A stretch of DNA of 64,000 bases from Embleya scabrispora (lineage in GTDB: Bacteria; Actinomycetota; Actinomycetes; Streptomycetales; Streptomycetaceae). The notes below the pieces were generated by a model. It was not told where the DNA came from. It was given only the letters and a program-made list of their open reading frames with translations, and ran no database searches. The DNA is taken from contig NZ_MWQN01000001.1 of the NCBI RefSeq assembly GCF_002024165.1, positions 5,394,001 through 5,458,000 of the forward strand, given 5' to 3'. The first letter of the stretch is position 1, and each line of letters opens with the position of its first letter. Below are positions 1 through 64,000 of this stretch, piece after piece. The position numbers and the translations under genes are program-made.

Positions 1-908
1 GAACACGGTACGAGCCAGCGCGCGTCCGGGCCGGTGAAGGCCCGCACCACATGCGGAACGACCAGGCCGACGAAGGTGATCGGGCCGGCCGCGGCGACCG
101 CGGCACCGGCGAGCAGGATGACCGCGAGGGCGCCGAGCGCGCGGGTGGCGCCGACCTTGACGCCGAGGGTCGAGGCGAGGTCGTCGCCCAGGGCGAGGGC
201 GTTGAGCCGCCCGCACAGGCCCAGGGCCAGGAGCAGCCCGACGGCCACGAACGGCAGCAGGCGCACGCCGAGATCGGTGTCGCGCCCGGCCAGCGAGCCG
301 ACCGCCCAGAAGCGGTACTGGTCGAGGGTGCGTACGTCCAGGAGCACGAGCGCGTTGGTGAACGCGTCGAGCAGCGCGCTCACGGCGGCACCGGCGAGGG
401 CGAGTTTGGCCGGGGTGGCGCCGCCGTATCCGGTGCCGCCGACGAGGTAGGCGAGCAGGCCCGCGACCGCGCCGCCGAGGAAGGCGAACCACACGTACTG
501 GTAAGGGCTGGTCAGTCCGAGCAGGCCGATGCTCGCGGCGACCGCGCAGGCCGCCCCCGCGCTGACCCCGATCAGCCCGGGGTCGCCGAGCGGGTTTCGG
601 GTGATGTCCTGCGCGACCGCGCCCGCCACGCCGAGCGAGAGGCCCACGAGCAGGCCGAGGAACGTACGCGGCACGCGCAGGTCCCGAACGATGACCGCGT
701 CCCCCGCACGACTGCCGCCGAGGGCGTGCAGGACGTCCGCGAGTGGAACGGTCTTGGCTCCGATGGCGAGCGACGCGAACACCACGATCGCCAGGGCCGC
801 GAGCAGTACGGCCGCCACCGTGACCCGGCGGCCGGCGCCGTGGCGGACGGGCTCCGCCGGCCGGGCGGGAGCCGCGCGTGGAGCGGCGAGATCGATGTTC
901 GAAGGCAC
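1..908 (-). CDS. Iron-siderophore ABC transporter permease, FecCD family (partial, C-terminus off the left edge)
   Basis: This is the membrane permease of a ferric-siderophore importer, passing iron chelates across the plasma membrane. Reading leftward from a GTG, about 302 residues are present, against roughly 330-350 in the family, so only the C-terminal end lies outside the window. Hydrophobic helices run throughout. The family signatures NPLGDPGLIGVSAGA (near residue 105) and FVGLVVPH near the cut end are intact. A GTG at 926 is in frame but lies inside the iron box, so the GTG at 908 is the likelier start. It diverges from the siderophore-binding lipoprotein at 1077, and both promoters carry iron boxes, so the two presumably serve one transporter repressed by a DmdR/IdeR-type regulator. 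A second permease or an ATPase may lie further left. Confidence 0.93.
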   Translation of the reverse strand, partial: MPSNIDLAAPRAAPARPAEPVRHGAGRRVTVAAVLLAALAIVVFASLAIGAKTVPLADVLHALGGSRAGDAVIVRDLRVPRTFLGLLVGLSLGVAGAVAQDITRNPLGDPGLIGVSAGAACAVAASIGLLGLTSPYQYVWFAFLGGAVAGLLAYLVGGTGYGGATPAKLALAGAAVSALLDAFTNALVLLDVRTLDQYRFWAVGSLAGRDTDLGVRLLPFVAVGLLLALGLCGRLNALALGDDLASTLGVKVGATRALGALAVILLAGAAVAAAGPITFVGLVVPHVVRAFTGPDARWLVPC

Positions 909-913
909 GAACG

Positions 914-932
914 TAAGGTAAGGCACGCCTAA
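914..932. promoter_or_regulatory. Iron box (DmdR/IdeR-type operator) of the permease gene
   Basis: Read on the minus strand the 19 bases are TTAGGCGTGCCTTACCTTA, close to the actinobacterial iron-box consensus TTAGGTTAGGCTAACCTAA. It covers the in-frame GTG at 926, which argues for translation from 908. Repression by an iron-loaded DtxR-family protein is inferred from the motif. Confidence 0.75.
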
Positions 933-967
933 TACCCGGAAAGCACGACCCTGCCGCTTGTGTCTGG

Positions 968-986
968 ATAGGTAAGGCTAACCTCA
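968..986. promoter_or_regulatory. Iron box (DmdR/IdeR-type operator) of the binding-protein gene
   Basis: The sequence ATAGGTAAGGCTAACCTCA matches the iron-box consensus at most positions and lies about 90 bases upstream of the lipoprotein start. With the box at 914-932 it makes a divergent pair, as is common for siderophore uptake loci. Confidence 0.8.
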
Positions 987-1076
987 TCCCCACTTCCCGG
1001 ATGCTCCCGGATGCGGACGGCCGCGCGCCGCACCGGGTCCGGGCGTCCCGCCGTATCGCTCATCCCTGGAGGGCAC

Positions 1077-2093
1077 ATGCTCACGCTCGGACGCCGCAGA
1101 CGGCGCGCCCGTCTCGGCCTCGCCGCACTCGCCATCGCGCTGACGGCGGGCCTGACCGCATGCGGCGAGGGCTCGGACGACAAGGCCGAGGGCGCCGGCG
1201 GGTCCACGGCGGCGTCCTCCGGCGGGGCCGCCTCCACGGCCTCCTTCCCGCGCACCATCACGCACGACAAGGGCACCACCACGATCAAGGAGAAGCCCAA
1301 GCGGGTCGTGGCGCTCGACAACAGCCTCGTCGAGGCGGTCGCCGGCCTCGACGTCCCGCTGGTCGGCGGCATCGGCTCCTACCGCGACCAGAAGGGCTTC
1401 CCGGCCCGCCTCGGCGACGCGGTGAAGAACACCAAGGACGTCGGCCCGCTGGACAGCCCCAACCTCGAACAGATCGCGCTGCTCAAGCCCGACCTGATCG
1501 TCTCCGCGACCGTGCGACACGACCAGCTCTACGCCCAGTTGGCCAAGATCGCGCCGACCGTCTTCGTCAAGACCACCGGCCCGACCTGGAAGGACAACGT
1601 CAAGCTCGTCGGCCGGGCGCTCGGCGAGGACGACAAGGCCGGCGCCAAGCTCACCGCCTACGAGACGCGCGCCAAGAAGATCGGCGACGCGATCAACACG
1701 AAGGCGAACAAGCCGACGGTGTCCATCGTGCGCTTCGTGGACGGCCCGACGCGCATCTACCTGAGCAAGACGTTCAGCGGCATCATCCTGAGCGACATGG
1801 GCCTGGCCCGCCCCGAGAACCAGCGCGACCCCGAGAAGTTCAACATCGAACTCAGCGAGGAGCAGATCGGGCAGGCCGACGCCGACCACATCTTCATGAC
1901 CACCTTCTCCGGCGGCGAGGAGCGCAAGAACAAGTTCCTGGCCAACCCGCTGTGGCAGCGCCTGAAGGCGGTACAGGCCGGGCACGTGTACGAGGTCAAG
2001 GACGAGAGCTGGATGACCGCGGTGTCCCTCCAGGGCGCGGACGTGATCCTGGACGACCTGGCCCGCACGTTCGGGGTCGACCCGGCGAAGTAA
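1077..2093 (+). CDS. Siderophore-binding lipoprotein (periplasmic binding protein 2 fold)
   Basis: This 338-residue lipoprotein captures ferric siderophores outside the membrane and hands them to a FecCD permease. It has a basic N-terminus, a hydrophobic stretch and a lipobox LTAC with the lipidated cysteine at about residue 29. The mature part has the class III binding-protein pattern: a conserved RVVALD segment, a PNLEQIALLKPDLIV segment and a second lobe ending in a short helix. The ATG at 1077 is preceded by GGAGGG; an upstream in-frame start at 1011 would put extra residues before the signal peptide and is rejected. It is divergent from the permease, with an iron box ahead of it, and is followed by a strong hairpin terminator. 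The particular siderophore cannot be told. Confidence 0.93.
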   Translation: MLTLGRRRRRARLGLAALAIALTAGLTACGEGSDDKAEGAGGSTAASSGGAASTASFPRTITHDKGTTTIKEKPKRVVALDNSLVEAVAGLDVPLVGGIGSYRDQKGFPARLGDAVKNTKDVGPLDSPNLEQIALLKPDLIVSATVRHDQLYAQLAKIAPTVFVKTTGPTWKDNVKLVGRALGEDDKAGAKLTAYETRAKKIGDAINTKANKPTVSIVRFVDGPTRIYLSKTFSGIILSDMGLARPENQRDPEKFNIELSEEQIGQADADHIFMTTFSGGEERKNKFLANPLWQRLKAVQAGHVYEVKDESWMTAVSLQGADVILDDLARTFGVDPAK

Positions 2094-2139
2094 CCGATCC
2101 GGGCCGCGCGGCGAACGGCCGCGACGCGACGACGGAGGA

Positions 2140-2169
2140 GGCCGCCGACCGTGCACACGGTCGGCGGCC
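2140..2169 (+). terminator. Hairpin terminator after the siderophore-binding gene
   Basis: A perfect 12-bp stem (GGCCGCCGACCG paired with its complement) with a 6-base loop lies 46 bases after the stop. It also sits beyond the end of the convergent TetR gene, so it may act on both strands. Confidence 0.7.
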
Positions 2170-2206
2170 TTCGGCATGTTCGTCGCGGGTCGGGCGGAGC
2201 CCGTCC

Positions 2207-2842
2207 TCAGTCGCGAAACGCCAGCATCGGGATCAGCGCGTTGTCCACCAGGGATTCGATCTCGGCGTCGGTCATCGGCACGCCCGAGACGGTGAAGCGC
2301 TGGCACAGGAACGTGGGCCCGGTCAGCACGCACTCCGGGGCCAGCGCGCCCTGGCGGGCCTCGCCCCGGGCGATGGCGTCGGCGATCACCTCGGTCAGCA
2401 GCGCCGTCCACGGGCCGACCACGCGCTGCTCCCACATCTCGGCGAACTCGTGGTGTCGGCTCAGTTCGCCGCACAACATGCGCGTCCCCAGGCCCAGCGG
2501 GCCGAGCATGCTGCGCGCGATGGCTCCCAGGTAGACGATCAGGTCGCCGCGCAACGCGCCCGGGAAGGACAGGGATTCCGGGTCGGGCAGCGTCGCGGAG
2601 ATCGCGTCGGCCACCATGCCCACCTTGTCCGGCCAGCGCCGGTACAGCGCCGACTTGCCGGTTCCGGCGCGGGTCGCGACGCCCTCGAAGGTGAGGCCCG
2701 CATAGCCGCGTTCGCCCAGCTCGGCGAGCACGGCCTCGGTGATCGCCCGCTCCAGCGTGACGCCGCGCTTGCGGGGGCGCTGTCGGTAGTCGGTGACCAG
2801 CAGGGCTGTCTCGACGTGACCGGCGCGTACTCCAGTGCTCAC
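2207..2842 (-). CDS. TetR/AcrR family transcriptional repressor
   Basis: A 211-residue one-component regulator. The N-terminal helix-turn-helix includes LTFEGVATRAGTGKSALYRRWPDK, the usual TetR recognition-helix pattern, followed by a variable ligand-binding domain. Two in-frame GTG codons (2848 and 2842) follow a GGAGG motif; spacing favours 2842. It diverges from a DHA2-type exporter across 121 bases that hold an inverted repeat. It therefore probably represses the exporter and itself until a toxic ligand binds. The ligand is unknown. Confidence 0.88.
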   Translation of the reverse strand: MSTGVRAGHVETALLVTDYRQRPRKRGVTLERAITEAVLAELGERGYAGLTFEGVATRAGTGKSALYRRWPDKVGMVADAISATLPDPESLSFPGALRGDLIVYLGAIARSMLGPLGLGTRMLCGELSRHHEFAEMWEQRVVGPWTALLTEVIADAIARGEARQGALAPECVLTGPTFLCQRFTVSGVPMTDAEIESLVDNALIPMLAFRD

Positions 2843-2877
2843 TGTCACCTCCGACTGCCATGCTACAGAAAACGTTT

Positions 2878-2919
2878 GCGTTCTCTAAGGCATAAGCTCT
2901 AGATTCACGTAGAGAACGC
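2878..2919. promoter_or_regulatory. Inverted repeat in the TetR/exporter divergent promoter
   Basis: Perfect 10-bp arms GCGTTCTCTA (2878-2887) and TAGAGAACGC (2910-2919) are separated by 22 bases. Just beyond, GTCCACTAG is repeated at 2924 and 2936. One or both may be bound by the adjacent TetR protein; binding is inferred. Confidence 0.5.
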
Positions 2920-2963
2920 TCACGTCCACTAGCAAGTCCACTAGTAGCAATGCGAGGCAATCC

Positions 2964-4490
2964 ATGACGACGGCACCTCCCGAGGTGGCCGGTTCGACCG
3001 GATCCCCGTCCGCCGAGGCGCCGCACGCGCGTCGCGGACTGGCCCTGGCCCTGCTCGCAGGGGCCCAGTTGATGATCGTGCTCGACGCGACCATCGTGAA
3101 CATCGCCCTTCCCGACATGGGCAAGGCGCTCGACATCAGCGAAACATCGCTCTCCTGGGTGATGAACGCCTACATGCTGACCTTCGGCGGCCTGCTGCTG
3201 CTCGGTGGTCGACTCGGTGACCTGTTCGGCCGACGCCGGCTCCTGGCGCTCGGCCTGATCGTGTTCACGGTCGCGAGCCTGCTCGGCGGGTTCGCCGGCA
3301 ACGAGGCCATGCTGCTCGCCTCGCGCGCCCTCCAGGGCGTGGGCGGCGCGATGGTGGCCCCCGCGGTCCTGTCGTTGGTGACCACCACCTTCGAGGAAGG
3401 CCCGGAACGCAACAAGGCGTTCGGCGTCTACGCCGCGGTGTCGGGCATGGGTTCGGCGGTCGGCCTGCTCATGGGCGGCCTGCTCGTGGAGTACCTGTCC
3501 TGGCGCTGGGTCATGTTCGTCAACGTGCCGATCGGCATAGCCCTGGTGGCCGCGCTGCCGCTGGCCATCCCGGACGACGCGAAGACCGGCGAGAAGGCCG
3601 TCTGGCGCGGCCGGTTGGACATCCCCGGCGCGCTCACCTCCACCCTCGGTGTCACCGCGCTGGTCTACGGCGTGATCCGGGCCGCGGACAAGAGCTGGGG
3701 CGACGGGCTGACCATCGGCTCGCTGGCCCTGTCGGCGGTGCTGATCGCCGCCTTCATCGTGATCGAGCTCAAGGTCGAGCGACCGCTCATGCCGATGCGG
3801 CTGTTCCGCAACCGCAACCGCTCCGCCAGCTACGTGGTGATGGCGCTCGCCGCCGGCGGCATGATGGGTTCGTTCTTCTTCATCACCCTCTACATGCAGC
3901 TCGTCGCGGGCTACTCGCCGATCAGGTCCGGTCTCGCCTATCTCCCGCTGTGCGCGGGCGTGATGGTCTCGGCCCAGTTCACCAGCGTGATGTTGCCGAA
4001 GATCGGCCCGCGGGTGCTGCTGACCGTGGGTCCGGTCCTGGCCGCGGTCGGCCTGTTCTACTACGCGATGCTCGACGTCGACTCGGGCTACGTCACCGGC
4101 CTGCTGCCCGCGATGATCATCTTCGGTCTGGGCATGGGCCTGATCTTCGTCGCGATCATGGCCACCGCGGTGGCCGGCATCGCCCCGGAGGACGCGGGCA
4201 TCGGATCCGCGATGCTCAACGTCACCCAGCAGGTGGGCGGCGCCGTGGCGATCGCGGTGCTGACCACGATCTACTCCAGCGCCAAGGACGACAAGCTGCG
4301 GGACGAGGTGGCCAAGCTCGGCGGCAAGGCCCCGGACCTGCACGCGATCAAGGCCGCCCTCACCGAGGGCTACACGGCGGGCTTCATGACCGCCGGCATC
4401 CTGCTCGCCGTCGCCGCAGTGATCGCCGTCGCGGTACTGCGGGTCGACAAGTCGGAGCTGCCCGCCGAGACCACCGGCGGTCTGCACTAG
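2964..4490 (+). CDS. MFS drug exporter, DHA2 family (EmrB/QacA-like, 14 TM)
   Basis: A 508-residue proton-driven multidrug exporter of the plasma membrane. It shows the first-helix motif LDATIVNIALPDMGKAL with an intramembrane aspartate typical of DHA2 pumps. The motif A loop GGRLGDLFGRRR lies between helices 2 and 3, and the antiporter motif C region GSAVGLLMGGLL is present. Length and helix count fit 14 membrane segments. It is preceded by the divergent TetR gene, which is its likely repressor, and followed by a strong terminator. Substrate is not predictable. Confidence 0.93.
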   Translation: MTTAPPEVAGSTGSPSAEAPHARRGLALALLAGAQLMIVLDATIVNIALPDMGKALDISETSLSWVMNAYMLTFGGLLLLGGRLGDLFGRRRLLALGLIVFTVASLLGGFAGNEAMLLASRALQGVGGAMVAPAVLSLVTTTFEEGPERNKAFGVYAAVSGMGSAVGLLMGGLLVEYLSWRWVMFVNVPIGIALVAALPLAIPDDAKTGEKAVWRGRLDIPGALTSTLGVTALVYGVIRAADKSWGDGLTIGSLALSAVLIAAFIVIELKVERPLMPMRLFRNRNRSASYVVMALAAGGMMGSFFFITLYMQLVAGYSPIRSGLAYLPLCAGVMVSAQFTSVMLPKIGPRVLLTVGPVLAAVGLFYYAMLDVDSGYVTGLLPAMIIFGLGMGLIFVAIMATAVAGIAPEDAGIGSAMLNVTQQVGGAVAIAVLTTIYSSAKDDKLRDEVAKLGGKAPDLHAIKAALTEGYTAGFMTAGILLAVAAVIAVAVLRVDKSELPAETTGGLH

Positions 4491-4546
4491 GACGGGCATC
4501 AGCCGTCGTCGCCGGGCGGTCCTCCGCTCGCCCGTCGACACCTCGA

Positions 4547-4580
4547 CACCCGGGCCGGTTCCCACGAACCGGCCCGGGTG
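4547..4580 (+). terminator. Hairpin terminator after the exporter
   Basis: A perfect 14-bp stem (CACCCGGGCCGGTT and complement) with a 6-base loop, about 57 bases past the exporter stop. Confidence 0.75.
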
Positions 4581-4880
4581 TTCGCGGTCCGAGAGTGCGA
4601 CACGTCCGAAAAGAACCGATCAGTGGAGTAATTTCCGCTTCGCCGGCCACTCTTCGTGTTCGATGCCTGGGGGATTCCCCCGTGTTTCGGTCCAAGCGGG
4701 ACGCGGCGTGGGCGGCGGAGCGAGCAGGCGGGTACCCTGCGACAGGCAGCGGGTGCTCCGCCCCGGGGCACCTCTATCGCGACGACGGGACGACCGGCGC
4801 CGTGGCACTCCTCCCGCCTGTTCCTGTCGAAACAGCCGCTCGGCGGGGATGATGGGCGGTGGAGCGACTTCGGGGGGATT

Positions 4881-7208
4881 GTGACGGAACACGGATGGCC
4901 GGGTGAGCCACCGGCCAAGGGGGATCCGGAACGGATCGGCCCCTACGCGGTGCTCGGCCGACTCGGCGCCGGCGGCATGGGCCGTATCTATCTGGGGCGT
5001 TCGCCCTTCGGGCGACTGGTCGCGATCAAGACCATCCGCTCGGAGCTGGGCGGCGACCCGGGCTTTCGCGCGCGCTTCGCCCAGGAGGTGGCCGCGGCCC
5101 GCCGGGTCAGCGGCGTGTTCACCGCCGCCGTGGTCAACGCCGACCCCGACGCCGCGGTGCCGTGGCTGGCCACCGCGTACGTGCCCGCGCCCTCGCTGGA
5201 GTCGCTGGTGCGCGCCTGCGGCCCGCTGCCGCCGCGCGCGGTGCGCTGGATGGCCGCCGGCATCGCCGAGGCGCTGGAGTCCGTACACGCCGCCGGCCTG
5301 GTACACCGCGACCTGAAGCCGTCCAACGTGCTGGTCGCCAGCGACGGCCCCAAGGTGATCGACTTCGGCATCTCGCGCGCCGCCGACTTCGGCTCGCTCA
5401 CCATGACCGGCGTCGCCGTCGGCACCCCGGCGTACATGTCGCCCGAACAGGCGCAGGGCGTGCGCGACATCACCCCCGCCAGCGACATGTTCTCGCTCGG
5501 CGCCACGCTGGTGTACGCGGCCACCGGGCACTCGCCCTACCCCGACCGCAAGCCCGCCGAGGCGCTGCTGCGCCTGGTCACCGGCTCGCCGGACCTGGAG
5601 GGGCTGCCGACCGAGCTGACCGGCCTGGTCAACCTGTGTATGCAGCGCGCCGCCGAACACCGGCCGAGCCCGACCCAGTTGCTCAACCAACTCGCCCCGC
5701 TCCTGGACGACAGCGACGCGGACAGCCAACTGCCCGACAACGCGTCGGCGATGGTGCAGCGGTTCGAGAGCCAGTACCGGCCCACGATGGGCCCGCGCAC
5801 GCCGCCGGTCCGCGAACTCGTCGAGCCCGACGGGGAGCAGCGGCCCGAACTGCCGGAGAACGTGCGTCCGGACCCGAACAACATGGGCAAACTGCCCAAC
5901 CAGGTGCGCCAGGAGCCGCGTCCGGCGCCGCGCCCGGAGACCCACCGGCCACCGCCGCCCCAGCGTCCGCCGACGAACCCGACCCGCAAGCCGCCGCCCC
6001 GGCCGCCGGCCCCGCCGACGAACTCGCCCACGGGCGGCCCGCCGGGCGGCTCGCGACCGGTCTCGGGACGACCGGTGTCCACGTCCTCGCCTTCGCCGGC
6101 GCTGCCGACCGAGCGGGTGGCCCGGCCGCCCGCCCCGATACCCAACTCTCCGGTCACGTGGCCGGAGAGCGGTCCCGACGTGCCCCGCCAGCACCCCACG
6201 CCGCCGCGCACCCCCACCGGCGGCATGGAGGCCGCGCCGGTGTGGCGGTTCGCCGCGACCGGCGAGATCCTGACCCCGCCGGTGCGCGCGGGCTCCGGGC
6301 GGACCGCCCGCGTACACGTGCACAGCAACGACAACGGGCTGCACACCCTGCATCTGGCCACGCGCGAGTGGCGGTTCGACTCCTCGGGCTGGTCGCACCC
6401 GCCGGCCGTGGACGGCGAGCTGATGTACCTCAGCAGCCAGGACAACCACGTCTACGCCCTGGAACTGACCTCGCGGCAGTGGCGCTGGAGCTTCCCCACC
6501 GGCGGTGAGGTCGTGGCCGCCCCCGTGGTCGCCGACGGCACCGTCTACTTCGGGTCCAGCGACAACGCGCTCTACGCCGTGGACGCGGCCACCGGGCGCT
6601 GTCGCTGGCGGTTCCCCACCGGCGGCTGGGCCACCTCGCCCACCGTCGTGGACGGCACGGTGTACTTCGGCTCCAGCGACCGCTGCGTCTACGCGCTGGA
6701 CGCGGCCACCGGCTGGTGCCGCTGGCGCTTCCCCACCGGCGGCTGGGTGTCCTCGCCGACGGTGGCCAACGGGATCGTGCACGTCGGCAGCACCGACCAG
6801 TACCTGTACCTGCTCAACGCCGGCGACGGCGCGATGCGCGGCTGGTTCGGCGCGGGCGGCCCGGTCGCCCAACCGGCCACCTCGGGCAACCTGTCCTTCT
6901 TCGGCAGCGGCGACGGCGGCCTGTACGCGGTCGACGTCAACACCACGCGCTGCGTGTGGCGTTACGGCGCCGAGGGCTGGGTCACCTCGCCCGTGGTCGC
7001 CGAGGACATGGTGTACGCGGGCAGCAGCAACGGCTCGGTGCTCGCGGTCGGCATGGGCGGCGAGCCCCGCTGGCGGTTCACCACCGGCGGTCGGGTGACC
7101 TCCCCGATCGTGGCCGACGGCCTGCTCTTCGTGGGCAGCGCCGACCGCCACCTGTACGTCCTGGACGCGGTCACCGGCAAGGGCCCGTCGGCCGGGACCA
7201 ACGGCTGA
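4881..7208 (+). CDS. Serine/threonine protein kinase with C-terminal PQQ beta-propeller repeats
   Basis: A 775-residue Hanks-type kinase. The catalytic domain (about 18-290) has the glycine loop GAGGMG, ATP lysine K50 (VAIKTI), catalytic loop HRDLKPSN with D144, DFG at 161 and an SPE motif, so it looks active. A proline-rich linker (about 300-445) leads to a C-terminal set of PQQ-like repeats of the form WRFPTGG...YAVDAATG (about 450-770), expected to form a beta-propeller sensor or docking surface. No membrane helix is seen, so it is probably cytoplasmic. The GTG at 4881 follows GGGGGGAT; the open frame extends further upstream but that part has no kinase homology. It is a paralogue of the kinase at 8928, which lies beyond gltA. 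Confidence 0.92.
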   Translation: MTEHGWPGEPPAKGDPERIGPYAVLGRLGAGGMGRIYLGRSPFGRLVAIKTIRSELGGDPGFRARFAQEVAAARRVSGVFTAAVVNADPDAAVPWLATAYVPAPSLESLVRACGPLPPRAVRWMAAGIAEALESVHAAGLVHRDLKPSNVLVASDGPKVIDFGISRAADFGSLTMTGVAVGTPAYMSPEQAQGVRDITPASDMFSLGATLVYAATGHSPYPDRKPAEALLRLVTGSPDLEGLPTELTGLVNLCMQRAAEHRPSPTQLLNQLAPLLDDSDADSQLPDNASAMVQRFESQYRPTMGPRTPPVRELVEPDGEQRPELPENVRPDPNNMGKLPNQVRQEPRPAPRPETHRPPPPQRPPTNPTRKPPPRPPAPPTNSPTGGPPGGSRPVSGRPVSTSSPSPALPTERVARPPAPIPNSPVTWPESGPDVPRQHPTPPRTPTGGMEAAPVWRFAATGEILTPPVRAGSGRTARVHVHSNDNGLHTLHLATREWRFDSSGWSHPPAVDGELMYLSSQDNHVYALELTSRQWRWSFPTGGEVVAAPVVADGTVYFGSSDNALYAVDAATGRCRWRFPTGGWATSPTVVDGTVYFGSSDRCVYALDAATGWCRWRFPTGGWVSSPTVANGIVHVGSTDQYLYLLNAGDGAMRGWFGAGGPVAQPATSGNLSFFGSGDGGLYAVDVNTTRCVWRYGAEGWVTSPVVAEDMVYAGSSNGSVLAVGMGGEPRWRFTTGGRVTSPIVADGLLFVGSADRHLYVLDAVTGKGPSAGTNG

Positions 7209-7252
7209 GCGCGGGGCGGGCGAACGCGCCCGCCCCCGACCCCCGCGACACG

Positions 7253-7314
7253 CGACGATCCCGGAGCCGTCGCCGGCGAACCGCGGTTCGCGAGCTTCGA
7301 CTCCGGGATCGTCG
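7253..7314. terminator. Bidirectional hairpin between the PQQ-kinase and citrate synthase
   Basis: Perfect 14-bp arms CGACGATCCCGGAG (7253-7266) and its complement (7301-7314) enclose a second small palindrome, CGAACCGCGGTTCG. It sits between two convergent genes and is likely to stop transcription from both sides. Confidence 0.6.
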
Positions 7315-7332
7315 TCGGGTGTTCGATCCGGG

Positions 7333-8622
7333 TCAGCGCGCACCGATGGGGGTGTAGTCGCGCAGCGCGACGCCCGTGTACACCTGGCGCGGACGGCCGA
7401 TCTTGGCCTTCGGGTCGGCGATCATCTCCTGCCAGTGCGCGATCCAGCCCGGCAGCCGGCCGATCGCGAACAGCACCGTGAACATCTCGGTGGGGAAGCC
7501 CATCGCCCGGTAGATCAGCCCGGTGTAGAAGTCCACGTTCGGGTAGAGCTTGCGCTCGACGAAGTAGTCGTCGGCCAGCGCGCGCTCCTCCAACTGCATC
7601 GCGAGGTCGAGCAGTTCGTCCTTCTTGCCCATCCGGGACAGGACGTCGTCGGCGGCCTTCTTGATGATCGTCGCGCGCGGGTCGCGGCTCTTGTACACCC
7701 GGTGGCCGAAGCCCATCAGGCGGACGCCGTCCTCCTTGTTCTTCACCTTGTTCACGAACGCGTCGATGTCGCCGCCGTCGTTCTTGATCTGCTCCAGCAT
7801 CTCCAGCACCTGCTGGTTGGCGCCGCCGTGCAGCGGGCCCCACAGCGCGTTGATGCCGGCCGAGATGGACGCGAACATGTTCGCCTGGCTGGAGCCGACG
7901 AGGCGCACCGTCGAGGTCGAGCAGTTCTGCTCGTGGTCGCCGTGCAGGATGAGCAGCTTGTCCAGCGCGTCCACCACGACCGGGTCGGCCTTGTACGACT
8001 CGGCCGGGACGGCGAAGGTCATCCGCAGGAAGTTCTCGACGTAGCCGAGCGAGTTGTCCGGGTAGAGCATCGGCTGGCCGACCGACTTCTTGAACGCGTA
8101 GGCCGCGATCGTCGGCAGCTTGGCCAGCAGCCTTATCGCCGAGAGCCGGACCTGCTCCTCGTCGAACGGGTTGTGGCTGTCCTGGTAGAACGTCGACAGC
8201 GCGGACACCACGGACGACAACATCGCCATCGGGTGCGCGTCGCGCGGGAAGCCGTCGTAGAACCGCTTGACGTCCTCGTGCAGCAGCGTGTGCTGGGTTA
8301 TCTCGTCGCGGAAGTTGTCCAGCGCGCTCACCGACGGCAACTCGCCGTAGATCAGCAGATACGCCGTCTCCAGGAAGGTCCCCTGCTCCGCGATCTGCTC
8401 GATCGGGTAGCCGCGGTAGCGGAGGACGCCCTCCTCGCCGTCGATGAAGGTGATCGCCGATTTACACGCGGCGGTGTTGACGAACCCTCCGTCGTAGGTC
8501 ACCAGCCCCGTCTTTGCGCGCAGCGTCGAGATGTCCATGGCGGTGTCGCCGATGGTGCCCTCGATCAGCGGGAAGGTGTGCTCGTTTCCTTGGTGGCGCA
8601 GTACTACCGAGTCCTCGCTCAT
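7333..8622 (-). CDS. gltA: Citrate synthase (type II)
   Basis: This enzyme condenses acetyl-CoA with oxaloacetate to citrate, entering the TCA cycle. At 429 residues it has the type II length and the N-terminal small domain typical of hexameric enzymes. Active-site regions are visible: LHGDHEQNCSTSTVR, WGPLHGGANQ, and GFGHRVYKSRDPR with the catalytic aspartate. The ATG start is followed by SEDSVVLRHQG. It lies alone between two kinase paralogues and diverges from the second kinase across about 305 bases that should hold its promoter. Confidence 0.97.
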   Translation of the reverse strand: MSEDSVVLRHQGNEHTFPLIEGTIGDTAMDISTLRAKTGLVTYDGGFVNTAACKSAITFIDGEEGVLRYRGYPIEQIAEQGTFLETAYLLIYGELPSVSALDNFRDEITQHTLLHEDVKRFYDGFPRDAHPMAMLSSVVSALSTFYQDSHNPFDEEQVRLSAIRLLAKLPTIAAYAFKKSVGQPMLYPDNSLGYVENFLRMTFAVPAESYKADPVVVDALDKLLILHGDHEQNCSTSTVRLVGSSQANMFASISAGINALWGPLHGGANQQVLEMLEQIKNDGGDIDAFVNKVKNKEDGVRLMGFGHRVYKSRDPRATIIKKAADDVLSRMGKKDELLDLAMQLEERALADDYFVERKLYPNVDFYTGLIYRAMGFPTEMFTVLFAIGRLPGWIAHWQEMIADPKAKIGRPRQVYTGVALRDYTPIGAR

Positions 8623-8927
8623 GGGGGTCCCCTACTTCTCGGCTCAGGCTCCGGCAGCCACCCGGATCGTGTCCGTGCGGTTCCGGTCTTTGTGACATGT
8701 GTGCATCAGTACGAATAGCAGGCGCACGAGGCGGCCTCGCAGCCACCTCCCACCTGGGCGACAAACCGTGAGCCGCGTCACCTGACCCAGGGTGCCGGGT
8801 CGCAACGCCCTTGGTCACCGCCGACTCGGGGCGCGACGGTGCCCTGTGTTTCGGCTTCCCGCTTCGGGGGTCACCCATGCGGCGTCATGATGAGGGGCAC
8901 ACGATGGGGCGGCCGGGGGGACGTGGC
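8623..8927. other. Divergent intergenic region, gltA / second kinase
   Basis: About 305 bases without a convincing gene. It must hold the gltA promoter on the minus strand and the kinase promoter on the plus strand. No clear sigma-factor boxes or strong hairpin could be assigned by eye. Two in-frame ATG codons (8877, 8904) precede the chosen kinase start. Confidence 0.5.
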
Positions 8928-10901
8928 GTGACCGACGACGGACGACGGGGGCCGGCGCCCCTGGACGCCTACGATCCGCGCCGGATCGGGCCCTATCGGG
9001 TGTTGTCCCGGCTCGGCCGCGGCGGCATGGCCCGGGTCTTCCTGGGGCTGTCCCCGGCGGGTCGGCTGGTGGCGATCAAGACGATCCTGGCCGAGTTGGA
9101 CCACGACGAGGACTTCCGGCGGCGGTTCGCCCGCGAGGTCCAGGCGGCGCGGCTGGTGAGCGGGGTGTTCACGGCCGCGGTGGTGGCCGCCGACCCGGCG
9201 GCCGCGCGGCCCTGGCTGGCCACCGCGTACGTGCCGGCGCCGTCGCTGCGCGAGGTGGTCGACGAGTGCGGCCCGTTGCCGCCGGACGCGGTGCGGTGGC
9301 TGGCCGCCGGGGTGGCCGAGGCGCTGGGCGCGATCCACGGGGCGGGTCTGGTGCACCGGGACCTGGCCCCCGGCAACATCCTGGTCACCTTGGACGGGCC
9401 GAAGGTGATCGACTTCGGGCTCGCCCTCGCCCAGGACCAGGACACCGTCAACCTGGTCGGCACCATCGCCTACATGGCCCCCGAGCAGGTCGAGGGCGAA
9501 TCGGGCACGGTCCGCTCCGACGTGTACGCGATGGGCGCCACGCTGCTGTTCGCGGGCGCCGGGCACGCGCCGTACCAGGGCAGTGCGATGCGGGTGATGA
9601 GCGCCGTGCGCAACCGCGACCCGGACCTGAGCGGGCTGCCGGCGGAGCTGCTGCCGCTGGTCGAATCGTGCCTGCGCCGCCGGGCCGATCGGCGGCCGAC
9701 CCCGGAGCGGGTGGTGGCCGACTTCGCCGAGCTGCTGACCGGCCGTCGGCGTCCGTACGAGGCGGCCGCGTGGTTGCCCCGGCCGGTGCTGGACCTGCTG
9801 CACGAGCACGAGCGGCGGATCCGGCCCGGCGTGGACACGCCCCGGCCGCGCGCCCCGCGCCCCGCGCCGGAGCCGGAGGCGGTGCGCGCGCCCACGCCCG
9901 AGCGGCCGCGCCAGGGCGGGGCCCACCGCACCGGACCGGATCGGCCGTCGCCCGCCGAGCCGACCCGGCCGATGCCCGCGCCCGGCCCCACCCGGCCCTA
10001 CACGCGCGAGCCGTACCGGTCGGCGCGGGCGCCGATGCTGGACCGGATCCTGTACGACCTGCCCGGAGCGGGACCGGCCGGCGTGCTCGCCTCGTCCCTG
10101 GCCGACGCCGACCTGCGCCGGTGGCACCCGGTGCTGGCGCCGATGATCGACCCCGAACCCGGCGCAGGGCGCGCGGCCGACCGGCCCGCGGTCCGGTTCG
10201 GCCCGCTCGGTGGTCGCCCGACGCTGATCCGGCGCACCCCCGGCCGCGCGCTGGTGCTGATGGCCCCGGCCCGCGCCGACCCCGCCGCGGTCTCGCTCGC
10301 CGGCCCCCGGCACGCGCTCGCCCTCGGCGCCGCCTCGGGGGATCCGGCCGGCCTGGAGCAGCCCACCGGCCGGCCCTCGCCGCGGCTCGACCCGAAGGTG
10401 CTCGACGCCGAACTGGCCCGCTGCGCGCCCCGCCTGCGGGCCCGCGCCGGCACATCCGCCGACGTGCTGACGGACGTGGTCGCGGCGGTGCTCGCCCGAC
10501 CCGACGAGACCTTCGCGCTGTCCGAGGCGGACGGCGTACCGGACCCGGAGGCGGTGTTGTGGGGCCTGTGCGACCTGGTCGGCCCGCTGCTCCCGTACAC
10601 GCTGTCCTTCTCCACGCTGGCCGCGCCGGAGCCGATCGACGAGCCGCGCCTGGTGGTGCACGCGCGGTGGCCGGAGCGGGAGGCGCGCTCGGCCGGGCGG
10701 CGGCGCCATCGCATCGTCCCGGGCGAGGAGCTGTACTCGATGGGCGACGTGCACCGCACCGCCGCCGAGGCCCTGGTGCGGTGCTACACCGGCCCCGACT
10801 GGACCGGCGCGGCGGCCGGGCTGACCCCTTCGGGCCCGCTCCGCGCAGCCGCGCCCGCCGACCGCTCCCGGCGCGTGCTGCGGGCCCTGGAGGGGCGCTG
10901 A
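8928..10901 (+). CDS. Serine/threonine protein kinase with atypical catalytic loop (HRDLAPGN) and a long C-terminal domain
   Basis: A 657-residue Hanks-type kinase. The N-terminal domain has the glycine loop GRGGMA, ATP lysine K51 (VAIKTI), catalytic D145 in HRDLAPGN, DFG and APEQ. The lysine normally two residues after the catalytic aspartate is alanine (A147). That could weaken activity, although some kinases tolerate a change here. A proline-rich linker is followed by about 260 residues that I do not recognise. The GTG at 8928 is preferred because it aligns with the start of the first kinase (both begin VT.. then PxRIGPY); ATG at 8904 is also possible and has a fair AGGGG site. Its stop lies 16 bases from that of the convergent methylase gene. 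Confidence 0.85.
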   Translation: MTDDGRRGPAPLDAYDPRRIGPYRVLSRLGRGGMARVFLGLSPAGRLVAIKTILAELDHDEDFRRRFAREVQAARLVSGVFTAAVVAADPAAARPWLATAYVPAPSLREVVDECGPLPPDAVRWLAAGVAEALGAIHGAGLVHRDLAPGNILVTLDGPKVIDFGLALAQDQDTVNLVGTIAYMAPEQVEGESGTVRSDVYAMGATLLFAGAGHAPYQGSAMRVMSAVRNRDPDLSGLPAELLPLVESCLRRRADRRPTPERVVADFAELLTGRRRPYEAAAWLPRPVLDLLHEHERRIRPGVDTPRPRAPRPAPEPEAVRAPTPERPRQGGAHRTGPDRPSPAEPTRPMPAPGPTRPYTREPYRSARAPMLDRILYDLPGAGPAGVLASSLADADLRRWHPVLAPMIDPEPGAGRAADRPAVRFGPLGGRPTLIRRTPGRALVLMAPARADPAAVSLAGPRHALALGAASGDPAGLEQPTGRPSPRLDPKVLDAELARCAPRLRARAGTSADVLTDVVAAVLARPDETFALSEADGVPDPEAVLWGLCDLVGPLLPYTLSFSTLAAPEPIDEPRLVVHARWPEREARSAGRRRHRIVPGEELYSMGDVHRTAAEALVRCYTGPDWTGAAAGLTPSGPLRAAAPADRSRRVLRALEGR

Positions 10902-10917
10902 GCGCCCGCCGTACCGG

Positions 10918-12864
10918 CTACCCCGGCGGTCGGAGCAGCCCCGCGGTCAGGCCCTCCAGCAGGCCCCGGCCCAGATCCTCGCCGAGCGCGGCGGCGCCGC
11001 GCAGGTCGGTGACGAACATGCGCAGCGCGCGGAAGGTCTCCCCGTACGCCCGCTGCCGCTCCGGCGGCAGCAGCGGGATCTCGATCCGCCGCACGTCGAC
11101 CCGCACGATGCTGGAGCCGTAGCCGGCCCGCCGCGCGTGCGCCGGGTCGGTCAGGAACCCGGCCAGGAACCACGGATCCAGCGCGGCCGGGTCGGGGCGC
11201 AGCAGGTGCAGGTTGGGCCCGAGGACCGCGTCCTGCTCGGCCGACCCGGCGACCCGGACCGCGCTCGCCCACCCGTGCTCGTCGCCGCCCAGCAGGGTGG
11301 GCACGATCACGTCCCCGGCGTGGATCCGGGGGTGCTGCGCCTCGTCCGCCTCGGCCGCGGACAGGCGCCCGCTCGGCGGCACGGCGGCGGCCAGGTCGGC
11401 GGTGGTGAGCATCGGCACGGTCGGGCCGGGGGGCGTCTCGTGGCCGACCCGCCCGGGCCGCGACGCACTGCGGTACAGGGTGACCGCGCCGGTGCGGGCC
11501 AGGTCGGCGAGCGCGACCGAGCGCCACGTCCCGGCGCCCTCCTCGGCGGCCGGCACCGCGGGCACCAGGTGCGGCAGCCGGGCCAGCAGGGCGAGCAGCC
11601 GGGCGCGGGTGTCCTGCACCCGCTCGGCCACGTTCGCGTCGGTCTGCGCGGGCAGGTTGTGCGCCGGGGTCAGGTCGACGTTGTCGTCGAGGAGTTCGAT
11701 CAGCGGTACCGCGCGGTGTCGGCCCGGGATCTCGGCCAGGCCCGCCGGGTCGGCGCGGAAGTCGCGCCAGGCGCGCAGCGCGGTGTCCGCCGCGACGGGG
11801 TCCGCCAGGTCGTCGAGCTCGGCGAACAGCACGTGTGAGGGCATTCGCTCGCCCGAGGGCCGCTCCAGGATCCACAGGTGCAGCGCCACCCCGAACGGCG
11901 GCGCGGCGCCGGCGGGCAGGCCGAACACCGCGCGCAGCGCGCCCCGGCGCAGCAGTTCGGCCCGGATGCGGCGGCCCGAGCCGCGGGCCGCCACCGCCGG
12001 CGGCATCAGCAGTACCACCCGCCCGCCCGCCTCGGTGTGGCCGAGCGCGTGTTGCACCCAGGCCAGTTCGGATTCGGTGCGCGGTGGCAGGCCGTACTCC
12101 CACCGCTGGTCGTAGGCCAGTTCGTCGTGCCCCCAGTTGCGGTCGTTGAACGGCGGGTTGCCCACGACGGCGTCGAAGCGGGCGCCGGGCCACGCGTCGG
12201 CGCGCAGTCCGTCGCCCTCGGCGATGGCGATGTCGGTATCCGGTGCGGCGTCCGGATGCAGCGCGAGGCGGACCCGGATCAACCGGGCCAGGGCCGGTGC
12301 CTCGGTCTGCCCGCGCAGCGTGCGCGCCGAGCGGACGAAGCCGAGCAGCAGGTCACCGTGGGTGGTCGCGGGGTTGAATACGGTGACCGGCTTCTCCCGT
12401 CCGGCGCCCGCGAGTTCGGCGATCAGCGCGACGGTGGCCGCCGGTGTGGCGCCGCCGGGGCTGGCGGGCGACTCGGCGAAGCGGGCGTACAGGTCGGCGA
12501 ACACGGCGGGCGCGCCGCGGGTCGCGGCGAGGTCGCCGGCGGCGCGGAGTCGATCGGCGTGCGGGCCGACCGGCGCGGGTGCGCCCGCGAGCAGGTATTC
12601 GCCGATGTCGGCGAGCCGGTCGGCCACGTCGCCGTCGGCCGCGATCAGGCGCCACAGCCGCTCCTCGGGCGCGACCTCGGCGATCTTGCCCTGGGCGCGC
12701 AACCAGCCCTCCACGTCGGCCAGCGCGAAGGTGGGGCTCGCGTCGCTGCCGCCCACGGGACGCGGGAAGTCGTCGAAGCGGCGACGCCAGTTGCTCACGG
12801 CGGCGCGCCCGACACCCGCGATGCGGGCGATCTCGGCAGCGGTGACCTGGGGGCTGGTGGGCAC
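10918..12864 (-). CDS. N6-adenine-type DNA methylase-like protein with N-terminal helix-turn-helix
   Basis: A 648-residue protein related to the modification (HsdM-like) subunits of restriction systems. An N-terminal helix-turn-helix (VTAAEIARIAGVGRAAVSNWRRRF, about 7-30) precedes the methylase core. The catalytic motif NPPF is intact at about 236-239. The SAM-binding motif I, normally DPACGSG, reads NPATTHGD at about 164-171 and lacks the glycine pattern. The C-terminal third (about 430-648) resembles a target-recognition or specificity-like region, so one chain may combine M and S roles. The GTG at 12864 follows GAGGAG by six bases. No restriction endonuclease gene is next to it. It may be an orphan methylase, a regulator, or a degenerate enzyme. 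Confidence 0.8.
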   Translation of the reverse strand: MPTSPQVTAAEIARIAGVGRAAVSNWRRRFDDFPRPVGGSDASPTFALADVEGWLRAQGKIAEVAPEERLWRLIAADGDVADRLADIGEYLLAGAPAPVGPHADRLRAAGDLAATRGAPAVFADLYARFAESPASPGGATPAATVALIAELAGAGREKPVTVFNPATTHGDLLLGFVRSARTLRGQTEAPALARLIRVRLALHPDAAPDTDIAIAEGDGLRADAWPGARFDAVVGNPPFNDRNWGHDELAYDQRWEYGLPPRTESELAWVQHALGHTEAGGRVVLLMPPAVAARGSGRRIRAELLRRGALRAVFGLPAGAAPPFGVALHLWILERPSGERMPSHVLFAELDDLADPVAADTALRAWRDFRADPAGLAEIPGRHRAVPLIELLDDNVDLTPAHNLPAQTDANVAERVQDTRARLLALLARLPHLVPAVPAAEEGAGTWRSVALADLARTGAVTLYRSASRPGRVGHETPPGPTVPMLTTADLAAAVPPSGRLSAAEADEAQHPRIHAGDVIVPTLLGGDEHGWASAVRVAGSAEQDAVLGPNLHLLRPDPAALDPWFLAGFLTDPAHARRAGYGSSIVRVDVRRIEIPLLPPERQRAYGETFRALRMFVTDLRGAAALGEDLGRGLLEGLTAGLLRPPG

Positions 12865-13093
12865 CGTCTTCTCCTCTGACCTGGGGTGTGAACTCCGGGA
12901 AGTCAATCATAGAGAAGCGACGCAATGTCGGCGAGGATGCAGTGTTGACATCGTTCACAGCTACTGTTTCCATTGACCCAGGCAGCAAGGTGCAACCCCG
13001 GAAACACCCGCACCGTCCGTCTGTCTCCGCAGTGCCTGCGAGCAGCGACTCCGAGCAATGACACCCATGCAGTGCTTCCGAAGGGAAAACCTC

Positions 13094-14002
13094 ATGTCCC
13101 CGATCGCTCCCCGGCCGACCGTTCTCCGGCAGCCCGCTTCGACCGCGACCCCGCGGGGCCGGCGCCGGGGCCTGATCACCACCGTGGCGGTCGCCGCGAC
13201 GATCGCCCTGACCGGCTCACTCGCCGCATGCGGCCCGAAGAAGGACGAGGGCAAGGCGTCCAGCGCGACGGTCGAGTCGCCGAAGACGACCGGCGCGGCG
13301 GACACGAGCGCGGCACCCGGCGCCGGGCCGGCCAAGACGGAGAAGAGCGACAAGGGCGACAAGAGCGAGCCGAAGGGCGGCACCGACAAGGTCGCCCAGG
13401 ACCTGCTCGCCTACCTGAAGACCACCAAGCACGGCGGTGTGGTTTCCGAGGTGCGGATCGCGAAGCAGTACGAGCGCTACGAGGTCACCGTCAACACCAC
13501 GCTGCCCGCCGAGCCCTCCATCACCGAGGACATCAAGGGCGCCAACGCCCGGATGGACAAGGGCCGGAAGCTCGCCGTCGAGGCCCTGCAGTGGACCCAG
13601 GACTCGGCCACCCTGACGATCTCGTCGGTGTCGGTGCTCGACAAGGAGAAGGGCACCGCCGGGATCGAGAACGGCGCGGAGAAGGACGGCGACAAGGCCG
13701 GCTCGGAGAAGTACGCCGCCGACATGCTGGCCAAGCTGAAGACCACCACCTACGGCTCCGTGGTCACCAAGGTCCGGATCGCCAAGACGTACTCCGGCTA
13801 CGACATCGCCGTCATGACCACGCTGCCCGCCGAAGTCTCGCTCACCGAGAACCTGACCGCCGAGAGCGCCCGGATGGACAAGGCGGGCAAGCTCGCCAAC
13901 GAGGCGAAGCAGTGGGCGCAGAGCAACACCGGCCGCAAGGTCTCCTCGGTCGAGGTGCTCGACGTGGAGAAGGGCATGGCCGGGATCGAGAACGTGGGCT
14001 GA
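13094..14002 (+). CDS. Putative lipoprotein with two tandem copies of a ~95-residue domain
   Basis: A 302-residue secreted protein. After a basic N-terminus and hydrophobic segment comes a lipobox-like LAAC (about residue 40), so it is probably lipid-anchored outside the cell. A charged, low-complexity linker follows. Two homologous domains then each contain L(K)TT..G.VV..VRIAK.Y..Y, TTLPAE.S.TE, ARMDK..KLA.EA.QW and SSV.VLD.EKG.AGIEN. This shows an internal duplication. I recognise no family or enzyme motif. The ATG at 13094 follows AAGGGAAA; an upstream ATG at 13058 would place extra residues before the signal. It is divergent from the methylase and ends before GC-rich direct repeats and a terminator. 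Confidence 0.8.
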   Translation: MSPIAPRPTVLRQPASTATPRGRRRGLITTVAVAATIALTGSLAACGPKKDEGKASSATVESPKTTGAADTSAAPGAGPAKTEKSDKGDKSEPKGGTDKVAQDLLAYLKTTKHGGVVSEVRIAKQYERYEVTVNTTLPAEPSITEDIKGANARMDKGRKLAVEALQWTQDSATLTISSVSVLDKEKGTAGIENGAEKDGDKAGSEKYAADMLAKLKTTTYGSVVTKVRIAKTYSGYDIAVMTTLPAEVSLTENLTAESARMDKAGKLANEAKQWAQSNTGRKVSSVEVLDVEKGMAGIENVG

Positions 14003-14100
14003 GACCCGGGCCGGGATCCGGGCCGGGATCCGGGCTTCCGGGTCCTTCGGACCTTTCCGGCCATTCGGGCCGATGAACTTTCATCCGGGGGGATGGGGGC

Positions 14101-14138
14101 CACGAGGGCGATCCGCCGAAGGGCGGGTCGCCCTCGTG
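14101..14138 (+). terminator. Hairpin terminator after the duplicated-domain lipoprotein
   Basis: Arms of 17 bp (beginning CACGAGGGCGATCCGCC, one G-T wobble) with a 4-base GAAG loop. It lies 99 bases after the stop, beyond a short GC repeat (CCGGGATCCGGG units, about 14007-14045). Confidence 0.7.
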
Positions 14139-14225
14139 CGTTGTCGCGGACCCGCGTCGTACCCAAGCGCAGATCACATCGCGGATCGCTTGAATGACTC
14201 GGTCAAGGATCCTAGGGTCCCCGCC

Positions 14226-15935
14226 ATGGCCACCTCCAGCTCCACCGGGTCCGCGGCAGCCGCGCCCGATCCCGTACTCGCCGCCCTGACCGCCCCCGAC
14301 GGCCCGTTCGCGCTCGTCGAGGAGGACGTGCTCGGCGTCCCGCTGCGCGTCCTGGCCGAACGGCCCCGCTCGATCACCGCCTTCGTCGAGCGGGCGCGCG
14401 GGTTCGGGGATCGCGAGTACCTGGTCCACGAGGACCGCCGGATCACCTTCACCCGACACGTGCGTGACGTCGCCTCGACCGCGCACGCGTTGCGCGAGCG
14501 GTTCGGGGTCGGACCGGGGGATCGGGTGGCGATCCTGGCGGCGAATCGGCCCGAGTGGTTGACCGCCTTCCAGGCCGCCGCGGCGCTCGGCGCGATCGCG
14601 GTGGGCATGAACGGGTGGTGGGCCGGCGACGAGATCCGCTACGCCGTCGCGGACTGCGCGCCCACCGTGCTGATCGCCGACCGGCGCCGACTGGAGCGGC
14701 TGGGCGGCGCGGTCGCCGCCGCGGGCGAAACGGGCCTGCCCGTGGTGGAGATGGAGGGCGACTTCGCCGCGCTGACCGAGCACGCCCCCGACGCCGACCT
14801 GCCGCCGGGCGCCGCCGACGAGGACGACCCCGCGCTGATCCTGTACACCTCCGGCACCACCGGCCGGCCCAAGGGCGCCGTACTCACCCATCGCAACGTG
14901 GTGGCCATGCAAAACCTCCAGGCGCTGCTCGCCGCCCGGGCGAGCGCGCACCTGCCCGCCGCCGCCCGGGCCCAGGCGCCGCCCGGGAGGTGGCTGGTCA
15001 ACAGCCCCTTCTTCCACGTCTCGGGCCTGCTGGCGGGCGCGGTCGCGGCGCTGGCCGGTGGGCAGACGATGGTGCTCTACCCCGGGCGGTTCGAGGTGCC
15101 CCGACTCCTGGAACTGATCGAGCGCGAGCGCTGCACCACGTGGTCGCTCGTGCCCACGCTCGGCTGGCGGGTGGTCAACCACCCCGACACCGCGCGGCAC
15201 GATCTGTCCTCGATCGTGCGCCTCGGCGGCGGCAGCGCGGCGTTCTCGCCCGAACTGGTGCGCCGGCTCCAGGAGGTGTTCCCGAGCGCCAAGGGGGCGC
15301 TCGGCGTCGGGTACGGGCTGACCGAGTCCGGCGGGGTGGCCACCACGGCGGGCGCCGCGCAACTGGAGGGCGAACCGGGGGCGATCGGAACGGCCGTGCC
15401 GACGGTGGAGGTGACGATCCGTTCCGAGGACGGCACCGAACAGCCGGACGGCGTCGAGGGCGAGTTGTGGATCCGCAGTCCGCTGGTGATGCGCGGCTAC
15501 TGGCGCAACGAGGAGGCCACCGCGAAGGCGCTCACGCCGGACCGGTGGTTGCGCACCGGCGACCTCGGCTTCGCCCGCGCCGGCCGTTTCCACCTCGCCA
15601 CCCGGCGCAGCGACCTGATCCTGCGCGGCGGGGAGAACGTCTACCCGGCCGAGATCGAGCACTGCCTGGACGCGCATCCGGACGTCGCCGAGTCGGTGGT
15701 GGTCGGCGTACCGCACCCGGAGTGGGGCGAGGAGGTCAAGGCGATCGTGGTCCCGGCCCAGGGCAGCCCGGTCACCGCCGCCGAGCTGGGCGCCTACGTG
15801 GCCGAGCGGCTGGCCCACTTCAAGGTGCCCGCGCACTGGGAGTTGCGCGCCGAGCCGCTGCCCCGGACGCCGACCGGCAAGGTGATCCGCGCGGTGGCCA
15901 CGGGCGGCCGCCCCGCCGACCTCGTCGAGGAGTGA
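14226..15935 (+). CDS. Fatty-acid / acyl-CoA ligase (class I adenylate-forming enzyme)
   Basis: A 569-residue enzyme that activates a carboxylic acid with ATP and joins it to CoA. Motifs are in order: P-loop-like YTSGTTGRPKGAVLTHRN, the GYGLTE motif, the hinge segment RTGDLGFARAGRFH, GGENVYPAEIE, and the C-terminal catalytic lysine in PRTPTGKVIR. Length and motif order match medium- to long-chain acyl-CoA synthetases. The ATG at 14226 starts a typical N-terminus. It is monocistronic, with terminators on both sides. The acyl substrate is not predictable. Confidence 0.92.
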   Translation: MATSSSTGSAAAAPDPVLAALTAPDGPFALVEEDVLGVPLRVLAERPRSITAFVERARGFGDREYLVHEDRRITFTRHVRDVASTAHALRERFGVGPGDRVAILAANRPEWLTAFQAAAALGAIAVGMNGWWAGDEIRYAVADCAPTVLIADRRRLERLGGAVAAAGETGLPVVEMEGDFAALTEHAPDADLPPGAADEDDPALILYTSGTTGRPKGAVLTHRNVVAMQNLQALLAARASAHLPAAARAQAPPGRWLVNSPFFHVSGLLAGAVAALAGGQTMVLYPGRFEVPRLLELIERERCTTWSLVPTLGWRVVNHPDTARHDLSSIVRLGGGSAAFSPELVRRLQEVFPSAKGALGVGYGLTESGGVATTAGAAQLEGEPGAIGTAVPTVEVTIRSEDGTEQPDGVEGELWIRSPLVMRGYWRNEEATAKALTPDRWLRTGDLGFARAGRFHLATRRSDLILRGGENVYPAEIEHCLDAHPDVAESVVVGVPHPEWGEEVKAIVVPAQGSPVTAAELGAYVAERLAHFKVPAHWELRAEPLPRTPTGKVIRAVATGGRPADLVEE

Positions 15936-15941
15936 ACGACG

Positions 15942-15982
15942 CGAGCGGGGCCGCCGGCCGTGATCGCCGCCGGCCCCGCTCG
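15942..15982. terminator. Hairpin between the convergent acyl-CoA ligase and dapD
   Basis: Arms of 11 bp (CGAGCGGGGCC and complement) with a GC-rich loop, starting 7 bases after the ligase stop. Probably bidirectional. Confidence 0.65.
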
Positions 15983-16011
15983 GGAGCACCGCCGCGCAAC
16001 GCGGCGCCGGG

Positions 16012-17007
16012 TCAGTCGTTCTTGTGCAGGTCCTCGTTCAGCGCGCCCCACGACTTGGTCCGGGCGATCGCCTCGATCGTGCCGGTGACCGAGTTGCGGC
16101 GGAAGAGCAGGCCGTCGCGGCCGGAGAGTTCGGCGGCCTTGACCACCGTGCCGTCCGGGGTGGTCACCCGGGTGCCGGCGGTGATGTAGCAGCCCGCCTC
16201 CACGACGCAGTCGTCGCCGAGCGAGATGCCGATGCCCGCGTTGGCGCCGAGCAGGCAGCGCTCGCCGACCGAGATGGTCTCCTTGCCGCCGCCGGACAGC
16301 GTGCCCATGATCGACGAGCCGCCGCCGATGTCGCTGTGGTCGCCGACCACGACGCCGGCGCTGATCCGGCCCTCGACCATGGACGCGCCGAGGGTGCCCG
16401 CGTTGAAGTTGCAAAAGCCCTCGTGCATCACCGTGGTACCGGGCGCCAGGTGCGCGCCCAGGCGGACCCGGGTGGCGTCGGCGATCCGGACGCCGGCGGG
16501 CACCACGAACTCGGTCATCCGCGGGAACTTGTCCACCCCGGCCACCTCGAACGGCACGCGCGCGGCGCGGGCGCGCAGCCGGGCCGCGGCGAGGCCGTCC
16601 ACCGGCACCGCGCCCAGGTTGGTCCAGGCGACGTTCGGGAGCACACCGAACAGGCCCTCCAAGCTCTGCCCGTGCGGGCGGACCAGGCAGTGGCTGAGCA
16701 GGTGCAGGCGCAGGTACGCGTCGTGGGTGTCCACCAGGGGGGCGGCCAGCGAGGCGATCACCGTGCGCACGGCGACGACCTCGACCCCGCGCACCGCGTC
16801 GGCGCCGAGGCCCGCGATCGCGTCGGGGCCGAGCGCGGCCAGGGCCTCGTCGGCCGACAGCCGCACCGTCTCGGTCTTGCCGTCGGCGTCGCCCGAGGTC
16901 AGCTCGGGTGCGGGGTACCAGGTGTCCAGGACGGTGCCATCGGCGGCGATCGTGGCGAGGCCGGCGGCGACGGCACCAACGGGGGAGGAAGCAGCAGTGT
17001 CGATCAC
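16012..17007 (-). CDS. dapD: 2,3,4,5-tetrahydropyridine-2,6-dicarboxylate N-succinyltransferase
   Basis: This enzyme transfers succinyl from succinyl-CoA in the diaminopimelate/lysine pathway, supplying peptidoglycan precursor. At 331 residues it matches the actinobacterial DapD type rather than the shorter proteobacterial form. The N-terminal domain is followed by a left-handed beta-helix with hexapeptide-type segments ([43 protein letters not shown]). It starts at GTG and is followed by the ligase terminator. The pathway link with the decarboxylase homologue at 31726 is functional, not positional. Confidence 0.95.
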
Positions 17008-17110
17008 CCCGCTACCGTACCGAAGGCCCGGGCCGACACCGAGCGCCGCCCGACGACGTCAAGCCCGATCGGCGGGTCCCACCGCTCGACACGGCGCACG
17101 TCGCGCGCGA

Positions 17111-20080
17111 CTACGTTTCCGACCCCCGCGTGGCCCCATCCCGGAACGGCCAGGTTTCCGTGCGGTCGTCGTCCACGTCCGGGCGGATGTTGCCGCCGTG
17201 TGGGATGCCGTACGGGCTGTAGCCGCCCGGGTATTCCTCGACCCAGTCGGCGGACTCGGCGCGTTCGTGGTCGATCGGTGGCCGCGCGGTGCTGCCGACC
17301 AAGGCCTTGACCATCTCGGTCGCCCGCATCTGAACCGGGATCGCGCCGCAGGCCATCGCCGTCTGGCGGGCCCGTTCCAATTCGCCGATCGCGTCCTGCT
17401 TGTGGTTGTCCTTGCGCAGCCGGTCGCCGTAGGCGAGCAGTGCCTTGGCGTATTCGTAATTGGCGCCGACGCCCTCCAGGGCGACCGCCGCGTCCCACAG
17501 CGCCTGAAGCGCGTTGGGATTGTCGTCCAACTCCGCGGCCACTCGCTTGGCCTGACCGGCGGCCACCGGGGCGTAACACGCGTCGGCGCGGGCGACCGCC
17601 TGCTTCGCCACCTTCTTGGCCAACTCCTGATTCTGCAAAGGACCTTCGAGACTCAGTGCCTGCGCGAGCAACAGTCCCCACGGGCACCACGCGGGGTTGT
17701 CCATGCCACGAGCGCGGAGCTTTTCGCCGAGGTCGGTCAGCGGCTGGATCACCTCGGTGTGCCTGCCTTGAGCGATCCGCAACTCGGCGAGCACGATCGC
17801 GGGCACCGGCAGCACGCGGGCCGCCTGGTCGGCCTTCGCCGCATCGTCGAAGCCGACCCGCCTGGAGGTGTGTTCGGCCAGTTCGAGGTCGCCCTGCGCG
17901 ATCAGGGTCTGGATCAGCACGCCCGCCGCATACCACTTCGACGGCGTGTTCTCACCGAGTTGCATGGCCATGTCCAGGCCGATCTCGGCCTGTTCCCGAG
18001 CCTCCTGGAGCCGGCCCATCCGATACAAAAGCATCGCCTGGAACGCGTGGCCGTAGGACAGATGCGAGCGCTGGCGACCATTGTCGCGCAGCTCGGCCAT
18101 GCCCTTGTCCAAGAGCGCGCGGGCCTCCTTGAACAGGTCGCAGTGAATGAACGTCAGAATGAGCACCATCGGGATCTCGAAGCCCCAACCGTCCTCGATC
18201 CAACTGAAGCCCGCGCGCTCTCCGTTCGGCGCCTCCGGACCGAGCGCCGCGCGGGCGAACTTGGTGGTGGTCTGCAGCCGGCGCCCGCTCAGCACGCCGT
18301 ACCAGGCGACCAGAGCGAACAACGAGCAGTTCGTGCGCGTGGTGGCGTGCTCGGTGTTCAGACGCACGGTCAACCGCTGGAGGTCGTGCGCCCGCGAGGC
18401 GAAGCTGGTGTCGTCCTCCCAGAACGCGGCCCACATGAACAGGTCGGCATACAGCCGGTGGCGGGTCCGGCCGACCGGGGTCTTCTTGATCTCCTCGTCC
18501 AGGAGTTCGATGCTCTTGCGGAGTTGGCCATTGAACGCGAGCGAACGGCCCAGTTCGCAGACGATGTTGGTGCGCAGTTCGGCGCCCGGCGGGCACGCGG
18601 CGAGAGCCCGCCTCAACGGTTCCAGGCTGGCCGGGGGATTGTTCACGAAGTAGGCGCGGCCGATGTTGTAGTGGATCTTGGCGTGCATTTCCTTCGGCGC
18701 GAGCTGGGCGAGCGCGTGTTCGAGGTAGCGCACACCCGCCTCGGGCACACCCGACGCCAGACATTCGCGAGCCGCGCTCACCGCGGTTTCGGCGGCCCAC
18801 TCGTCGATGGTGCCGAACACCTTCAGGAGGTGGGTGGCGGCGCTCTGTGCGGAAAACCCGTCCTCGCGCAACATGTGGGCCGCCCGAAGGTGCATCGCGC
18901 AACGCTCGCTGAGCGCGAAACAGTGGCTGTAGACCGCGCGTTGCACCAGCGAGTGGGTGAACCCCCACGCCGATCGCTCGTCGTCGACGGCGGTCAGGAT
19001 CTCCTGCCCGTAGAGGTCCGCCGCCGCCGTCATGACGGTCTGCGGGCTCAGCCCGGTCAGCGTGGCGATGCGCTCGACGTTCATGTGCGGCGTCAGGATC
19101 GCGGCTGCCATCGCCACCCTGCGCGCCGCGGGCGCGAGTCGGTTGAAGCGCTCCTCGAACTGGTCCTTGTGGTAGGCGTACGCGGCGTGATCCGCCATCT
19201 CGGTGCCGTACCGCGCGATCCCGGCGGCCGTCGGCGGGATCCCGGTCTCCTCCACGTAGCGCAGGAGTTCGCGCAGGGTCTGCGGCAGGCCGTTGACGTA
19301 GCGGTGGCAGTGGCGGACGAACTCGTCGTCGACGTGCCGGTCGGCGAACCGCCGGCGGATCACCGAGGCGACGCCGTCGACGGTGAGTGGGGCGAGTTTG
19401 CCGAACTCGGTGGCGGCGACCTTGTTCAGCGCCCGCAGTGCCGGGCGCAACGGCTCCTCGATCTCGTCGGGTCGATACGAGATCACCAGCAGGATCGGCA
19501 ACTCGACGACCTGTAGCGCGAATCGAGCGAGCCAGTCGAGCGAGGAGGAATCGGCCCAGTGCACGTCGTTCACCACGAGGAGCAGCGGTCCGCCATGCGC
19601 CGGCAGGTGGCTGCGCATGACCGCGTCGAGGCCGGCGCGCACGTTTTCCGGATCCGGCGGCGCCTCGGGCTGACGCGGTTGCGTGCCGAGGATGGGGGCG
19701 AGGACGCCGTACCACTCGCCGAGTCGCTGCCGCCGGCCGGCGTCGTCGAGCCGATGGATCTTGACGAACAGCCGCTTCACCAGGCCGTAGACGCGGACCT
19801 TCTCCAGGTCGTAGCCGGTCACCGCGAGCGTTTCGAAGCCCTCCGTCCGCGCCGTGGCCTCGGCCCACTCCAGCACGGCCGACTTGCCCATGCCGGCCAC
19901 ACCCTGGACGACCGCGACGCGGCCCGAGCCGGTTCGGCGCACAACGGCCATGTTTTCGCGGAGTTCGCGTTGCAAGAGGTCGCGCTCGACCAGAGGCGTA
20001 GGCTCCGGGGCAGAGGCCGGATCGGGTGTGTGCTCGCGCCCCGTGCCTTCCGGGCGCGCTGCCGTGCGTCCTGCCGTCAT
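17111..20080 (-). CDS. LAL-like AAA ATPase with TPR-type helical repeats, lacking a LuxR DNA-binding domain
   Basis: A 989-residue STAND-type ATPase. The N-terminal domain has Walker A GVAGMGKSA (about residues 60-68), Walker B LLLVVNDVHWADSSS, and a sensor-like segment ISYRPDE. This is the layout of LAL/MalT-type regulators. The remaining 600 residues are alpha-helical tetratricopeptide-like repeats. LAL regulators normally end in a LuxR helix-turn-helix; here the C-terminus is a short, polar, proline- and aspartate-rich tail with no such motif. It may therefore act by protein-protein contact rather than by binding DNA. It is divergent from the zinc-ribbon/OB gene at 20371. Confidence 0.85.
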   Translation of the reverse strand: MTAGRTAARPEGTGREHTPDPASAPEPTPLVERDLLQRELRENMAVVRRTGSGRVAVVQGVAGMGKSAVLEWAEATARTEGFETLAVTGYDLEKVRVYGLVKRLFVKIHRLDDAGRRQRLGEWYGVLAPILGTQPRQPEAPPDPENVRAGLDAVMRSHLPAHGGPLLLVVNDVHWADSSSLDWLARFALQVVELPILLVISYRPDEIEEPLRPALRALNKVAATEFGKLAPLTVDGVASVIRRRFADRHVDDEFVRHCHRYVNGLPQTLRELLRYVEETGIPPTAAGIARYGTEMADHAAYAYHKDQFEERFNRLAPAARRVAMAAAILTPHMNVERIATLTGLSPQTVMTAAADLYGQEILTAVDDERSAWGFTHSLVQRAVYSHCFALSERCAMHLRAAHMLREDGFSAQSAATHLLKVFGTIDEWAAETAVSAARECLASGVPEAGVRYLEHALAQLAPKEMHAKIHYNIGRAYFVNNPPASLEPLRRALAACPPGAELRTNIVCELGRSLAFNGQLRKSIELLDEEIKKTPVGRTRHRLYADLFMWAAFWEDDTSFASRAHDLQRLTVRLNTEHATTRTNCSLFALVAWYGVLSGRRLQTTTKFARAALGPEAPNGERAGFSWIEDGWGFEIPMVLILTFIHCDLFKEARALLDKGMAELRDNGRQRSHLSYGHAFQAMLLYRMGRLQEAREQAEIGLDMAMQLGENTPSKWYAAGVLIQTLIAQGDLELAEHTSRRVGFDDAAKADQAARVLPVPAIVLAELRIAQGRHTEVIQPLTDLGEKLRARGMDNPAWCPWGLLLAQALSLEGPLQNQELAKKVAKQAVARADACYAPVAAGQAKRVAAELDDNPNALQALWDAAVALEGVGANYEYAKALLAYGDRLRKDNHKQDAIGELERARQTAMACGAIPVQMRATEMVKALVGSTARPPIDHERAESADWVEEYPGGYSPYGIPHGGNIRPDVDDDRTETWPFRDGATRGSET

Positions 20081-20370
20081 CGCGCAACCTCTCTGCCGTG
20101 CGTTCCCACCCCGAGCCCGCGCGGATCGATTACGCGCCGTGGCGGATCACTTGCGCTACCCATCCTGCGCCAAGTCCGCAAGCCATGTCTTCGACTTGGC
20201 CGAGAAGTCCTGTCGACGTCCTCTCTTCGAGTGGCCCGATTTCGGAACGGGAACGGATGTGCGGTCGATTCGGCAACCGGGCGCTTGGTACGCGAGCATG
20301 CAGCCGGGGCTCGTGTTCGACCGCCGGCGGGCCCGCAGAACTCGACGAGGCATGTTCGACCAGAAAGGCC

Positions 20371-20781
20371 GTGACACCCGTGTTGGGACCGCAGATCGGT
20401 GTACCCGTCACTCCTGCCGCGTCGGTGCGGATCCCGCCCGAATCGGGCGAGTTGCGCTATCAGCGGTGCGGCGCCTGCGATACGGCGAACTTCGCCCCCA
20501 CCGAGATGTGCCGTGGCTGTTCGTCGCGCGCGCTCCAGTGGGCCACCAGCGCCGGGCGCGGCAGCGTGTACAGCTGGACCGTGGTGCGCAGGCCCCAGGC
20601 GCGCCCGTTCGGCGGCGCGCACGCGGTGGCGATCGTGGATCTGGACGAGGGCTATCGCATGCTCACCAACCTGGTCGAGGTCGAACCGGCGGAGATCCAT
20701 TCGGGGATGCGGGTGCGGGTGGACCTGCGACCGACGGGGGAGGAGCGGGTGTTGCCGTTCTTCACGCCCGACCGAGGCTGA
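20371..20781 (+). CDS. Zinc-ribbon / OB-fold protein (DUF35 family)
   Basis: A 136-residue protein with a rubredoxin-like zinc ribbon (CGAC...CRGC) followed by an OB-fold segment (GSVYSWTVVRRP...VAIVDLDEGYRMLTNLVEV...GMRVRV). Members usually partner thiolases or acyl-CoA enzymes as CoA-ester binding subunits, but no thiolase lies next to this gene. Starts are uncertain: GTG 20371 follows GAAAGG closely, and GTG 20380 is also in frame. It is followed by a strong hairpin. Confidence 0.82.
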   Translation: MTPVLGPQIGVPVTPAASVRIPPESGELRYQRCGACDTANFAPTEMCRGCSSRALQWATSAGRGSVYSWTVVRRPQARPFGGAHAVAIVDLDEGYRMLTNLVEVEPAEIHSGMRVRVDLRPTGEERVLPFFTPDRG

Positions 20782-20803
20782 GACCTTTCGCACTCCCGCC
20801 GAG

Positions 20804-20833
20804 CGTCCCGGGCGGAAGCCGGCGCCCGGGACG
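20804..20833 (+). terminator. Hairpin terminator after the zinc-ribbon/OB gene
   Basis: Perfect 11-bp stem CGTCCCGGGCG and complement with an 8-base loop, 22 bases after the stop. Confidence 0.7.
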
Positions 20834-21450
20834 TCCGACCGGCCGCGTCCGGGCGGGGCCCCGACGAGCAGCCGGTCCGAGCAGCGGGTCCGCGCCGTCC
20901 GGACGCAGCCGGCGGCCGGACAGGCCGGCCGGGGCCGGGCGTTCGCCGAGCGCCCGGCCGACCCGGGTCGGAGCCGCGATCCCGCGGGCGGCGCGCACCG
21001 GCGGGCTCCCCCGAGCGGCGCGAGCAACGCGCCTCGCCCCCGGCGGCCGCACGACCGTGCCGCACGCCACCTCGCGGCCGTCGTCCGGGCGCACCCCCGA
21101 CGATCCGGTCCCGGCGCATCGATGGGCCCACCGCCGGCGCGCGGGGTGGGAGCGCGGCGCGGCGCGTGGAGCCCCGACTGTTACCCGCGCCCGCGCCCGG
21201 CGCAGGCGCGTCGGCAACGTTCGACGGCGAGTGTCACGCGAACGGTCGCGGATCCCGCGCGCCGGAGCAGATCCAGGCGCGCGCTGCCGCCACACAAGGG
21301 AGTGATGGGTGTCATGCCCTGATCGTATACCCCCTAGGAGTATTTGCCGGTTAGGATTCGATTCCGGTGGGGTCGCGCATCATCGCGGTCGCCTCGGGTA
21401 GACCGCCGAAACAGGGCCCGTTCGAACGCAGCAGGAAGACAGGAGACGCG
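20834..21450. other. Long gene-poor, GC-rich region with one CsoR-like palindrome
   Basis: About 620 bases in which no frame has a convincing protein; long open frames are arginine/proline-rich artefacts. The only distinct signal is an AT-flanked near-palindrome at 21326-21344. A minus-strand ORF of 44 codons (21181-21315) starts just beyond that site but has no recognisable family. This stretch could be decayed sequence. Confidence 0.5.
21326..21344. promoter_or_regulatory. CsoR/RcnR-like operator (TACCCC...GGAGTA)
   Basis: The 19 bases TATACCCCCTAGGAGTATT resemble the AT-flanked C-tract/G-tract palindromes bound by copper- or persulfide-sensing CsoR-family repressors. No csoR or copper gene is seen beside it. 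The nearest genes are a small membrane protein at 21451 and a doubtful 44-codon ORF on the minus strand. Confidence 0.4.
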
Positions 21451-21738
21451 ATGACCACCACCGCGATCGCCGCTCTGGCGACGTTGTTCGTCGGCCTCGC
21501 CGGCTGCCTGTGGCTGCTCACCCGGGCACGCCGCGCCGAGCGCATGACGGCCGCGGTGTTGATGTGCATGTTCGCGTCGCTCGCGCTGGTGTTCTACTCG
21601 ATCGGCCAGGGCGGTATGGGCGCCCTGGATGCCGCGCTGCTGCTCGGTGTGGCCGCTCCGGTGGGCACGCTGACGGTCGCGGCCCGCGGTCGCGGCCTCG
21701 GCCGCACGGCCGCCGGTCGCGACCATCGTGCCCGGTGA
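21451..21738 (+). CDS. Small membrane protein, function unknown
   Basis: A 95-residue protein with about three hydrophobic segments (ALATLFVGLAGCLWLL, TAAVLMCMFASLALVFYSIG, DAALLLGVAAPVGTLTVA) and a basic C-terminal tail. The ATG at 21451 follows AGGAGA at good spacing. No family recognised. It is convergent with the DUF3040 gene. Confidence 0.72.
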   Translation: MTTTAIAALATLFVGLAGCLWLLTRARRAERMTAAVLMCMFASLALVFYSIGQGGMGALDAALLLGVAAPVGTLTVAARGRGLGRTAAGRDHRAR

Positions 21739-21756
21739 TCCGCCTGCCGTGACCGA

Positions 21757-22158
21757 TCAGGTCCGGCCGCCGCCACCGCGACGCAGGAGGAAGGACACAC
21801 ACAGCCAGACCAGCGTGGTGGTGCAGCCCATGATGATCAGCGCGAACGCGATCACCACCAGGTAGGCGCCGGACGTGGTGATCAGCGCCGCGAACACCGC
21901 CGCGAACAGCACGACGAGCAACAGCACGTGCCAGGTGCCGGAGAGTGTCGGTCGGCGCATCCTTCGGCGGGCGCGCCCCGAGGCCGGCATCGAGCCCGCG
22001 CCCGGGACGACCCGGCCGCGCACACCGCCGCGCCGACGGTTGCGGGAAGGACGCATCGTGCGCAGCGCGAGGTCCAACTCCTCGTCCTTGCGCAGCTCGT
22101 ACTCGATCTCCTCCAGCATCCGCCGCTCGTTCGGCGTCAGACGCACTTCCTCCATCAT
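21757..22158 (-). CDS. DUF3040 family membrane protein
   Basis: A 133-residue protein typical of actinobacteria. The N-terminal cytoplasmic part begins LTPNERRMLEEIEYELRKDEELDLALRTMRPSR, the DUF3040 signature. A basic linker is followed by two membrane helices (about 75-98 and 100-122). Function is unknown. It is divergent from chorismate mutase across about 270 bases that hold an imperfect inverted repeat (ATGTGACACCTG at 22279, CAGGTGGTGACAT at 22307). Confidence 0.88.
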   Translation of the reverse strand: MMEEVRLTPNERRMLEEIEYELRKDEELDLALRTMRPSRNRRRGGVRGRVVPGAGSMPASGRARRRMRRPTLSGTWHVLLLVVLFAAVFAALITTSGAYLVVIAFALIIMGCTTTLVWLCVSFLLRRGGGGRT

Positions 22159-22429
22159 GTCGTTCGCCCCCTACCGCAGTTCCGCCCGCATCCCACGAGT
22201 ACGGCCGAACGGTCGTCGCGACACGGCAGGGACAGCCGACGGCGCGGACCGTACTCAGAGGGTCCCCCGCAGGTGGCGATGTGACACCTGGCAGAACGAG
22301 AGATGACAGGTGGTGACATTTCCTCGGATCGCTCTGCGGGCCCGGGGACGGGGCGTCCGGTGAGCCGGCGCGGGCCCGCCGGCGTGCGTGCCTCCGCGCG
22401 CGCGAGGCCGCCGGGTAGGGTCACCCGTT

Positions 22430-22753
22430 ATGGCCAACGGAACCACTGACGAAAGGTCGGGCGAGGCGCCCGACAAGCCCGCCGAGCTGCTGGACCTGCG
22501 GGACAGCATCGACAACATCGACGCGGCCCTGATCCATCTGCTGGCCGAGCGGTTCAAGTGCACCCAACGGGTCGGCGTGCTCAAGGCCGAGCACCGGCTG
22601 CCGCCTGCCGACCCGGAGCGCGAGGCGGTACAGATCCGCCGGCTGCGCGCGCTGGCCGAGAGCGCGAAGCTCGACCCGGACTTCGCGGAGAAGTTCCTCA
22701 ACTTCCTGGTCGCCGAGGTGATTCACCACCACAAGGCGATCGCCGGCGCGTGA
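22430..22753 (+). CDS. Chorismate mutase, AroQ class
   Basis: This 107-residue all-helical enzyme rearranges chorismate to prephenate for phenylalanine and tyrosine synthesis. It shows the family pattern LRDSIDNIDAALIHLLAERFKCTQRVGVLKAE, with the active-site arginine/lysine positions, then R and E residues in REAVQIRRLR and a C-terminal helix. The ATG at 22430 begins a conserved N-terminus. No signal peptide is present, so it is cytoplasmic. Confidence 0.9.
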   Translation: MANGTTDERSGEAPDKPAELLDLRDSIDNIDAALIHLLAERFKCTQRVGVLKAEHRLPPADPEREAVQIRRLRALAESAKLDPDFAEKFLNFLVAEVIHHHKAIAGA

Positions 22754-22956
22754 TCGCGTGATCGATCGCCGTCCGGCTCGTTGAAACGAACGCGGACATC
22801 GGCCGCCCCGCGTCGGTGCGGTCCGGCCATCTCCCCTGCGCCGCTTGCTACTTACGGGGGAAGATCGCGCGCCCCCCGTCACCGGCACCCCCCTCGCGCG
22901 TTGGACGTCGTGGAACCCCGGTTCCACCGTCTATCGATCGATGGGAATAACTACCA

Positions 22957-23397
22957 GTGAACAAGCTCACCAAGGGTGCGGTCGTCACCGCCGCCATTCT
23001 CGGCGGTTCGGTTACGGTTGGGGGCCAGGCGTTCGCCGCCGCCGAGGCGGACGGCGCCGCCGTCGACTCGCCCGGCGTGCTCTCCGGCAACAACATCCAG
23101 GTGCCGGTGCACGTGCCGGTCAACGTCTGTGGCAACACCGTGAACATCATCGCGGCGATCAACCCGACGTTCGGCAACACCTGCGTGAACGGTGACGGCG
23201 TGGAGACGCCGATGCCGGGTCACCCCGCTCCCGGCCACCCGGGCCACCCGGCCCCGCCGCCGCACCAGGTCCCGCCGACCGACGACTGTCCGCCGGAGCT
23301 TCCGCCGCCGCCGCCCGTCCCGCCGACCGACGACTGCCCGGACCCGACCGGTCTGGCCTCCATGGCGAGCGGTGCCGCCGGCGCGATGATGGGCTGA
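22957..23397 (+). CDS. Short chaplin with proline/cysteine-rich C-terminal extension
   Basis: Chaplins are secreted amyloid-forming surfactants that coat aerial hyphae and lower surface tension. A signal peptide ends in QAFA-AAEA (about residue 27). It is followed by one chaplin domain: SPGVLSGNNIQVPVHVPVNVCGNTVN with a second cysteine in FGNTC. Ordinary short chaplins stop near this point. Here an extra ~75 residues follow, rich in proline and histidine, with a VPPTDDCP repeat giving two more cysteines and a short glycine/alanine/methionine tail. No LPXTG sorting motif is visible. Start is GTG. A very strong terminator follows. Confidence 0.93.
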   Translation: MNKLTKGAVVTAAILGGSVTVGGQAFAAAEADGAAVDSPGVLSGNNIQVPVHVPVNVCGNTVNIIAAINPTFGNTCVNGDGVETPMPGHPAPGHPGHPAPPPHQVPPTDDCPPELPPPPPVPPTDDCPDPTGLASMASGAAGAMMG

Positions 23398-23416
23398 ACA
23401 CCCACGTCACGGCCGT

Positions 23417-23467
23417 ACCGGCGGCGGCCCCGGCACACCTCCCAGGTGTGCCGGGGCCGCCGCCGGT
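23417..23467. terminator. Very strong hairpin between the chaplin and the next membrane protein gene
   Basis: A perfect 24-bp stem beginning ACCGGCGGCGGCCCCGGCAC with a 3-base CCC loop, between convergent genes. It should terminate transcription from both sides. Confidence 0.85.
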
Positions 23468-23488
23468 TTCCGGGCCGGTGCAGGCGGG

Positions 23489-24088
23489 TCAGCCCACCGG
23501 GGTGCGCTCCACCGGGCGGGGCTCGCGCAGCCGACGCGGCGCGGGCTTGTCCTTGGGAGGCTTCCCGAACGCCTCGCAGACGCCGTACACGGCGATCACC
23601 AGACAAATCATGGTGAATCCGCCCAGCACCCCGAAGAAGCCGCGCAGCGCCTCGGTGCGGTCGGCGTCGCCGGTGATCAGGATCAGTACGCCGAGCAGCG
23701 CCCCGGCGATCGCCATCGCGGCCACCGCGCGGGCGAACTCGACCACCTCGTAGCGGACCCGCTCCGGGCCCCGTCGCGGCGGTCGCCAGGGCAGCGGGCC
23801 GCCCAGGAAGTGGTAGCCCACCCGCTGGTCCACCCAGCGGATCGCCCGGTGCCCGAAGACCGCGGTCATCCCGATGTACAGCGCGGCGATCCCGTGCCGC
23901 GACCCGGCGGTGGCGCCGCCGCGCAGGTCCACCACGGCGACCACGAGCAGGATCACCTCCAACAGCGGTGTGCCGTACAGGAACACGTTGCTCAGCCGGC
24001 GGCGGTGCAGCACGTAGCGGCTGAGCAGGCCCAGGGCGATCAGCACCCAGAAGCCCACCTCGCAGGCAACGATCATGGCGACGACCAC
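23489..24088 (-). CDS. Multi-pass membrane protein, function unknown
   Basis: A 199-residue protein with about five or six hydrophobic segments, including VVVAMIVACEVGFWVLIALG, LYGTPLLEVILLVVAVVDL, AVAAMAIAGALLGVLILIT and GFFGVLGGFTMICLVIAVYG, and a basic C-terminus. The GTG at 24088 has a GGGGGGAT site; the ATG at 24076 is an alternative. The frame stays open far upstream but only as a shadow of idi. Family not recognised. It is divergent from idi. Confidence 0.78.
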   Translation of the reverse strand: MVVAMIVACEVGFWVLIALGLLSRYVLHRRRLSNVFLYGTPLLEVILLVVAVVDLRGGATAGSRHGIAALYIGMTAVFGHRAIRWVDQRVGYHFLGGPLPWRPPRRGPERVRYEVVEFARAVAAMAIAGALLGVLILITGDADRTEALRGFFGVLGGFTMICLVIAVYGVCEAFGKPPKDKPAPRRLREPRPVERTPVG

Positions 24089-24340
24089 GGTGATCCCCCC
24101 TTCGGACGGCTCGGGCCCGCCCGACCCCGCGCCCGGGGCGGGCGACGGCGGTCTCGAACGGACCCCACCAGCGTCTCCCGGGCACGCCCGCGGCGGATCG
24201 TCGGCAGGGCGGATTCCGCCGTACAGACAACGATGTAGTCGGCGCACGACACGTCGTGGCAGGCCCGGCCCGGGATCGGGGGATCCGCGCCGCGCGTGCC
24301 GGATAGTGTGCTGAGCAAGGCCGAACAGCAGGGAGAGCAC

Positions 24341-24892
24341 ATGGCGCAGGAGCAGCCGGACGGTCGGGTCATGGTCGAACTGGTGGACCCGCAGGGGAAC
24401 ACCATCGGCCTCGCGGAGAAACTGGAGGCACACCAGCCGCCGGGTCTGCTGCACCGGGCGTTCTCGGTTTTCCTCCTCGACGAGCGGGGCCGGGTACTGA
24501 TGCAGCGCCGGGCCCTGACGAAATATCACTCGCCGGGACGCTGGTCCAACACGTGTTGCAGCCACCCGTTCCCGGGCGAGGAGCCCCGGGAGGCGGTGCT
24601 GCGCCGGCTGACCGAGGAACTGGGCGCCAAGCCCACCGTCCTCGAACCGGCCGGTCTGGTGACCTACGACGTCACCGACGAGGTCTCGGGCCTGGTCGAG
24701 AAGGAGTTCAACCACCTCTTCGTCGGCCTGGTCGGCGGCGAACTCGGACTCAACGCCGAGGAGGTCGACGACGTCGCGTACGTGCCGCTCGACGAACTCG
24801 ACGCGTGGCTGGCCGAGCACGATCACACCGCGTGGCTGAGCGCGGTGCTCGAACCGGTGCGCGCACCGCTGGCGGCGCTGGCCGCACGCTGA
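24341..24892 (+). CDS. idi: Isopentenyl-diphosphate delta-isomerase, type I
   Basis: This enzyme interconverts isopentenyl and dimethylallyl diphosphate for isoprenoid synthesis. It is a 183-residue Nudix-fold protein. The active-site cysteine lies in WSNTCCSHPFPGE, the metal-binding histidines in LLHRAFSVFLLDERGRVLMQRRA and CSHP, and the Nudix-like segment in REAVLRRLTEELG. The ATG at 24341 follows GGGAGAG. A bidirectional terminator follows. Confidence 0.95.
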   Translation: MAQEQPDGRVMVELVDPQGNTIGLAEKLEAHQPPGLLHRAFSVFLLDERGRVLMQRRALTKYHSPGRWSNTCCSHPFPGEEPREAVLRRLTEELGAKPTVLEPAGLVTYDVTDEVSGLVEKEFNHLFVGLVGGELGLNAEEVDDVAYVPLDELDAWLAEHDHTAWLSAVLEPVRAPLAALAAR

Positions 24893-24907
24893 GCGAACAC
24901 CCGAGCG

Positions 24908-24943
24908 GAGAGGGCGGGCCCACGACACCGGGCCCGCCCTCTC
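24908..24943. terminator. Hairpin between convergent idi and lipoprotein genes
   Basis: A perfect 14-bp stem GAGAGGGCGGGCCC and complement with an 8-base loop. Confidence 0.75.
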
Positions 24944-24964
24944 GCTCGTGTCCGTCCCGCCCCG

Positions 24965-25966
24965 TCAGGCCGGGGGCGGCGTGGTGCCCTGGTCCGGCCA
25001 GCTCGGCGCGGGCGCCGGGACGAGCGTGGCGCGATCGGGCTTGGGCGCGGCGCCGCCGAAGACGTACTCGGTGCGCAGGTGCCGCGTCGCGCCGGTGGCC
25101 ACACCCTTGTCCACCACCGTCGTGCTCACCTCGGAGTACGCGGGCAGGTGGGTGGCCGGGTCCAGCCAGAACACCGCGCGCACCGGCGACCCGCTCTGCC
25201 GACCGAAGTTCTCGATCTGGTACGGCCCCTTGGTGAAGTCGGGGATCGTGGCCCGGAACGCCCGGAGCAGCAGATCGGTGTTGGCCGCCGCGCCGCCGTT
25301 CTGCTGCGGCTTCAGGTCCACCGTCAGCCGCAGCCAGGACTTGCCGTTCTGCTGCGCCGGTTCCACCGCCGAGGGGGTCAACCAGCCCGGGGTGGCCTCC
25401 AGTTGGGCGGCGAAGGTCTTCGCCTGCTCGGCGGTCAGCCCGGTCGGCAGGATGCCGTCGCCGACGTACTTGCCCTCATGGGACATGTCCACGACACACG
25501 TGCGCTTGGTGTCGCTCCACTGCTCGAGCGCGTTGTTGTAGCTCCACTCCCGGCCCGCCTCGCACTGGGAGCGCTTGATCGGCGCGCCGGCGGCGACCTG
25601 GTAGGCGCGGTCGGTGAACGCGGACTTGCCGCCCGCGTCGTACCAGGACCACAACTCCTCCTTGACCGTCGCCTCCTTGGCGGTGTCGCCGGCCGCGGTG
25701 CGCACCCCGTGGTACTCGACCACCTGCTGCGTGGTGGTCGCCGCGACGAGCGCGGCCCAGACCGCCCTGGGGTCCTTGTCGCCCGCCCCGCCGGGTGCCG
25801 GGGCGCCGGCCGACGGCCCCCCGGTGCCGCCCGCCTTGTCCCCGCCCTTTTTCTCCTTGCCCTTGCCGCCGCCGGAGTCGGACGAGCACCCCGTCAGCAC
25901 GACGGCGGCGGCCAGGCCCGCCGCCGCCCACGTGCTCCACCGTCGTCCCACGCCCCCGTGTCGCAT
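24965..25966 (-). CDS. Secreted lipoprotein, function unknown
   Basis: A 333-residue protein with a basic N-terminus, hydrophobic segment and lipobox LTGC (C27), so it is probably anchored outside the membrane. A glycine/lysine-rich linker follows. The mature domain has the look of LppX/LprG-like actinobacterial lipoproteins (WLDPATHLPAYSEVSTTVV near the C-terminus resembles a beta-strand of that fold), but identity is not certain. Two cysteines (SQCEAGREW and RTCVVDMS) may form a disulfide. Confidence 0.82.
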   Translation of the reverse strand: MRHGGVGRRWSTWAAAGLAAAVVLTGCSSDSGGGKGKEKKGGDKAGGTGGPSAGAPAPGGAGDKDPRAVWAALVAATTTQQVVEYHGVRTAAGDTAKEATVKEELWSWYDAGGKSAFTDRAYQVAAGAPIKRSQCEAGREWSYNNALEQWSDTKRTCVVDMSHEGKYVGDGILPTGLTAEQAKTFAAQLEATPGWLTPSAVEPAQQNGKSWLRLTVDLKPQQNGGAAANTDLLLRAFRATIPDFTKGPYQIENFGRQSGSPVRAVFWLDPATHLPAYSEVSTTVVDKGVATGATRHLRTEYVFGGAAPKPDRATLVPAPAPSWPDQGTTPPPA

Positions 25967-26069
25967 GCACCACTCCTCGCCTCGGTCTCACCGAACGCTG
26001 CGTCAGCACGCATACCGTACGCGTGAGCGAGCCGGGCGGAGCGGGAACGGCCCCGCCCGGCGGAGGTGC

Positions 26070-28445
26070 TCAGGCCAGGGACAGTGCGGCCAGCGCCGCG
26101 TTGACGATCGAACCCGGCAGCAGGTCGTGCAGCTCGTACAGGTCCTCGATCCGGCCGGTCTGGCCGAACTGGTCCACGCCCAGCGGTACACACGGCACGC
26201 CGAGCGCCGAGCCGAGCCAGGCCAGGGTGTGCGAGGACGAGTCGTGCACGGTGACCACCGGCGCGCGGTACGGGAACGCGGTACGCAGCGCGCCCGGCGC
26301 GGACGGAGTGGTCGCGGTGCGCACCCCCTGGCGCAGCGTGCGCTGCCAGGCGGCGTAGAGCCGGTCCGCCGAGGTGATGTCCACGACGTGCGCGGCGATG
26401 CCCTCGTCGCGCAGCTCGTGGGCGGCGGTCAGCACCTCGGGCAACACCGCGCCGGACGCGGCCAGGTACACGCTCGGCGCGCCCGGCAGGTCGGGCGCCT
26501 CCAGGAGCCGGTAGCCGCCCGCGAGCACCTGTCGGCGCAACACCGCGTCGCCGAGCCGGGTCCGGGCGGCCTCGAACGGCGCCTGGTCGATCGGGCGGGT
26601 GGTGAGCCGGAAGTAGTAGGCGCCGTTGTCCGGTTCGACCCCGTGGTCCGGGCCGCCCGCGATCCGCCCCACCGCGTCGCACAGCAGCCAGTCGAGGGCG
26701 GAGCCGTAGGCGGGCTCGATCAGCGTGGTGCCGGGCAGCTCCAGGCCGATCGAGGCGGTGATGGTGGACTGGTGCGCGCCGCCCTCGGGAGCCAGGGTGA
26801 CCCCGGAGGGGGTGCCGGCCACGATGAAGCGCGAGCCGGAGTAGACGGCGTGGATGAACGCGTCCAGGCCGCGGCAGACGAACGGGTCGTAGACCGTACC
26901 GATCGGGATCAGCGGCTGGCCGGACAGGTCGCCCGCCAGGCCGAGTTGTTCGAGCAGCAGGAACAGGTTCATCTCGGAGATGCCCAGTTCGATGTGCTGC
27001 CCGCCGGGGCCCTCGATCCACTTCAGCGCGCCGTCGCCGGACCAGGCCCGGCGCTCGGTGGGGGAGAACACGCCGGTGCGGTTGATGAAGCCGGCCAGGT
27101 TGGTCGAGGTGGCCACGTCCGGGGCGGTGGTGACCAGGTACGGCGCGAGCGCCGGGTCGCGGGAGAGGTCGACCAGGACCCGGCCGAAGGTCTCCTGGGT
27201 GGAGACCGGCTTGCCCATGCGCTGATTCGTCGAGGAGGCGACCGGCACGCCCAGCGGGCCCGGCCGGGGCGGGCGGGCCAGGTGCTCGCGGCGCTGCCCG
27301 GCCAGGATGCCCTCGGGTGTGGCGGCGTCGAAGCGGTCCCACTCGGTGCGCTCGCTCAGACCGAACTCCGCGCGCAGCGCCGCGACCTGATCGGTGGTCA
27401 GCAGCGCGGAGTGGTTGCGCGGGTTGCCCGCGAGCGGCAGGCCCCAGCCCTTGACCGTGTAGGCGAAGACCACGCTGGGCCGGTCGGTGACCGCGTCGCA
27501 GCGCCGGTAGGCGTCGAGCAGGGCGGCGATGTCGTGCCCGCCGAGATCGGTGACCAGCGTGTGCAACTCGGCGTCGGGCACGTCGGCGACGGTGGCCGCG
27601 ACGTCGGCCGGCGCGCCGTCCAAAAAGTGCGCGCGCACGTCCGCGTCGGCGAGGCCGAACAGCGCCTGGTACTGCTCGTTGGGCATCGCGTCGAGCCAGG
27701 CCCGCAGCGCCGCGCCGCCCGGCCGGTCGAACGCGGCCTGGAGCCGGCGTCCGTACTTGACCTCCACCACATGCCAGCCGGCCGCCTCGAACTGGCCGCG
27801 CCACTGGTCGATCCGGACCCCGGGGACCACGCGGTCGAGTGACTGCCGGTTGAAGTCGACCAGCCACATCACGTTGCCCAGGCCCTGGGTGGCCGGGTCG
27901 GCGATGGCCTCCCAGATGTTGCCCTCGTCCAATTCGGCGTCGCCGAGCAGTGCGACGAAGCGGGAGGCGGGACGCGCGCCGAAGTGCGCGTCGACGTAGC
28001 GGCGGGCCGCCGCGCCGAACAGCGGCGCCGCCGCGCCCAGGCCGACCGAGCCGGTGGAGAAGTCCACCCATTCGCGGTCCGGGTCCTTGGTCCGGGAGGG
28101 GTACGACTGGAGGCCGCCCTTGGCGCGCAGCGTGGTCAGGTAGGACCGGTCCAGGTTGCCCAGGAGGTATTGGATCGCGTGGAAGACCGGCGAGGCGTGC
28201 GGCTTGACGCTGATCCGGTCCGGGCCGTCGAGGTGGGCGAACCACAGCGCGGTCATCGCCGAGACCAGCGACGCGGAGGACGCCTGGTGGCCGCCGACCT
28301 TGATGCCGTCGGCGTTCGGCCGGTCGTGGTTGGCCGAGTCGACGATGCGCGTCGCGAGCCACAGGACGCGGCGCTGGACGGCTTCGAGGACGGACAGGTC
28401 GATGCCGAGAGCGGACGCGGCGTGGTCCGTGTCGCTGCGGTGCAT
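26070..28445 (-). CDS. AceE/transketolase-like thiamine diphosphate enzyme
   Basis: A 791-residue homodimeric-type ThDP enzyme related to pyruvate dehydrogenase E1 and transketolase. The N-terminal half has the cofactor motif GDAELDEGNIWEA...NVMWLVDFNRQS. The middle resembles a pyrimidine-binding domain (APDVATSTN...HIELGISEMNLFLLLEQLGL), and the C-terminal domain is of transketolase type. The ATG at 28445 follows GAGGTGACC. No E2 or E3 subunit gene is adjacent, so it may be a stand-alone decarboxylase or ketol transferase. Similar genes in streptomycetes are usually named transketolase-like or pyruvate dehydrogenase E1. Substrate is not resolved. Confidence 0.85.
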   Translation of the reverse strand: MHRSDTDHAASALGIDLSVLEAVQRRVLWLATRIVDSANHDRPNADGIKVGGHQASSASLVSAMTALWFAHLDGPDRISVKPHASPVFHAIQYLLGNLDRSYLTTLRAKGGLQSYPSRTKDPDREWVDFSTGSVGLGAAAPLFGAAARRYVDAHFGARPASRFVALLGDAELDEGNIWEAIADPATQGLGNVMWLVDFNRQSLDRVVPGVRIDQWRGQFEAAGWHVVEVKYGRRLQAAFDRPGGAALRAWLDAMPNEQYQALFGLADADVRAHFLDGAPADVAATVADVPDAELHTLVTDLGGHDIAALLDAYRRCDAVTDRPSVVFAYTVKGWGLPLAGNPRNHSALLTTDQVAALRAEFGLSERTEWDRFDAATPEGILAGQRREHLARPPRPGPLGVPVASSTNQRMGKPVSTQETFGRVLVDLSRDPALAPYLVTTAPDVATSTNLAGFINRTGVFSPTERRAWSGDGALKWIEGPGGQHIELGISEMNLFLLLEQLGLAGDLSGQPLIPIGTVYDPFVCRGLDAFIHAVYSGSRFIVAGTPSGVTLAPEGGAHQSTITASIGLELPGTTLIEPAYGSALDWLLCDAVGRIAGGPDHGVEPDNGAYYFRLTTRPIDQAPFEAARTRLGDAVLRRQVLAGGYRLLEAPDLPGAPSVYLAASGAVLPEVLTAAHELRDEGIAAHVVDITSADRLYAAWQRTLRQGVRTATTPSAPGALRTAFPYRAPVVTVHDSSSHTLAWLGSALGVPCVPLGVDQFGQTGRIEDLYELHDLLPGSIVNAALAALSLA

Positions 28446-28603
28446 GGTCACCTCAAGATGGGTCGGGGTGGCCGAAGCATACGGCGATCGTCTCACCATG
28501 CGATACGCGCGCCGGGGGGCGGCGGGCGGGCGCGGCCGGGTCCCGGCCGCCCGGGACCGGGGGCGGGCGGCCGGCGTGGCCTGCGGGCGGCCTCCGACAG
28601 GGC

Positions 28604-29032
28604 CTACGCGAAGCGCTCCCGCAGTGCCGCCAGGCCCGCTCCGTACGTGCCCTCGGCGAAGACCGCGTCCACCGTCTCGACCACGTCCGGCTCGCCCTCG
28701 TAGGTCGCCGACCAGACCACCTCGCTGCCGTCCGGGTGCGGGTGCACGGCCAGCGTGCCGACGTAGTCCGTCACCGCCAGTGGCACCTGGATCAGCCGGT
28801 AGCTCATCCGGTGCGCGGCGTCGTCGTGGCTGAGCAGTTCCTCGCGCGAGAGCACCTCGCCGTCGATCGCGAACGCCCGCACCGCGCCCGGGGTGTTGGC
28901 GTCGCCGCCGCCTTCGATCGTGCTCGGCGGCACCACCGGGTGCCAGTCGCCCAGGGCACCGAAGTCGCCGATCACCGCCCAGACCCGGTCGGGTGTGGCG
29001 GCGATCACAGCGGAACGGGAAAACTCGTGCAT
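28604..29032 (-). CDS. SRPBCC (START/Bet v1-like) family protein
   Basis: A 142-residue polyketide-cyclase/dehydrase-like protein. It starts MHEFSRSAVIAATPDRVWAVIGDFGALGDWHP, the usual SRPBCC N-terminus, and has the long C-terminal helix that closes the hydrophobic cavity. Such proteins bind small hydrophobic ligands. No partner gene suggests a ligand. Confidence 0.88.
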   Translation of the reverse strand: MHEFSRSAVIAATPDRVWAVIGDFGALGDWHPVVPPSTIEGGGDANTPGAVRAFAIDGEVLSREELLSHDDAAHRMSYRLIQVPLAVTDYVGTLAVHPHPDGSEVVWSATYEGEPDVVETVDAVFAEGTYGAGLAALRERFA

Positions 29033-29291
29033 GAACGAACTCCTGTCGGTTCGAAATTACGCGCGTGGAGGTGCGACGATGCAATTCGGCGCGCGTCGGA
29101 CGTGGTTTCGGCCACGATTCGATCCGGGTCCGTGGCGGGTCCGCAATACCACCGGGTGGTTGGTCTCGACCGAATAAATCACCCGCCCGATGTGGCCTGT
29201 CTCCTGGACGCGGAAACCACTTGGCGCCTAGAACCGTTGCAGGGCCGGACGGGTCACCGAACGGACGAGGCCGGAAAGGGGCGGCGGGGAC

Positions 29292-30251
29292 GTGTTGTAC
29301 GGACTTGTGCTGACGGCTTTCGCGGCGGCCATCCTGGTGACCGCCCCGCGCGTACTGCGCCGGGCCGAACGCAGCGGCTTCAGCCCCCGGCACGTGCAGC
29401 GTGCCTGGCGGGCCGCCGCGGGCGGGGTGCTCGCCTCGTTCGCGCTCGCCGTCCCCGTCTACACCCCCGACCTGTGGCAGGCGCCGATGCGCGCGGCCGG
29501 ATTCGACCCCGGGATCGGCATGCCGCACGTGCCGCTGCCCGCGCAGATCACCGTCGCGGTCCTCGCCCTGCTGCTCGTGGCGTTCGGCTGGCACCGGGGC
29601 GCGGGCGCGATGCGCGACTATCGGCGCGCGCTGCGGGTGCAGCTGGACCGGCTGGAGAACTCCGCGCCGCTGCTCGACGAGGAGGACGGCGGCCGGCCGC
29701 GCCTGGTGATCGTCGAGGACGAGGCGCCGCGCCTGGTGCTGCTGCCGTCCCGGCCGCCGCGCGTGGAGGCCACCACCCGGGCGTTGGACCTGCTGCGCCC
29801 GGAGGAGCTGAACGCGGTCCTGACCCACATGGCCGGGCACCTGCGCCGGCGCGACGCGCAATGGATGGTCTGCGCCGACACGTTGGCCGACGCGTACTCG
29901 GGGGTGCGCTTCTTCGCCGACTGGGCCGACCACGCGGCCGAACTGTCGGAGAAGGCCGCCGACGCCGACGTGCGCGGCTCCATCGCGCGGGCCAATCTGC
30001 GCCGGGCCATCGTCAAGCTGTCCGGGCCGGGCCAGGCGGGCGGGCCGTTCTGCCCGTGCTTCGCGTGGCCGCAGCAGCGCCAGGAGGAGCTGATCGTGCA
30101 CCGGACGCACGCCGCGGCACACCCCGAGGTGGCCGTCGCGGGGGTCCGGGTGGGCGCTCCGGTCGCGTCGGCGGGGTTGCGGGTGCTCACGGCGGCGGCG
30201 CTGCTCGTACCGTCGGTGATCGTGTTGTCGCCGCACTTCCTGTACATCTGA
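29292..30251 (+). CDS. M56-like membrane protein with a degenerate zinc-protease motif (HMAGH)
   Basis: A 319-residue protein with four likely membrane segments (residues about 1-18, 38-60, 85-108 and 295-315) laid out like BlaR1/HtpX-type M56 peptidases. In active members the motif is HExxH. Here residues 179-183 read HMAGH in the context LNAVLTHMAGHLRRRD, so both histidines remain but the catalytic glutamate is methionine. It is probably not a working protease. No BlaI-type repressor gene is adjacent. Start is GTG with AAGGGG about 10 bases upstream. Confidence 0.8.
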   Translation: MLYGLVLTAFAAAILVTAPRVLRRAERSGFSPRHVQRAWRAAAGGVLASFALAVPVYTPDLWQAPMRAAGFDPGIGMPHVPLPAQITVAVLALLLVAFGWHRGAGAMRDYRRALRVQLDRLENSAPLLDEEDGGRPRLVIVEDEAPRLVLLPSRPPRVEATTRALDLLRPEELNAVLTHMAGHLRRRDAQWMVCADTLADAYSGVRFFADWADHAAELSEKAADADVRGSIARANLRRAIVKLSGPGQAGGPFCPCFAWPQQRQEELIVHRTHAAAHPEVAVAGVRVGAPVASAGLRVLTAAALLVPSVIVLSPHFLYI

Positions 30252-30305
30252 GGCCGCCGGGGCGGGCGGGACGGGGTCCGGAGCGCTGCGCGTAATCTGC
30301 CGAGC

Positions 30306-31118
30306 ATGATCGACGGCGAAGTGTGGTTGCGTTCCGAAGGCGCCGAGGCGCGGATTCTGCCGGACGCCGGGTGCCGGCTCGGCTCGCTGCGGGCGCACGG
30401 GCTCGAACTGCTCCGGACGCGGGGGGAGCGGCCCGAGGAATGGGGCAGCTATCCGATGGTGCCGTGGGTGGGCCGGATGGGCGGGGCCCGGTTCGAATTC
30501 GCCGGTGCGGTCCACGAGTTCCCCGCCGACGCGCCTCCGCACGCGCTGCACGGGCTCGGATATCGGGCGGCGTGGAAGCAGGTGGCCGGGGACGCCGGGT
30601 CGGCGGCCTTCGAGCTGGCGCTGACCGATCCGTGGCCGTTCGCGGGACGGGTCGAGCAGACCTTCACGATCCGGCCCGACGGGCTGACCACGGTGCTGCG
30701 GGTCGAGTCCGACGCGGAGGCCTTTCCGGCCCAGGCGGGCTGGCATCCGTGGTTTCGGCGGCGGTTGGCGATCGGCGAGCCGCTGGAATTGTCCTTCGAA
30801 CCCGCCTGGCAGGAGGAGCGCGGCCCGGATTACCTGCCCACCGGACGGCGGATACCGGTCGTCCCGGGGCCCCGGGACGACTGCTACGGAACCCCCGGCG
30901 GCCTGGACGCGACGCTGCTCTGGCCGGGCGCGCTGCGGTTGCGGATGACGTCGGACTGCGATTACACGGTGGTGTACGACATGCCCGCGGACCACGTGTG
31001 CGTGGAGCCGGAGACCGGCCCGCCCAACGGGCTGACCGCGCCCACCACGCACCTGGTGCGCCCGGGGGAGCCGCTGATCGCCACGACGACCTGGACGTGG
31101 GCTTCCGTCGGGGTATGA
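30306..31118 (+). CDS. Aldose 1-epimerase / galactose mutarotase-like protein
   Basis: A 270-residue beta-sandwich protein. Likely active-site elements are visible: HALHGLGYR (histidine), AGWHPWFRR (histidine) and CVEPETGPPNG with the catalytic glutamate. Aldose epimerases interconvert alpha and beta sugar anomers; the exact sugar is unknown. The ATG at 30306 is 54 bases after the M56-like gene, so the two could be co-transcribed. Confidence 0.88.
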   Translation: MIDGEVWLRSEGAEARILPDAGCRLGSLRAHGLELLRTRGERPEEWGSYPMVPWVGRMGGARFEFAGAVHEFPADAPPHALHGLGYRAAWKQVAGDAGSAAFELALTDPWPFAGRVEQTFTIRPDGLTTVLRVESDAEAFPAQAGWHPWFRRRLAIGEPLELSFEPAWQEERGPDYLPTGRRIPVVPGPRDDCYGTPGGLDATLLWPGALRLRMTSDCDYTVVYDMPADHVCVEPETGPPNGLTAPTTHLVRPGEPLIATTTWTWASVGV

Positions 31119-31273
31119 GCGGGCGCCGGCGGGCGTCCCGTGTCAACGGGGCGTCAACATGGGTCCATCGATGATCAAGGGCGCGGTAGGGGCGGGGTTG
31201 CCCGGTATGCGGTGGTCGTAGCGTCGGATTCAGGGCTCGCGCATGGTGGCGGGGCCGGACTTCGGAGGCTGTC

Positions 31274-31688
31274 GTGTCGGACGTGTTGATCACCGACGAG
31301 GAACCCGCTGCTACGACCCCCGCTCGGCGCGTGGTGATCGTGCCGGTGCGGGCAGAGGCCGGGGCGCGGGTGGTGCGGTTGTGCCGAGACCCCCTGGGCC
31401 CGGGTCCTGGTGGCGTTCACCTCGGTGGCGCGGCTGCGGGCGGTGTTGGGCGTCGAGCAGGAGTGGATCCGACTCGGCGCCGGCGCGGCCCGCTCGCTCG
31501 CGGACGAGATCGGCGTCGAGCGCATGCTGGTCGATCCGGGCCTTTCGGCACCACCGGTGGACCGGCCTCGGGACGAGGCGGGGCGCGAGGCCGACGGCGG
31601 CGAGCCGGCCGCGGCCGACGCGGGCGCCGCCGAAACCGGACCCGGGGCGGGTGCGGTGGTGGTCGTCGTGTTTTCCGTGTCTGCCTGA
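31274..31688 (+). pseudogene. SAV_915-family protein gene split by a +1 frameshift
   Basis: The first frame reads MSDVLITDEEPAATTPARRVVIVPVRAE... and the second (from about 31395) reads WARVLVAFTSVARLRAVLGVEQEW..., together matching a small streptomycete family (SAV_915/SseB-like) of about 130 residues. The frames meet at a run of five C (31390-31394). Removing one C joins them as RLCRDPWARVLVAFTS. Neither half alone looks complete. Start is GTG with GGAGG upstream. The cause may be a real mutation, programmed slippage or a sequencing error. The gene stops 37 bases before the decarboxylase gene. Confidence 0.72.
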
Positions 31689-31725
31689 TTCTTCGTCACC
31701 CATGTACGCGCACCAGGGAGTTGCC

Positions 31726-33045
31726 ATGTCCATATCGCTTGCCGAGCCGGTTCTCGACGCGGGCCTGTGGCCTCGTTCGACGCGGCCGCGAGGGGCGGAT
31801 CTCGTGGTCGGCGGGTTGCCCGCGGCCGAACTCGCCGAGCGGTTCGGGACGCCGCTGTACCTGCTGGACGAACGGCACGTGCGGGACACCTGCCGGGCCT
31901 ATCGCCGCGCGCTGCCCGGTGTCGAGATCGCCTACGCGGCCAAGGCGTTCCTGTGCCGCGGCCTGGTCGCCTGGCTGCGCGAGGAGGGCTTCGGGCTCGA
32001 CGTCTGCTCGGCCGGGGAGTTGGAACTCGCCGCCCTCGCCGGGATGCCCGGGGAGCGGGTCATCCTGCACGGCAACGCCAAGTCCGGCGACGAACTGCGC
32101 GCGGCGCTGCGTCTGGGCGTGGGGCGGATCGTGCTGGACAACCCGGCCGAGATCGCCCGGCTGGCCGCGTTGGTGGCGCCCCGGCAGCGGCAGCGGGTGA
32201 TGGTGCGCGTGGTGCCCGGGATCGAGGCCGGCGCACACCACGCGATCCGCACCGGCGGCGAGGACCAGAAGTTCGGCCTGTCCATCGCCCGGGGCGACGC
32301 CGAGGACGCGGTGCTGCGGGCGGTGGCCCAACCGCACCTCGAACTCACCGGCCTGCACTGCCACCTGGGTTCGCAGATCGGCTCGGTACGACCCTGGCTG
32401 GCGGCCGTCGGCACGCTCGTCGCGTTCCTGGCCGGGCTGCGCGACCGGCACGGGATCGTACTGCCCGAGCTGAATCTGGGCGGTGGCCACGCAATCGCCT
32501 ACCGGAGCGGTGAACACGCGCTGGACATCGAGTCGTTCGCGATCGACGTGCGCCGCCGGCTGGCCCGGCAGTGCGCGCTGTACGAACTGCCCGTGCCGCG
32601 CCTGATCGTCGAGCCGGGCCGGGCGATCACCGGGCCGGCCGGGGTGGCGCTGTACCGCGTGCTGGTGGTCAAGCGCACCGCGCACCGGGTGTTCGTCGCG
32701 GTGGACGGCGGCATGGCGGACAATCCCCGGCCGGCCCTGTACGGCGCGCGCACCACCGTGCGCCTGGTCGGCCGGGCCGGCGCGCCCGGCACCCGGCAGG
32801 TCACCGTGGTGGGCCGCTACTGCGAGTCGGGTGACGTGTTGGCCGCCGATGTCGAACTGCCCGAGGACGTGCGCCCCGGCGACCTGCTCGCGATGCCGGC
32901 CGCCGGGGCGTACCAGCAGTCGATGGCCTCGACCTACAACCTGGTCGGCCGCCCGCCGGTGGTGGCCGTGCGCGACGGCCGGGCCCGCGTGCTGCTGCGC
33001 CGCGAGGGCATCGCCGACCTGCTCGCCCGCGACGTCGCCGAGTAG
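31726..33045 (+). CDS. lysA: Diaminopimelate decarboxylase-like PLP enzyme
   Basis: A 439-residue fold-type III PLP enzyme that removes a carboxyl group from meso-diaminopimelate to give lysine. The PLP lysine is in AYAAKAFLCRGL. GLHCHLGSQIG and the phosphate-binding GGGHAIAY and EPGRAI motifs are present, with CESGDVLA and a C-terminal YQQSMASTYN. The ATG at 31726 follows AGGGAG. Streptomycetes often have more than one lysA-like gene and this one sits away from threonine/lysine operons, so a paralogous role (another amino-acid decarboxylase) is possible. Confidence 0.88.
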   Translation: MSISLAEPVLDAGLWPRSTRPRGADLVVGGLPAAELAERFGTPLYLLDERHVRDTCRAYRRALPGVEIAYAAKAFLCRGLVAWLREEGFGLDVCSAGELELAALAGMPGERVILHGNAKSGDELRAALRLGVGRIVLDNPAEIARLAALVAPRQRQRVMVRVVPGIEAGAHHAIRTGGEDQKFGLSIARGDAEDAVLRAVAQPHLELTGLHCHLGSQIGSVRPWLAAVGTLVAFLAGLRDRHGIVLPELNLGGGHAIAYRSGEHALDIESFAIDVRRRLARQCALYELPVPRLIVEPGRAITGPAGVALYRVLVVKRTAHRVFVAVDGGMADNPRPALYGARTTVRLVGRAGAPGTRQVTVVGRYCESGDVLAADVELPEDVRPGDLLAMPAAGAYQQSMASTYNLVGRPPVVAVRDGRARVLLRREGIADLLARDVAE

Positions 33046-33139
33046 CCCGGTCCGCTCGTCACCACCCGCCCGACTCGGGTGATGGGCCGACGGACGGGTC
33101 CCGGTCATGAGGTCCGTCCGCACCGGGCCGGCCGTCGCG

Positions 33140-33841
33140 TCAGAGCCGGACCATCGGCAGCTCCGACTCGCGGTCGCCGTTCGGGCCCGCCTCGACGCGG
33201 TACGCCCGCGCCTTCGGGAGTTCGGTCACGAACCGGTACGGCTCGCCGTCGACGAGGTGGATCGCCGCACCGTCGTCCAGCGCGTAGCCGGGCGCGAGGG
33301 TGCCCGCCGCCACGGCCGCGTGGTAGGCCGGGCGGCGGCCGGGTTCGCCGTCGTAGTGCGGACACACGCTGCCCCGGGCCCAGCCGAGCCCGTCGGCGAG
33401 CGGGCGCAGCCGGGGTCCGTAGGAGTCGGTGATCCCGCCCTCGAACCAGCACAGCGCGCCCGCGCTCAGTCCGCACACCACCAGGTCGCGCCGGGCGGCG
33501 CGGGCGGAGAGCGCGGCGTCGAGGCCGTGCAGGCGCCACAGCGCGAGCAGGTTGAGGGTGGAGCCGCCGCCGACGTAGATCACGTCCGACTCGGCCAGTA
33601 TGTCGACGAGTTCGGTGTCGGTGCGCTTGAACAGGCTCAGGTGGTCGACCGCACAGTCCCAGGAGGCGAACGCGTCGCGAAACCGCTCGACGTAGCTGTC
33701 GGCGTCGCCGGAAGCGGTCGGTACGAAGCACACGTTGGGGCGGGGGCGGCCGGTCAGGTCCAGGACGTAGCGGTCGAGCGCCGTCGCCCCGTCGTTCATC
33801 GAGAATCCGCCGCCGCCCATGGCCACCAGGTGTGTCGTCAT
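33140..33841 (-). CDS. Peptidase S51 family protein (dipeptidase E-like)
   Basis: A 233-residue serine peptidase relative. The nucleophile elbow GLSAGALCWF contains the catalytic serine, YVGGGSTLNLL is the typical preceding glycine-rich loop, and a histidine occurs in the C-terminal half (CPHYDGEPGR). Family members cut Asp-X dipeptides or, in related branches, cyanophycin. Convergent with lysA. Confidence 0.88.
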   Translation of the reverse strand: MTTHLVAMGGGGFSMNDGATALDRYVLDLTGRPRPNVCFVPTASGDADSYVERFRDAFASWDCAVDHLSLFKRTDTELVDILAESDVIYVGGGSTLNLLALWRLHGLDAALSARAARRDLVVCGLSAGALCWFEGGITDSYGPRLRPLADGLGWARGSVCPHYDGEPGRRPAYHAAVAAGTLAPGYALDDGAAIHLVDGEPYRFVTELPKARAYRVEAGPNGDRESELPMVRL

Positions 33842-33916
33842 CGGCTCATCCTGCCGGGTGCGTACCGCCCGCGACGAGGCATTTTCCGCCGGTACGGGCG
33901 CGGGCCGGCGCGCCGA

Positions 33917-34633
33917 TCACCCGGCTCGCAGCCGGGCGGCGTCCGCCTCGGGGAGCCGGCGCACCGCCTCGCGGAACGTCACCCCGGACATCCGGGGCCG
34001 GTGCGCCTCGGTCCACGCGATCACGTAGCCAGGATCCCGCCTCGAGATCTCCCGAAGCACCCAGCCGATCGCCTTCCGGACGAAGAACTCCTTCTCGTCC
34101 AGCATCGAATCCGCGTAGCGGTCGAACCGGACCAGATCGGGTGCGCCGGCCCGGACGCCGGGCAGCAGGGCGAGCAGCGCCGCGCGGCGGACCCAGAAGT
34201 CGGTGTCGGTTGCCCAGGCGTCGGCGGTGCCGAAGTCGGCGGGAGTGCGGCCCATCAGCGGCCCCGCGACCTTCTCCGCGAGCGTGTCCACGTACACCCA
34301 GCCGGCCGCCTCCCGGATGAGCCGCTCGATCAGCGGCAGGTCGGCGCGGGTGAGCACGCGCAGGTGGATCCGCAGCAGTTCGATGGCCGCGAAGCGGCTC
34401 TCGTGCAGCCGCCGGGTCCACAACGCGTCGACCCAGGCGAGCAGTTCGGCCCGGGTCGGCGCGGGCCGGGCGCGCGTCGCGGCGGTCACCGTCTTGCGCA
34501 GCACCGGGACCGTGACGCCGAGGAAGTCGAGACCGCTCTTGAGATACGCCTTCTCGGCCTCGGCGCGCGCCGGTGTGCCGAGGCCGGCGAGGTCGGTGAG
34601 CAGGGCCGTGGTGGCCTCGTCGGGATCGAACAT
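33917..34633 (-). CDS. DNA alkylation repair protein, AlkD-like
   Basis: A 238-residue all-helical HEAT-repeat protein of the AlkC/AlkD type, which removes alkylated purines from DNA. Visible family features are the helical repeat pattern, DFWVRRAALLALL with a lesion-facing tryptophan/arginine, and KEFFVRKAIGWVLREISRRDP. The ATG at 34633 is preferred; an upstream in-frame codon would add nine residues. Function in damage repair is from family knowledge. Confidence 0.88.
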   Translation of the reverse strand: MFDPDEATTALLTDLAGLGTPARAEAEKAYLKSGLDFLGVTVPVLRKTVTAATRARPAPTRAELLAWVDALWTRRLHESRFAAIELLRIHLRVLTRADLPLIERLIREAAGWVYVDTLAEKVAGPLMGRTPADFGTADAWATDTDFWVRRAALLALLPGVRAGAPDLVRFDRYADSMLDEKEFFVRKAIGWVLREISRRDPGYVIAWTEAHRPRMSGVTFREAVRRLPEADAARLRAG

Positions 34634-34824
34634 GGGCCCACCGTAGGTGGCGCGGGTCACGGTCCGCGGATGCGCGGTGGGGCGGTTTCGCTTGACATGA
34701 AGTCGACTTGAAGTTCGAGAATTCTCGCATCGCGACCGGGGGAAGGTGCTCCGGTCCCATCAACGTTGGTCCCGTCACCGCCGGCCCGTCCCGAACGGGC
34801 CGGCACACAACCCAGGAGTGCACG

Positions 34825-35805
34825 ATGCGCGCGATGCGATTGAACGAGTTCGGTCCGGCCGAGAACCTTCGCTTCGAAGAGCTGGCGACACCGGAGCCGG
34901 GCCCCGGGGAGGTGCGCATCGCGGTCGCCGCGGCCGGGGTGCACCTGGTCGACGTGATGTTGCGCACGGGTCGGGTGGAAGGGCCGTTCCCGGCGCCGGA
35001 GTTGCCCACCACGCTCGGCCGCGAGGTGGCCGGCACCGTGGACGCGGTCGGCGCCGGGGTGGATCCGACCCTGGTCGGTCGCCGCGTGGTGGCGCACCTG
35101 GGCAACCGGGGTGGCGGCTACGCGGAGTTCGCGATCGTCGACGACCAGGCGCTGCTGTCCCTGCCCGACGACCTCGGGGCCGAGGTCGCGGTGGCGATGG
35201 TCGGCACCGGGCGCACCGCGATGGGCATCCTGGAGGTGGCCGCGATCGGCCCCGAGGACGTGGTGCTGGTCACCGCCGCGGCCGGCGGCCTGGGCACGCT
35301 GCTGGTCCAGGCCGCACACCGGCTCGGCGCGGCGGTGATCGGGGCGGCCGGCGGGCCGGCCAAGGTCGAGGCGGTGGCGAAGATCGGCGTCGACCTCGCG
35401 GTGGACTACAACGCCGCCGACTGGGCCGACCGGGTGCGCGAGGGCTTCGGCGAGAGGCCGGTGACGGTGCTGCTGGAGAGCGTCGGCGGCGAGATCGGCC
35501 GCACCGGTCTCGACCTGGTCCGCCGAGGCGGTCGGGTGGTGACCTACGGCTGGTCCTCGGGCGCGGCCATCGCCGACCTGGACGAGGTCGCCGAGGCGGC
35601 CGGGGTGAGCGTGGAGAACCCGCTGGGCCCGCGCATGATGAACCGTCCGGGCGGCATCAAGGCCCTCGCCGAGCAGGCTCTGGCCGCCGCCGCGGCGGGC
35701 GAACTCACCCCGGCGGTGACCACGTTCGCGCTGGCCGAGGCCGCCGCCGCGCACACCGCGCTGAGCGACCGGCAGACGGTCGGGAAGGTCGTACTGATCC
35801 CCTGA
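34825..35805 (+). CDS. Zinc-type alcohol dehydrogenase-like / NADPH:quinone oxidoreductase (MDR family)
   Basis: A 326-residue medium-chain dehydrogenase. It has an N-terminal GroES-like domain and a Rossmann domain with the motif AAAGGLGTLLVQAAH. The zinc-binding cysteines of true alcohol dehydrogenases are absent, which puts it with the quinone oxidoreductases. The ATG at 34825 follows CCAGGAG. A bidirectional terminator follows. Confidence 0.9.
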   Translation: MRAMRLNEFGPAENLRFEELATPEPGPGEVRIAVAAAGVHLVDVMLRTGRVEGPFPAPELPTTLGREVAGTVDAVGAGVDPTLVGRRVVAHLGNRGGGYAEFAIVDDQALLSLPDDLGAEVAVAMVGTGRTAMGILEVAAIGPEDVVLVTAAAGGLGTLLVQAAHRLGAAVIGAAGGPAKVEAVAKIGVDLAVDYNAADWADRVREGFGERPVTVLLESVGGEIGRTGLDLVRRGGRVVTYGWSSGAAIADLDEVAEAAGVSVENPLGPRMMNRPGGIKALAEQALAAAAAGELTPAVTTFALAEAAAAHTALSDRQTVGKVVLIP

Positions 35806-35883
35806 CGCCGCACGATCGTCGCACGACCGCCCCTCGGCGCGGGTCCGCCGACGCCGACGCGGGGCCACCGGCCGTCCCTCGCC

Positions 35884-35920
35884 GCCGGCCCGCCGTTCGA
35901 CGATCGAGCGGCGGGCCGGC
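35884..35920. terminator. Hairpin between the quinone reductase and FAD monooxygenase genes
   Basis: A perfect 12-bp stem GCCGGCCCGCCG and complement with a 13-base loop between convergent genes. Confidence 0.75.
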
Positions 35921-35933
35921 GCGGTTGTGCGGG

Positions 35934-37160
35934 TCAGCCCGATGTGTCCCGGTTCGCCGTGTCGATCTCCCGCTCCAACGCCGCGAGTTCCGCCCGCTCC
36001 TCCGGCGGGATCACCGCGTCGAGGTCGGCGAACCCCTCGGGTTCCCGCTCGTGCGCGAGCGTGAGCACGATGCCCTGGCCGGGCGTACGATTCGCCGCCT
36101 GGAGCGCCGTCGTCGCCGGTCGGCGCCGCTCCTCGTACCGGGCGAGCGCGTCGATCGGGTCCGCGTGGGCGGCCAGTTCGCTCGCGAGTACCGCCGCGTC
36201 CAGGATCGCCTGCGCCGCGCCGTGGCCGCCTCTCGGGAAGGTCGCGTGCGCGGCGTCGCCCAGCAGGGTCACCCGCCCGTCCGACCAACTCGGCAGCGGC
36301 TCGCGGTCGATCAGCGGGTACTCGTACGCCACGTCCGCGTCGGCGATCACCGCCGGCACATCCAGCCAGTCGAATTCCCAGTCGGCGAAATAGCCCACCA
36401 CCGTGTCCGGTTCGGCCGGCCGCTGCCAGTCGCCGCGCTCGGGCGGCGGGCCGGCCGACGGGCGCTCGGCGAGCCAGTTCAGCAGCGCGGGCCGGTCGCC
36501 CTCCGCCGCCCGCAGGGGGTGTGCGACGAAGGTCTGTACGCCGTCCCCGGCGATGATCATGGTGTGGCCGGTGAGCAGGTCCGGCGCGGGCGAGATCCCG
36601 CGCCACTGCACCCGACCGTGCCAGGACGGCGGCCCCTCGCCCGGATACATCAGCGCGCGCCCGGCCGAGTCGATCCCGTCGGCCGCGATCAACACGTCGG
36701 CCTCGTCGGTGACGATGTTCCCGTCCCGGTCGGTCAGTTCGACCGTGACCCCGGCCGCGGTCTGCGCGTATCCGCTCAGCCGCAGGCCGGTGCGCAGCGA
36801 CTCGGGGCCCAACCAGGCCAGTTGGGCGCGCACCAGGAGCATCTGCAACTCGCCCCGATGCACCGACAGTTGTGGCCAGGCGTGGCCGGCGGCCAGGCCG
36901 CGCGGCTCGGTGTGGATCCGGCCGCCGAAGCGGTCGTGGTGGACCAGTTCGGTGGTGGCCACCGAGATCTCGGCGAGGTCGTCGTACAGGCCCAGCGCGG
37001 CCAGTTCGCGAACGGCGGGCGGTGGCAGATCGATCCCCACCCCGTGCGGGCGGATCTCCTCGACCGCCTCGTACACGGTCACGTCGGCGATACCCGCCGC
37101 GTGCAGACTCAGAGCGGTGGCCAGCCCACCGATGCCGGCTCCGGCGACGACAACGCGCAC
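35934..37160 (-). CDS. FAD-dependent monooxygenase (PHBH/UbiH-like)
   Basis: A 408-residue flavin hydroxylase. The dinucleotide-binding motif GAGIGG is at residues 8-13, the DG motif is in VLIAADGIDS, and the second flavin motif GDAAHATFPRGGHGAAQA is in the C-terminal third. Such enzymes hydroxylate aromatic or polyketide rings using NAD(P)H and oxygen. GTG 37160 follows AGGGG and puts the FAD motif right at the N-terminus; a longer frame upstream lacks support. Substrate unknown. Confidence 0.9.
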   Translation of the reverse strand: MRVVVAGAGIGGLATALSLHAAGIADVTVYEAVEEIRPHGVGIDLPPPAVRELAALGLYDDLAEISVATTELVHHDRFGGRIHTEPRGLAAGHAWPQLSVHRGELQMLLVRAQLAWLGPESLRTGLRLSGYAQTAAGVTVELTDRDGNIVTDEADVLIAADGIDSAGRALMYPGEGPPSWHGRVQWRGISPAPDLLTGHTMIIAGDGVQTFVAHPLRAAEGDRPALLNWLAERPSAGPPPERGDWQRPAEPDTVVGYFADWEFDWLDVPAVIADADVAYEYPLIDREPLPSWSDGRVTLLGDAAHATFPRGGHGAAQAILDAAVLASELAAHADPIDALARYEERRRPATTALQAANRTPGQGIVLTLAHEREPEGFADLDAVIPPEERAELAALEREIDTANRDTSG

Positions 37161-37314
37161 GAGTGCCCCTGTACAGGTGGAAGGGATGTTGTCGCACGCA
37201 GGGTACGCGTCGACCGCACTCGCCCGTTCGGGGGGTGGCGCCGAACCGTGTTCACGGGCCCGGACGGCGGAACATAACGGGACGCGGGGTGCATCGGGCG
37301 GCGAGAATCGACCC

Positions 37315-38310
37315 ATGGCCTTCGCTTCGAGCAACCGCGCGAACCCCACCGGATCCCCCCGACCCCGTCCGGAGCTTCCCGAACTCCCTTATGCGGCGTG
37401 GGCGGACACCCTGGACACGCTGCACCTGTTCGCGCAGATCGTGGGCAAGGTGAAGTTGGCCGCGAGCCACCCGCAGAACCACTGGTGGAACATCACCTTC
37501 ACGGTGGACGCCCGTGGTCTGACCACCCGCCGGTTGAGCGTGGCCGGGATCGCGTTCGACATCGCGTTCGACTTCCTCGACCATCGTGTGGTCTTTCGTA
37601 CCGATCGCGGCGAGGTGCGCGAGATCGCGCTCGTGGACGGGCTGAGCGTGGCCGCGTTCGACGTCGCCGTCCACGGCGTACTCGCCGACCTCGGGATCGA
37701 CGTGCCACTGCTGGAGAAGCCCTTCGGAGTGCCGCACCTGACCACGCCGTTTCGCGAGGACACCGGGCACTGCGCCTATCGGGCCGAGTACGCGCAGCGG
37801 TTCTGGCGCGTCCTGACCTGGTCGGCGGACGTGTTCGAGGAGTTCATGGGCTGGTTCGACGGCAAGAGCTCACCGGTCCAGCTCTTCTGGCACTCGTTCG
37901 ACCTCGCGCTCACCCGGTTCTCCGGCAAGCGGGTCGAGCCGCCGATGAGCGGGGTGGACCCCGTCACCGCCGAGGCGTACTCGCACGAGGTGATCTCGTT
38001 CGGCTTCTGGGCGGGCGATCCGACCGTGACCTACCCCGCCTACTACTCCTACGCCGCGCCCAAGCCCGCCGGCGTCGAGCGGCAGCGGCTGTCCCCGCGC
38101 GAGGCGGTCTGGTTGCCGGACGGCTCGCGCTCCACGCTGGAATACGACGTGGTCCGCCGGGCCGAGGACCCGCGCCGCACCCTGCTCGGCTACCTCCAGT
38201 CCAACTTCGCCGCGAGCGCGACGCTCGCCGGCTGGCCGACCGACGAGCTGCGCTCCAACTGGTGCCCGACCGGTGAGCAGCTGCACGCGCTGGCGCGGGC
38301 CGGCGTCTGA
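37315..38310 (+). CDS. DUF5996 family protein
   Basis: A 331-residue conserved protein whose function is unknown. The N-terminus LPELPYAAWADTLDTLHLFAQIVGKVKLA...NHWWNITFTVDARGLTT matches the DUF5996 pattern. No membrane segment or signal peptide is seen, so it is cytoplasmic. The ATG at 37315 is chosen because the conserved region starts about 20 residues later. Divergent from the flavin monooxygenase. Confidence 0.88.
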   Translation: MAFASSNRANPTGSPRPRPELPELPYAAWADTLDTLHLFAQIVGKVKLAASHPQNHWWNITFTVDARGLTTRRLSVAGIAFDIAFDFLDHRVVFRTDRGEVREIALVDGLSVAAFDVAVHGVLADLGIDVPLLEKPFGVPHLTTPFREDTGHCAYRAEYAQRFWRVLTWSADVFEEFMGWFDGKSSPVQLFWHSFDLALTRFSGKRVEPPMSGVDPVTAEAYSHEVISFGFWAGDPTVTYPAYYSYAAPKPAGVERQRLSPREAVWLPDGSRSTLEYDVVRRAEDPRRTLLGYLQSNFAASATLAGWPTDELRSNWCPTGEQLHALARAGV

Positions 38311-38355
38311 GCCTCCGCGCCGCGGGTCGGCTCATCGGCTCATCGGCTCGTCGGT

Positions 38356-39822
38356 TCAAAAGCGGCCCTCGGCCCGCCTGCGCAGATCGCGCCGACGCGC
38401 CTCGCGGACCAGGGCGAAGCCGAGGACCACGGCCACCACCACGACCGAGGACAACAGCTGCGGCCGGGCGTCGGCGTCGAACAACATCAGGATCGACACC
38501 GCCGCGAGCGCGAGCATCACGAACCAGGTCAGATACGGGAAGCCCCACATCCGGATGAGCAGCCGCTCCGGATCCTCGCGCTCCATCCGCCGACGCAACA
38601 CCAGTTGCGCGGCGGCGATGGCGAACCAGACGAAGAGCAACATCGCGCCGACCGAGTTCAACAGGTGTTTGAACACCTGCTCGGGCCACCACACGTTGAG
38701 CAGCGCGGCGAGGAAGCCGAACGCCGAGGAGGCCAGCACGGCCGTCCGCGGCACCCCGTTGCCGGCCACCCGGGACAACCCGCGCGGACCCTCGCCGCGC
38801 CGGGACAGCGAGAAGGCCATCCGGGACGCGCCGTACAACATCGAGTTCAGCGCGGACAGCAGCGCGGTGAACACCACGACGTCCATCACGTGGGCCGCGC
38901 CCGCGATGCCGATGTCCTCCAGGACGGACACGTACGGGCTGCCCAGCCGGTCCGAGTTCCACGGGAGCAGCGTGGCGATGATCGCCACCGAGCCGATGTA
39001 GAAGAGCAGGATGCGCCAGACCGCGGTACGCACGGCGCGGGCCACGTTGCGGGCGGGGTCGTCCGACTCCGCGGCGGCGATGGTGACGATCTCCAGGCCG
39101 CCGAAGGAGAAGGCGACCGCGAGCAGGCCGGCGATCACCCCGTCCCAGCCGTTGGGCAGGAAGCCGCCGTTGCCGGTGAGGTTGTCGAGCCCCGGCGCGT
39201 CGGTGTCCGGCAGCCACCCCACGATGGCCAGCACGCCCAGCACCAGGAAACCGACGATGGTCACGACCTTCACCGTCGCGAACCAGAACTCGGTCTCGCC
39301 GAACGAGCGCACCGTGAGCAGGTTCGCGCCGGTGAACACCAGCATGATCAGCAGCGAGAACGCCCAGATCGGTACGCCCGGCGCCCACCCGTGCGCGATC
39401 GCCGCCGCTCCCGACGCCTCGACGGCGAGCACGATGGTGACCATCCACCAGTACAGCCAGCCGACGGTGAAGCCGGCCCACCGGCCGAACGCGGCTCCCG
39501 CGTACTCGGAGAACGAGCCGCTGCGCGGGACGGCCGCGGCCATCTCGCCGAGCATCCGCATCACCAGCAACACCAGCACCGAGGCCAGCGCGTAGGAGAT
39601 CAGGATGCCGGGGCCGGCGGTGTGGATGCCGGCGCCGGTGCCGACGAACAGGCCCGCGCCGATGGCGCCGCCGAGCGCGAGCATGGTCATGTGGCGGGGC
39701 TTGAGGGCATGGCCGAGGTGGTGGGTGCCTGCGGCGGAGTGGGCCGGGGCGGGGCCGGCCTCGCCCGGGGTGCCCGAGGTGCCTGCGGTGCCCGAGATGT
39801 CCGGGGTGTCTGGGTTGCTCAT
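38356..39822 (-). CDS. Amino acid permease (APC superfamily, AAT/GabP type)
   Basis: A 488-residue transporter with 12 predicted membrane helices. The first helix has GGAIGAGLFVGTGAGI, the substrate-binding signature of the AAT family, and FSFGGLEIVTIAAAESDDP is the helix-6 region. A glycine/serine/threonine-rich cytoplasmic N-terminus precedes it. It probably imports amino acids by proton symport. Substrate is not predictable. Confidence 0.92.
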   Translation of the reverse strand: MSNPDTPDISGTAGTSGTPGEAGPAPAHSAAGTHHLGHALKPRHMTMLALGGAIGAGLFVGTGAGIHTAGPGILISYALASVLVLLVMRMLGEMAAAVPRSGSFSEYAGAAFGRWAGFTVGWLYWWMVTIVLAVEASGAAAIAHGWAPGVPIWAFSLLIMLVFTGANLLTVRSFGETEFWFATVKVVTIVGFLVLGVLAIVGWLPDTDAPGLDNLTGNGGFLPNGWDGVIAGLLAVAFSFGGLEIVTIAAAESDDPARNVARAVRTAVWRILLFYIGSVAIIATLLPWNSDRLGSPYVSVLEDIGIAGAAHVMDVVVFTALLSALNSMLYGASRMAFSLSRRGEGPRGLSRVAGNGVPRTAVLASSAFGFLAALLNVWWPEQVFKHLLNSVGAMLLFVWFAIAAAQLVLRRRMEREDPERLLIRMWGFPYLTWFVMLALAAVSILMLFDADARPQLLSSVVVVAVVLGFALVREARRRDLRRRAEGRF

Positions 39823-39950
39823 GGGTGGCGCTGATCCTGGGGACGGGAACGGGCGTGCGGACGGTCAGTATGGCCTAGCCCACATCGCCCCCGGCAAACC
39901 CGGACAACCCCCCGATGTTCGAGTGCCCGCCCCGGCCCCGGGGTCGCCGC

Positions 39951-40733
39951 TCACCCCTCCCGGGCGTCGATCGCGGCGAAGTCGGGCTCGCGGCGTTCGG
40001 CGAAGGCGGTCAGCGCCTCGATGTTGGCGGGGCTGCCGAGCAGTCGGCCGAAGGCCGCGTCCTCGCGGCGGCGGGCTTGGGCGACGCTGTCCCCGAGGCC
40101 GTCCAGCACGGTGCGCTTGGCCTCGATCAGCGACGGGATCGACTTGGCGGCCAGGATCCGGGCATGCCGCATGGTCACCGCCATCAGCTCGTCGGCCGGG
40201 CAGACCTTGAACACCAGACCCATCTCCAGGCACTCGGCGGCGCTCAGCCACTCGCTGCTCAGCAGCGCCCACATCGCGTTCTGCCGGCCGATCAACTGCG
40301 GAAAGGTCACGCTGCTGCCCGCCTCCGGCGCGACCGCGAGCGAGGTGAACGGGCACTTGAGCCGGGCGGTATCGGCCATGAAGGCGAGATCCGCGAAGCC
40401 CAGGACGGTCGCCCCGATGCCGAGCCCGAGTCCGTTGACCGCGACCAGCAACGGCTTGGGAAACGCCTGGATGCGATCGACCATGCCGCCGAAGCCGTGC
40501 CGGCCCTTGACCTTGGTGCCGCTGTTGAGTTGCGCCATCTCGATCAGGTCGGTTCCCGCCGAGAAGGCCCGACCCGCGCCGGTGAGCACCACGACGGCTA
40601 CCGCGGGATCGGCGGCGGCGTCGATCAGCGCGTCGGCGGTCGCGTCGTACAGCGCCTCGTTGAACGCGTTCAGCGCCTCGGGGCGGTCGAGGGTGAGAGT
40701 CCGGACGCGGTCGGCGTCCTCGATCCGGATCAC
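39951..40733 (-). CDS. Enoyl-CoA hydratase/isomerase family protein, isomerase (ECI)-like active site
   Basis: A 260-residue crotonase-fold enzyme. The oxyanion-hole segment GRAFSAGTDLIEM and the VAVNGLGLGIGATVL segment are present. The active-site stretch CPFTSLAVAPEAGSSVTFPQLIG has only one catalytic glutamate (PEAGSS), the pattern of delta3,delta2-enoyl-CoA isomerases rather than two-glutamate hydratases. It may therefore shift double bonds during unsaturated fatty-acid breakdown. Start is GTG. Neighbours give no pathway. Confidence 0.85.
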   Translation of the reverse strand: MIRIEDADRVRTLTLDRPEALNAFNEALYDATADALIDAAADPAVAVVVLTGAGRAFSAGTDLIEMAQLNSGTKVKGRHGFGGMVDRIQAFPKPLLVAVNGLGLGIGATVLGFADLAFMADTARLKCPFTSLAVAPEAGSSVTFPQLIGRQNAMWALLSSEWLSAAECLEMGLVFKVCPADELMAVTMRHARILAAKSIPSLIEAKRTVLDGLGDSVAQARRREDAAFGRLLGSPANIEALTAFAERREPDFAAIDAREG

Positions 40734-40976
40734 GGCTGCTCCTGGTGGTGGGGGTGGGGTGGATGCGCTCTGGGGTTCGATGGACAGGAAACCTTACTTA
40801 GTTGACCGAGTCAAGTGTCTCGGCGATCGGGTGGTCGCGGCACTTCGAATGGGTCGGTTGTCCCGTGCTTCACGTGCGTAACGGCCCGGTGGCGTGGGAA
40901 AGTCCTCGAACGGTACGTCGGGAATACGGAATGCCGCGCATATCGGGTCTTGATCCATAGCCGCTAAGGAGCCGTC

Positions 40977-41486
40977 GTGGAGTTCGACGTCGTTGTGGAA
41001 ATTCCTGCGGGCAGTCGGAACAAGTACGAGATGGATCGCCGCACGGGACGCATCAGGCTCGACCGCATGTTGTTCACGTCCACCGCCTATCCCGCCGACT
41101 ACGGCTTCGTACATCGCACCCTGGGCAGCGACGGCGGCCCGCTCGACGTGCTGGTGCTGCTGGACGAACCGACCTTTCCGGGCTGTCTGATTCGCTGCCG
41201 CACGGTCGGGATGTTCGTGATGAGCGACGAGAAGGGGCCGGACGAGAAGGTGTTGTGTGTACCCGCCCGTGATCCGCGGCGACACGCGATACAGGACATC
41301 GCCGATGTCCCGGCCTTCCAATTGAACGAGATCGCGCACTTCTTCGAGGTGTACAAGGACCTCGAACGCGGCAAATCGGTGGAGGGCTCGCACTGGGAGG
41401 GGCGCGACGCCGCGGAGAAGGAGATCGTGGCGGCGTATGAGCGGCGCGAACTGGACGCGGGGGAGTGGGCGTTCGAGGGGCGTTGA
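40977..41486 (+). CDS. ppa: Inorganic pyrophosphatase, family I
   Basis: This 169-residue cytosolic enzyme hydrolyses pyrophosphate, pulling biosynthetic reactions forward. The family signature is seen: [15 protein letters not shown] at the N-terminus, [11 protein letters not shown], and the metal-binding [10 protein letters not shown]. The GTG at 40977 follows AAGGAG. A hairpin follows the stop. Confidence 0.97.
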
Positions 41487-41490
41487 GAGC

Positions 41491-41536
41491 GCCGCCGATC
41501 CGGCCCGACCGGGGGCGGTCGGACCGGGTCGGCGGC
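41491..41536. terminator. Hairpin between convergent ppa and amidohydrolase genes
   Basis: Arms of 20 bp with two imperfect pairs and a 6-base GGGGGC loop, four bases after the ppa stop. Confidence 0.75.
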
Positions 41537-41590
41537 GTGGGCGGGTGAACTTGCGTCGGGTGCTTCGGGTGCTTCCCCCGGGTTGGGGAG

Positions 41591-43192
41591 CTACGCCCGG
41601 TGTACGACGCGGCCCGCGACCACCGTCGCGGTGACGGGGAGTTCCGGTAGGTCGTCGGGAGGGCAGGTCAGCGGGTCGCCGCCGAATACGGTCAGGTCGG
41701 CCCGGCAGCCGACGGCGATCCGGCCGGCCGTCCTCTCCTCGCCCGCCGCGTAGGCCGCCTGCGTGGTGTAGCCGGCCAGGGCCTGACGGGCGGTGAGGCC
41801 GACCGAGGCCCCGTACGCCGCGCGGCCGATCTCGCCCGCGGGTCGGCGCAGTTGGGCGCCGGCCAGGGTGCGTCGCGGGTCGAACGCGGCCACCGGCCAG
41901 TCCGAGCCGAGCGCGACGTGCCCGCCGGCGGCCAGGATGTCCGCGCAGCGCCAGGCCTTGGCCGCCCGCTCCGGGCCCACCCGGCGCGACCAGTTGTCGG
42001 ATTGGTCGGGCAACGACCAGTCCATGTGCGTCGGTTGCATCGACGCCACCACGTCCAGCGCGGCGAAGCGCGGCACGTCGGCGTCGCTCAGCACCTCGGC
42101 GTGCTCGATGCGATGCCGGGTACCGAACGGCGCGGCGTGCTCGGCGTAGACGTCCAGGGCGCGGGCCACCGCCCGGTCGCCGATCGCGTGTGTCCACGCC
42201 GGCAGGCCCGCGTGGGCGGCGATGGCGACCGCTTCGGCGTACCGGTCGAAGTCCTTCCACTGGGACCGGTGCGACTGGCCGCAGCAGTCCGGCTCGTGCA
42301 GCCACGCGCCGCCGCCGTCGATCGCCCCGTCGGCGAAGAACTTGATCGCGGCGAGCTTGACCAGCCCGTCCGGCCCGCCCAGGGACCGCAGTTCGCCGAT
42401 CCGCTGCGCCAGGTTGTCCACCTCGCCCGGCGGACACCACGGCGCGAGGTGGACCCGCATGCTCAGCCGCCGCTCCGCGTCCAGCTCGGCGAGCGTGTCG
42501 ACGGTGCCCGGCGCGTCGTCCAGGATGTGTACGCCGGTGACCCCGTGTCGGTTCTGCTCGGCGAACAACTCCTCGACCCGGGCCGACATCTCGCCGCGCG
42601 GCATCGGCGGTACCGCGCGGTAGCCCAGGAAGCACGCGGTCATCTCGTGCAACTCGCCGGTCGGACCGCGCTCGTCGCAGACGATCTCGCTCCGGTCGGC
42701 GAACTCGCGCGGCCCGGTCAGCCCGGCCAGGCGCAGCGCGGCCGTGCTCAGCAGCGCGGTGTGGCTGTCCGACATCCAGATGAACGCGGGCCGACCGTCC
42801 ACGGCGGCGTCGATCAGGTCGCGGTGGATGGCCCGGCCGGCGAATGCCGCGTACTCGCCGCCGAAGCCGACCACCCAGTCGTTCGGACCGCACGGCGCGG
42901 CCTGTTCGGCGAGGCGGCGCTGTACCTCGGCCAGGGTGACGGCGCCGACCAGGTCGGCCCCGCGAGTGCTGCCGGCGCCCATCACGGAGTGCTGGTGACA
43001 ATCCGTCAGGCCGGGGGTGACGGTGTGTGCGATCGCCTCGAGCACCTCGGTACGCGGGCCGATCAGCGCCCGGGCGTCGGCGCCGAGCGCGACGATCACC
43101 CCGTCCCGGACGGCGATCGCGTCCGTGACCGGCCGGTCCCGATCCATGGTCAGTACGTGCGCGTCGGGGATGACGAGGTCGGCGGTGGTCAT
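41591..43192 (-). CDS. Amidohydrolase (YtcJ-like metal-dependent hydrolase)
   Basis: A 533-residue enzyme of the amidohydrolase superfamily. It has the N-terminal metal pair region TPGLTDCHQH, a central KFFADGAIDGGG, metal histidines in THAIGDRAV and HRIEHAEVL, and a C-terminal LGSDWPVAAFDP aspartate. The ATG overlaps the stop of the upstream permease as ATGA, so the two are translationally coupled and the permease probably brings in the substrate (an amide or amine-like compound; inferred). Confidence 0.9.
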   Translation of the reverse strand: MTTADLVIPDAHVLTMDRDRPVTDAIAVRDGVIVALGADARALIGPRTEVLEAIAHTVTPGLTDCHQHSVMGAGSTRGADLVGAVTLAEVQRRLAEQAAPCGPNDWVVGFGGEYAAFAGRAIHRDLIDAAVDGRPAFIWMSDSHTALLSTAALRLAGLTGPREFADRSEIVCDERGPTGELHEMTACFLGYRAVPPMPRGEMSARVEELFAEQNRHGVTGVHILDDAPGTVDTLAELDAERRLSMRVHLAPWCPPGEVDNLAQRIGELRSLGGPDGLVKLAAIKFFADGAIDGGGAWLHEPDCCGQSHRSQWKDFDRYAEAVAIAAHAGLPAWTHAIGDRAVARALDVYAEHAAPFGTRHRIEHAEVLSDADVPRFAALDVVASMQPTHMDWSLPDQSDNWSRRVGPERAAKAWRCADILAAGGHVALGSDWPVAAFDPRRTLAGAQLRRPAGEIGRAAYGASVGLTARQALAGYTTQAAYAAGEERTAGRIAVGCRADLTVFGGDPLTCPPDDLPELPVTATVVAGRVVHRA

Positions 43193-44733
43193 GCGGTGCT
43201 CTCCACGGGGGTCGAGGGTTCGGGGTCGGTGCCGCCGTCGGCGAAGCTCGCGCCGACCCGCACCTTGTCCTGGGGGCGCTTGATCAGCAGGTACAGCACG
43301 CCGGTGCCGACCACGATGGCGATGCCGATGACGGCGGCCCACACCTGGTAGGCGGGGGCGTCCGGCGGCGCGAGGATTCTGCGCGGCCAGGCGATGTTGA
43401 CGAATTCGAAGGCCAGCCAGGCGACGGCGAGCACGTTCAGCGGGGTGCCCCACCGGCCGAGCCGGACCAGGCCGGCGGGCGTCCAGGTGCCGCGCAGTCG
43501 GGCGATCAGCGCGGCCAGCGCGATCAGCAGGAACTGGAGGTAGATGGCGGCGCTGCCGAAGGTGATCAGGCTGCCGATCGCGGAGCTGTCCAGCGCGAGG
43601 AGCAGGGCAGAGCAGCTGATCGCGGAGGTGATCAGCAGCGCGCCCACGGGGGCCTGCCGCCGGTTGATCCTGCGCAGTGCGCGGGAGGCGGGCAGTACGT
43701 CGTCGCGGGAGACCGAGTACACCGCGCGCGCGGCGGACGCCTGGGAGGCGAGCGCGCATGCGACGAAGGCGATGATCACCACCACCACGAAAGGCTTGGC
43801 CGACCACGAGCCGAACGAGTTCACCACCGCGGTGGTGACCGGGTCCAGGTCCTCGCCGTGCACCACCGCGGCCGGGTCGGGATGGGCCAACTGCACGGCG
43901 ACGGCGTTGAGTACGACCAGGCCGCCGACGCTGGTCAGCGTCCACCAGATCGCGCGGGGTACCTGCCGGGCGGCGTCCCTGGTCTCCTCGGAGGAGGCCA
44001 CACACGCGTCGAAGCCGATGAACGCCCAGCCGCCGACCGCGAGCACGGTGAGCAGGGCCGAGAGGGTCGAGCCCCCGGACAGGGACTGTGCGCCCATCGT
44101 CTCGGTGAGGATGCCGAAGCCGTTCTCCCGGAAGAGCAGGAGCAGCGCCAGACCCACCCCGAGCGAGGCCACCGCCTCGGCCGCGATGCCGGCGGCGAGT
44201 ACCAGGCGCAGCACGTCGATGCCGAGCGCGTTGACGGCGGTACAGCAGAGCAGGAATATCGCGGCCACCGCGACGATCCGGCCGGGTGTGGGCTCGGCGT
44301 CGAACAGGGCGAAGAACCAGGGTGCGCCCAGATAGACGATCGTGGTGTTGGCGAACACCACCGCGCACAGCGCCACCCATCCCGCGAGCCACGCGTAGGT
44401 GGGCCCGAGCAGACGACGGGCCCACTGGTAGGCGCCGCCGGCGATCGGATACTGCGAGGCCAACTCGGAGTACACGCACATCAGCAGCGCCTGGCCGAGC
44501 AGCGCGACCAGGAGCACCCACACCCACGCGGGGCCGGCGACGGTGGCGCCGACCTGGACGACCGCGTACAGGCCCACCACGGGGGAGACCGTCGCGAAGC
44601 CGATGGCGAGGTTGCCCAGCACGCCGAGACTGCGCTTGAGCTCCTGCTCGTAGCCCAGTTCGCCGAGCCGTGCGGCGTCGTGGTCGGGCGCTTTGCCGGT
44701 GGGGATCGGTGGGCGAGAAGTGCCGTGGTTCAT
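43189..44733 (-). CDS. APC superfamily amino acid/amine permease
   Basis: A 514-residue transporter with about 12 membrane segments. The N-terminal helix contains GFATVSPVVGLYAVV and the helix-6 region reads GGWAFIGFDACVASSEETRDA, typical of amino-acid/GABA/choline-type permeases in actinobacteria. It is the first gene of a two-gene operon with the amidohydrolase and diverges from a TetR gene. An AT-rich palindrome lies just upstream of its start. Confidence 0.92.
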   Translation of the reverse strand: MNHGTSRPPIPTGKAPDHDAARLGELGYEQELKRSLGVLGNLAIGFATVSPVVGLYAVVQVGATVAGPAWVWVLLVALLGQALLMCVYSELASQYPIAGGAYQWARRLLGPTYAWLAGWVALCAVVFANTTIVYLGAPWFFALFDAEPTPGRIVAVAAIFLLCCTAVNALGIDVLRLVLAAGIAAEAVASLGVGLALLLLFRENGFGILTETMGAQSLSGGSTLSALLTVLAVGGWAFIGFDACVASSEETRDAARQVPRAIWWTLTSVGGLVVLNAVAVQLAHPDPAAVVHGEDLDPVTTAVVNSFGSWSAKPFVVVVIIAFVACALASQASAARAVYSVSRDDVLPASRALRRINRRQAPVGALLITSAISCSALLLALDSSAIGSLITFGSAAIYLQFLLIALAALIARLRGTWTPAGLVRLGRWGTPLNVLAVAWLAFEFVNIAWPRRILAPPDAPAYQVWAAVIGIAIVVGTGVLYLLIKRPQDKVRVGASFADGGTDPEPSTPVESTA

Positions 44734-44759
44734 CGGGACCTCGCAGCGGGAGCGAATAA

Positions 44760-44772
44760 AACTTACTAAGTT
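44760..44772. promoter_or_regulatory. Palindromic operator between the permease and TetR genes
   Basis: AACTTA-C-TAAGTT, a perfect 13-bp palindrome in an unusually AT-rich patch, 27 bases before the permease start. It probably binds the divergently encoded TetR protein. Confidence 0.55.
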
Positions 44773-44886
44773 AGTTTGAGGACCATAGCCCCCGGCCGGG
44801 TGTAGGGGAAGAGGTGGATTCCGGCTAGGTTGGCCACGCGGAGTGACCGACGACGGCGCTCGCGAACGGCACGAGGTGAGCGCACG

Positions 44887-45504
44887 ATGGGTCGACCCAA
44901 CCGCCCCAAACTCGACCGGGAACTGATCGCCCGCGCGGCGGTGGACCTGGTCGACGAGCACGGCATGGGCGCGCTCACCATGCGGGCGCTGGCCACCCGC
45001 TTGAACGTGCGGGGGCCGTCGTTGTACAACCACGTGTCGTCGAAGGAGGAATTGCTCGACGCGATCACCGTGGTGATCACGAGGGAGATAGACCGCGCCC
45101 CGCTGGACGACCCGGACTGGCGGGTCGGCATCACCGCATTCGCCCGCGGCTACCGCGCCGCGTTCCTGCGCCACCCCGACGCGCTCCCGGTGATCGCCCG
45201 CCGGCCGGTGTCCACGGAGGAGGCCCTGTCGGCCTATGACGCCGTCGTTCGCACGCTGATCCGCATCGGCCTCCCCCCGGCCGAGGCGGCCGAATTCTCG
45301 GCGGCACTCGACTACCTGGTGGTCGGCTCGGTGATCGAGACGTACGAGGAGGGCTTCGCGCGGTCGGCCGAGGAGTACCGGGCCGATTACCCGTCACTGG
45401 CCCGCGCTCTGACCGCCGGAGACCGCGACACCCTCAACGCCCGCGGCTTCGAGAGGGGCCTGCGCCTTCTCCTGGACGGGCTCGCGTCCCGCCTGAAGCC
45501 CTGA
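44887..45504 (+). CDS. TetR family regulator with TetR_C-type ligand domain
   Basis: A 205-residue regulator. The N-terminal helix-turn-helix includes LTMRALATRLNVRGPSLYNHVSSKEELLDAI, the pattern of the TetR/TetR_C subgroup. The C-terminal half has the tetracycline-repressor-like ligand pocket architecture. The ATG at 44887 follows GAGGTGAG. It is divergent from the permease-amidohydrolase operon, which it probably controls. Confidence 0.9.
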   Translation: MGRPNRPKLDRELIARAAVDLVDEHGMGALTMRALATRLNVRGPSLYNHVSSKEELLDAITVVITREIDRAPLDDPDWRVGITAFARGYRAAFLRHPDALPVIARRPVSTEEALSAYDAVVRTLIRIGLPPAEAAEFSAALDYLVVGSVIETYEEGFARSAEEYRADYPSLARALTAGDRDTLNARGFERGLRLLLDGLASRLKP

Positions 45505-45840
45505 CCACGCCACCAGCCACCCGTCGGTCCGCCGCCTGCCGCTCCGGCCTCCCGTCGCCCGTCGCCCGTCGGTCCGCCGTCTGCCGTTCCGGCCTCCCGT
45601 CGCCCGTCGGTCCGCCGTCTGCCGTTCCGGCCTCCCGTCGCCCGTCGGTCCGCCGCCTGCCGCTCCGGCCACCCGCCACCCGCCACCCGCCGCTCGCCGG
45701 TCCGCCGCCTGCCGCTCCCGCCACCCGCCACCCGCCGCCCGCCGGTCCGCCGCCCGCCGGGCCGGCCACCCGGCTCCCGCCGGTCCCGGCTCCCGCCGGT
45801 CCCGCCACCTGCTTCCCGTCGCGCGCCGGTCGGGGTGGAC
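45505..45840. repeat. Degenerate GC-rich tandem repeat with 38-bp units and inserted 7-bp subunits
   Basis: The core GGTCCGCCG recurs at 45526, 45571, 45609, 45647, 45699 and 45744. The distances are 45, 38, 38, 52 and 45, that is 38 plus 0, 1 or 2 times 7. The extra pieces are copies of a heptamer (GCCCGTC or CACCCGC type). Pyrimidine-rich on the plus strand. No coding potential. Confidence 0.75.
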
Positions 45841-45877
45841 GGGGCGGAGTCATGGTGTCGGCGTTGGGTGGGGGGCG

Positions 45878-45928
45878 TTGACAGTGGTGTATTGAATGCC
45901 GTTCAATTCGGATTGAACGGCATTCAAT
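45878..45928. promoter_or_regulatory. Promoter with double palindromic operator before agmatine deiminase
   Basis: A TTGACA at 45878 is followed by two 17-bp palindromes, ATTGAATGCCGTTCAAT (45891-45907) and ATTGAACGGCATTCAAT (45912-45928). They are also exact complements of each other, separated by TCGG. Each has ATTGAA-N5-TTCAAT. Their centres are 21 bp apart, two helical turns. The first overlaps the expected -10 region, which fits repression. Confidence 0.75.
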
Positions 45929-46013
45929 ACGGAGGTCCGTGTGGGCTCCTGTGGTGCCCATGGCGCTCGTAGCGGCCGAAGGACACGCGGCTCCCGACGA
46001 AAGAAGTGGTGAG

Positions 46014-47048
46014 ATGACGAACACCCCTGTCGCCGACGGCTTTTCGATGCCGGCGGAGTGGGTGCCGCACGAGCGCACCTGGATGGCCTGGCCCAGCCGC
46101 AACGAGACCTTCGCCGAGGAGGACCTGCACACCGCGCGCGCCGCGTGGGGCCGGGTGGCCGGGACGATCGCCCGCTACGAGCCGGTCACGCTGATCACCG
46201 ACCTGGGCGAGTCGGACACCGTGGCGCGCTACGTCGACCGGCCGCTCACCGTGCTGGAGAGGCCGCTCGACGACGCGTGGATGCGCGATATCGGGCCAAC
46301 CTTCCTGACCGACGGCCGAGGTGGCATCGCCGCCGCCGACTGGGTGTTCAACGGGTGGGGCGCCCAGGAGTGGGCCTCGTGGGAGCACGACCGACACATC
46401 GCGGAGCATGTGATCGAGGCGGCCGGCGTCCGCCGTTACGCGTCGCGGATGGTCAACGAGGGTGGCGGGATCCACGTCGACGGCGAGGGAACGGTGCTGA
46501 TCACCGAGACCGTGCAACTCGACGAGGGCCGCAACCCCGGGTGGACCAAGGAGCAGGTCGAGGCCGAGTTGAAGGCGTTCCTCGGGGTGCGGAAGGTGAT
46601 CTGGCTGCCGCGCGGACTCACCCGCGACTACGGCCTGTACGGCACGCGAGGCCACATCGACATCGTCGCGTCGTTCGCTCGACCGGGCCTGGTCCTCGTC
46701 CACGTGCAGCCCGATCCGGCGCACCCGGACCACGAGGTGGGCAAGGAGAACGCGGCTCTGCTGCGCGCGGCCACCGACGCCGAGGGGCGATCCCTCGAGG
46801 TGGTGGAGATCCCGGCGCCGACCGTGCTCGAAGCCCACGACGACTGGGTCGACTTCAGCTACATCAACCACTACGTGGCCAACGGCGCGGTGATCCTGTG
46901 CGCGTTCGACGACCCGCGGGACGAGGAGAACGCGGCGACCTTCGGCAAGCTCTTCCCCGGCCGCGCCATCGAACTCGTGGACGCCCGGGACATCTTCGCC
47001 AACGGCGGCGGCATCCACTGCATCACGCAGCAGCAGCCGAGGGCCTGA
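46014..47048 (+). CDS. aguA: Agmatine deiminase
   Basis: This enzyme converts agmatine to N-carbamoylputrescine and ammonia in arginine/polyamine breakdown. The 344-residue protein has PAEWVPHERTWMAWPSRNE, DAWMRDIGPTF, the GGGIHVDG loop, GHIDIVASF, and the catalytic cysteine in GGGIHCITQQQPR. The ATG at 46014 gives the usual N-terminus; an upstream ATG at 45960 is possible. It lies behind the double operator at 45891-45928 and is probably de-repressed by a polyamine-type ligand. Confidence 0.93.
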   Translation: MTNTPVADGFSMPAEWVPHERTWMAWPSRNETFAEEDLHTARAAWGRVAGTIARYEPVTLITDLGESDTVARYVDRPLTVLERPLDDAWMRDIGPTFLTDGRGGIAAADWVFNGWGAQEWASWEHDRHIAEHVIEAAGVRRYASRMVNEGGGIHVDGEGTVLITETVQLDEGRNPGWTKEQVEAELKAFLGVRKVIWLPRGLTRDYGLYGTRGHIDIVASFARPGLVLVHVQPDPAHPDHEVGKENAALLRAATDAEGRSLEVVEIPAPTVLEAHDDWVDFSYINHYVANGAVILCAFDDPRDEENAATFGKLFPGRAIELVDARDIFANGGGIHCITQQQPRA

Positions 47049-47093
47049 CGGGCACGGTGGCGGGTGTCCGGTCGGCGGGCGGCCGGCGGGGGG

Positions 47094-47621
47094 TCAACGC
47101 CCTGGCAGCGGTGGTGTGTTGCCGGGGGCGGCCGCTGATTCGCCCGGCACGGCGGGTGGTTCGGCCGGCTTCGGGATCGGGGCGGTGACGGGTCGGCCGC
47201 GCTCGCCGGCGCCGAACGCGGCCAGGGTGAGCAGGAGTACGGCCAGGGCGACGGTGGTGGCGGTCGGTATGTACCAGCCGGCGTCGGTCGCGGGTTCGAT
47301 GAGTGCGGCGAGCGCCGCTATCCCGCCCGCGTAGAGGAGGGCGCCCGCGAAGGCGGGTATGCCGCGCCGACCGGCACCGGCGGCGACCGCGCCCGCGATC
47401 AGCGCGAGCAGCAGCAGCAGGCCGGACAGGCCGATCAGGGACGGCCCGAAGTCGTCACCGGTGCAGCCGCGTCGGCCGAAGTCGTCGCACGAGCCCAGGG
47501 CGGCGGCCCGGATCGCGTATGTCCCGATCAGCCAGCCCGCCGAGGTCGCTCCGGCGAACGGGAGGAGCCACCCGCGAAGGGAGGCCGTGACGGGGTGGGA
47601 CGCCGGTGCGTCGGTGCTCAT
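47094..47621 (-). CDS. Four-TM membrane protein, function unknown
   Basis: A 175-residue protein with about four hydrophobic segments, a cysteine-containing extracytoplasmic loop (GSCDDFGRRGCTGDDFG) and a proline-rich C-terminal tail. No family recognised. Convergent with aguA. Confidence 0.75.
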   Translation of the reverse strand: MSTDAPASHPVTASLRGWLLPFAGATSAGWLIGTYAIRAAALGSCDDFGRRGCTGDDFGPSLIGLSGLLLLLALIAGAVAAGAGRRGIPAFAGALLYAGGIAALAALIEPATDAGWYIPTATTVALAVLLLTLAAFGAGERGRPVTAPIPKPAEPPAVPGESAAAPGNTPPLPGR

Positions 47622-47848
47622 GGTCGGAGGCTAGGCGGCGTGCGGGACGCGCGGATGAACGACCGGGAAGCGCGGGATGAAGGCTGCGTGGCCCGGCGGG
47701 CGGGCGGACCGGGTGGGGGAGGAAAGAGACCGGGCAAGGGCGGGATCGGAGCGGAGGGGAGCGGTTCGAGGTTCCGGGCCGAGCCACCCGTGGCGGGTCG
47801 ATCCCGGCCCCTCGGCCCTGACCCTCCCGCCCCCGCCGGGTGGTCGGG

Positions 47849-48160
47849 TCAGGACTTGGGCGTCGCGCCGTGTGCGGTGGCGAAGGCGGCGATCCGGCCG
47901 GCGAATTCCGTGTCGGTGGCCGTGATTCGGTTGCCGGCGTCGTGGGTGGTCAGGGCGAAGGTCAGGGTGCCGTAGAGGATGGTGATCCGGGCGTGGTGGT
48001 TCGCCTGGTCCTCGGCGGCGGCGACGGTCGCGTAGAAGGCGGGGACATCGGCGCGGGCGCAGGTGTACGTCGCGGTCAGTTCCCCGTCGGTGACCTGCCA
48101 ACCCGGGAGGTCGGCGAGGGCCTTGGTCAGTTCGGCGTCGGTGAGCGGCTGGGGTGCCAC
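47849..48160 (-). CDS. Pterin-4a-carbinolamine dehydratase
   Basis: A 103-residue enzyme that dehydrates 4a-hydroxytetrahydropterin, regenerating pterin cofactor. The signature NHHARITILYGTLTFALTTHDAGNRITATD contains the conserved histidines and the D..G segment. The GTG start follows GAGAGGA. It diverges from the TetR gene at 48341, with a palindromic site between them. Confidence 0.9.
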   Translation of the reverse strand: MAPQPLTDAELTKALADLPGWQVTDGELTATYTCARADVPAFYATVAAAEDQANHHARITILYGTLTFALTTHDAGNRITATDTEFAGRIAAFATAHGATPKS

Positions 48161-48275
48161 GGTGGGTCCTCTCGTCGGAGATGGGCGCGGACGGCCGGGG
48201 TCGCGGGCCGGGAACCGGTTCCGGTCGCGTCATCGGCTTCCGCCAGTATGGCGGCGTCGGTTCGCCGGGCGCGGT

Positions 48276-48292
48276 ATTGAACGACGTTCTAA
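48276..48292. promoter_or_regulatory. Palindromic operator between pterin dehydratase and TetR, similar to the aguA sites
   Basis: ATTGAACGACGTTCTAA has the same ATTGAA-N5 left half as the two aguA operators and a weaker right half (TTCTAA for TTCAAT). It is the likely auto-regulatory site of the TetR gene 48 bases downstream. Confidence 0.6.
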
Positions 48293-48340
48293 CATGGCGG
48301 CAGGCGGGGTCCGCCGTCGAACGAACCAGGGGTGCTGAGC

Positions 48341-48967
48341 ATGGCGGGGACACGGCGCAAACGGCTGGAGCAGCCCAGGGAGGTGGTGCTCCAGGCCGCG
48401 ATGGACGCGATCGCCGAGCACGGGCTGGCGCAGCTGACCATGGCGGGCCTGGGCAAGCGGATCGGGATCAGCGGCGGCCACGTCGCCTATTACTTCGGGT
48501 CCAAGGAACAACTCCTGGTCGAGACCCTGCGCTGGAGCGAACAGGGATTCGCCGAGCGGCGACGGGCCCTGCTCGGTGCGACCGGGGTGCCGCGCGCCGA
48601 GCGGCTGGCCGGCTACATCGACCTGTACCTGCCCGACGAGCGCGCCGACCCGCGCTGGACGTTGTGGCTGGAGGTGTGGACGCGCTCCCTGGCCGACCCG
48701 GACGTGTCGGCCGCGAGCGCGGAGATCGAGGGCCCGTGGATCGCGGATCTGCGGGCGATGATCGCGCCGCACCCGGACCCCGACGGGTACGTGTTGCGCC
48801 TGCACGCGCTGCTCGACGGGCTGGCCACGCGGATCGTGATCGGCGCGCCCGGTCCGTCGCGGGCCGAGATGGTTCGGCAGGCGATCGGGTTCGCGGTACG
48901 TGAGGCGGGCGTCGATCCGGCCGCCGAGCCGGGTGCGGAGCCCGGTACGAACCACACGGACAGGTGA
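48341..48967 (+). CDS. TetR family regulator (probable regulator of aguA)
   Basis: A 208-residue regulator. Its helix-turn-helix reads LTMAGLGKRIGISGGHVAYYFGSKEQLLVETLRWSE, of the BetI-like subgroup. The ATG at 48341 follows AGGGG; a GTG at 48332 overlaps that site and is less likely. An operator resembling the aguA sites lies upstream, so I infer it controls itself and agmatine deiminase, and perhaps pterin dehydratase. Confidence 0.88.
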   Translation: MAGTRRKRLEQPREVVLQAAMDAIAEHGLAQLTMAGLGKRIGISGGHVAYYFGSKEQLLVETLRWSEQGFAERRRALLGATGVPRAERLAGYIDLYLPDERADPRWTLWLEVWTRSLADPDVSAASAEIEGPWIADLRAMIAPHPDPDGYVLRLHALLDGLATRIVIGAPGPSRAEMVRQAIGFAVREAGVDPAAEPGAEPGTNHTDR

Positions 48968-49018
48968 TCGGAGGCCGAATTCCTCCTGTCCGGCGCGGCC
49001 CGGTCGCATCGTGGACGG

Positions 49019-49738
49019 ATGAAGTGGTGGCGGAACCCGAAGCTGCTCGCGGTGCTCGGCACGGTCTTGGCCGTGCTGGTGGCCGTGGGCCTGGCCCATC
49101 GCGACGGGCCGGCCGGGACCGGTCCGGCGACGGCCGAGGGGGCACCGGTCGGCGCTCCGGTGTCCCCGAGCGCCCCGGCTTCGAGCGCCCCGGCTCCGGC
49201 GGTTCCGACCCACGCTGCGCCCGCGAGCCCTCGGGCGACGAAGCTCTCGTCCGCGCCGAGGAATGTGCTGCCCGACCTGGTCGGCGCCGACCTGCAGGAG
49301 GCGTGGGACGGCGCGCGCCGGGCCGGCTACCGGTTCGTCACCTCGCACGACGCGAGCGGGCGGGGGCGGCGGCAGTTCATCTTCAGCAGTTGGAAGGTGT
49401 GTGACCAGAGTCCCGATCCGGGGCCGCTGGACAAGGGACTCCGGGTCGAGTTGGGCGTGGTTCGGCACGATGAGAAGTGCCCCACCGGCGCGGCGCCGAC
49501 CACCGAGCCCAAGGTGGTCGACGGCCGGATGCCGAACCTGGTCGGGCGCAGCGTCATCGTCGTGCGGCGCGGTCTGCGCGGTGCGGCCCACGTCGACGTG
49601 GACGACCTCGGCGGCGGGCGGCCGGTGCTGATCGAGACGCACTGGGTCGTCTGTACCCAGCGACCGGCCGAGGGGCAGCCGGTGCCGGACACGGTGGGGG
49701 TGGGCGTGGTGAAGTACGGCGAACGGTGCCCGGATTGA
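49019..49738 (+). CDS. Membrane-anchored protein with two PASTA-like domains
   Basis: A 239-residue protein. An N-terminal membrane helix (about 8-27) is followed by a low-complexity alanine/proline/serine linker and two PASTA-like units: LPDLVGADLQEAWDGARRAGY...WKVCDQSPDPG...GVVRHDEKCP and MPNLVGRSVIVVRRGL...WVVCTQRPAEG...GVVKYGERCP. Each unit has paired cysteines. PASTA domains often bind peptidoglycan or lipid II. It has no kinase domain, so it could be a secreted cell-wall sensor. Function unknown. Confidence 0.82.
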   Translation: MKWWRNPKLLAVLGTVLAVLVAVGLAHRDGPAGTGPATAEGAPVGAPVSPSAPASSAPAPAVPTHAAPASPRATKLSSAPRNVLPDLVGADLQEAWDGARRAGYRFVTSHDASGRGRRQFIFSSWKVCDQSPDPGPLDKGLRVELGVVRHDEKCPTGAAPTTEPKVVDGRMPNLVGRSVIVVRRGLRGAAHVDVDDLGGGRPVLIETHWVVCTQRPAEGQPVPDTVGVGVVKYGERCPD

Positions 49739-49760
49739 GGCTCGGCCCGGCCGCCGTCGG

Positions 49761-51149
49761 TCAGAGCCCCAGCGCCTCGCGGGCCGGGTCCACCAGCTTG
49801 CGTACCGTGCGGCCGTCGGCGAATCGGCCCAGCGCGGTCATCGTCCAGATCGGTCCCTCGCGGACCAGCTTGCACATCAGCACACCCGTGCGCGGCTCGG
49901 AGCCGGACAACTCGAAGCGCACCAGTTCGGTGTCGGTGGTGTCGTCGACCAGGCGGCAGAAGGCGCGCGAGACCTCGGTGAACTTCTGCCCCAGGAACGA
50001 GTTCACGGTGAAGACGAGGCCGGTGACGTGCGGCGGGAGTGCATCCAGGCAGACCACGATCGACTCGTCGTCGCCCTCGCCCTCGCCGGTCAGGTTGTCG
50101 CCGGTGTGCCGGATCGCGCCGCCCAGGCCGGACAGTTTCATGAACCAGACCGCGACCACCTTTTTGCCGTGCGCGTCGAAGGCGATGCAGGAGGCGTCGA
50201 GGTCGATGCTGCCGCCGGACTTGGCCGGGTCCCAGCCCAGTCCCATGCGCACCCGGGTCAGCGGCGGTGCGCCGGTCTTGACCAACGACACCGACTGGTC
50301 CTTGCGCAGGCTGACCCGACCCTTGTCGAGGTTGATCGGGGCGGCGGCGCCGGTGCCGGTGCGGGTGGTGGTGCCGGTGGGCAGCGGGGCGGTGCGGGCC
50401 TCGACGGGAGTCGGGGCCGGCGGCGTGGGCCGCGTCGTCATCGGGCGGCGTGGGATCGGCGGTGGGATCGGCGCGGGCCGGGGCGGCTCGTGTGGAAGCA
50501 GCGGGGCGACCGGCGGAGTCGGGGTGTCGTCGTACGCCGGGGCCTCGGGGCGGGCGGGTGGTACGTCCGCGTTTCCGGCCGGTTCGGGGCGGCTCGGCGT
50601 CGCCGGTTGCGGGCGGGTGGGCGGCGGGGCCGGGTCGTCGTCGACCGAGACGCCGAAGTCGGTGGCGATGCCCGCGAGTCCATTGGCGTAGCCCTGGCCG
50701 ACCGCGCGCACCTTCCATACGCCGCCGCGCCGGTACAGCTCCAGCAGCACCAGCGCCGTCTCCCGGCCCAGGCCGTGCGGGGTGAACGTGACCAGCGCCT
50801 CTCCGGACGGGTCGCGCACGGTCGCGGTGGGCGGGGTGGTGCCGCCGAAGGTGACCGGTGCGCCCGGGCCGCCGTCCAGGCTCAGCGTCACCATGATCGT
50901 CTGTACGTCGGCCGGCACCGCGGTGGTGTCCACGTGCACCGCGGCCGGTCGGCCGGGGCCGGCCGCCAGATACCGGACGCCGGGTCCGTTCGGCTGGTTG
51001 TAGAAGACGAAGTCGGCGTCGGAGCGCACCTTTCCGGCCCCGGCGAGCAGCAGCGCCGATACGTCCACCGGCGCCGTGAAGGCGACCTCCACCACCACGG
51101 CGGCCACCGCCAGCGGGCAGTTGCCACCCTTCGAGAGCGTCACCGACAT
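49761..51149 (-). CDS. Double TerD-domain protein with proline-rich linker
   Basis: A 462-residue fusion of two TerD (tellurite/stress response) domains, each about 170-190 residues, joined by a long proline/threonine-rich linker (about 185-275). The N-terminal copy has MSVTLSKGGNCPL and a DAD segment; the C-terminal copy has VSLRKDQSVSLVKTG, LGWDPAKSGGSIDLDASCIAFD with calcium-binding aspartates, and GDNLTGEGEGDDESIVV. TerD proteins bind calcium and act in stress or phage-related responses. ATG 51149 follows GGAGGGG; an in-frame GTG two codons upstream is less likely. Confidence 0.88.
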   Translation of the reverse strand: MSVTLSKGGNCPLAVAAVVVEVAFTAPVDVSALLLAGAGKVRSDADFVFYNQPNGPGVRYLAAGPGRPAAVHVDTTAVPADVQTIMVTLSLDGGPGAPVTFGGTTPPTATVRDPSGEALVTFTPHGLGRETALVLLELYRRGGVWKVRAVGQGYANGLAGIATDFGVSVDDDPAPPPTRPQPATPSRPEPAGNADVPPARPEAPAYDDTPTPPVAPLLPHEPPRPAPIPPPIPRRPMTTRPTPPAPTPVEARTAPLPTGTTTRTGTGAAAPINLDKGRVSLRKDQSVSLVKTGAPPLTRVRMGLGWDPAKSGGSIDLDASCIAFDAHGKKVVAVWFMKLSGLGGAIRHTGDNLTGEGEGDDESIVVCLDALPPHVTGLVFTVNSFLGQKFTEVSRAFCRLVDDTTDTELVRFELSGSEPRTGVLMCKLVREGPIWTMTALGRFADGRTVRKLVDPAREALGL

Positions 51150-51475
51150 GCGCACCCCTCCGGTTCACGGACCCCACCGGGCCGGCCGGTACGAGATTAC
51201 CGACGCCGGGCCCCCACCGCACCGAACCAACCAGAGCCCCCCAACCCGACCCCCAACCCCAAGCGTTGCGCTCCCCAACCACCCCGACGCACGCCCCCGG
51301 CCACCCGTCCCCGGCACCCGCCACCACACCCGGCAGCACCAAAACCCGCATGCCGGGCGCCTACTCACCGACAGCCCTCAACCGCCGCCCACCCACCTGT
51401 CGCCCGCCGCCGGCTCCCGACCTCCGGGCCGCCCGCGCGCCCGCCGCGCGCTCCCTCTGCTCCGGCTCCCCGCCG
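51150..51475. other. C-rich intergenic region, no gene seen
   Basis: About 326 bases of cytosine- and proline-codon-rich low-complexity sequence between the TerD gene and the response-regulator stop. No reading frame is convincing and no strong hairpin stands out. It may hold the TerD promoter. Confidence 0.45.
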
Positions 51476-52126
51476 CTAGCGGCGGATCAGCCCGGCGTCA
51501 TACGCGAGTAGGCCCGCCTGGGTGCGGTTGGCGCAGGCGAGTTTGGTGAGCATTCGGGAGACGTAGCTTTTTACGGTGGTTTCGCTGAGGAACAGGCGCT
51601 CGGCTGTTTGGGCGTTGGACAGGCCCTCTCCGATGCAGGTCAGCACCTCGACCTCGCGTTCGGTCAGGGACGCGACGGCCAGGGCGGCGCGTTCGCGCGC
51701 GGCGTTGCGGCCGGAGGAGGCGGTCACCAGGTCGCGGGTCACCGCCGGGGACAGGACGGTGTGGCCGTCCATGGCCACCCGGACCAGGCCGATCAGGTCC
51801 TCCGGCGGGGTGTCCTTGAGCAGGAAGCCGGCCGCGCCCGCGTGCAGGACGCGCAGGATGTACTGCTCCAGTCCGAACGTGGTCAGCACGATCACCCTGG
51901 GCGCGCCGGGCAGGTCGACGATCTGTTCGATGGCGGTCAGGCCGTCCACGCCCGGCATGTGCAGGTCCATCAGGACCAGGTCGGGCCGATGGCGCAGGAC
52001 CGACTCGACCGCCTCGGCGCCGTCGTACGCCTCGCCGATCACCTCGATGTCGTCGGCTACGCCGAGAATCGTGCGCAGGTGGGCGCACACCATACGCTCG
52101 TCGTCGACGAGCAGGACGCGGATCAT
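51476..52126 (-). CDS. LuxR/NarL-type response regulator
   Basis: A 216-residue two-component regulator. The receiver domain has acidic pocket D8/D9, phosphorylation site D54 (LVLMDLHMPG) and LLKDTPP lysine. The C-terminal LuxR helix-turn-helix reads LTEREVEVLTCIGEGLSNAQTAERLFLSETTVKSYVSRMLTKL. The ATG overlaps the sensor-kinase stop as ATGA, so the pair is translationally coupled. Probable control target: the ABC exporter upstream. Confidence 0.93.
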   Translation of the reverse strand: MIRVLLVDDERMVCAHLRTILGVADDIEVIGEAYDGAEAVESVLRHRPDLVLMDLHMPGVDGLTAIEQIVDLPGAPRVIVLTTFGLEQYILRVLHAGAAGFLLKDTPPEDLIGLVRVAMDGHTVLSPAVTRDLVTASSGRNAARERAALAVASLTEREVEVLTCIGEGLSNAQTAERLFLSETTVKSYVSRMLTKLACANRTQAGLLAYDAGLIRR

Positions 52127-53259
52127 ACGGGCTCTCCGGTGGTCGTGGTCGGGGCGCCGGCGGGCAGTGTGGCCAGCAACTCGTAGCCGCCGTCGGGCAG
52201 CGGACGGGTGCGCAACGTCCCGGCCACCAACTCGACCCGCTTGCGCAGACCGAGCAGGCCGCTGCCGCCCGACCCCAGGGCGACGTCGACCGCCCGGGTG
52301 GGAGCCGAGTTTCGCACGGTGATCCGGACCTCGTCGCCCACGTAGTGCAGGCGGATGTCCACCCCCGCCCCCGGCGCGTGTTTGTGCACGTTGGTCAGCG
52401 CCTCCTGGACCACCCGGTAGGCGGCCCGGCCGACCACCGGCGAGGTCGGGTGCGGCTCGCCGAGCGTGACCAGGTCGACCGGGATGCCCGCCGAGCGCGA
52501 ACCGGCCACCAGATCCGATACGTCGAGCACCGCGCGCGGGCCGACCACCACCGAGCCCATCTGCCGCTCCGATCGGCTCACCGCGACCAGCCCGCGCAAC
52601 TCCTCCAGCGCCTTGCAGCCCACCAGGCGCAACTCCTCCGCCGACGCCCGTACGTCCTCGTCCCGGGCGCGGGTGCGCAGCGCGCCCGCCTGGAGCACCA
52701 TCAGGCTGACCCGGTGGGTGATCACGTCGTGCATCTCGCCCGCGATCCGGGCCCGTTCCTCCAGCCGCACCCGTTCGAAGCCCAACTCGCGCTCCCGAAC
52801 CACCTGTTCGGCCCGATCCGCGCGCAGTCGGCGGCGCGCGGCCACGTAGAGGCCGAGCAGGACCGGGACCAGCGCGAGGCTCGCGGCGGCGACGACGTCC
52901 AGCGGCGCCGGCCGGCTCCACGGTCGTGTGGCCGCCACCACGAGCCCCCCGATGAGCCCCCACGCGCGCCGTCGGTCCTCGACACAGGCTCCCGCCGCAT
53001 AGGCCGCGAAGTAGAGCGCGTGGGTCGGATACACCAGACCCACCGCGCAGATCGCGGCGCCCGCACCGAACGGCGCACGTCTGCGGTACAGCAGCAGCGC
53101 GCCGCTCAGCACCGCACTCGCCTGGTGCAGGTACGGCCAGCCGATCAGGCCGGCGCCGCGCCCCATGCGCAGCGTCAGTCCCAGGGCGACGGCGATCGCC
53201 GCGACCAGCACGTCGAACCCGAACGAGCGGCGACTCGCCCACCAGGCGCGGATGCTCAC
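52123..53259 (-). CDS. Sensor histidine kinase (HisKA_3, NarX/DesK-like)
   Basis: A 378-residue membrane sensor. About four membrane segments occupy residues 12-145. A coiled linker leads to the phospho-accepting histidine at about 177 (EMHDVITHRV), then an ATPase domain with GSGGSGLLGLRKRVE. The GTG at 53259 is chosen because the frame upstream lacks hydrophobic or conserved content. It lies 115 bases after the ABC permease gene, and overlaps the regulator gene by 4 bases. Confidence 0.9.
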   Translation of the reverse strand: MSIRAWWASRRSFGFDVLVAAIAVALGLTLRMGRGAGLIGWPYLHQASAVLSGALLLYRRRAPFGAGAAICAVGLVYPTHALYFAAYAAGACVEDRRRAWGLIGGLVVAATRPWSRPAPLDVVAAASLALVPVLLGLYVAARRRLRADRAEQVVRERELGFERVRLEERARIAGEMHDVITHRVSLMVLQAGALRTRARDEDVRASAEELRLVGCKALEELRGLVAVSRSERQMGSVVVGPRAVLDVSDLVAGSRSAGIPVDLVTLGEPHPTSPVVGRAAYRVVQEALTNVHKHAPGAGVDIRLHYVGDEVRITVRNSAPTRAVDVALGSGGSGLLGLRKRVELVAGTLRTRPLPDGGYELLATLPAGAPTTTTGEPV

Positions 53260-53374
53260 CCGGTCACGGTAACCGGCCCCGGGAGCGGATCGCGCGAACG
53301 GCACCGGCGGTGCGCCGGCACAGGAGGCCGGCGCACCGCCGCAGCTCGTGGGACTGTCGATCATCGGCCCGCGG

Positions 53375-55939
53375 TCATTCCGTGGAGATCGCGGCCAGCA
53401 CGTTCATTCGCGAGGCCCGCAGCGCGGGCAGCAGGGCGGCGAGCAGGCCGACCACCCCGGCGCCGACGACCACCGCGACGATCGTCCCCCAGGGGACGGT
53501 CAGCACGTCCAGGCCCTGCGAGGCGAGCATGCGCTGCGCCGCGACACCCCAGCCGACCCCGAGCGCCAGCCCCAGGACCGCGCCGAACACGGCGATCACC
53601 GCCGACTCCAGGCGGATCATCCGCCTCAGCTGGATCCGCGACATGCCGATCGCGCGCAGCAGTCCGATCTCGCGCGTGCGCTCGATCACGGACAGCGCCA
53701 GGGTGTTCACCACCCCCAGGATCGCGATGATGATCGCCAACCCGAGCAGGCCGTAGACGAGCCGCAGAATGATGTTGGTCTGATCCTGCACCGTCTGCTT
53801 GTAGTCGGCCTGATCGCGCAGTTGTACCTGCGGGTAGGGCTTGAGCGCGGCCTCCAGCGCGGCCCGAACGGTCGAACTCTTCGCCCCGTCGGCGACGTTG
53901 GCCATGATCACCGAGTCGAGCAGGTCCGGGACGAGCTTGGCCAGCGTGTCCAGGCCGACCGCGCCGGAGCCGGCGCTCGCGACACCGATGCCCTCGTCGT
54001 CGATCACCGCACCCACCCGCAGATCGGCGGTCCGGCCGTTGGGCGTGCGCAGCGTCACCGTGCCGCCGACGCCCAGGTCGTGCTTCTTCACGTAGGACCT
54101 GGGCAGCGCGATCCGACCCGGGGCGAGCCCGTCGGGGGCGGATCCGGCGGTGTACTTCTGCTTCAACATCGCGTCGATGCCCGGATCCGCCCCGGTCACC
54201 GTGATGTTCTCGGACGATCCGTTGAACAGCACCTTCGCCTCGGTCTCGCGCTGGCGCACCACATTGCTCACGCCGGACACCTTGCGCACCGTCTCGGCCA
54301 CGTCGTGCGAGAAGTTGAGCCCGCCGTCGCTCTCCAGGGTGTAGTCGGCGCCCAGGCGCTGGTCGATCTGCTTGCCCACCGAGTCCTTCATCGACGTGGC
54401 CACTACGGACAACGAGGCGACCAGCGCCACGCCGATCATCAGCGCGGCGGCGGTGGCGCCGGTGCGGCGCGGATTGCGCAGCGCGTTTTCCCGGCTGAGC
54501 CGGCCGACTGTGCCGAACAGGCGCGGGAACGCCCCGGCGAGCCACGGGATCACGGCGCGGGCCAGAACCGGCCCGAGCACGATGAAGCCGACCAGGGTGC
54601 CGACGAGGCCGCCGGCCAGGGCGAGCCCGTGCGCCGCGTCCAGCTTGGTCGCGGAGGCGCCGATCGCCAGGCCGAGCGCGCCGAGCGCGGTGACCGCGGT
54701 GCCGCCGACGGCGCGCCCGCGCAACGACTTCACGGGCGGCGCGCCGGCCTCGCGCAGCGCCGCCATCGGGCTGACCCGGGCCGCCCGGCGCGCGGGCAGG
54801 TAGGCGGCGACCAGGGTCACCACGACCCCCACCGTGTAGGCGATGATCGGCGTCGCGGGTTTGATCACCAGCGGCGCGCCCTTGAGGTCGACCCCGAGCG
54901 ACTTCATCAGCGTCAACAGGCCCTGGGCCAGGCCGAGTCCGCCGAGCAGCCCCAGCGTGGAGCCGACCACCGCGAGCAGCGTCGCCTCCACCAGCACCGA
55001 GCGGTTCACGTCGGCCCGACCGGCGCCGATCGCGCGCATCAGGCCCAACTCGCGCGTGCGCTGGGCGACCAGCATCGAGAAGGTGTTGAAGATCAGGAAC
55101 GTGCCGACCAGGAGCGAGACGCCGGCGAAGCCGAGCAGCGCGTACTTGATCACGTCGAGCGCCTGGCCCAGATCGGCCGAGGCGTCGTCGGCCTCCTCTG
55201 TGCGGGTCCTGACGTCGACGTCCGCGCCCAGTTTGGCGACGACCCGCGCCTTCAGCTCCTTCTGGTCCACGCCGGGCTCGGCGGTCAGCGATACCGACGT
55301 CACCACGCCCGGCTTGCCGAGCAGCCGGTCACGGGCGGCGGCGCCGTCCAGGAACAGCATGGTCGTGCCGGGGTTGATCGTCTTGAAGTCGGCCAGGCCG
55401 ACCACGGTCGCGTCGAACGCGCCGGGCGCGGCGACCACGTGCACCTTGTCGCCCAACCGCACCTTGTTGTGGTCGGCCGAGTCGCTGTCCAGGATCACCT
55501 CGCCGGGACCCTGCGGCGCCTTCCCGTCCGCGAGCACGACGGAGGACTGCTTGGTGGGGAACCAGTCGGCCGCCTGTACCTGGGGGTCCGACGTCAGCCC
55601 GACCTTCTTGCCCTTTCCGTCGACCACGATCACGTTGGTGACCGTGACGTCGGGATGCGCGTCGGCCACGCCCGGCACCGAACGGGCGGCGGCGACGATC
55701 GAATCGGGCACGGTCGGCTGCTGGCCGCTCTTGCCGAGCCGGTCCTCCCGGAACTCCTTCTTCGGCTTGACCGTGACATCGGCCGCGGCGGTGCGCGAGA
55801 GTTCGTTGAACGTCTTGCCGATCGTGTCCGTGAACATCAGCGTGCCGGCCACGAACGCGACCGAGAGCAGGATCGCCAGCGCGGACAGGATCATCCGCGC
55901 CTTGTGGGCCAGGAAGCTGCGGAACGTCGCTTTGAGCAT
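53375..55939 (-). CDS. ABC exporter permease, FtsX/MacB-like (duplicated FtsX domain)
   Basis: An 854-residue membrane protein with two FtsX-type modules. The N-terminal helix (HKARMILSALAILLSVAFVAGTLMF) is followed by a large extracytoplasmic domain, three membrane segments, a central hydrophobic region, and the same pattern repeated. This is the layout of single-chain peptide or lipid exporters that pair with a LolD-like ATPase. It starts nine bases after the ATPase gene, so they form one transcription unit. Confidence 0.92.
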   Translation of the reverse strand: MLKATFRSFLAHKARMILSALAILLSVAFVAGTLMFTDTIGKTFNELSRTAAADVTVKPKKEFREDRLGKSGQQPTVPDSIVAAARSVPGVADAHPDVTVTNVIVVDGKGKKVGLTSDPQVQAADWFPTKQSSVVLADGKAPQGPGEVILDSDSADHNKVRLGDKVHVVAAPGAFDATVVGLADFKTINPGTTMLFLDGAAARDRLLGKPGVVTSVSLTAEPGVDQKELKARVVAKLGADVDVRTRTEEADDASADLGQALDVIKYALLGFAGVSLLVGTFLIFNTFSMLVAQRTRELGLMRAIGAGRADVNRSVLVEATLLAVVGSTLGLLGGLGLAQGLLTLMKSLGVDLKGAPLVIKPATPIIAYTVGVVVTLVAAYLPARRAARVSPMAALREAGAPPVKSLRGRAVGGTAVTALGALGLAIGASATKLDAAHGLALAGGLVGTLVGFIVLGPVLARAVIPWLAGAFPRLFGTVGRLSRENALRNPRRTGATAAALMIGVALVASLSVVATSMKDSVGKQIDQRLGADYTLESDGGLNFSHDVAETVRKVSGVSNVVRQRETEAKVLFNGSSENITVTGADPGIDAMLKQKYTAGSAPDGLAPGRIALPRSYVKKHDLGVGGTVTLRTPNGRTADLRVGAVIDDEGIGVASAGSGAVGLDTLAKLVPDLLDSVIMANVADGAKSSTVRAALEAALKPYPQVQLRDQADYKQTVQDQTNIILRLVYGLLGLAIIIAILGVVNTLALSVIERTREIGLLRAIGMSRIQLRRMIRLESAVIAVFGAVLGLALGVGWGVAAQRMLASQGLDVLTVPWGTIVAVVVGAGVVGLLAALLPALRASRMNVLAAISTE

Positions 55940-55948
55940 GTCGGCGCC

Positions 55949-56785
55949 TCAGTTCGCGGAGCGGGCGAAGCGCTGCATGCGCGCGAGCACGGTGTCGGCC
56001 GTCGGCGACAACATCTCGTCCACGACCCGACCGTCGGCCAGGAACAACACCCGTTCCGCGTAGGAGGCCGCGTTCGGATCGTGGGTGACCATCACGATGG
56101 TCTGGCCCAGGTCGTAGACGCTGCTGCGCAGGAAGCCCAGGACCTCGGCGCCGGAGCGCGAGTCGAGGTTGCCGGTCGGCTCGTCGCCGAAGATGATCTG
56201 CGGTTTGCTCGCCAGCGCGCGGGCGCACGCGACACGTTGCTGCTGGCCGCCGGACAACTCGCTCGGCCGGTGCCGAAGCCGGTCCCGCAGGCCGACGGTC
56301 TCGATGACGGTGTCGAGCCAGGCCCTGTCGGGCTTGACCCCCGCGATGTCCATCGGGAGCGTGATGTTCTCCAACGCGGTGAGCGTGGGCAGCAGGTTGA
56401 AGGCCTGGAAGATGAAGCCGATTTGATCCCGCCGCAGCCTGGTCAGGTCCCGGTCCTTGAGCCCGGTGATCTCGGTGTCCCCGATCCAGCTCTGTCCGGA
56501 GGTCACCGAGTCGAGGCCGGCCAGGCAGTGCATGAGGGTGGACTTGCCGGACCCGGAGGGGCCCATGATCGCGGTGAACCTGCCGCGGCCGATCTCCACG
56601 TCGACCTCGTCGAGCGCGACCACGCGGGTCTCACCCTCGCCGTACCACTTGGTCAGCGCTCGGGAACTGGCCGCACTGCCCTTGGCCCGATCCTCGTGAT
56701 CGATGCGCCGGTACGCGTCGGGTTCGGCGGGCCCACCCGACGGGGAGGTCGGGGTCGGGGGGCGCCGGCGGATTCCGGGAGACAT
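55949..56785 (-). CDS. ABC transporter ATP-binding protein (LolD/MacB type)
   Basis: A 278-residue ATPase. It has Walker [20 protein letters not shown], the Q-loop, the signature [15 protein letters not shown], Walker [14 protein letters not shown] and the switch histidine in MVTHDP. An N-terminal basic extension of about 40 residues precedes the domain. It powers the adjacent FtsX-type permease. The two-component pair downstream suggests a sensing-and-export module, as in BceAB/BceRS systems. Confidence 0.94.
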
Positions 56786-56909
56786 GCGGGGTGCTCCTTG
56801 CGGTGGGGTCCTGACTACCTCCCCAGCCTTCGCCCCGGGCGGGTGCGCCCGATAGCCGCGAACGTGGCCACCGCTGTCACTAAAGTTGCATCCAGGATTT
56901 CCTTTGTTG

Positions 56910-57230
56910 TCACGCCGTCGATGTCAGGCGAGCCAGCACCAACCCGCCCACGATCAGCGCCAGCGCCGCGATCCGTCCCGCGCTCAGCGCGTCGTGCTGG
57001 ATGGTGATGCCGAGGGTGATCGCACCGACGGTCCCGATCCCGGTGAACGCGGCGTACGCGGTGCCCACCGGCAGGTCCCGCATGGCCACCGACAGCAGAT
57101 AGACCGCCGTCGCGCCGAGCAGGAAGCAGATCACGGTCGGCAGCGGCTTGGTGAATCCCTCGGTCGGCTTGATGCTCTGCGACCACACGACCTCGACGAG
57201 GCCCGCCGCGAGCAGGATCAACCACGCCAT
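56910..57230 (-). CDS. Small multidrug resistance (SMR) family transporter, SugE/Gdx-like
   Basis: A 106-residue four-helix transporter. The conserved membrane glutamate is in LVEVVWSQS, and LPVGTAYAAFTGIGTVGA is the central signature. SugE/Gdx members export guanidinium-type or quaternary compounds. The ATG shares one base with the azoreductase stop (TGATG), so the two are coupled. Confidence 0.9.
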   Translation of the reverse strand: MAWLILLAAGLVEVVWSQSIKPTEGFTKPLPTVICFLLGATAVYLLSVAMRDLPVGTAYAAFTGIGTVGAITLGITIQHDALSAGRIAALALIVGGLVLARLTSTA

Positions 57231-57889
57231 CAGTACCCCTCCACGAGTGAGCGTCCCAGTTCCGCGGCGCGCTCCAGCGCCTCCGCGTGCGAGGAACGGT
57301 GCTGCTCGAGCCGCCCGGCCAGCGCCGGGTCGACGAGCGAGTTGGTCAGTTCGGTACCGAGCACGATCGCGTCCGTGACGGCGTAGTGCCCGGTGAAGAA
57401 GTCCAGGAGATAGCGCGTCTGGTGGTCGAACGGGGCCCGAGGGGTGCCCGGCAGATACGACCCGCCGCGTGCGGAGGCGACCACGAAACGACGCGGCGCG
57501 AGCGACATCTTCGGGAAGGTGACCTGGTCGATCCACGCCTTGAGCTGCGCGGACACGCCGAAGTTGTACATCGGCGCGCCGATCAACACGACGTCCGCGG
57601 CGACCAGTTGGGCCAGGAGCGGTTCGACCGTGGCCCACGCCTTGCGCTGCTCGGGCGTGCGCACGGCCTGCGGGTAGTCGGCGATCGTGGTGATCCCCTC
57701 GCGCAACATCGTGTCGCAGATCTCGGTCCACGCCTGGTCGATCGGCGGGACCGGCCGCGCGGTGAGGTCCCGGTAGGTGTACTCGGCGTCCGACCGCGCG
57801 CCGCGCCAGGCGTCGGCGAAGGCGGCGCCCAGGGCTCGCGAGAACGAGTCGGCGCGGGCACTGGAGTCGAGGTGGAGCAGGCGAGGCAT
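57230..57889 (-). CDS. FMN-dependent NADH-azoreductase (flavodoxin-2 fold)
   Basis: A 219-residue reductase of quinones and azo compounds. It has the LHLDSSARADSFSRALG phosphate-binding start, the PMYNFGVSAQLKAWIDQV motif, and the ARGGSYLPGT region. The ATG at 57889 follows GGGAG; the GTG two codons earlier is less likely. It forms an operon with the SMR transporter and is divergent from a TetR gene with three shared operators. Confidence 0.93.
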   Translation of the reverse strand: MPRLLHLDSSARADSFSRALGAAFADAWRGARSDAEYTYRDLTARPVPPIDQAWTEICDTMLREGITTIADYPQAVRTPEQRKAWATVEPLLAQLVAADVVLIGAPMYNFGVSAQLKAWIDQVTFPKMSLAPRRFVVASARGGSYLPGTPRAPFDHQTRYLLDFFTGHYAVTDAIVLGTELTNSLVDPALAGRLEQHRSSHAEALERAAELGRSLVEGY

Positions 57890-57906
57890 GGTCACTCCCG
57901 AGAGCT

Positions 57907-58013
57907 AAGTGGACGGGCTGTCCGCTTCATCGACGCGACCATAACAGGCAAGCGGACGGACCGTCCACTTAATCGGCCGCGCCGCCTCGGATAAATGGAC
58001 GACGTGTCCACTT
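57907..58013. promoter_or_regulatory. Three evenly spaced 21-bp TetR-type operators
   Basis: Sites at 57907-57927, 57950-57970 and 57993-58013 share the form AAGTGGAC-N5-GTCCACTT with one or two changes each. Their centres (57917, 57960, 58003) are exactly 43 bp apart, about four helical turns. They fill the divergent promoter between azoreductase and TetR, so cooperative or looping repression is likely. Confidence 0.85.
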
Positions 58014-58032
58014 GCTGGTTAGGGTGGGGATC

Positions 58033-58941
58033 ATGACGAAACGCACCGACTTGCTCACCGGTCTCCCGGTCGCCGCGGACGGTGCGGCGCCGCCACGGGA
58101 ACGTGCGGACGCCGCCCGCAACCGGGCCCGCGTGCTGGCCGCGGCCGAGGAGTTGTTCGCGACCGGCGATCCGGCCGAGGTCACGATGGAGGACATCGCC
58201 AAGGCGGCCGGCATCGGCCGCGGCACGCTCTATCGCCGCTATCCGGACCGGGCCTCCATCGCCCGCGCCCTCCTCGACGAACACGAGCGCGCGCTGCAAC
58301 ACGAGATCCTGCGCGGCGCACCGCCGTTGGGTCCCGACGAGCCGGACCCGGCGGCCCGCCTGGCGGCCTTCTACGCGGCGATGGTCGACTTGCTGGAGCG
58401 GCACGTACACCTGCTCCTGGGCGCCGAGGCGGGCAGCGCCCGCTACCGAACGGGCGCGTACGCGTTCTGGCACACGCACGTACGGATCCTGGCCGCGAAC
58501 ACCCCCGACCCGACAACCCTCGCCGACGTGCTCCTCGCCCCGCTGGCCCCGGAGCTGTACCGCCGCCAACGCGACCAGCACATCGAACCGACCCGGATCA
58601 AGGCAACACTGACGGCACTGGCGCATGCGATGTTGGCGGGGGTGTGGGGGAGGGGGTGGGGGTGGGGTAGGGGGGCGGAGCCGTGCCTGGGTGGGGGTTT
58701 CGGTGCTGGGGGGTGGGCGGCGGTTGTTGGGGCGGGGGGTGAGGTGAGGGGGTGGGTGCAGGTCGGGTGGATGGGCGGCGGGGGCGGGGGCGGGGGGTCG
58801 CCGGCGTGTGTGTCGGGAGGGGGATCGGGGGTGAGGCGCGGTGCTGGGGTGAGGCGCGGCGGGGAGTCGGGGTCGTGGGGCGAGCCAGAGGGCAGGCGGA
58901 GTCGTGGGGTGAGGTGCGGCGGGGGCGGAGTCGCGGGGTGA
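58033..58941 (+). CDS. TetR family regulator with abnormal glycine-rich C-terminal extension
   Basis: The first ~200 residues form an ordinary TetR regulator: helix-turn-helix VTMEDIAKAAGIGRGTLYRRYPDRASIARALL and a ligand domain ending in TLTALAHAMLAGVW. The frame then runs through about 100 more residues of glycine/tryptophan/arginine-rich low-complexity sequence encoded by G-tracts, giving 302 residues against a usual 190-210. A stop in another frame (TAG at about 58668) suggests a slip in a G-run removed the normal end. The ATG at 58033 starts just after the third operator. Confidence 0.82.
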   Translation: MTKRTDLLTGLPVAADGAAPPRERADAARNRARVLAAAEELFATGDPAEVTMEDIAKAAGIGRGTLYRRYPDRASIARALLDEHERALQHEILRGAPPLGPDEPDPAARLAAFYAAMVDLLERHVHLLLGAEAGSARYRTGAYAFWHTHVRILAANTPDPTTLADVLLAPLAPELYRRQRDQHIEPTRIKATLTALAHAMLAGVWGRGWGWGRGAEPCLGGGFGAGGWAAVVGAGGEVRGWVQVGWMGGGGGGGGSPACVSGGGSGVRRGAGVRRGGESGSWGEPEGRRSRGVRCGGGGVAG

Positions 58942-59025
58942 GCGCGACAGAAAGCCGAAGAGGCGAAGCGGGCAAGGCGGGAGGCCGGAGTCGCGAAGTG
59001 GGCACGGCGGGAAGCCGAAGTCGTG
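58640..59025. repeat. G-rich low-complexity flank of the repeat island, with a G-quadruplex motif
   Basis: About 385 bases of strongly G-rich plus strand, overlapping the TetR extension. At 58773-58797 there are four G-runs of three to six bases with short loops, a canonical quadruplex pattern. The right flank of the island (about 59880-60010) is C-rich, mirroring this on the other strand. Confidence 0.6.
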
Positions 59026-59027
59026 TC

Positions 59028-59588
59028 GGCGGCGGCGGCTTTTTATTGGGCGCTTCGCGCCGGCTCGCGAGGGACCACTTTTTCTCTCCCCCGCTTCGCT
59101 CCTCCGAGAAAAAGCGGCCCCTCGCTCGGGGTCGGCTGTCCCTCCGCTTCGCTCCGGGCCATCCGACCCACAAAACCGCGGCTCCGCCGCTCTCCGCGCT
59201 TCGCGCGTCGATCACCACCTCGACCAGGGTCGTGGGCGCTGACGCGCCGACGGGATGCACCAACGACTCGGCCCACCGGGCAAGGCCCACATCGCGGCGG
59301 TGGCCAGGTGGGGTGGGACGCGCGTCGTGTCGCGAGCCTGGCCTCCCCGCCCCTCACCCCCGTGGCGCGTCAGCGCCCACGACCCAGGCCGCCCACGCGA
59401 TCGACGCGCGCAGCGCGGAGAGCGGCGGAGCCGCCGCTTGTCTTTTGGGCTGGGCGACCCGGAGCGAAGCGGAGGGGCGCACAGCCGCGAGCGGGGTGCC
59501 GCTTTTCTGCGGAGGAGCGAAGCGGGGGAGCAGAAAAGCGGTGCCTCGCGAGCCGGCGCGGAGCGCCCAACAAAAAGCCGCCGCCGCC
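59028..59588. repeat. Large imperfect inverted repeat (~221 and 225 bp arms) with covarying internal hairpins
   Basis: The left arm (59028-59248) and right arm (59364-59588) are imperfect reverse complements around a 115-bp spacer. Both contain internal small hairpins built on CCGCTTCGCTCC and GGCTCCGCCGC. In the left arm a 9-bp stem (CTTTTTCTC, 59078-59086, with 59106-59114) closes a 19-base loop. In the right arm a 12-bp stem (59499-59510 with 59530-59541) closes the exact reverse complement of that loop. The stems differ by three compensated pairs. Confidence 0.8.
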
Positions 59589-59641
59589 AACACGACTCCG
59601 GCCCGCCCCTGCGCTCCCGCCGCGACTCCGGCCCAGCCCGC

Positions 59642-59877
59642 TGCTCGCTCTGCGTCTTCGGCTCTCGCGCTGCTCACTTCGCGCCTTCGGCTTCCTGCCG
59701 TGCTCGCTCTGCGTCTTCGGCTCTCGCGCTGCTCACTTCGCGCCTTCGGCTTCCTGCCGTGCTCGCTCTGCGTCTTCGGCTCTCGCGCTGCTCCCGCCGC
59801 GACTCCGGCCCAGCCCGCTGCTCGCTCTGCGTCTTCGGCTCTCGCGCCGCTCACTTCGCGCCTTCGGCTTCCCGCCC
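59642..59877. repeat. Tandem repeat, four 59-bp units
   Basis: TGCTCGCTCTGCGTCTTCGG begins at 59642, 59701, 59760 and 59819, exactly 59 bases apart. The first two units are almost identical; the third has a different right half of the same length. The period is not a multiple of three, so it is not a protein repeat. It contains many TCTTCGG and CTTCGC hairpin-forming words like those of the inverted repeat. Confidence 0.85.
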
Positions 59878-60217
59878 CGCTCACCCCGCAACTCCACCCC
59901 GCCGCGCCTCACCCCGCGACCCCCGCCCCGCCCCGCCCCGACCGCACCACCCCGCCCAGCCCCACCCCGCCCCGCCCCAGCCAAAACGACGCCTCCATCG
60001 GCACCAAAACGTCCCAACCACCCCACACGCGACCCATCTCTCCGCCCATCGCTCCACCCATCCGCGCTCGCCCCAACCCGCCCCTGCGCCCCGGTTCCCG
60101 CTCGACGGCCCAGCGCGGGGCCCGTTCGTCAAGCCCAGGCGACTCAACCATCGGGCGCTCATACTGGGTGTCACGGCTTGGAGTGCACGGGCGACCTGGG
60201 GATCGGGGCGGAGCGCG

Positions 60218-63200
60218 GTGGATCCGGTGCAGGGGCGGTTGTTGGCGACGGCGATCGGGGGTGCGTTGCGGCGGTTGACGGCGCCGCCGGCGGGGGCGCG
60301 GCTCGTGGACGTGCCCGTGCGGATGGGTGGGCGGGTGGCGCGGCGGCGGGAGCGGCGCGAGGTGCGTACCGCCGACGTGGATCGGCTGACCCGCACGCTG
60401 ACCCTTCGACTGGCCGACGTCGAGCCGGACTTCGCCCGCCTGGCGCCGGCCGAGGGTGAGCGCATCGTCGCGGCGGTCGTGCGTACCCTCGGCGGCACGG
60501 TGACCATGGACGACGTCCAGGCCGCGGGCCTGGATCCGGCCGCGCTGCGGGGCCGGATGGAGGCCCGCGCCGAGGCGTCGGCGGAGCGCGCGGCGCCGCT
60601 GTACGGGGTGTTGCTCGACGAGTGTTGCGCGCAGATCGTGGACTTCTTCACCAAGCAGCCGGAATTCCTGGCCCGGACCATGGTCGAACAGGCGTCCGGC
60701 CAGGCCGAGTTGTTACGCCGCGTGCCGGAAGCGGAGGCGGTGGACGAGGAGTTCGCCCGACGCTACCGCGCCGGCCTCCGGGCGAAATTGGACCGGGCCA
60801 GGCTGTTCGGGGTGACCGAACTCGACCCCGAGGACAGCACATACGAGTTGACCACGGCCTACGTGAGCCTCGTGGTGCAGACCCGCCGCGAACCCGGGCC
60901 GCTGCGGCGGTGGGACGACGAGGCGGTGCAGGCGGACACCGCGCGCAGCCTCCTCGAGGACGCGCTCGCCCGCCGCGACCGCTTGGTCCTCGAAGGCCCG
61001 GCCGGGTCGGGCAAGAGCACGCTGCTGCGCCGGCTCGCGGTGCATGTGGCCTCGGGCGATCTCCCGGACCGGCTGGCGTCCTGGGCCGGGCGCGTGCCGT
61101 TCCTGCTGAAACTGCGGGCGATGGTGGTGGACGACCGGCTGGTGCTGCCCGATGTCGCCGACTTCGTCACCGCGTCCGGGTCGACGCTGGGCGGCGAGCA
61201 GCCGCCGGGGTGGGCGGCCCGCCGGCTGCGGGCGGGGCGGGCCGTGGTCTTCGTCGACGGCTTGGACGAACTGCCCGAGGAGCACCGGGCGGACGCTCTC
61301 GACTGGGTGGAACAGCTGTGTGTGGACTACCCGGACGCGGCCTACCTGCTCACCTCCCGACCCCGGGTGTTGTCCGAGCGACGGCATCGGCGATTCCGGC
61401 AGGCGGGCTTCGTCGCCGGTGAACTCCAGCCCATGTCGAGCGCGCAGGTCGAACTGTTCGTCGACCGCTGGCACCGCGCCCAGCCCGGAGACCCGGACGA
61501 TCTCGCGGCCTGCGCCGAGCAGTTGAAGCACACCCTGGACAGCCGCCGGGACTTGGCCCGACTCGGCACGAACCCGCTGTTGTGCGCGCTGATGTGCGCC
61601 CTGCACCGTCACGCCGACCAGGCCCTCCCCGAGGGCCGCACCGAGTTGTACCGCTCGGCGATGGCGATGCTGCTCGGCGGCCGGGAACGAGCCCGGCGCA
61701 TCTCCACCGGCCGGGTGCGTCTCCAGCCGACGCAGATGGAGAAGATACTGGCGGCGCTGGCGATGTGGATGACGCTCAACGGCCGCCGGTCGATCCCGGA
61801 TCGGGTCGCGGTGTCCTGCGTGACCGACGCGCTGACCCGTTTCCGACAGACGACCGAACCGCCCTACACCGCACGGGAGGTGCTGGACAGCCTGGTCGAC
61901 CGCAGCGGCCTCCTCCAGGAACCGGAGTCGGCCGTCCTCGAGTTCCGGCACGCGAGCTTCCAGGACTACCTGGCGGCACTGGAGATCATCCGCTCGGAGC
62001 ACGTCGACCATCTGATCAACCACGCGCACGACCCGCTCTACCACGACGTCCTGATCATGGCGGTCGCCCGGACCCAGGACGACCCGTCGCGACAGCGGGA
62101 GTTGCTGGACGGTTTGATCGCGCGAGCGGAGACGGACGAGGAGCATCGTGCCCGGTTGTGGCTGCTCGGCGTCGCGTGTGTGTCCGGAGCGGGCATGGTG
62201 GACCCGGAGCCCGCGGCCCGGTTCCGGGAGGAGACCGCCAAGCTGCTGCCTCCGCAGGACGCGCGTGCGGCGGAGGATTTGGCCACCGCGGGGGAGTTCG
62301 TGCTCGATCTCCTCGCGGACCTGACCCGGACGCAGCGAGTCTCGGACGAGATCGCGACGAATATCGTGCGGGTGGCGCGCCGAATCGGAGGCGAGGCGAC
62401 GATCCCGCTGCTGCGTCGATTGTGTGACCGGGACTCGACCCGGATCCGCCTGCAACTGTTGGGAATGTGGGAAACCCTCACGGATCGGGAGCGCTACTAC
62501 GAAACGGTCTTGACCCACGTCAGGATCGACGACTGTCATGTGCCGATCCCCGATCCGGCGGCTCTGGGACTGCTCGCCGGACGTCCGGACGTGCGGAGCA
62601 TCAACCTCCCGGCCGAACTGTCGGAGCTTCCCGTGTCGGCGCTCGCCGCGCTTCCGCGGCTCGATGCGCTCGGAGTCGCCGACACCTCGATCACCGACCT
62701 CGGCCCGCTGGCCGAACTGCCGCAGGTCACCTCGTTGACGCTCGGCCCCGCACAGCGCGCGGAGCCGGCGCTGTTGGCCCCCCTGCCGTGGATCACCGCC
62801 TTGCACTTCAACGGTGACCGCTTGGTGGGGAGTGTGCGCGTCCTGCCGGAGGCGCCGAACCTGAGCCACATCTATCTACACGACACGGGCGTTCGAGACC
62901 TGTCGGGTCTGACGAAGTACCCGAACCTGCGCATGCTGGGCATGGTTTCCACCCCGGCCACCGACCTGGGCGCACTACGCGACTCACCCACGCTCGAAAC
63001 GTTGCTGATCGACGGATCCCTGGTGACGGACCTCTCCCCGCTGATCGACCTGCCACGCCTTACCCACGTGGGCATCGCCGCGTGCCCGGTAACCGACCTG
63101 AGCCCCCTGGCCGACCTCCCGGCCCTGGAGTGGCTGCGGATCGACAAGACACAGCGGGACCACCTCGGCGCGCTCGCCGACCGGGTCACCGAAGGCCGAC

Positions 63201-63232
63201 TCGAACTGGACGTGACCGCGGACTTCGACTGA
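60218..63232 (+). CDS. NACHT NTPase with N-terminal helical domain and C-terminal leucine-rich repeats (bacterial NLR-like)
   Basis: A 1004-residue STAND protein with the layout of animal and plant immune NLRs. A helical N-terminal domain (about 1-230) resembles the NNH type found before bacterial NACHT modules. The NACHT core has Walker A GPAGSGKST (K266) and Walker B VVFVDGLDEL (D347, D350/E351), then winged-helix-like regions with FRHASFQDYLAAL. Short leucine-rich repeats of the form L..LP.L..L.I....TDLSPLADLP fill about 775-1000. A TTA codon, rare in this family, encodes residue 166. The GTG at 60218 has GGAG five bases upstream. Antiphage roles are known for some bacterial NACHT proteins; here it is inferred. 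Confidence 0.9.
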   Translation: MDPVQGRLLATAIGGALRRLTAPPAGARLVDVPVRMGGRVARRRERREVRTADVDRLTRTLTLRLADVEPDFARLAPAEGERIVAAVVRTLGGTVTMDDVQAAGLDPAALRGRMEARAEASAERAAPLYGVLLDECCAQIVDFFTKQPEFLARTMVEQASGQAELLRRVPEAEAVDEEFARRYRAGLRAKLDRARLFGVTELDPEDSTYELTTAYVSLVVQTRREPGPLRRWDDEAVQADTARSLLEDALARRDRLVLEGPAGSGKSTLLRRLAVHVASGDLPDRLASWAGRVPFLLKLRAMVVDDRLVLPDVADFVTASGSTLGGEQPPGWAARRLRAGRAVVFVDGLDELPEEHRADALDWVEQLCVDYPDAAYLLTSRPRVLSERRHRRFRQAGFVAGELQPMSSAQVELFVDRWHRAQPGDPDDLAACAEQLKHTLDSRRDLARLGTNPLLCALMCALHRHADQALPEGRTELYRSAMAMLLGGRERARRISTGRVRLQPTQMEKILAALAMWMTLNGRRSIPDRVAVSCVTDALTRFRQTTEPPYTAREVLDSLVDRSGLLQEPESAVLEFRHASFQDYLAALEIIRSEHVDHLINHAHDPLYHDVLIMAVARTQDDPSRQRELLDGLIARAETDEEHRARLWLLGVACVSGAGMVDPEPAARFREETAKLLPPQDARAAEDLATAGEFVLDLLADLTRTQRVSDEIATNIVRVARRIGGEATIPLLRRLCDRDSTRIRLQLLGMWETLTDRERYYETVLTHVRIDDCHVPIPDPAALGLLAGRPDVRSINLPAELSELPVSALAALPRLDALGVADTSITDLGPLAELPQVTSLTLGPAQRAEPALLAPLPWITALHFNGDRLVGSVRVLPEAPNLSHIYLHDTGVRDLSGLTKYPNLRMLGMVSTPATDLGALRDSPTLETLLIDGSLVTDLSPLIDLPRLTHVGIAACPVTDLSPLADLPALEWLRIDKTQRDHLGALADRVTEGRLELDVTADFD

Positions 63233-63247
63233 CCCCCTCGACCGGAC

Positions 63248-63583
63248 CTACTCCTCCGACGGCGTCGCCACCCGCAACCGGTTCCCGTCCGGATCCCGCA
63301 GGTGCACCTCCCGCGCCCACGGCTGCTCCTCCACCGCCACGCCGAATTCACGGGCCACCTCATCCACATCGGCGACCCACACATACACCAGCGTGTCCGG
63401 GCTCGCATCGCCCGCATGCTCGCTGAGAAACAGCTTCACCTCACCCCTCGCGACCTCCACGAAGGCCGGAAAGTGCGGCTCGAAGCGATGCTCCCACCGC
63501 TTGACGAACCCCAGACGGCCATACCAGGCAACGGACTCGGCGGCGTCGACCACGCGCAGGATCGGGATGGCTTGTTCCCTCAT
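63248..63583 (-). CDS. Glyoxalase / bleomycin-resistance-fold protein (VOC superfamily)
   Basis: A 111-residue protein with the VOC pattern: IPILRVVDAAESVAWYGRLGFVKRWEHRFEP, PAFVEVARGEVKLFLSEH, VYVWVADVDEVAREF and a C-terminal REVHLRDPDGNRLRVATP with a metal/ligand glutamate position. Such proteins resemble bleomycin-binding proteins or small lyases. The ATG at 63583 follows GAGGG. Convergent with the NACHT gene. Confidence 0.88.
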   Translation of the reverse strand: MREQAIPILRVVDAAESVAWYGRLGFVKRWEHRFEPHFPAFVEVARGEVKLFLSEHAGDASPDTLVYVWVADVDEVAREFGVAVEEQPWAREVHLRDPDGNRLRVATPSEE

Positions 63584-63732
63584 AACAGACACCCTCGCAT
63601 CCCACTCCGACATCCGGCCGGTTCCTCGCCGAGTGCCGTGTCATCCGGGGGCCAGAGGGTAACGGCTCGGCGGAGGCCCGGGCGGCCCGCTCGGTGCCCA
63701 GCGCACGCACCATCCGCATCCGTGGAGGACCC

Positions 63733-64000
63733 ATGGCCATCGCGTCCGTCAATCCTGCTACCGGTGAGGTGATCGAGGAGTTCGCCGAGATGGGGGAGGT
63801 TGAGATCGATGCCCGGATCGGGCGGGCCGATGAGGTGTTTCGGGGGCATCGGGGGGACTCGTATGAGGCTCGGGCCCGGGCCATGCGGCGGGTTGCCGAC
63901 ATCCTGGATGCGGAGCGGGACGAGGTTGCGGCGGTCATGACCGCCGAGATGGGGAAGACGCTTGTTGCCGCTCGGGCCGAGGTGGGCAAGTGTGCTCGGC
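63733..64000 (+). CDS. NAD(P)-dependent aldehyde dehydrogenase, succinate-semialdehyde dehydrogenase-like (partial, C-terminus off the right edge)
   Basis: About 89 residues of an aldehyde dehydrogenase start are visible: MAIASVNPATGEVIEEFAEM, then EARARAMRRVADILDAERDEVAAVMTAEMGKTLVAARAEV. This is the family's N-terminal NAD-binding domain; the TAEMGKTL segment is typical of the GabD group. The ATG at 63733 follows GGAGG. The catalytic cysteine lies outside the window. Confidence 0.9.
   Translation, partial: MAIASVNPATGEVIEEFAEMGEVEIDARIGRADEVFRGHRGDSYEARARAMRRVADILDAERDEVAAVMTAEMGKTLVAARAEVGKCAR

Follow-up and report, generated by a model that had tools for sequence, protein, structure and literature searches.

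The window analysed here, the whole 64-kb stretch of DNA, carries a gene for a PAD_porph deiminase ('aguA', encoding P0001) followed on the same strand by a gene for a TetR-family regulator (tetR, encoding P0002), and palindromic sites, which we call operators, lie upstream of both. P0002 belongs to the TetR family by its scores of 44.3 bits on PF00440 (cut-off 24) and 60.2 bits on PF13977 (cut-off 27). The features of the locus are these:

41591-43192, minus strand: amidohydrolase (Pfam).
43189-44733, minus strand: amino acid permease (Pfam).
44887-45504: TetR_C_1 regulator P0003, 0.4 kb upstream of the aguA operators (domain search).
45878-45883, plus strand: TTGACA, putative -35 element (by eye; position shared by the window and all five close-pair relatives, L160-L164).
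45889-45930: exact 19-bp inverted repeat formed by both operators (repeat search).
45891-45907: operator 1, ATTGAATGCCGTTCAAT, whose TTCAAT at 45902-45907 is the putative -10 element (palindrome scan, genome search, alignment of relatives).
45912-45928: operator 2, ATTGAACGGCATTCAAT, covering the putative transcription start (scan and relatives).
45939-45948: junction of a ureAB-ureC deletion, about 2.6 kb that is present in L160 from the same genus (alignment to L160).
46014-47048, plus strand: PAD_porph deiminase, 'aguA', P0001 (domain search, gene call).
47849-48160, minus strand: pterin dehydratase (gene call, domain search).
48276-48292: tetR operator, ATTGAACGACGTTCTAA (scan; identical at -64 in four same-genus tetR loci, L096-L099).
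48341-48967, plus strand: tetR, P0002, a TetR protein with a BetI-type C-terminal domain and the proposed regulator (domain search, recognition-helix alignment).

An earlier note on this DNA had described two adjacent ATTGAA-N5-TTCAAT palindromes before aguA and a related site before the TetR gene. Indeed, operators 1 and 2 are both exact copies of the palindrome and lie 21 bp apart, centre to centre, and the site before tetR is there as well, with two mismatches. The note had also read the pair as an exact inverted repeat of 17 bp; the repeat is exact, but its arms (45889-45907 and 45912-45930) are 19 bp long, 100% complementary and separated by a 4-nt gap. When up to two mismatches are allowed, the window contains three matches compared to an average of 0.08 over 100 shuffles, and a matrix built from the sites of relatives scores the three at 26.8, 26.8 and 30.1, with the next best 17-mer in the 64 kb at -0.4. 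Together with the genome-wide count of the pattern, these shuffles and matrix scores reject a chance origin for the palindromes.

In a motif search of the 10.96-Mb genome (8 contigs), as the earlier note had suggested, the exact site proved to be unique to the aguA pair, with no further copies. Allowing two mismatches yields 17 places compared to 6 for the reversed control, so this pattern is noisy by itself; three of the other places, searched together with their flanks (L127-L129), gave no match to P0002 at E 1e-10. The relaxed pattern TWGARYGNYRYTCWA, derived from the sites in relatives, is more selective, with five places in the genome and none for its control. Two of the five are the aguA pair and one is the tetR site; the other two, at C1:4374472 and 4374492, lie at an unlinked locus between a gene for an NCS1-class permease and tetR2, whose product is 46% identical to P0002.

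The position of the operators relative to a putative promoter suggests how they may act. Both in the window and in L160-L164, 17-18 nt separate TTGACA from the TTCAAT at the end of operator 1, so that this operator covers the spacer and the -10 element of a conserved TTGACA-N17/18-TTCAAT. An automatic sigma-70 scan of 45500-48400, which requires A as the second base of the -10 element, listed no promoter; the assignment is based on conservation. Assuming 7 nt after the -10 element, transcription would start near 45914, inside operator 2. The placement of operator 1 over the spacer and -10 element predicts repression, and the site before tetR predicts autoregulation.

To place the operators in a wider context, we compared the best 80 aguA loci listed among relatives, which come from Streptomyces, Kitasatospora, Streptacidiphilus and Actinospica. 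In these loci, ureAB (urease gamma/beta) and ureC (alpha-like) mostly precede aguA, and a divergent NCS1 permease is often present. The L041 proteins pass the subfamily cut-offs PRK13192 (ureAB) and PRK13207 (ureC, 745.5 bits against 354), and the ureC-like protein falls short of TIGR01792 urease alpha (639.2 vs 680 bits). A homologue of P0002 with 44-60% identity is present in 75 of the 80 loci. In 58 of these it starts less than 200 bp 3' of aguA; the distance is 234-595 bp in another 11 and 2.0-5.5 kb in the last 6. Four loci (L020, L034, L062 and L085) keep the operator and yielded no P0002 homologue in the sequence covered, although the sequence of L062 ends just after aguA.

A scan for TTGAA-N5-TTCAA between -500 and +60 bp of aguA, tolerating at most two mismatches, gave a single match in the 80 relatives. 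The scan is almost empty because the operator sits before ureAB, with ureAB and ureC intervening. Indeed, 79 of 80 ureAB upstream regions (160 bp each; 70 from the best-80 loci and 10 from G-genome loci) carry WTWGARYGNCRYTCWAW or a near match, and the single miss, Actinospica L058, has no P0002 homologue in its 13 kb either. Ten of the best-80 loci were left out of this count: L038, L068 and L072, where the ureAB match began late and the palindrome is also present; L039, L061, L076 and L093, where ureAB is wholly or mostly lost; and L029, L079 and L084, with too little upstream sequence. Given that the shuffle control of this count uses a matrix trained on the very sequences that it scores, a matrix made from the window's three sites only is the cleaner test; with it, the best 17-mer of the whole locus lies before ureAB in 77 of the 80 (the exceptions are L055, L058 and L167, the last with the tetR site as its top match), and 63 of the 80 upstream regions exceed the 99.9% shuffle level. 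Sites scoring above 8 number two in 61 of the 80 regions, three in 2 and one in 16. Pairs are most commonly spaced 68-69 bp apart; spacings of 21-22 bp are found in the window's genus and in genus g2.

The closest relatives reveal how the operator came to lie directly before aguA. In L160, L161 and L162, all from the same genus, the gene order is P0003, operator pair, ureAB, ureC, aguA, with tetR further on in L160 and L161 (the contig of L162 stops just past aguA). Window positions 45824-45939 align to 9973-9857 of L160 and the window from 45948 aligns to L160 from 7250, leaving about 2.6 kb with ureAB and ureC missing from the window; about 84 bp now separate operator and aguA, compared to about 2.68 kb in L160. 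In frame, aguA could be extended by 25 codons, up to a GTG at 45939 that lies near the former start of ureAB. Searching the genome with the L041 ureC-like protein gave a single match, the urease at C1:1384019, which is 45% identical; both genes matching the ancestral families PRK13192 and PRK13207 are lost. Judging from these alignments, the operator now before aguA once headed a ureAB-ureC-aguA operon, and this genome has lost the two leading genes by deletion. The operator also stands directly before aguA, without ureAB and ureC, in L039, L061, L076 and L190; remnants of both genes lie between operator and aguA in L093, and both are recognisable only as fragments in L164. The window captures a decaying operon in which the leading two genes are gone and the third cleanly inherits their operator, and several other loci have ended up alike.

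Which protein binds these sites? The operators are very probably bound by the TetR protein encoded at 48341-48967, and the proposal in the earlier note of one regulator for both the aguA and the tetR sites is well supported by comparison across relatives and by the recognition helix. Seven residues of this helix (S44, G46, H47, Y50, Y51, F52 and K55) are invariant in 28 aligned TetR proteins and are also found in tetR2, and P0003 has K55 only. At the tetR2 locus, which has nothing in common with the aguA operon but an NCS1-class permease and a TetR of this subfamily, the presence of sites means that motif and regulator co-occur outside the operon too. The same arrangement of permease, sites and tetR2 is found in six other genomes (L193, L195-L199). 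Because one of the sites overlaps the first possible start of the permease in our genome, the permease probably begins at a more internal position.

We also looked for the motif and the regulator in 200 genomes of the same family. A close TetR (E 1.2e-39 or better) is found in 149 genomes and the pattern in 147 of these; 51 genomes have weak TetR matches only (E 1.4e-21 or worse) and 3 of these have the pattern (all counts by eye; Fisher p 5e-40, with neither phylogeny nor operon linkage taken into account). The reversed control pattern occurs in about 53 of the 200 genomes (by eye), so a lone match means little. Moreover, site and tetR vanish together where the whole operon is absent, and the co-occurrence therefore mainly reflects linkage, more than binding. 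There are a few departures: G015 has diverged paired sites before ureAB, G017 and G023 have pattern matches and no close TetR, the TetR of G026 is closer to tetR2 by tblastn score, and G034, an 800-contig assembly, has a site before ureAB and no close TetR.

Sites before tetR itself are less widespread. A strong own site lies at -64 in all four same-genus loci and at -38 in L017 and L022, in both of which tetR is not the next gene after aguA. Where tetR starts less than 600 bp past aguA among the best 80 loci, there is no own site within 200 bp of it. None was found within 200 bp of tetR in L016, L019, L021 and L023 either, where tetR lies 3.3-5.5 kb from aguA, so autoregulation from such a site would not be general; these make up four of the six tetR genes about 2 kb or more from aguA. 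In L104, L105 and L111 there are weak sites (11.5-15.5) before tetR, and the remaining family tetR loci among L100-L125 have no own site.

Taken together, we favor the reading that P0002 is a local repressor of aguA and tetR, acting through operators that are ancestral to ureAB-ureC-aguA and kept here after deletion of the urease genes; we give this reading a probability of roughly 85%. Ligand-free P0002 would bind both operators before aguA, with operator 1 filling the spacer and -10 element and operator 2 the start region, and so sterically block the promoter. P0002 bound to the single operator before its own gene would lead to autoregulation. A ligand, probably a substrate or product of the pathway, would free P0002 from DNA. 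Loss of ureAB and ureC would have placed aguA directly under the ancestral operator pair.

The regulatory circuit is of an ordinary kind and it is the deletion that is instructive. The closest parallel in layout is AguR of Pseudomonas aeruginosa, a TetR protein reported to bind between the -35 and -10 elements of aguBA and to be released by agmatine (PMC4287709). As proposed here, a TetR-family protein acts on an agmatine-deiminase-type gene from an operator inside the core promoter; in contrast, going by what is reported for AguR, its system has aguB as partner and agmatine as ligand, whereas here the ancestral partners are urease subunits and the deiminase does not have the agmatine-contact residue. 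P0002 shares the PF13977 C-terminal domain with the choline repressor BetI, whose reported box, ATTGACG*CGTCAAT, is similar (PMC12442346); the spacing of the dyad differs, however, no bet genes came to notice at the locus, and P0002 scores only 59.2 bits against the BetI cut-off of 201.3 (TIGR03384). The closest solved structures, both in sequence and in fold of the predicted P0002 structure (mean pLDDT 85.1), are those of a TetR protein of Saccharomonospora viridis (PDB 4kwa, 4jnn, 4nel and 4ich; 27% identity, Z 19.4-19.7, rmsd 2.3-2.5 over 181-184 residues), which has the W..W..W motif of P0002; choline, benzamidine and a dimethylmethanamine compound are its crystal ligands according to the structure titles, not proven inducers. 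In the open-access literature that we searched, mostly titles and abstract openings, we did not find this operon and regulator described. For this TetR subfamily, of which most of the genomes sampled have a close member (149 of 200, counted by eye), our analysis yields a small regulon and a sharply defined operator, WTWGARYGNCRYTCWAW.

The nature of the ligand bears on the strongest alternative, that control is by polyamines, with agmatine or putrescine as the inducer and aguA a true agmatine deiminase, as in the AguR system. The operator between -35 and -10 elements fits the layout reported for AguR, and plant agmatine iminohydrolases are the closest solved relatives of the deiminase by sequence. 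The catalytic His, Asp and Cys are kept in P0001 (GTRGHID and GGGIHCITQQQP); GTxGH[VI]D is found in 81 of 81 homologues, and the Cys motif in 79 of the best 80 loci listed, with GGGVHCITQQQ in L077. And yet P0001 scores below the agmatine deiminase cut-offs, with 318.6 vs 381.8 bits on TIGR03380 and 319.7 vs 483 on NF010070. Asp220 of MtAIH, which is reported to hold the terminal amine of agmatine (PMC6447857), corresponds to Gly in all 81 homologues in the phmmer alignment register; an insertion of three residues close by contains an Asp that looks conserved and could make up for it. (A paralogue on C6 has Glu at the corresponding place, in EETDGHVD, and at 362.4 bits is also under the agmatine deiminase cut-off.) Furthermore, none of 12 genomes has an AguB above the TIGR03381 cut-off of 410.25 bits, the best of the weaker nitrilase relatives scoring 115.7 bits in this genome and up to 262.8 elsewhere, and the operon partners are urease subunits, often with an NCS1 permease. 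These data do not support, and somewhat weaken, the idea of a polyamine-responsive regulator raised in the earlier note, and we regard polyamine control as doubtful.

The urease partners, and a relative of the regulator crystallised with choline and benzamidine, suggest some other small cation, and it is plausible that the ligand is a small organic cation, perhaps a guanidino compound. Glu111 and Glu130 are invariant in P0002 homologues and may line the ligand pocket together with the W..W..W motif. A gene that falls below the agmatine deiminase cut-offs and lies beside urease genes raises a testable question about its pathway. One speculative answer, which we consider somewhat less probable still than polyamine control, is that ureAB-ureC-'aguA'-tetR is a route for guanidino compounds, in which the deiminase would yield urea or a ureido compound, the urease of the operon would finish the breakdown and the TetR would sense a guanidinium-like cation. 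There is a precedent for such misnaming in a guanidinase that was first annotated as an agmatinase, with urease reported to complete its pathway (PMC12186494). If this were true, 'aguA' would release ammonia from a small guanidino compound or from guanidine itself, the pocket of the TetR would be built of conserved Trp and Glu, and loss of the urease genes in several loci, with operator, deiminase and regulator retained, would reflect redundancy with the housekeeping urease at C1:1384019.

Returning to P0002 as the repressor, a different protein might take its place at the aguA operators. The paralogue tetR2 (from about C1:4374650) could be the main binder there, or the sites could be common to both proteins, given that the recognition-helix residues are the same and the core sites at its own locus are similar, with a spacing of 20 bp. 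All three tetR2 sites, however, have G as their last base (and one has C as its first), their scores of 9.3-20.6 are below the 26.8-30.1 of the sites at aguA and tetR, and aguA travels with homologues of P0002, not of tetR2, making this alternative improbable. Control by P0003 is far less likely again: its gene is adjacent and conserved in L160-L163, but its recognition helix differs, its divergent promoter has a different imperfect palindrome (AAACTTACTAAGTTAGTTT at 44759-44777, by eye), and it has no match at E 1e-6 in the best 80 loci, nearly all of which have the operator. Just as unlikely is that the inverted repeat works as an RNA hairpin, a leader or terminator, instead of as protein sites. 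Its arms could pair into a perfect stem of 19 bp closed by a 4-nt loop, but across relatives each dyad persists and complementarity between the sites does not: in L163 and L164 the two differ, and other loci have a single site or a pair with a spacing of mostly 68-69 bp. In addition, the putative transcription start falls inside the repeat, there is no T-run downstream of the repeat, and Rfam finds no family at gathering score in 43000-50000.

Finally, the tetR operator starts 116 bp upstream of the start of the pterin dehydratase gene, and from its position this site may serve control of the pterin dehydratase or autoregulation of tetR.

Three operator-like sites lie in the region between the NCS1-class permease gene and tetR2, the unlinked paralogue of the proposed regulator P0002 (L126 8472-8578; C1:4374471-4374577), and one or two matches were found at the equivalent position in each of L193 and L195-L199. 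No P0002-type TetR gene was present in the available flanks of the matches to the relaxed palindrome pattern at L188 1501-1530 (G017:C106), L191 1501 (G023:C9), and L194 3235 (G031:C570); these three are possibly chance matches.

Only fragments of ureAB and ureC were recognised in G001 (L164 6911-7729), despite which the operator pair, aguA, and tetR are all retained. Following the ureAB-ureC deletion in the window genome, a GTG close to the former ureAB start shares the aguA reading frame (45939-46013); translation from this codon at 45939 would lengthen the enzyme by 25 residues.

Farther upstream, between an amino acid permease gene and the other TetR gene, P0003, an imperfect palindrome unlike the aguA operators, AAACTTACTAAGTTAGTTT (44759-44777), is perhaps a separate operator. 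Degenerate GC-rich repeats occupy 45520-45831, flanked by P0003 on one side and the aguA operators on the other; a repeat search found three copies of a 46-nt unit at 45702-45831, the remaining repeats being picked out by eye.

About five PAD_porph (agmatine-deiminase-like) genes cluster elsewhere in the genome (L171 10890-18080; C6:170889-178079); the products of some of them are extended at the N-terminus by a long stretch resembling an export signal. Similar paralogues in other genomes adjoin ureAB or ureC genes (L143, L150, L153, L156).
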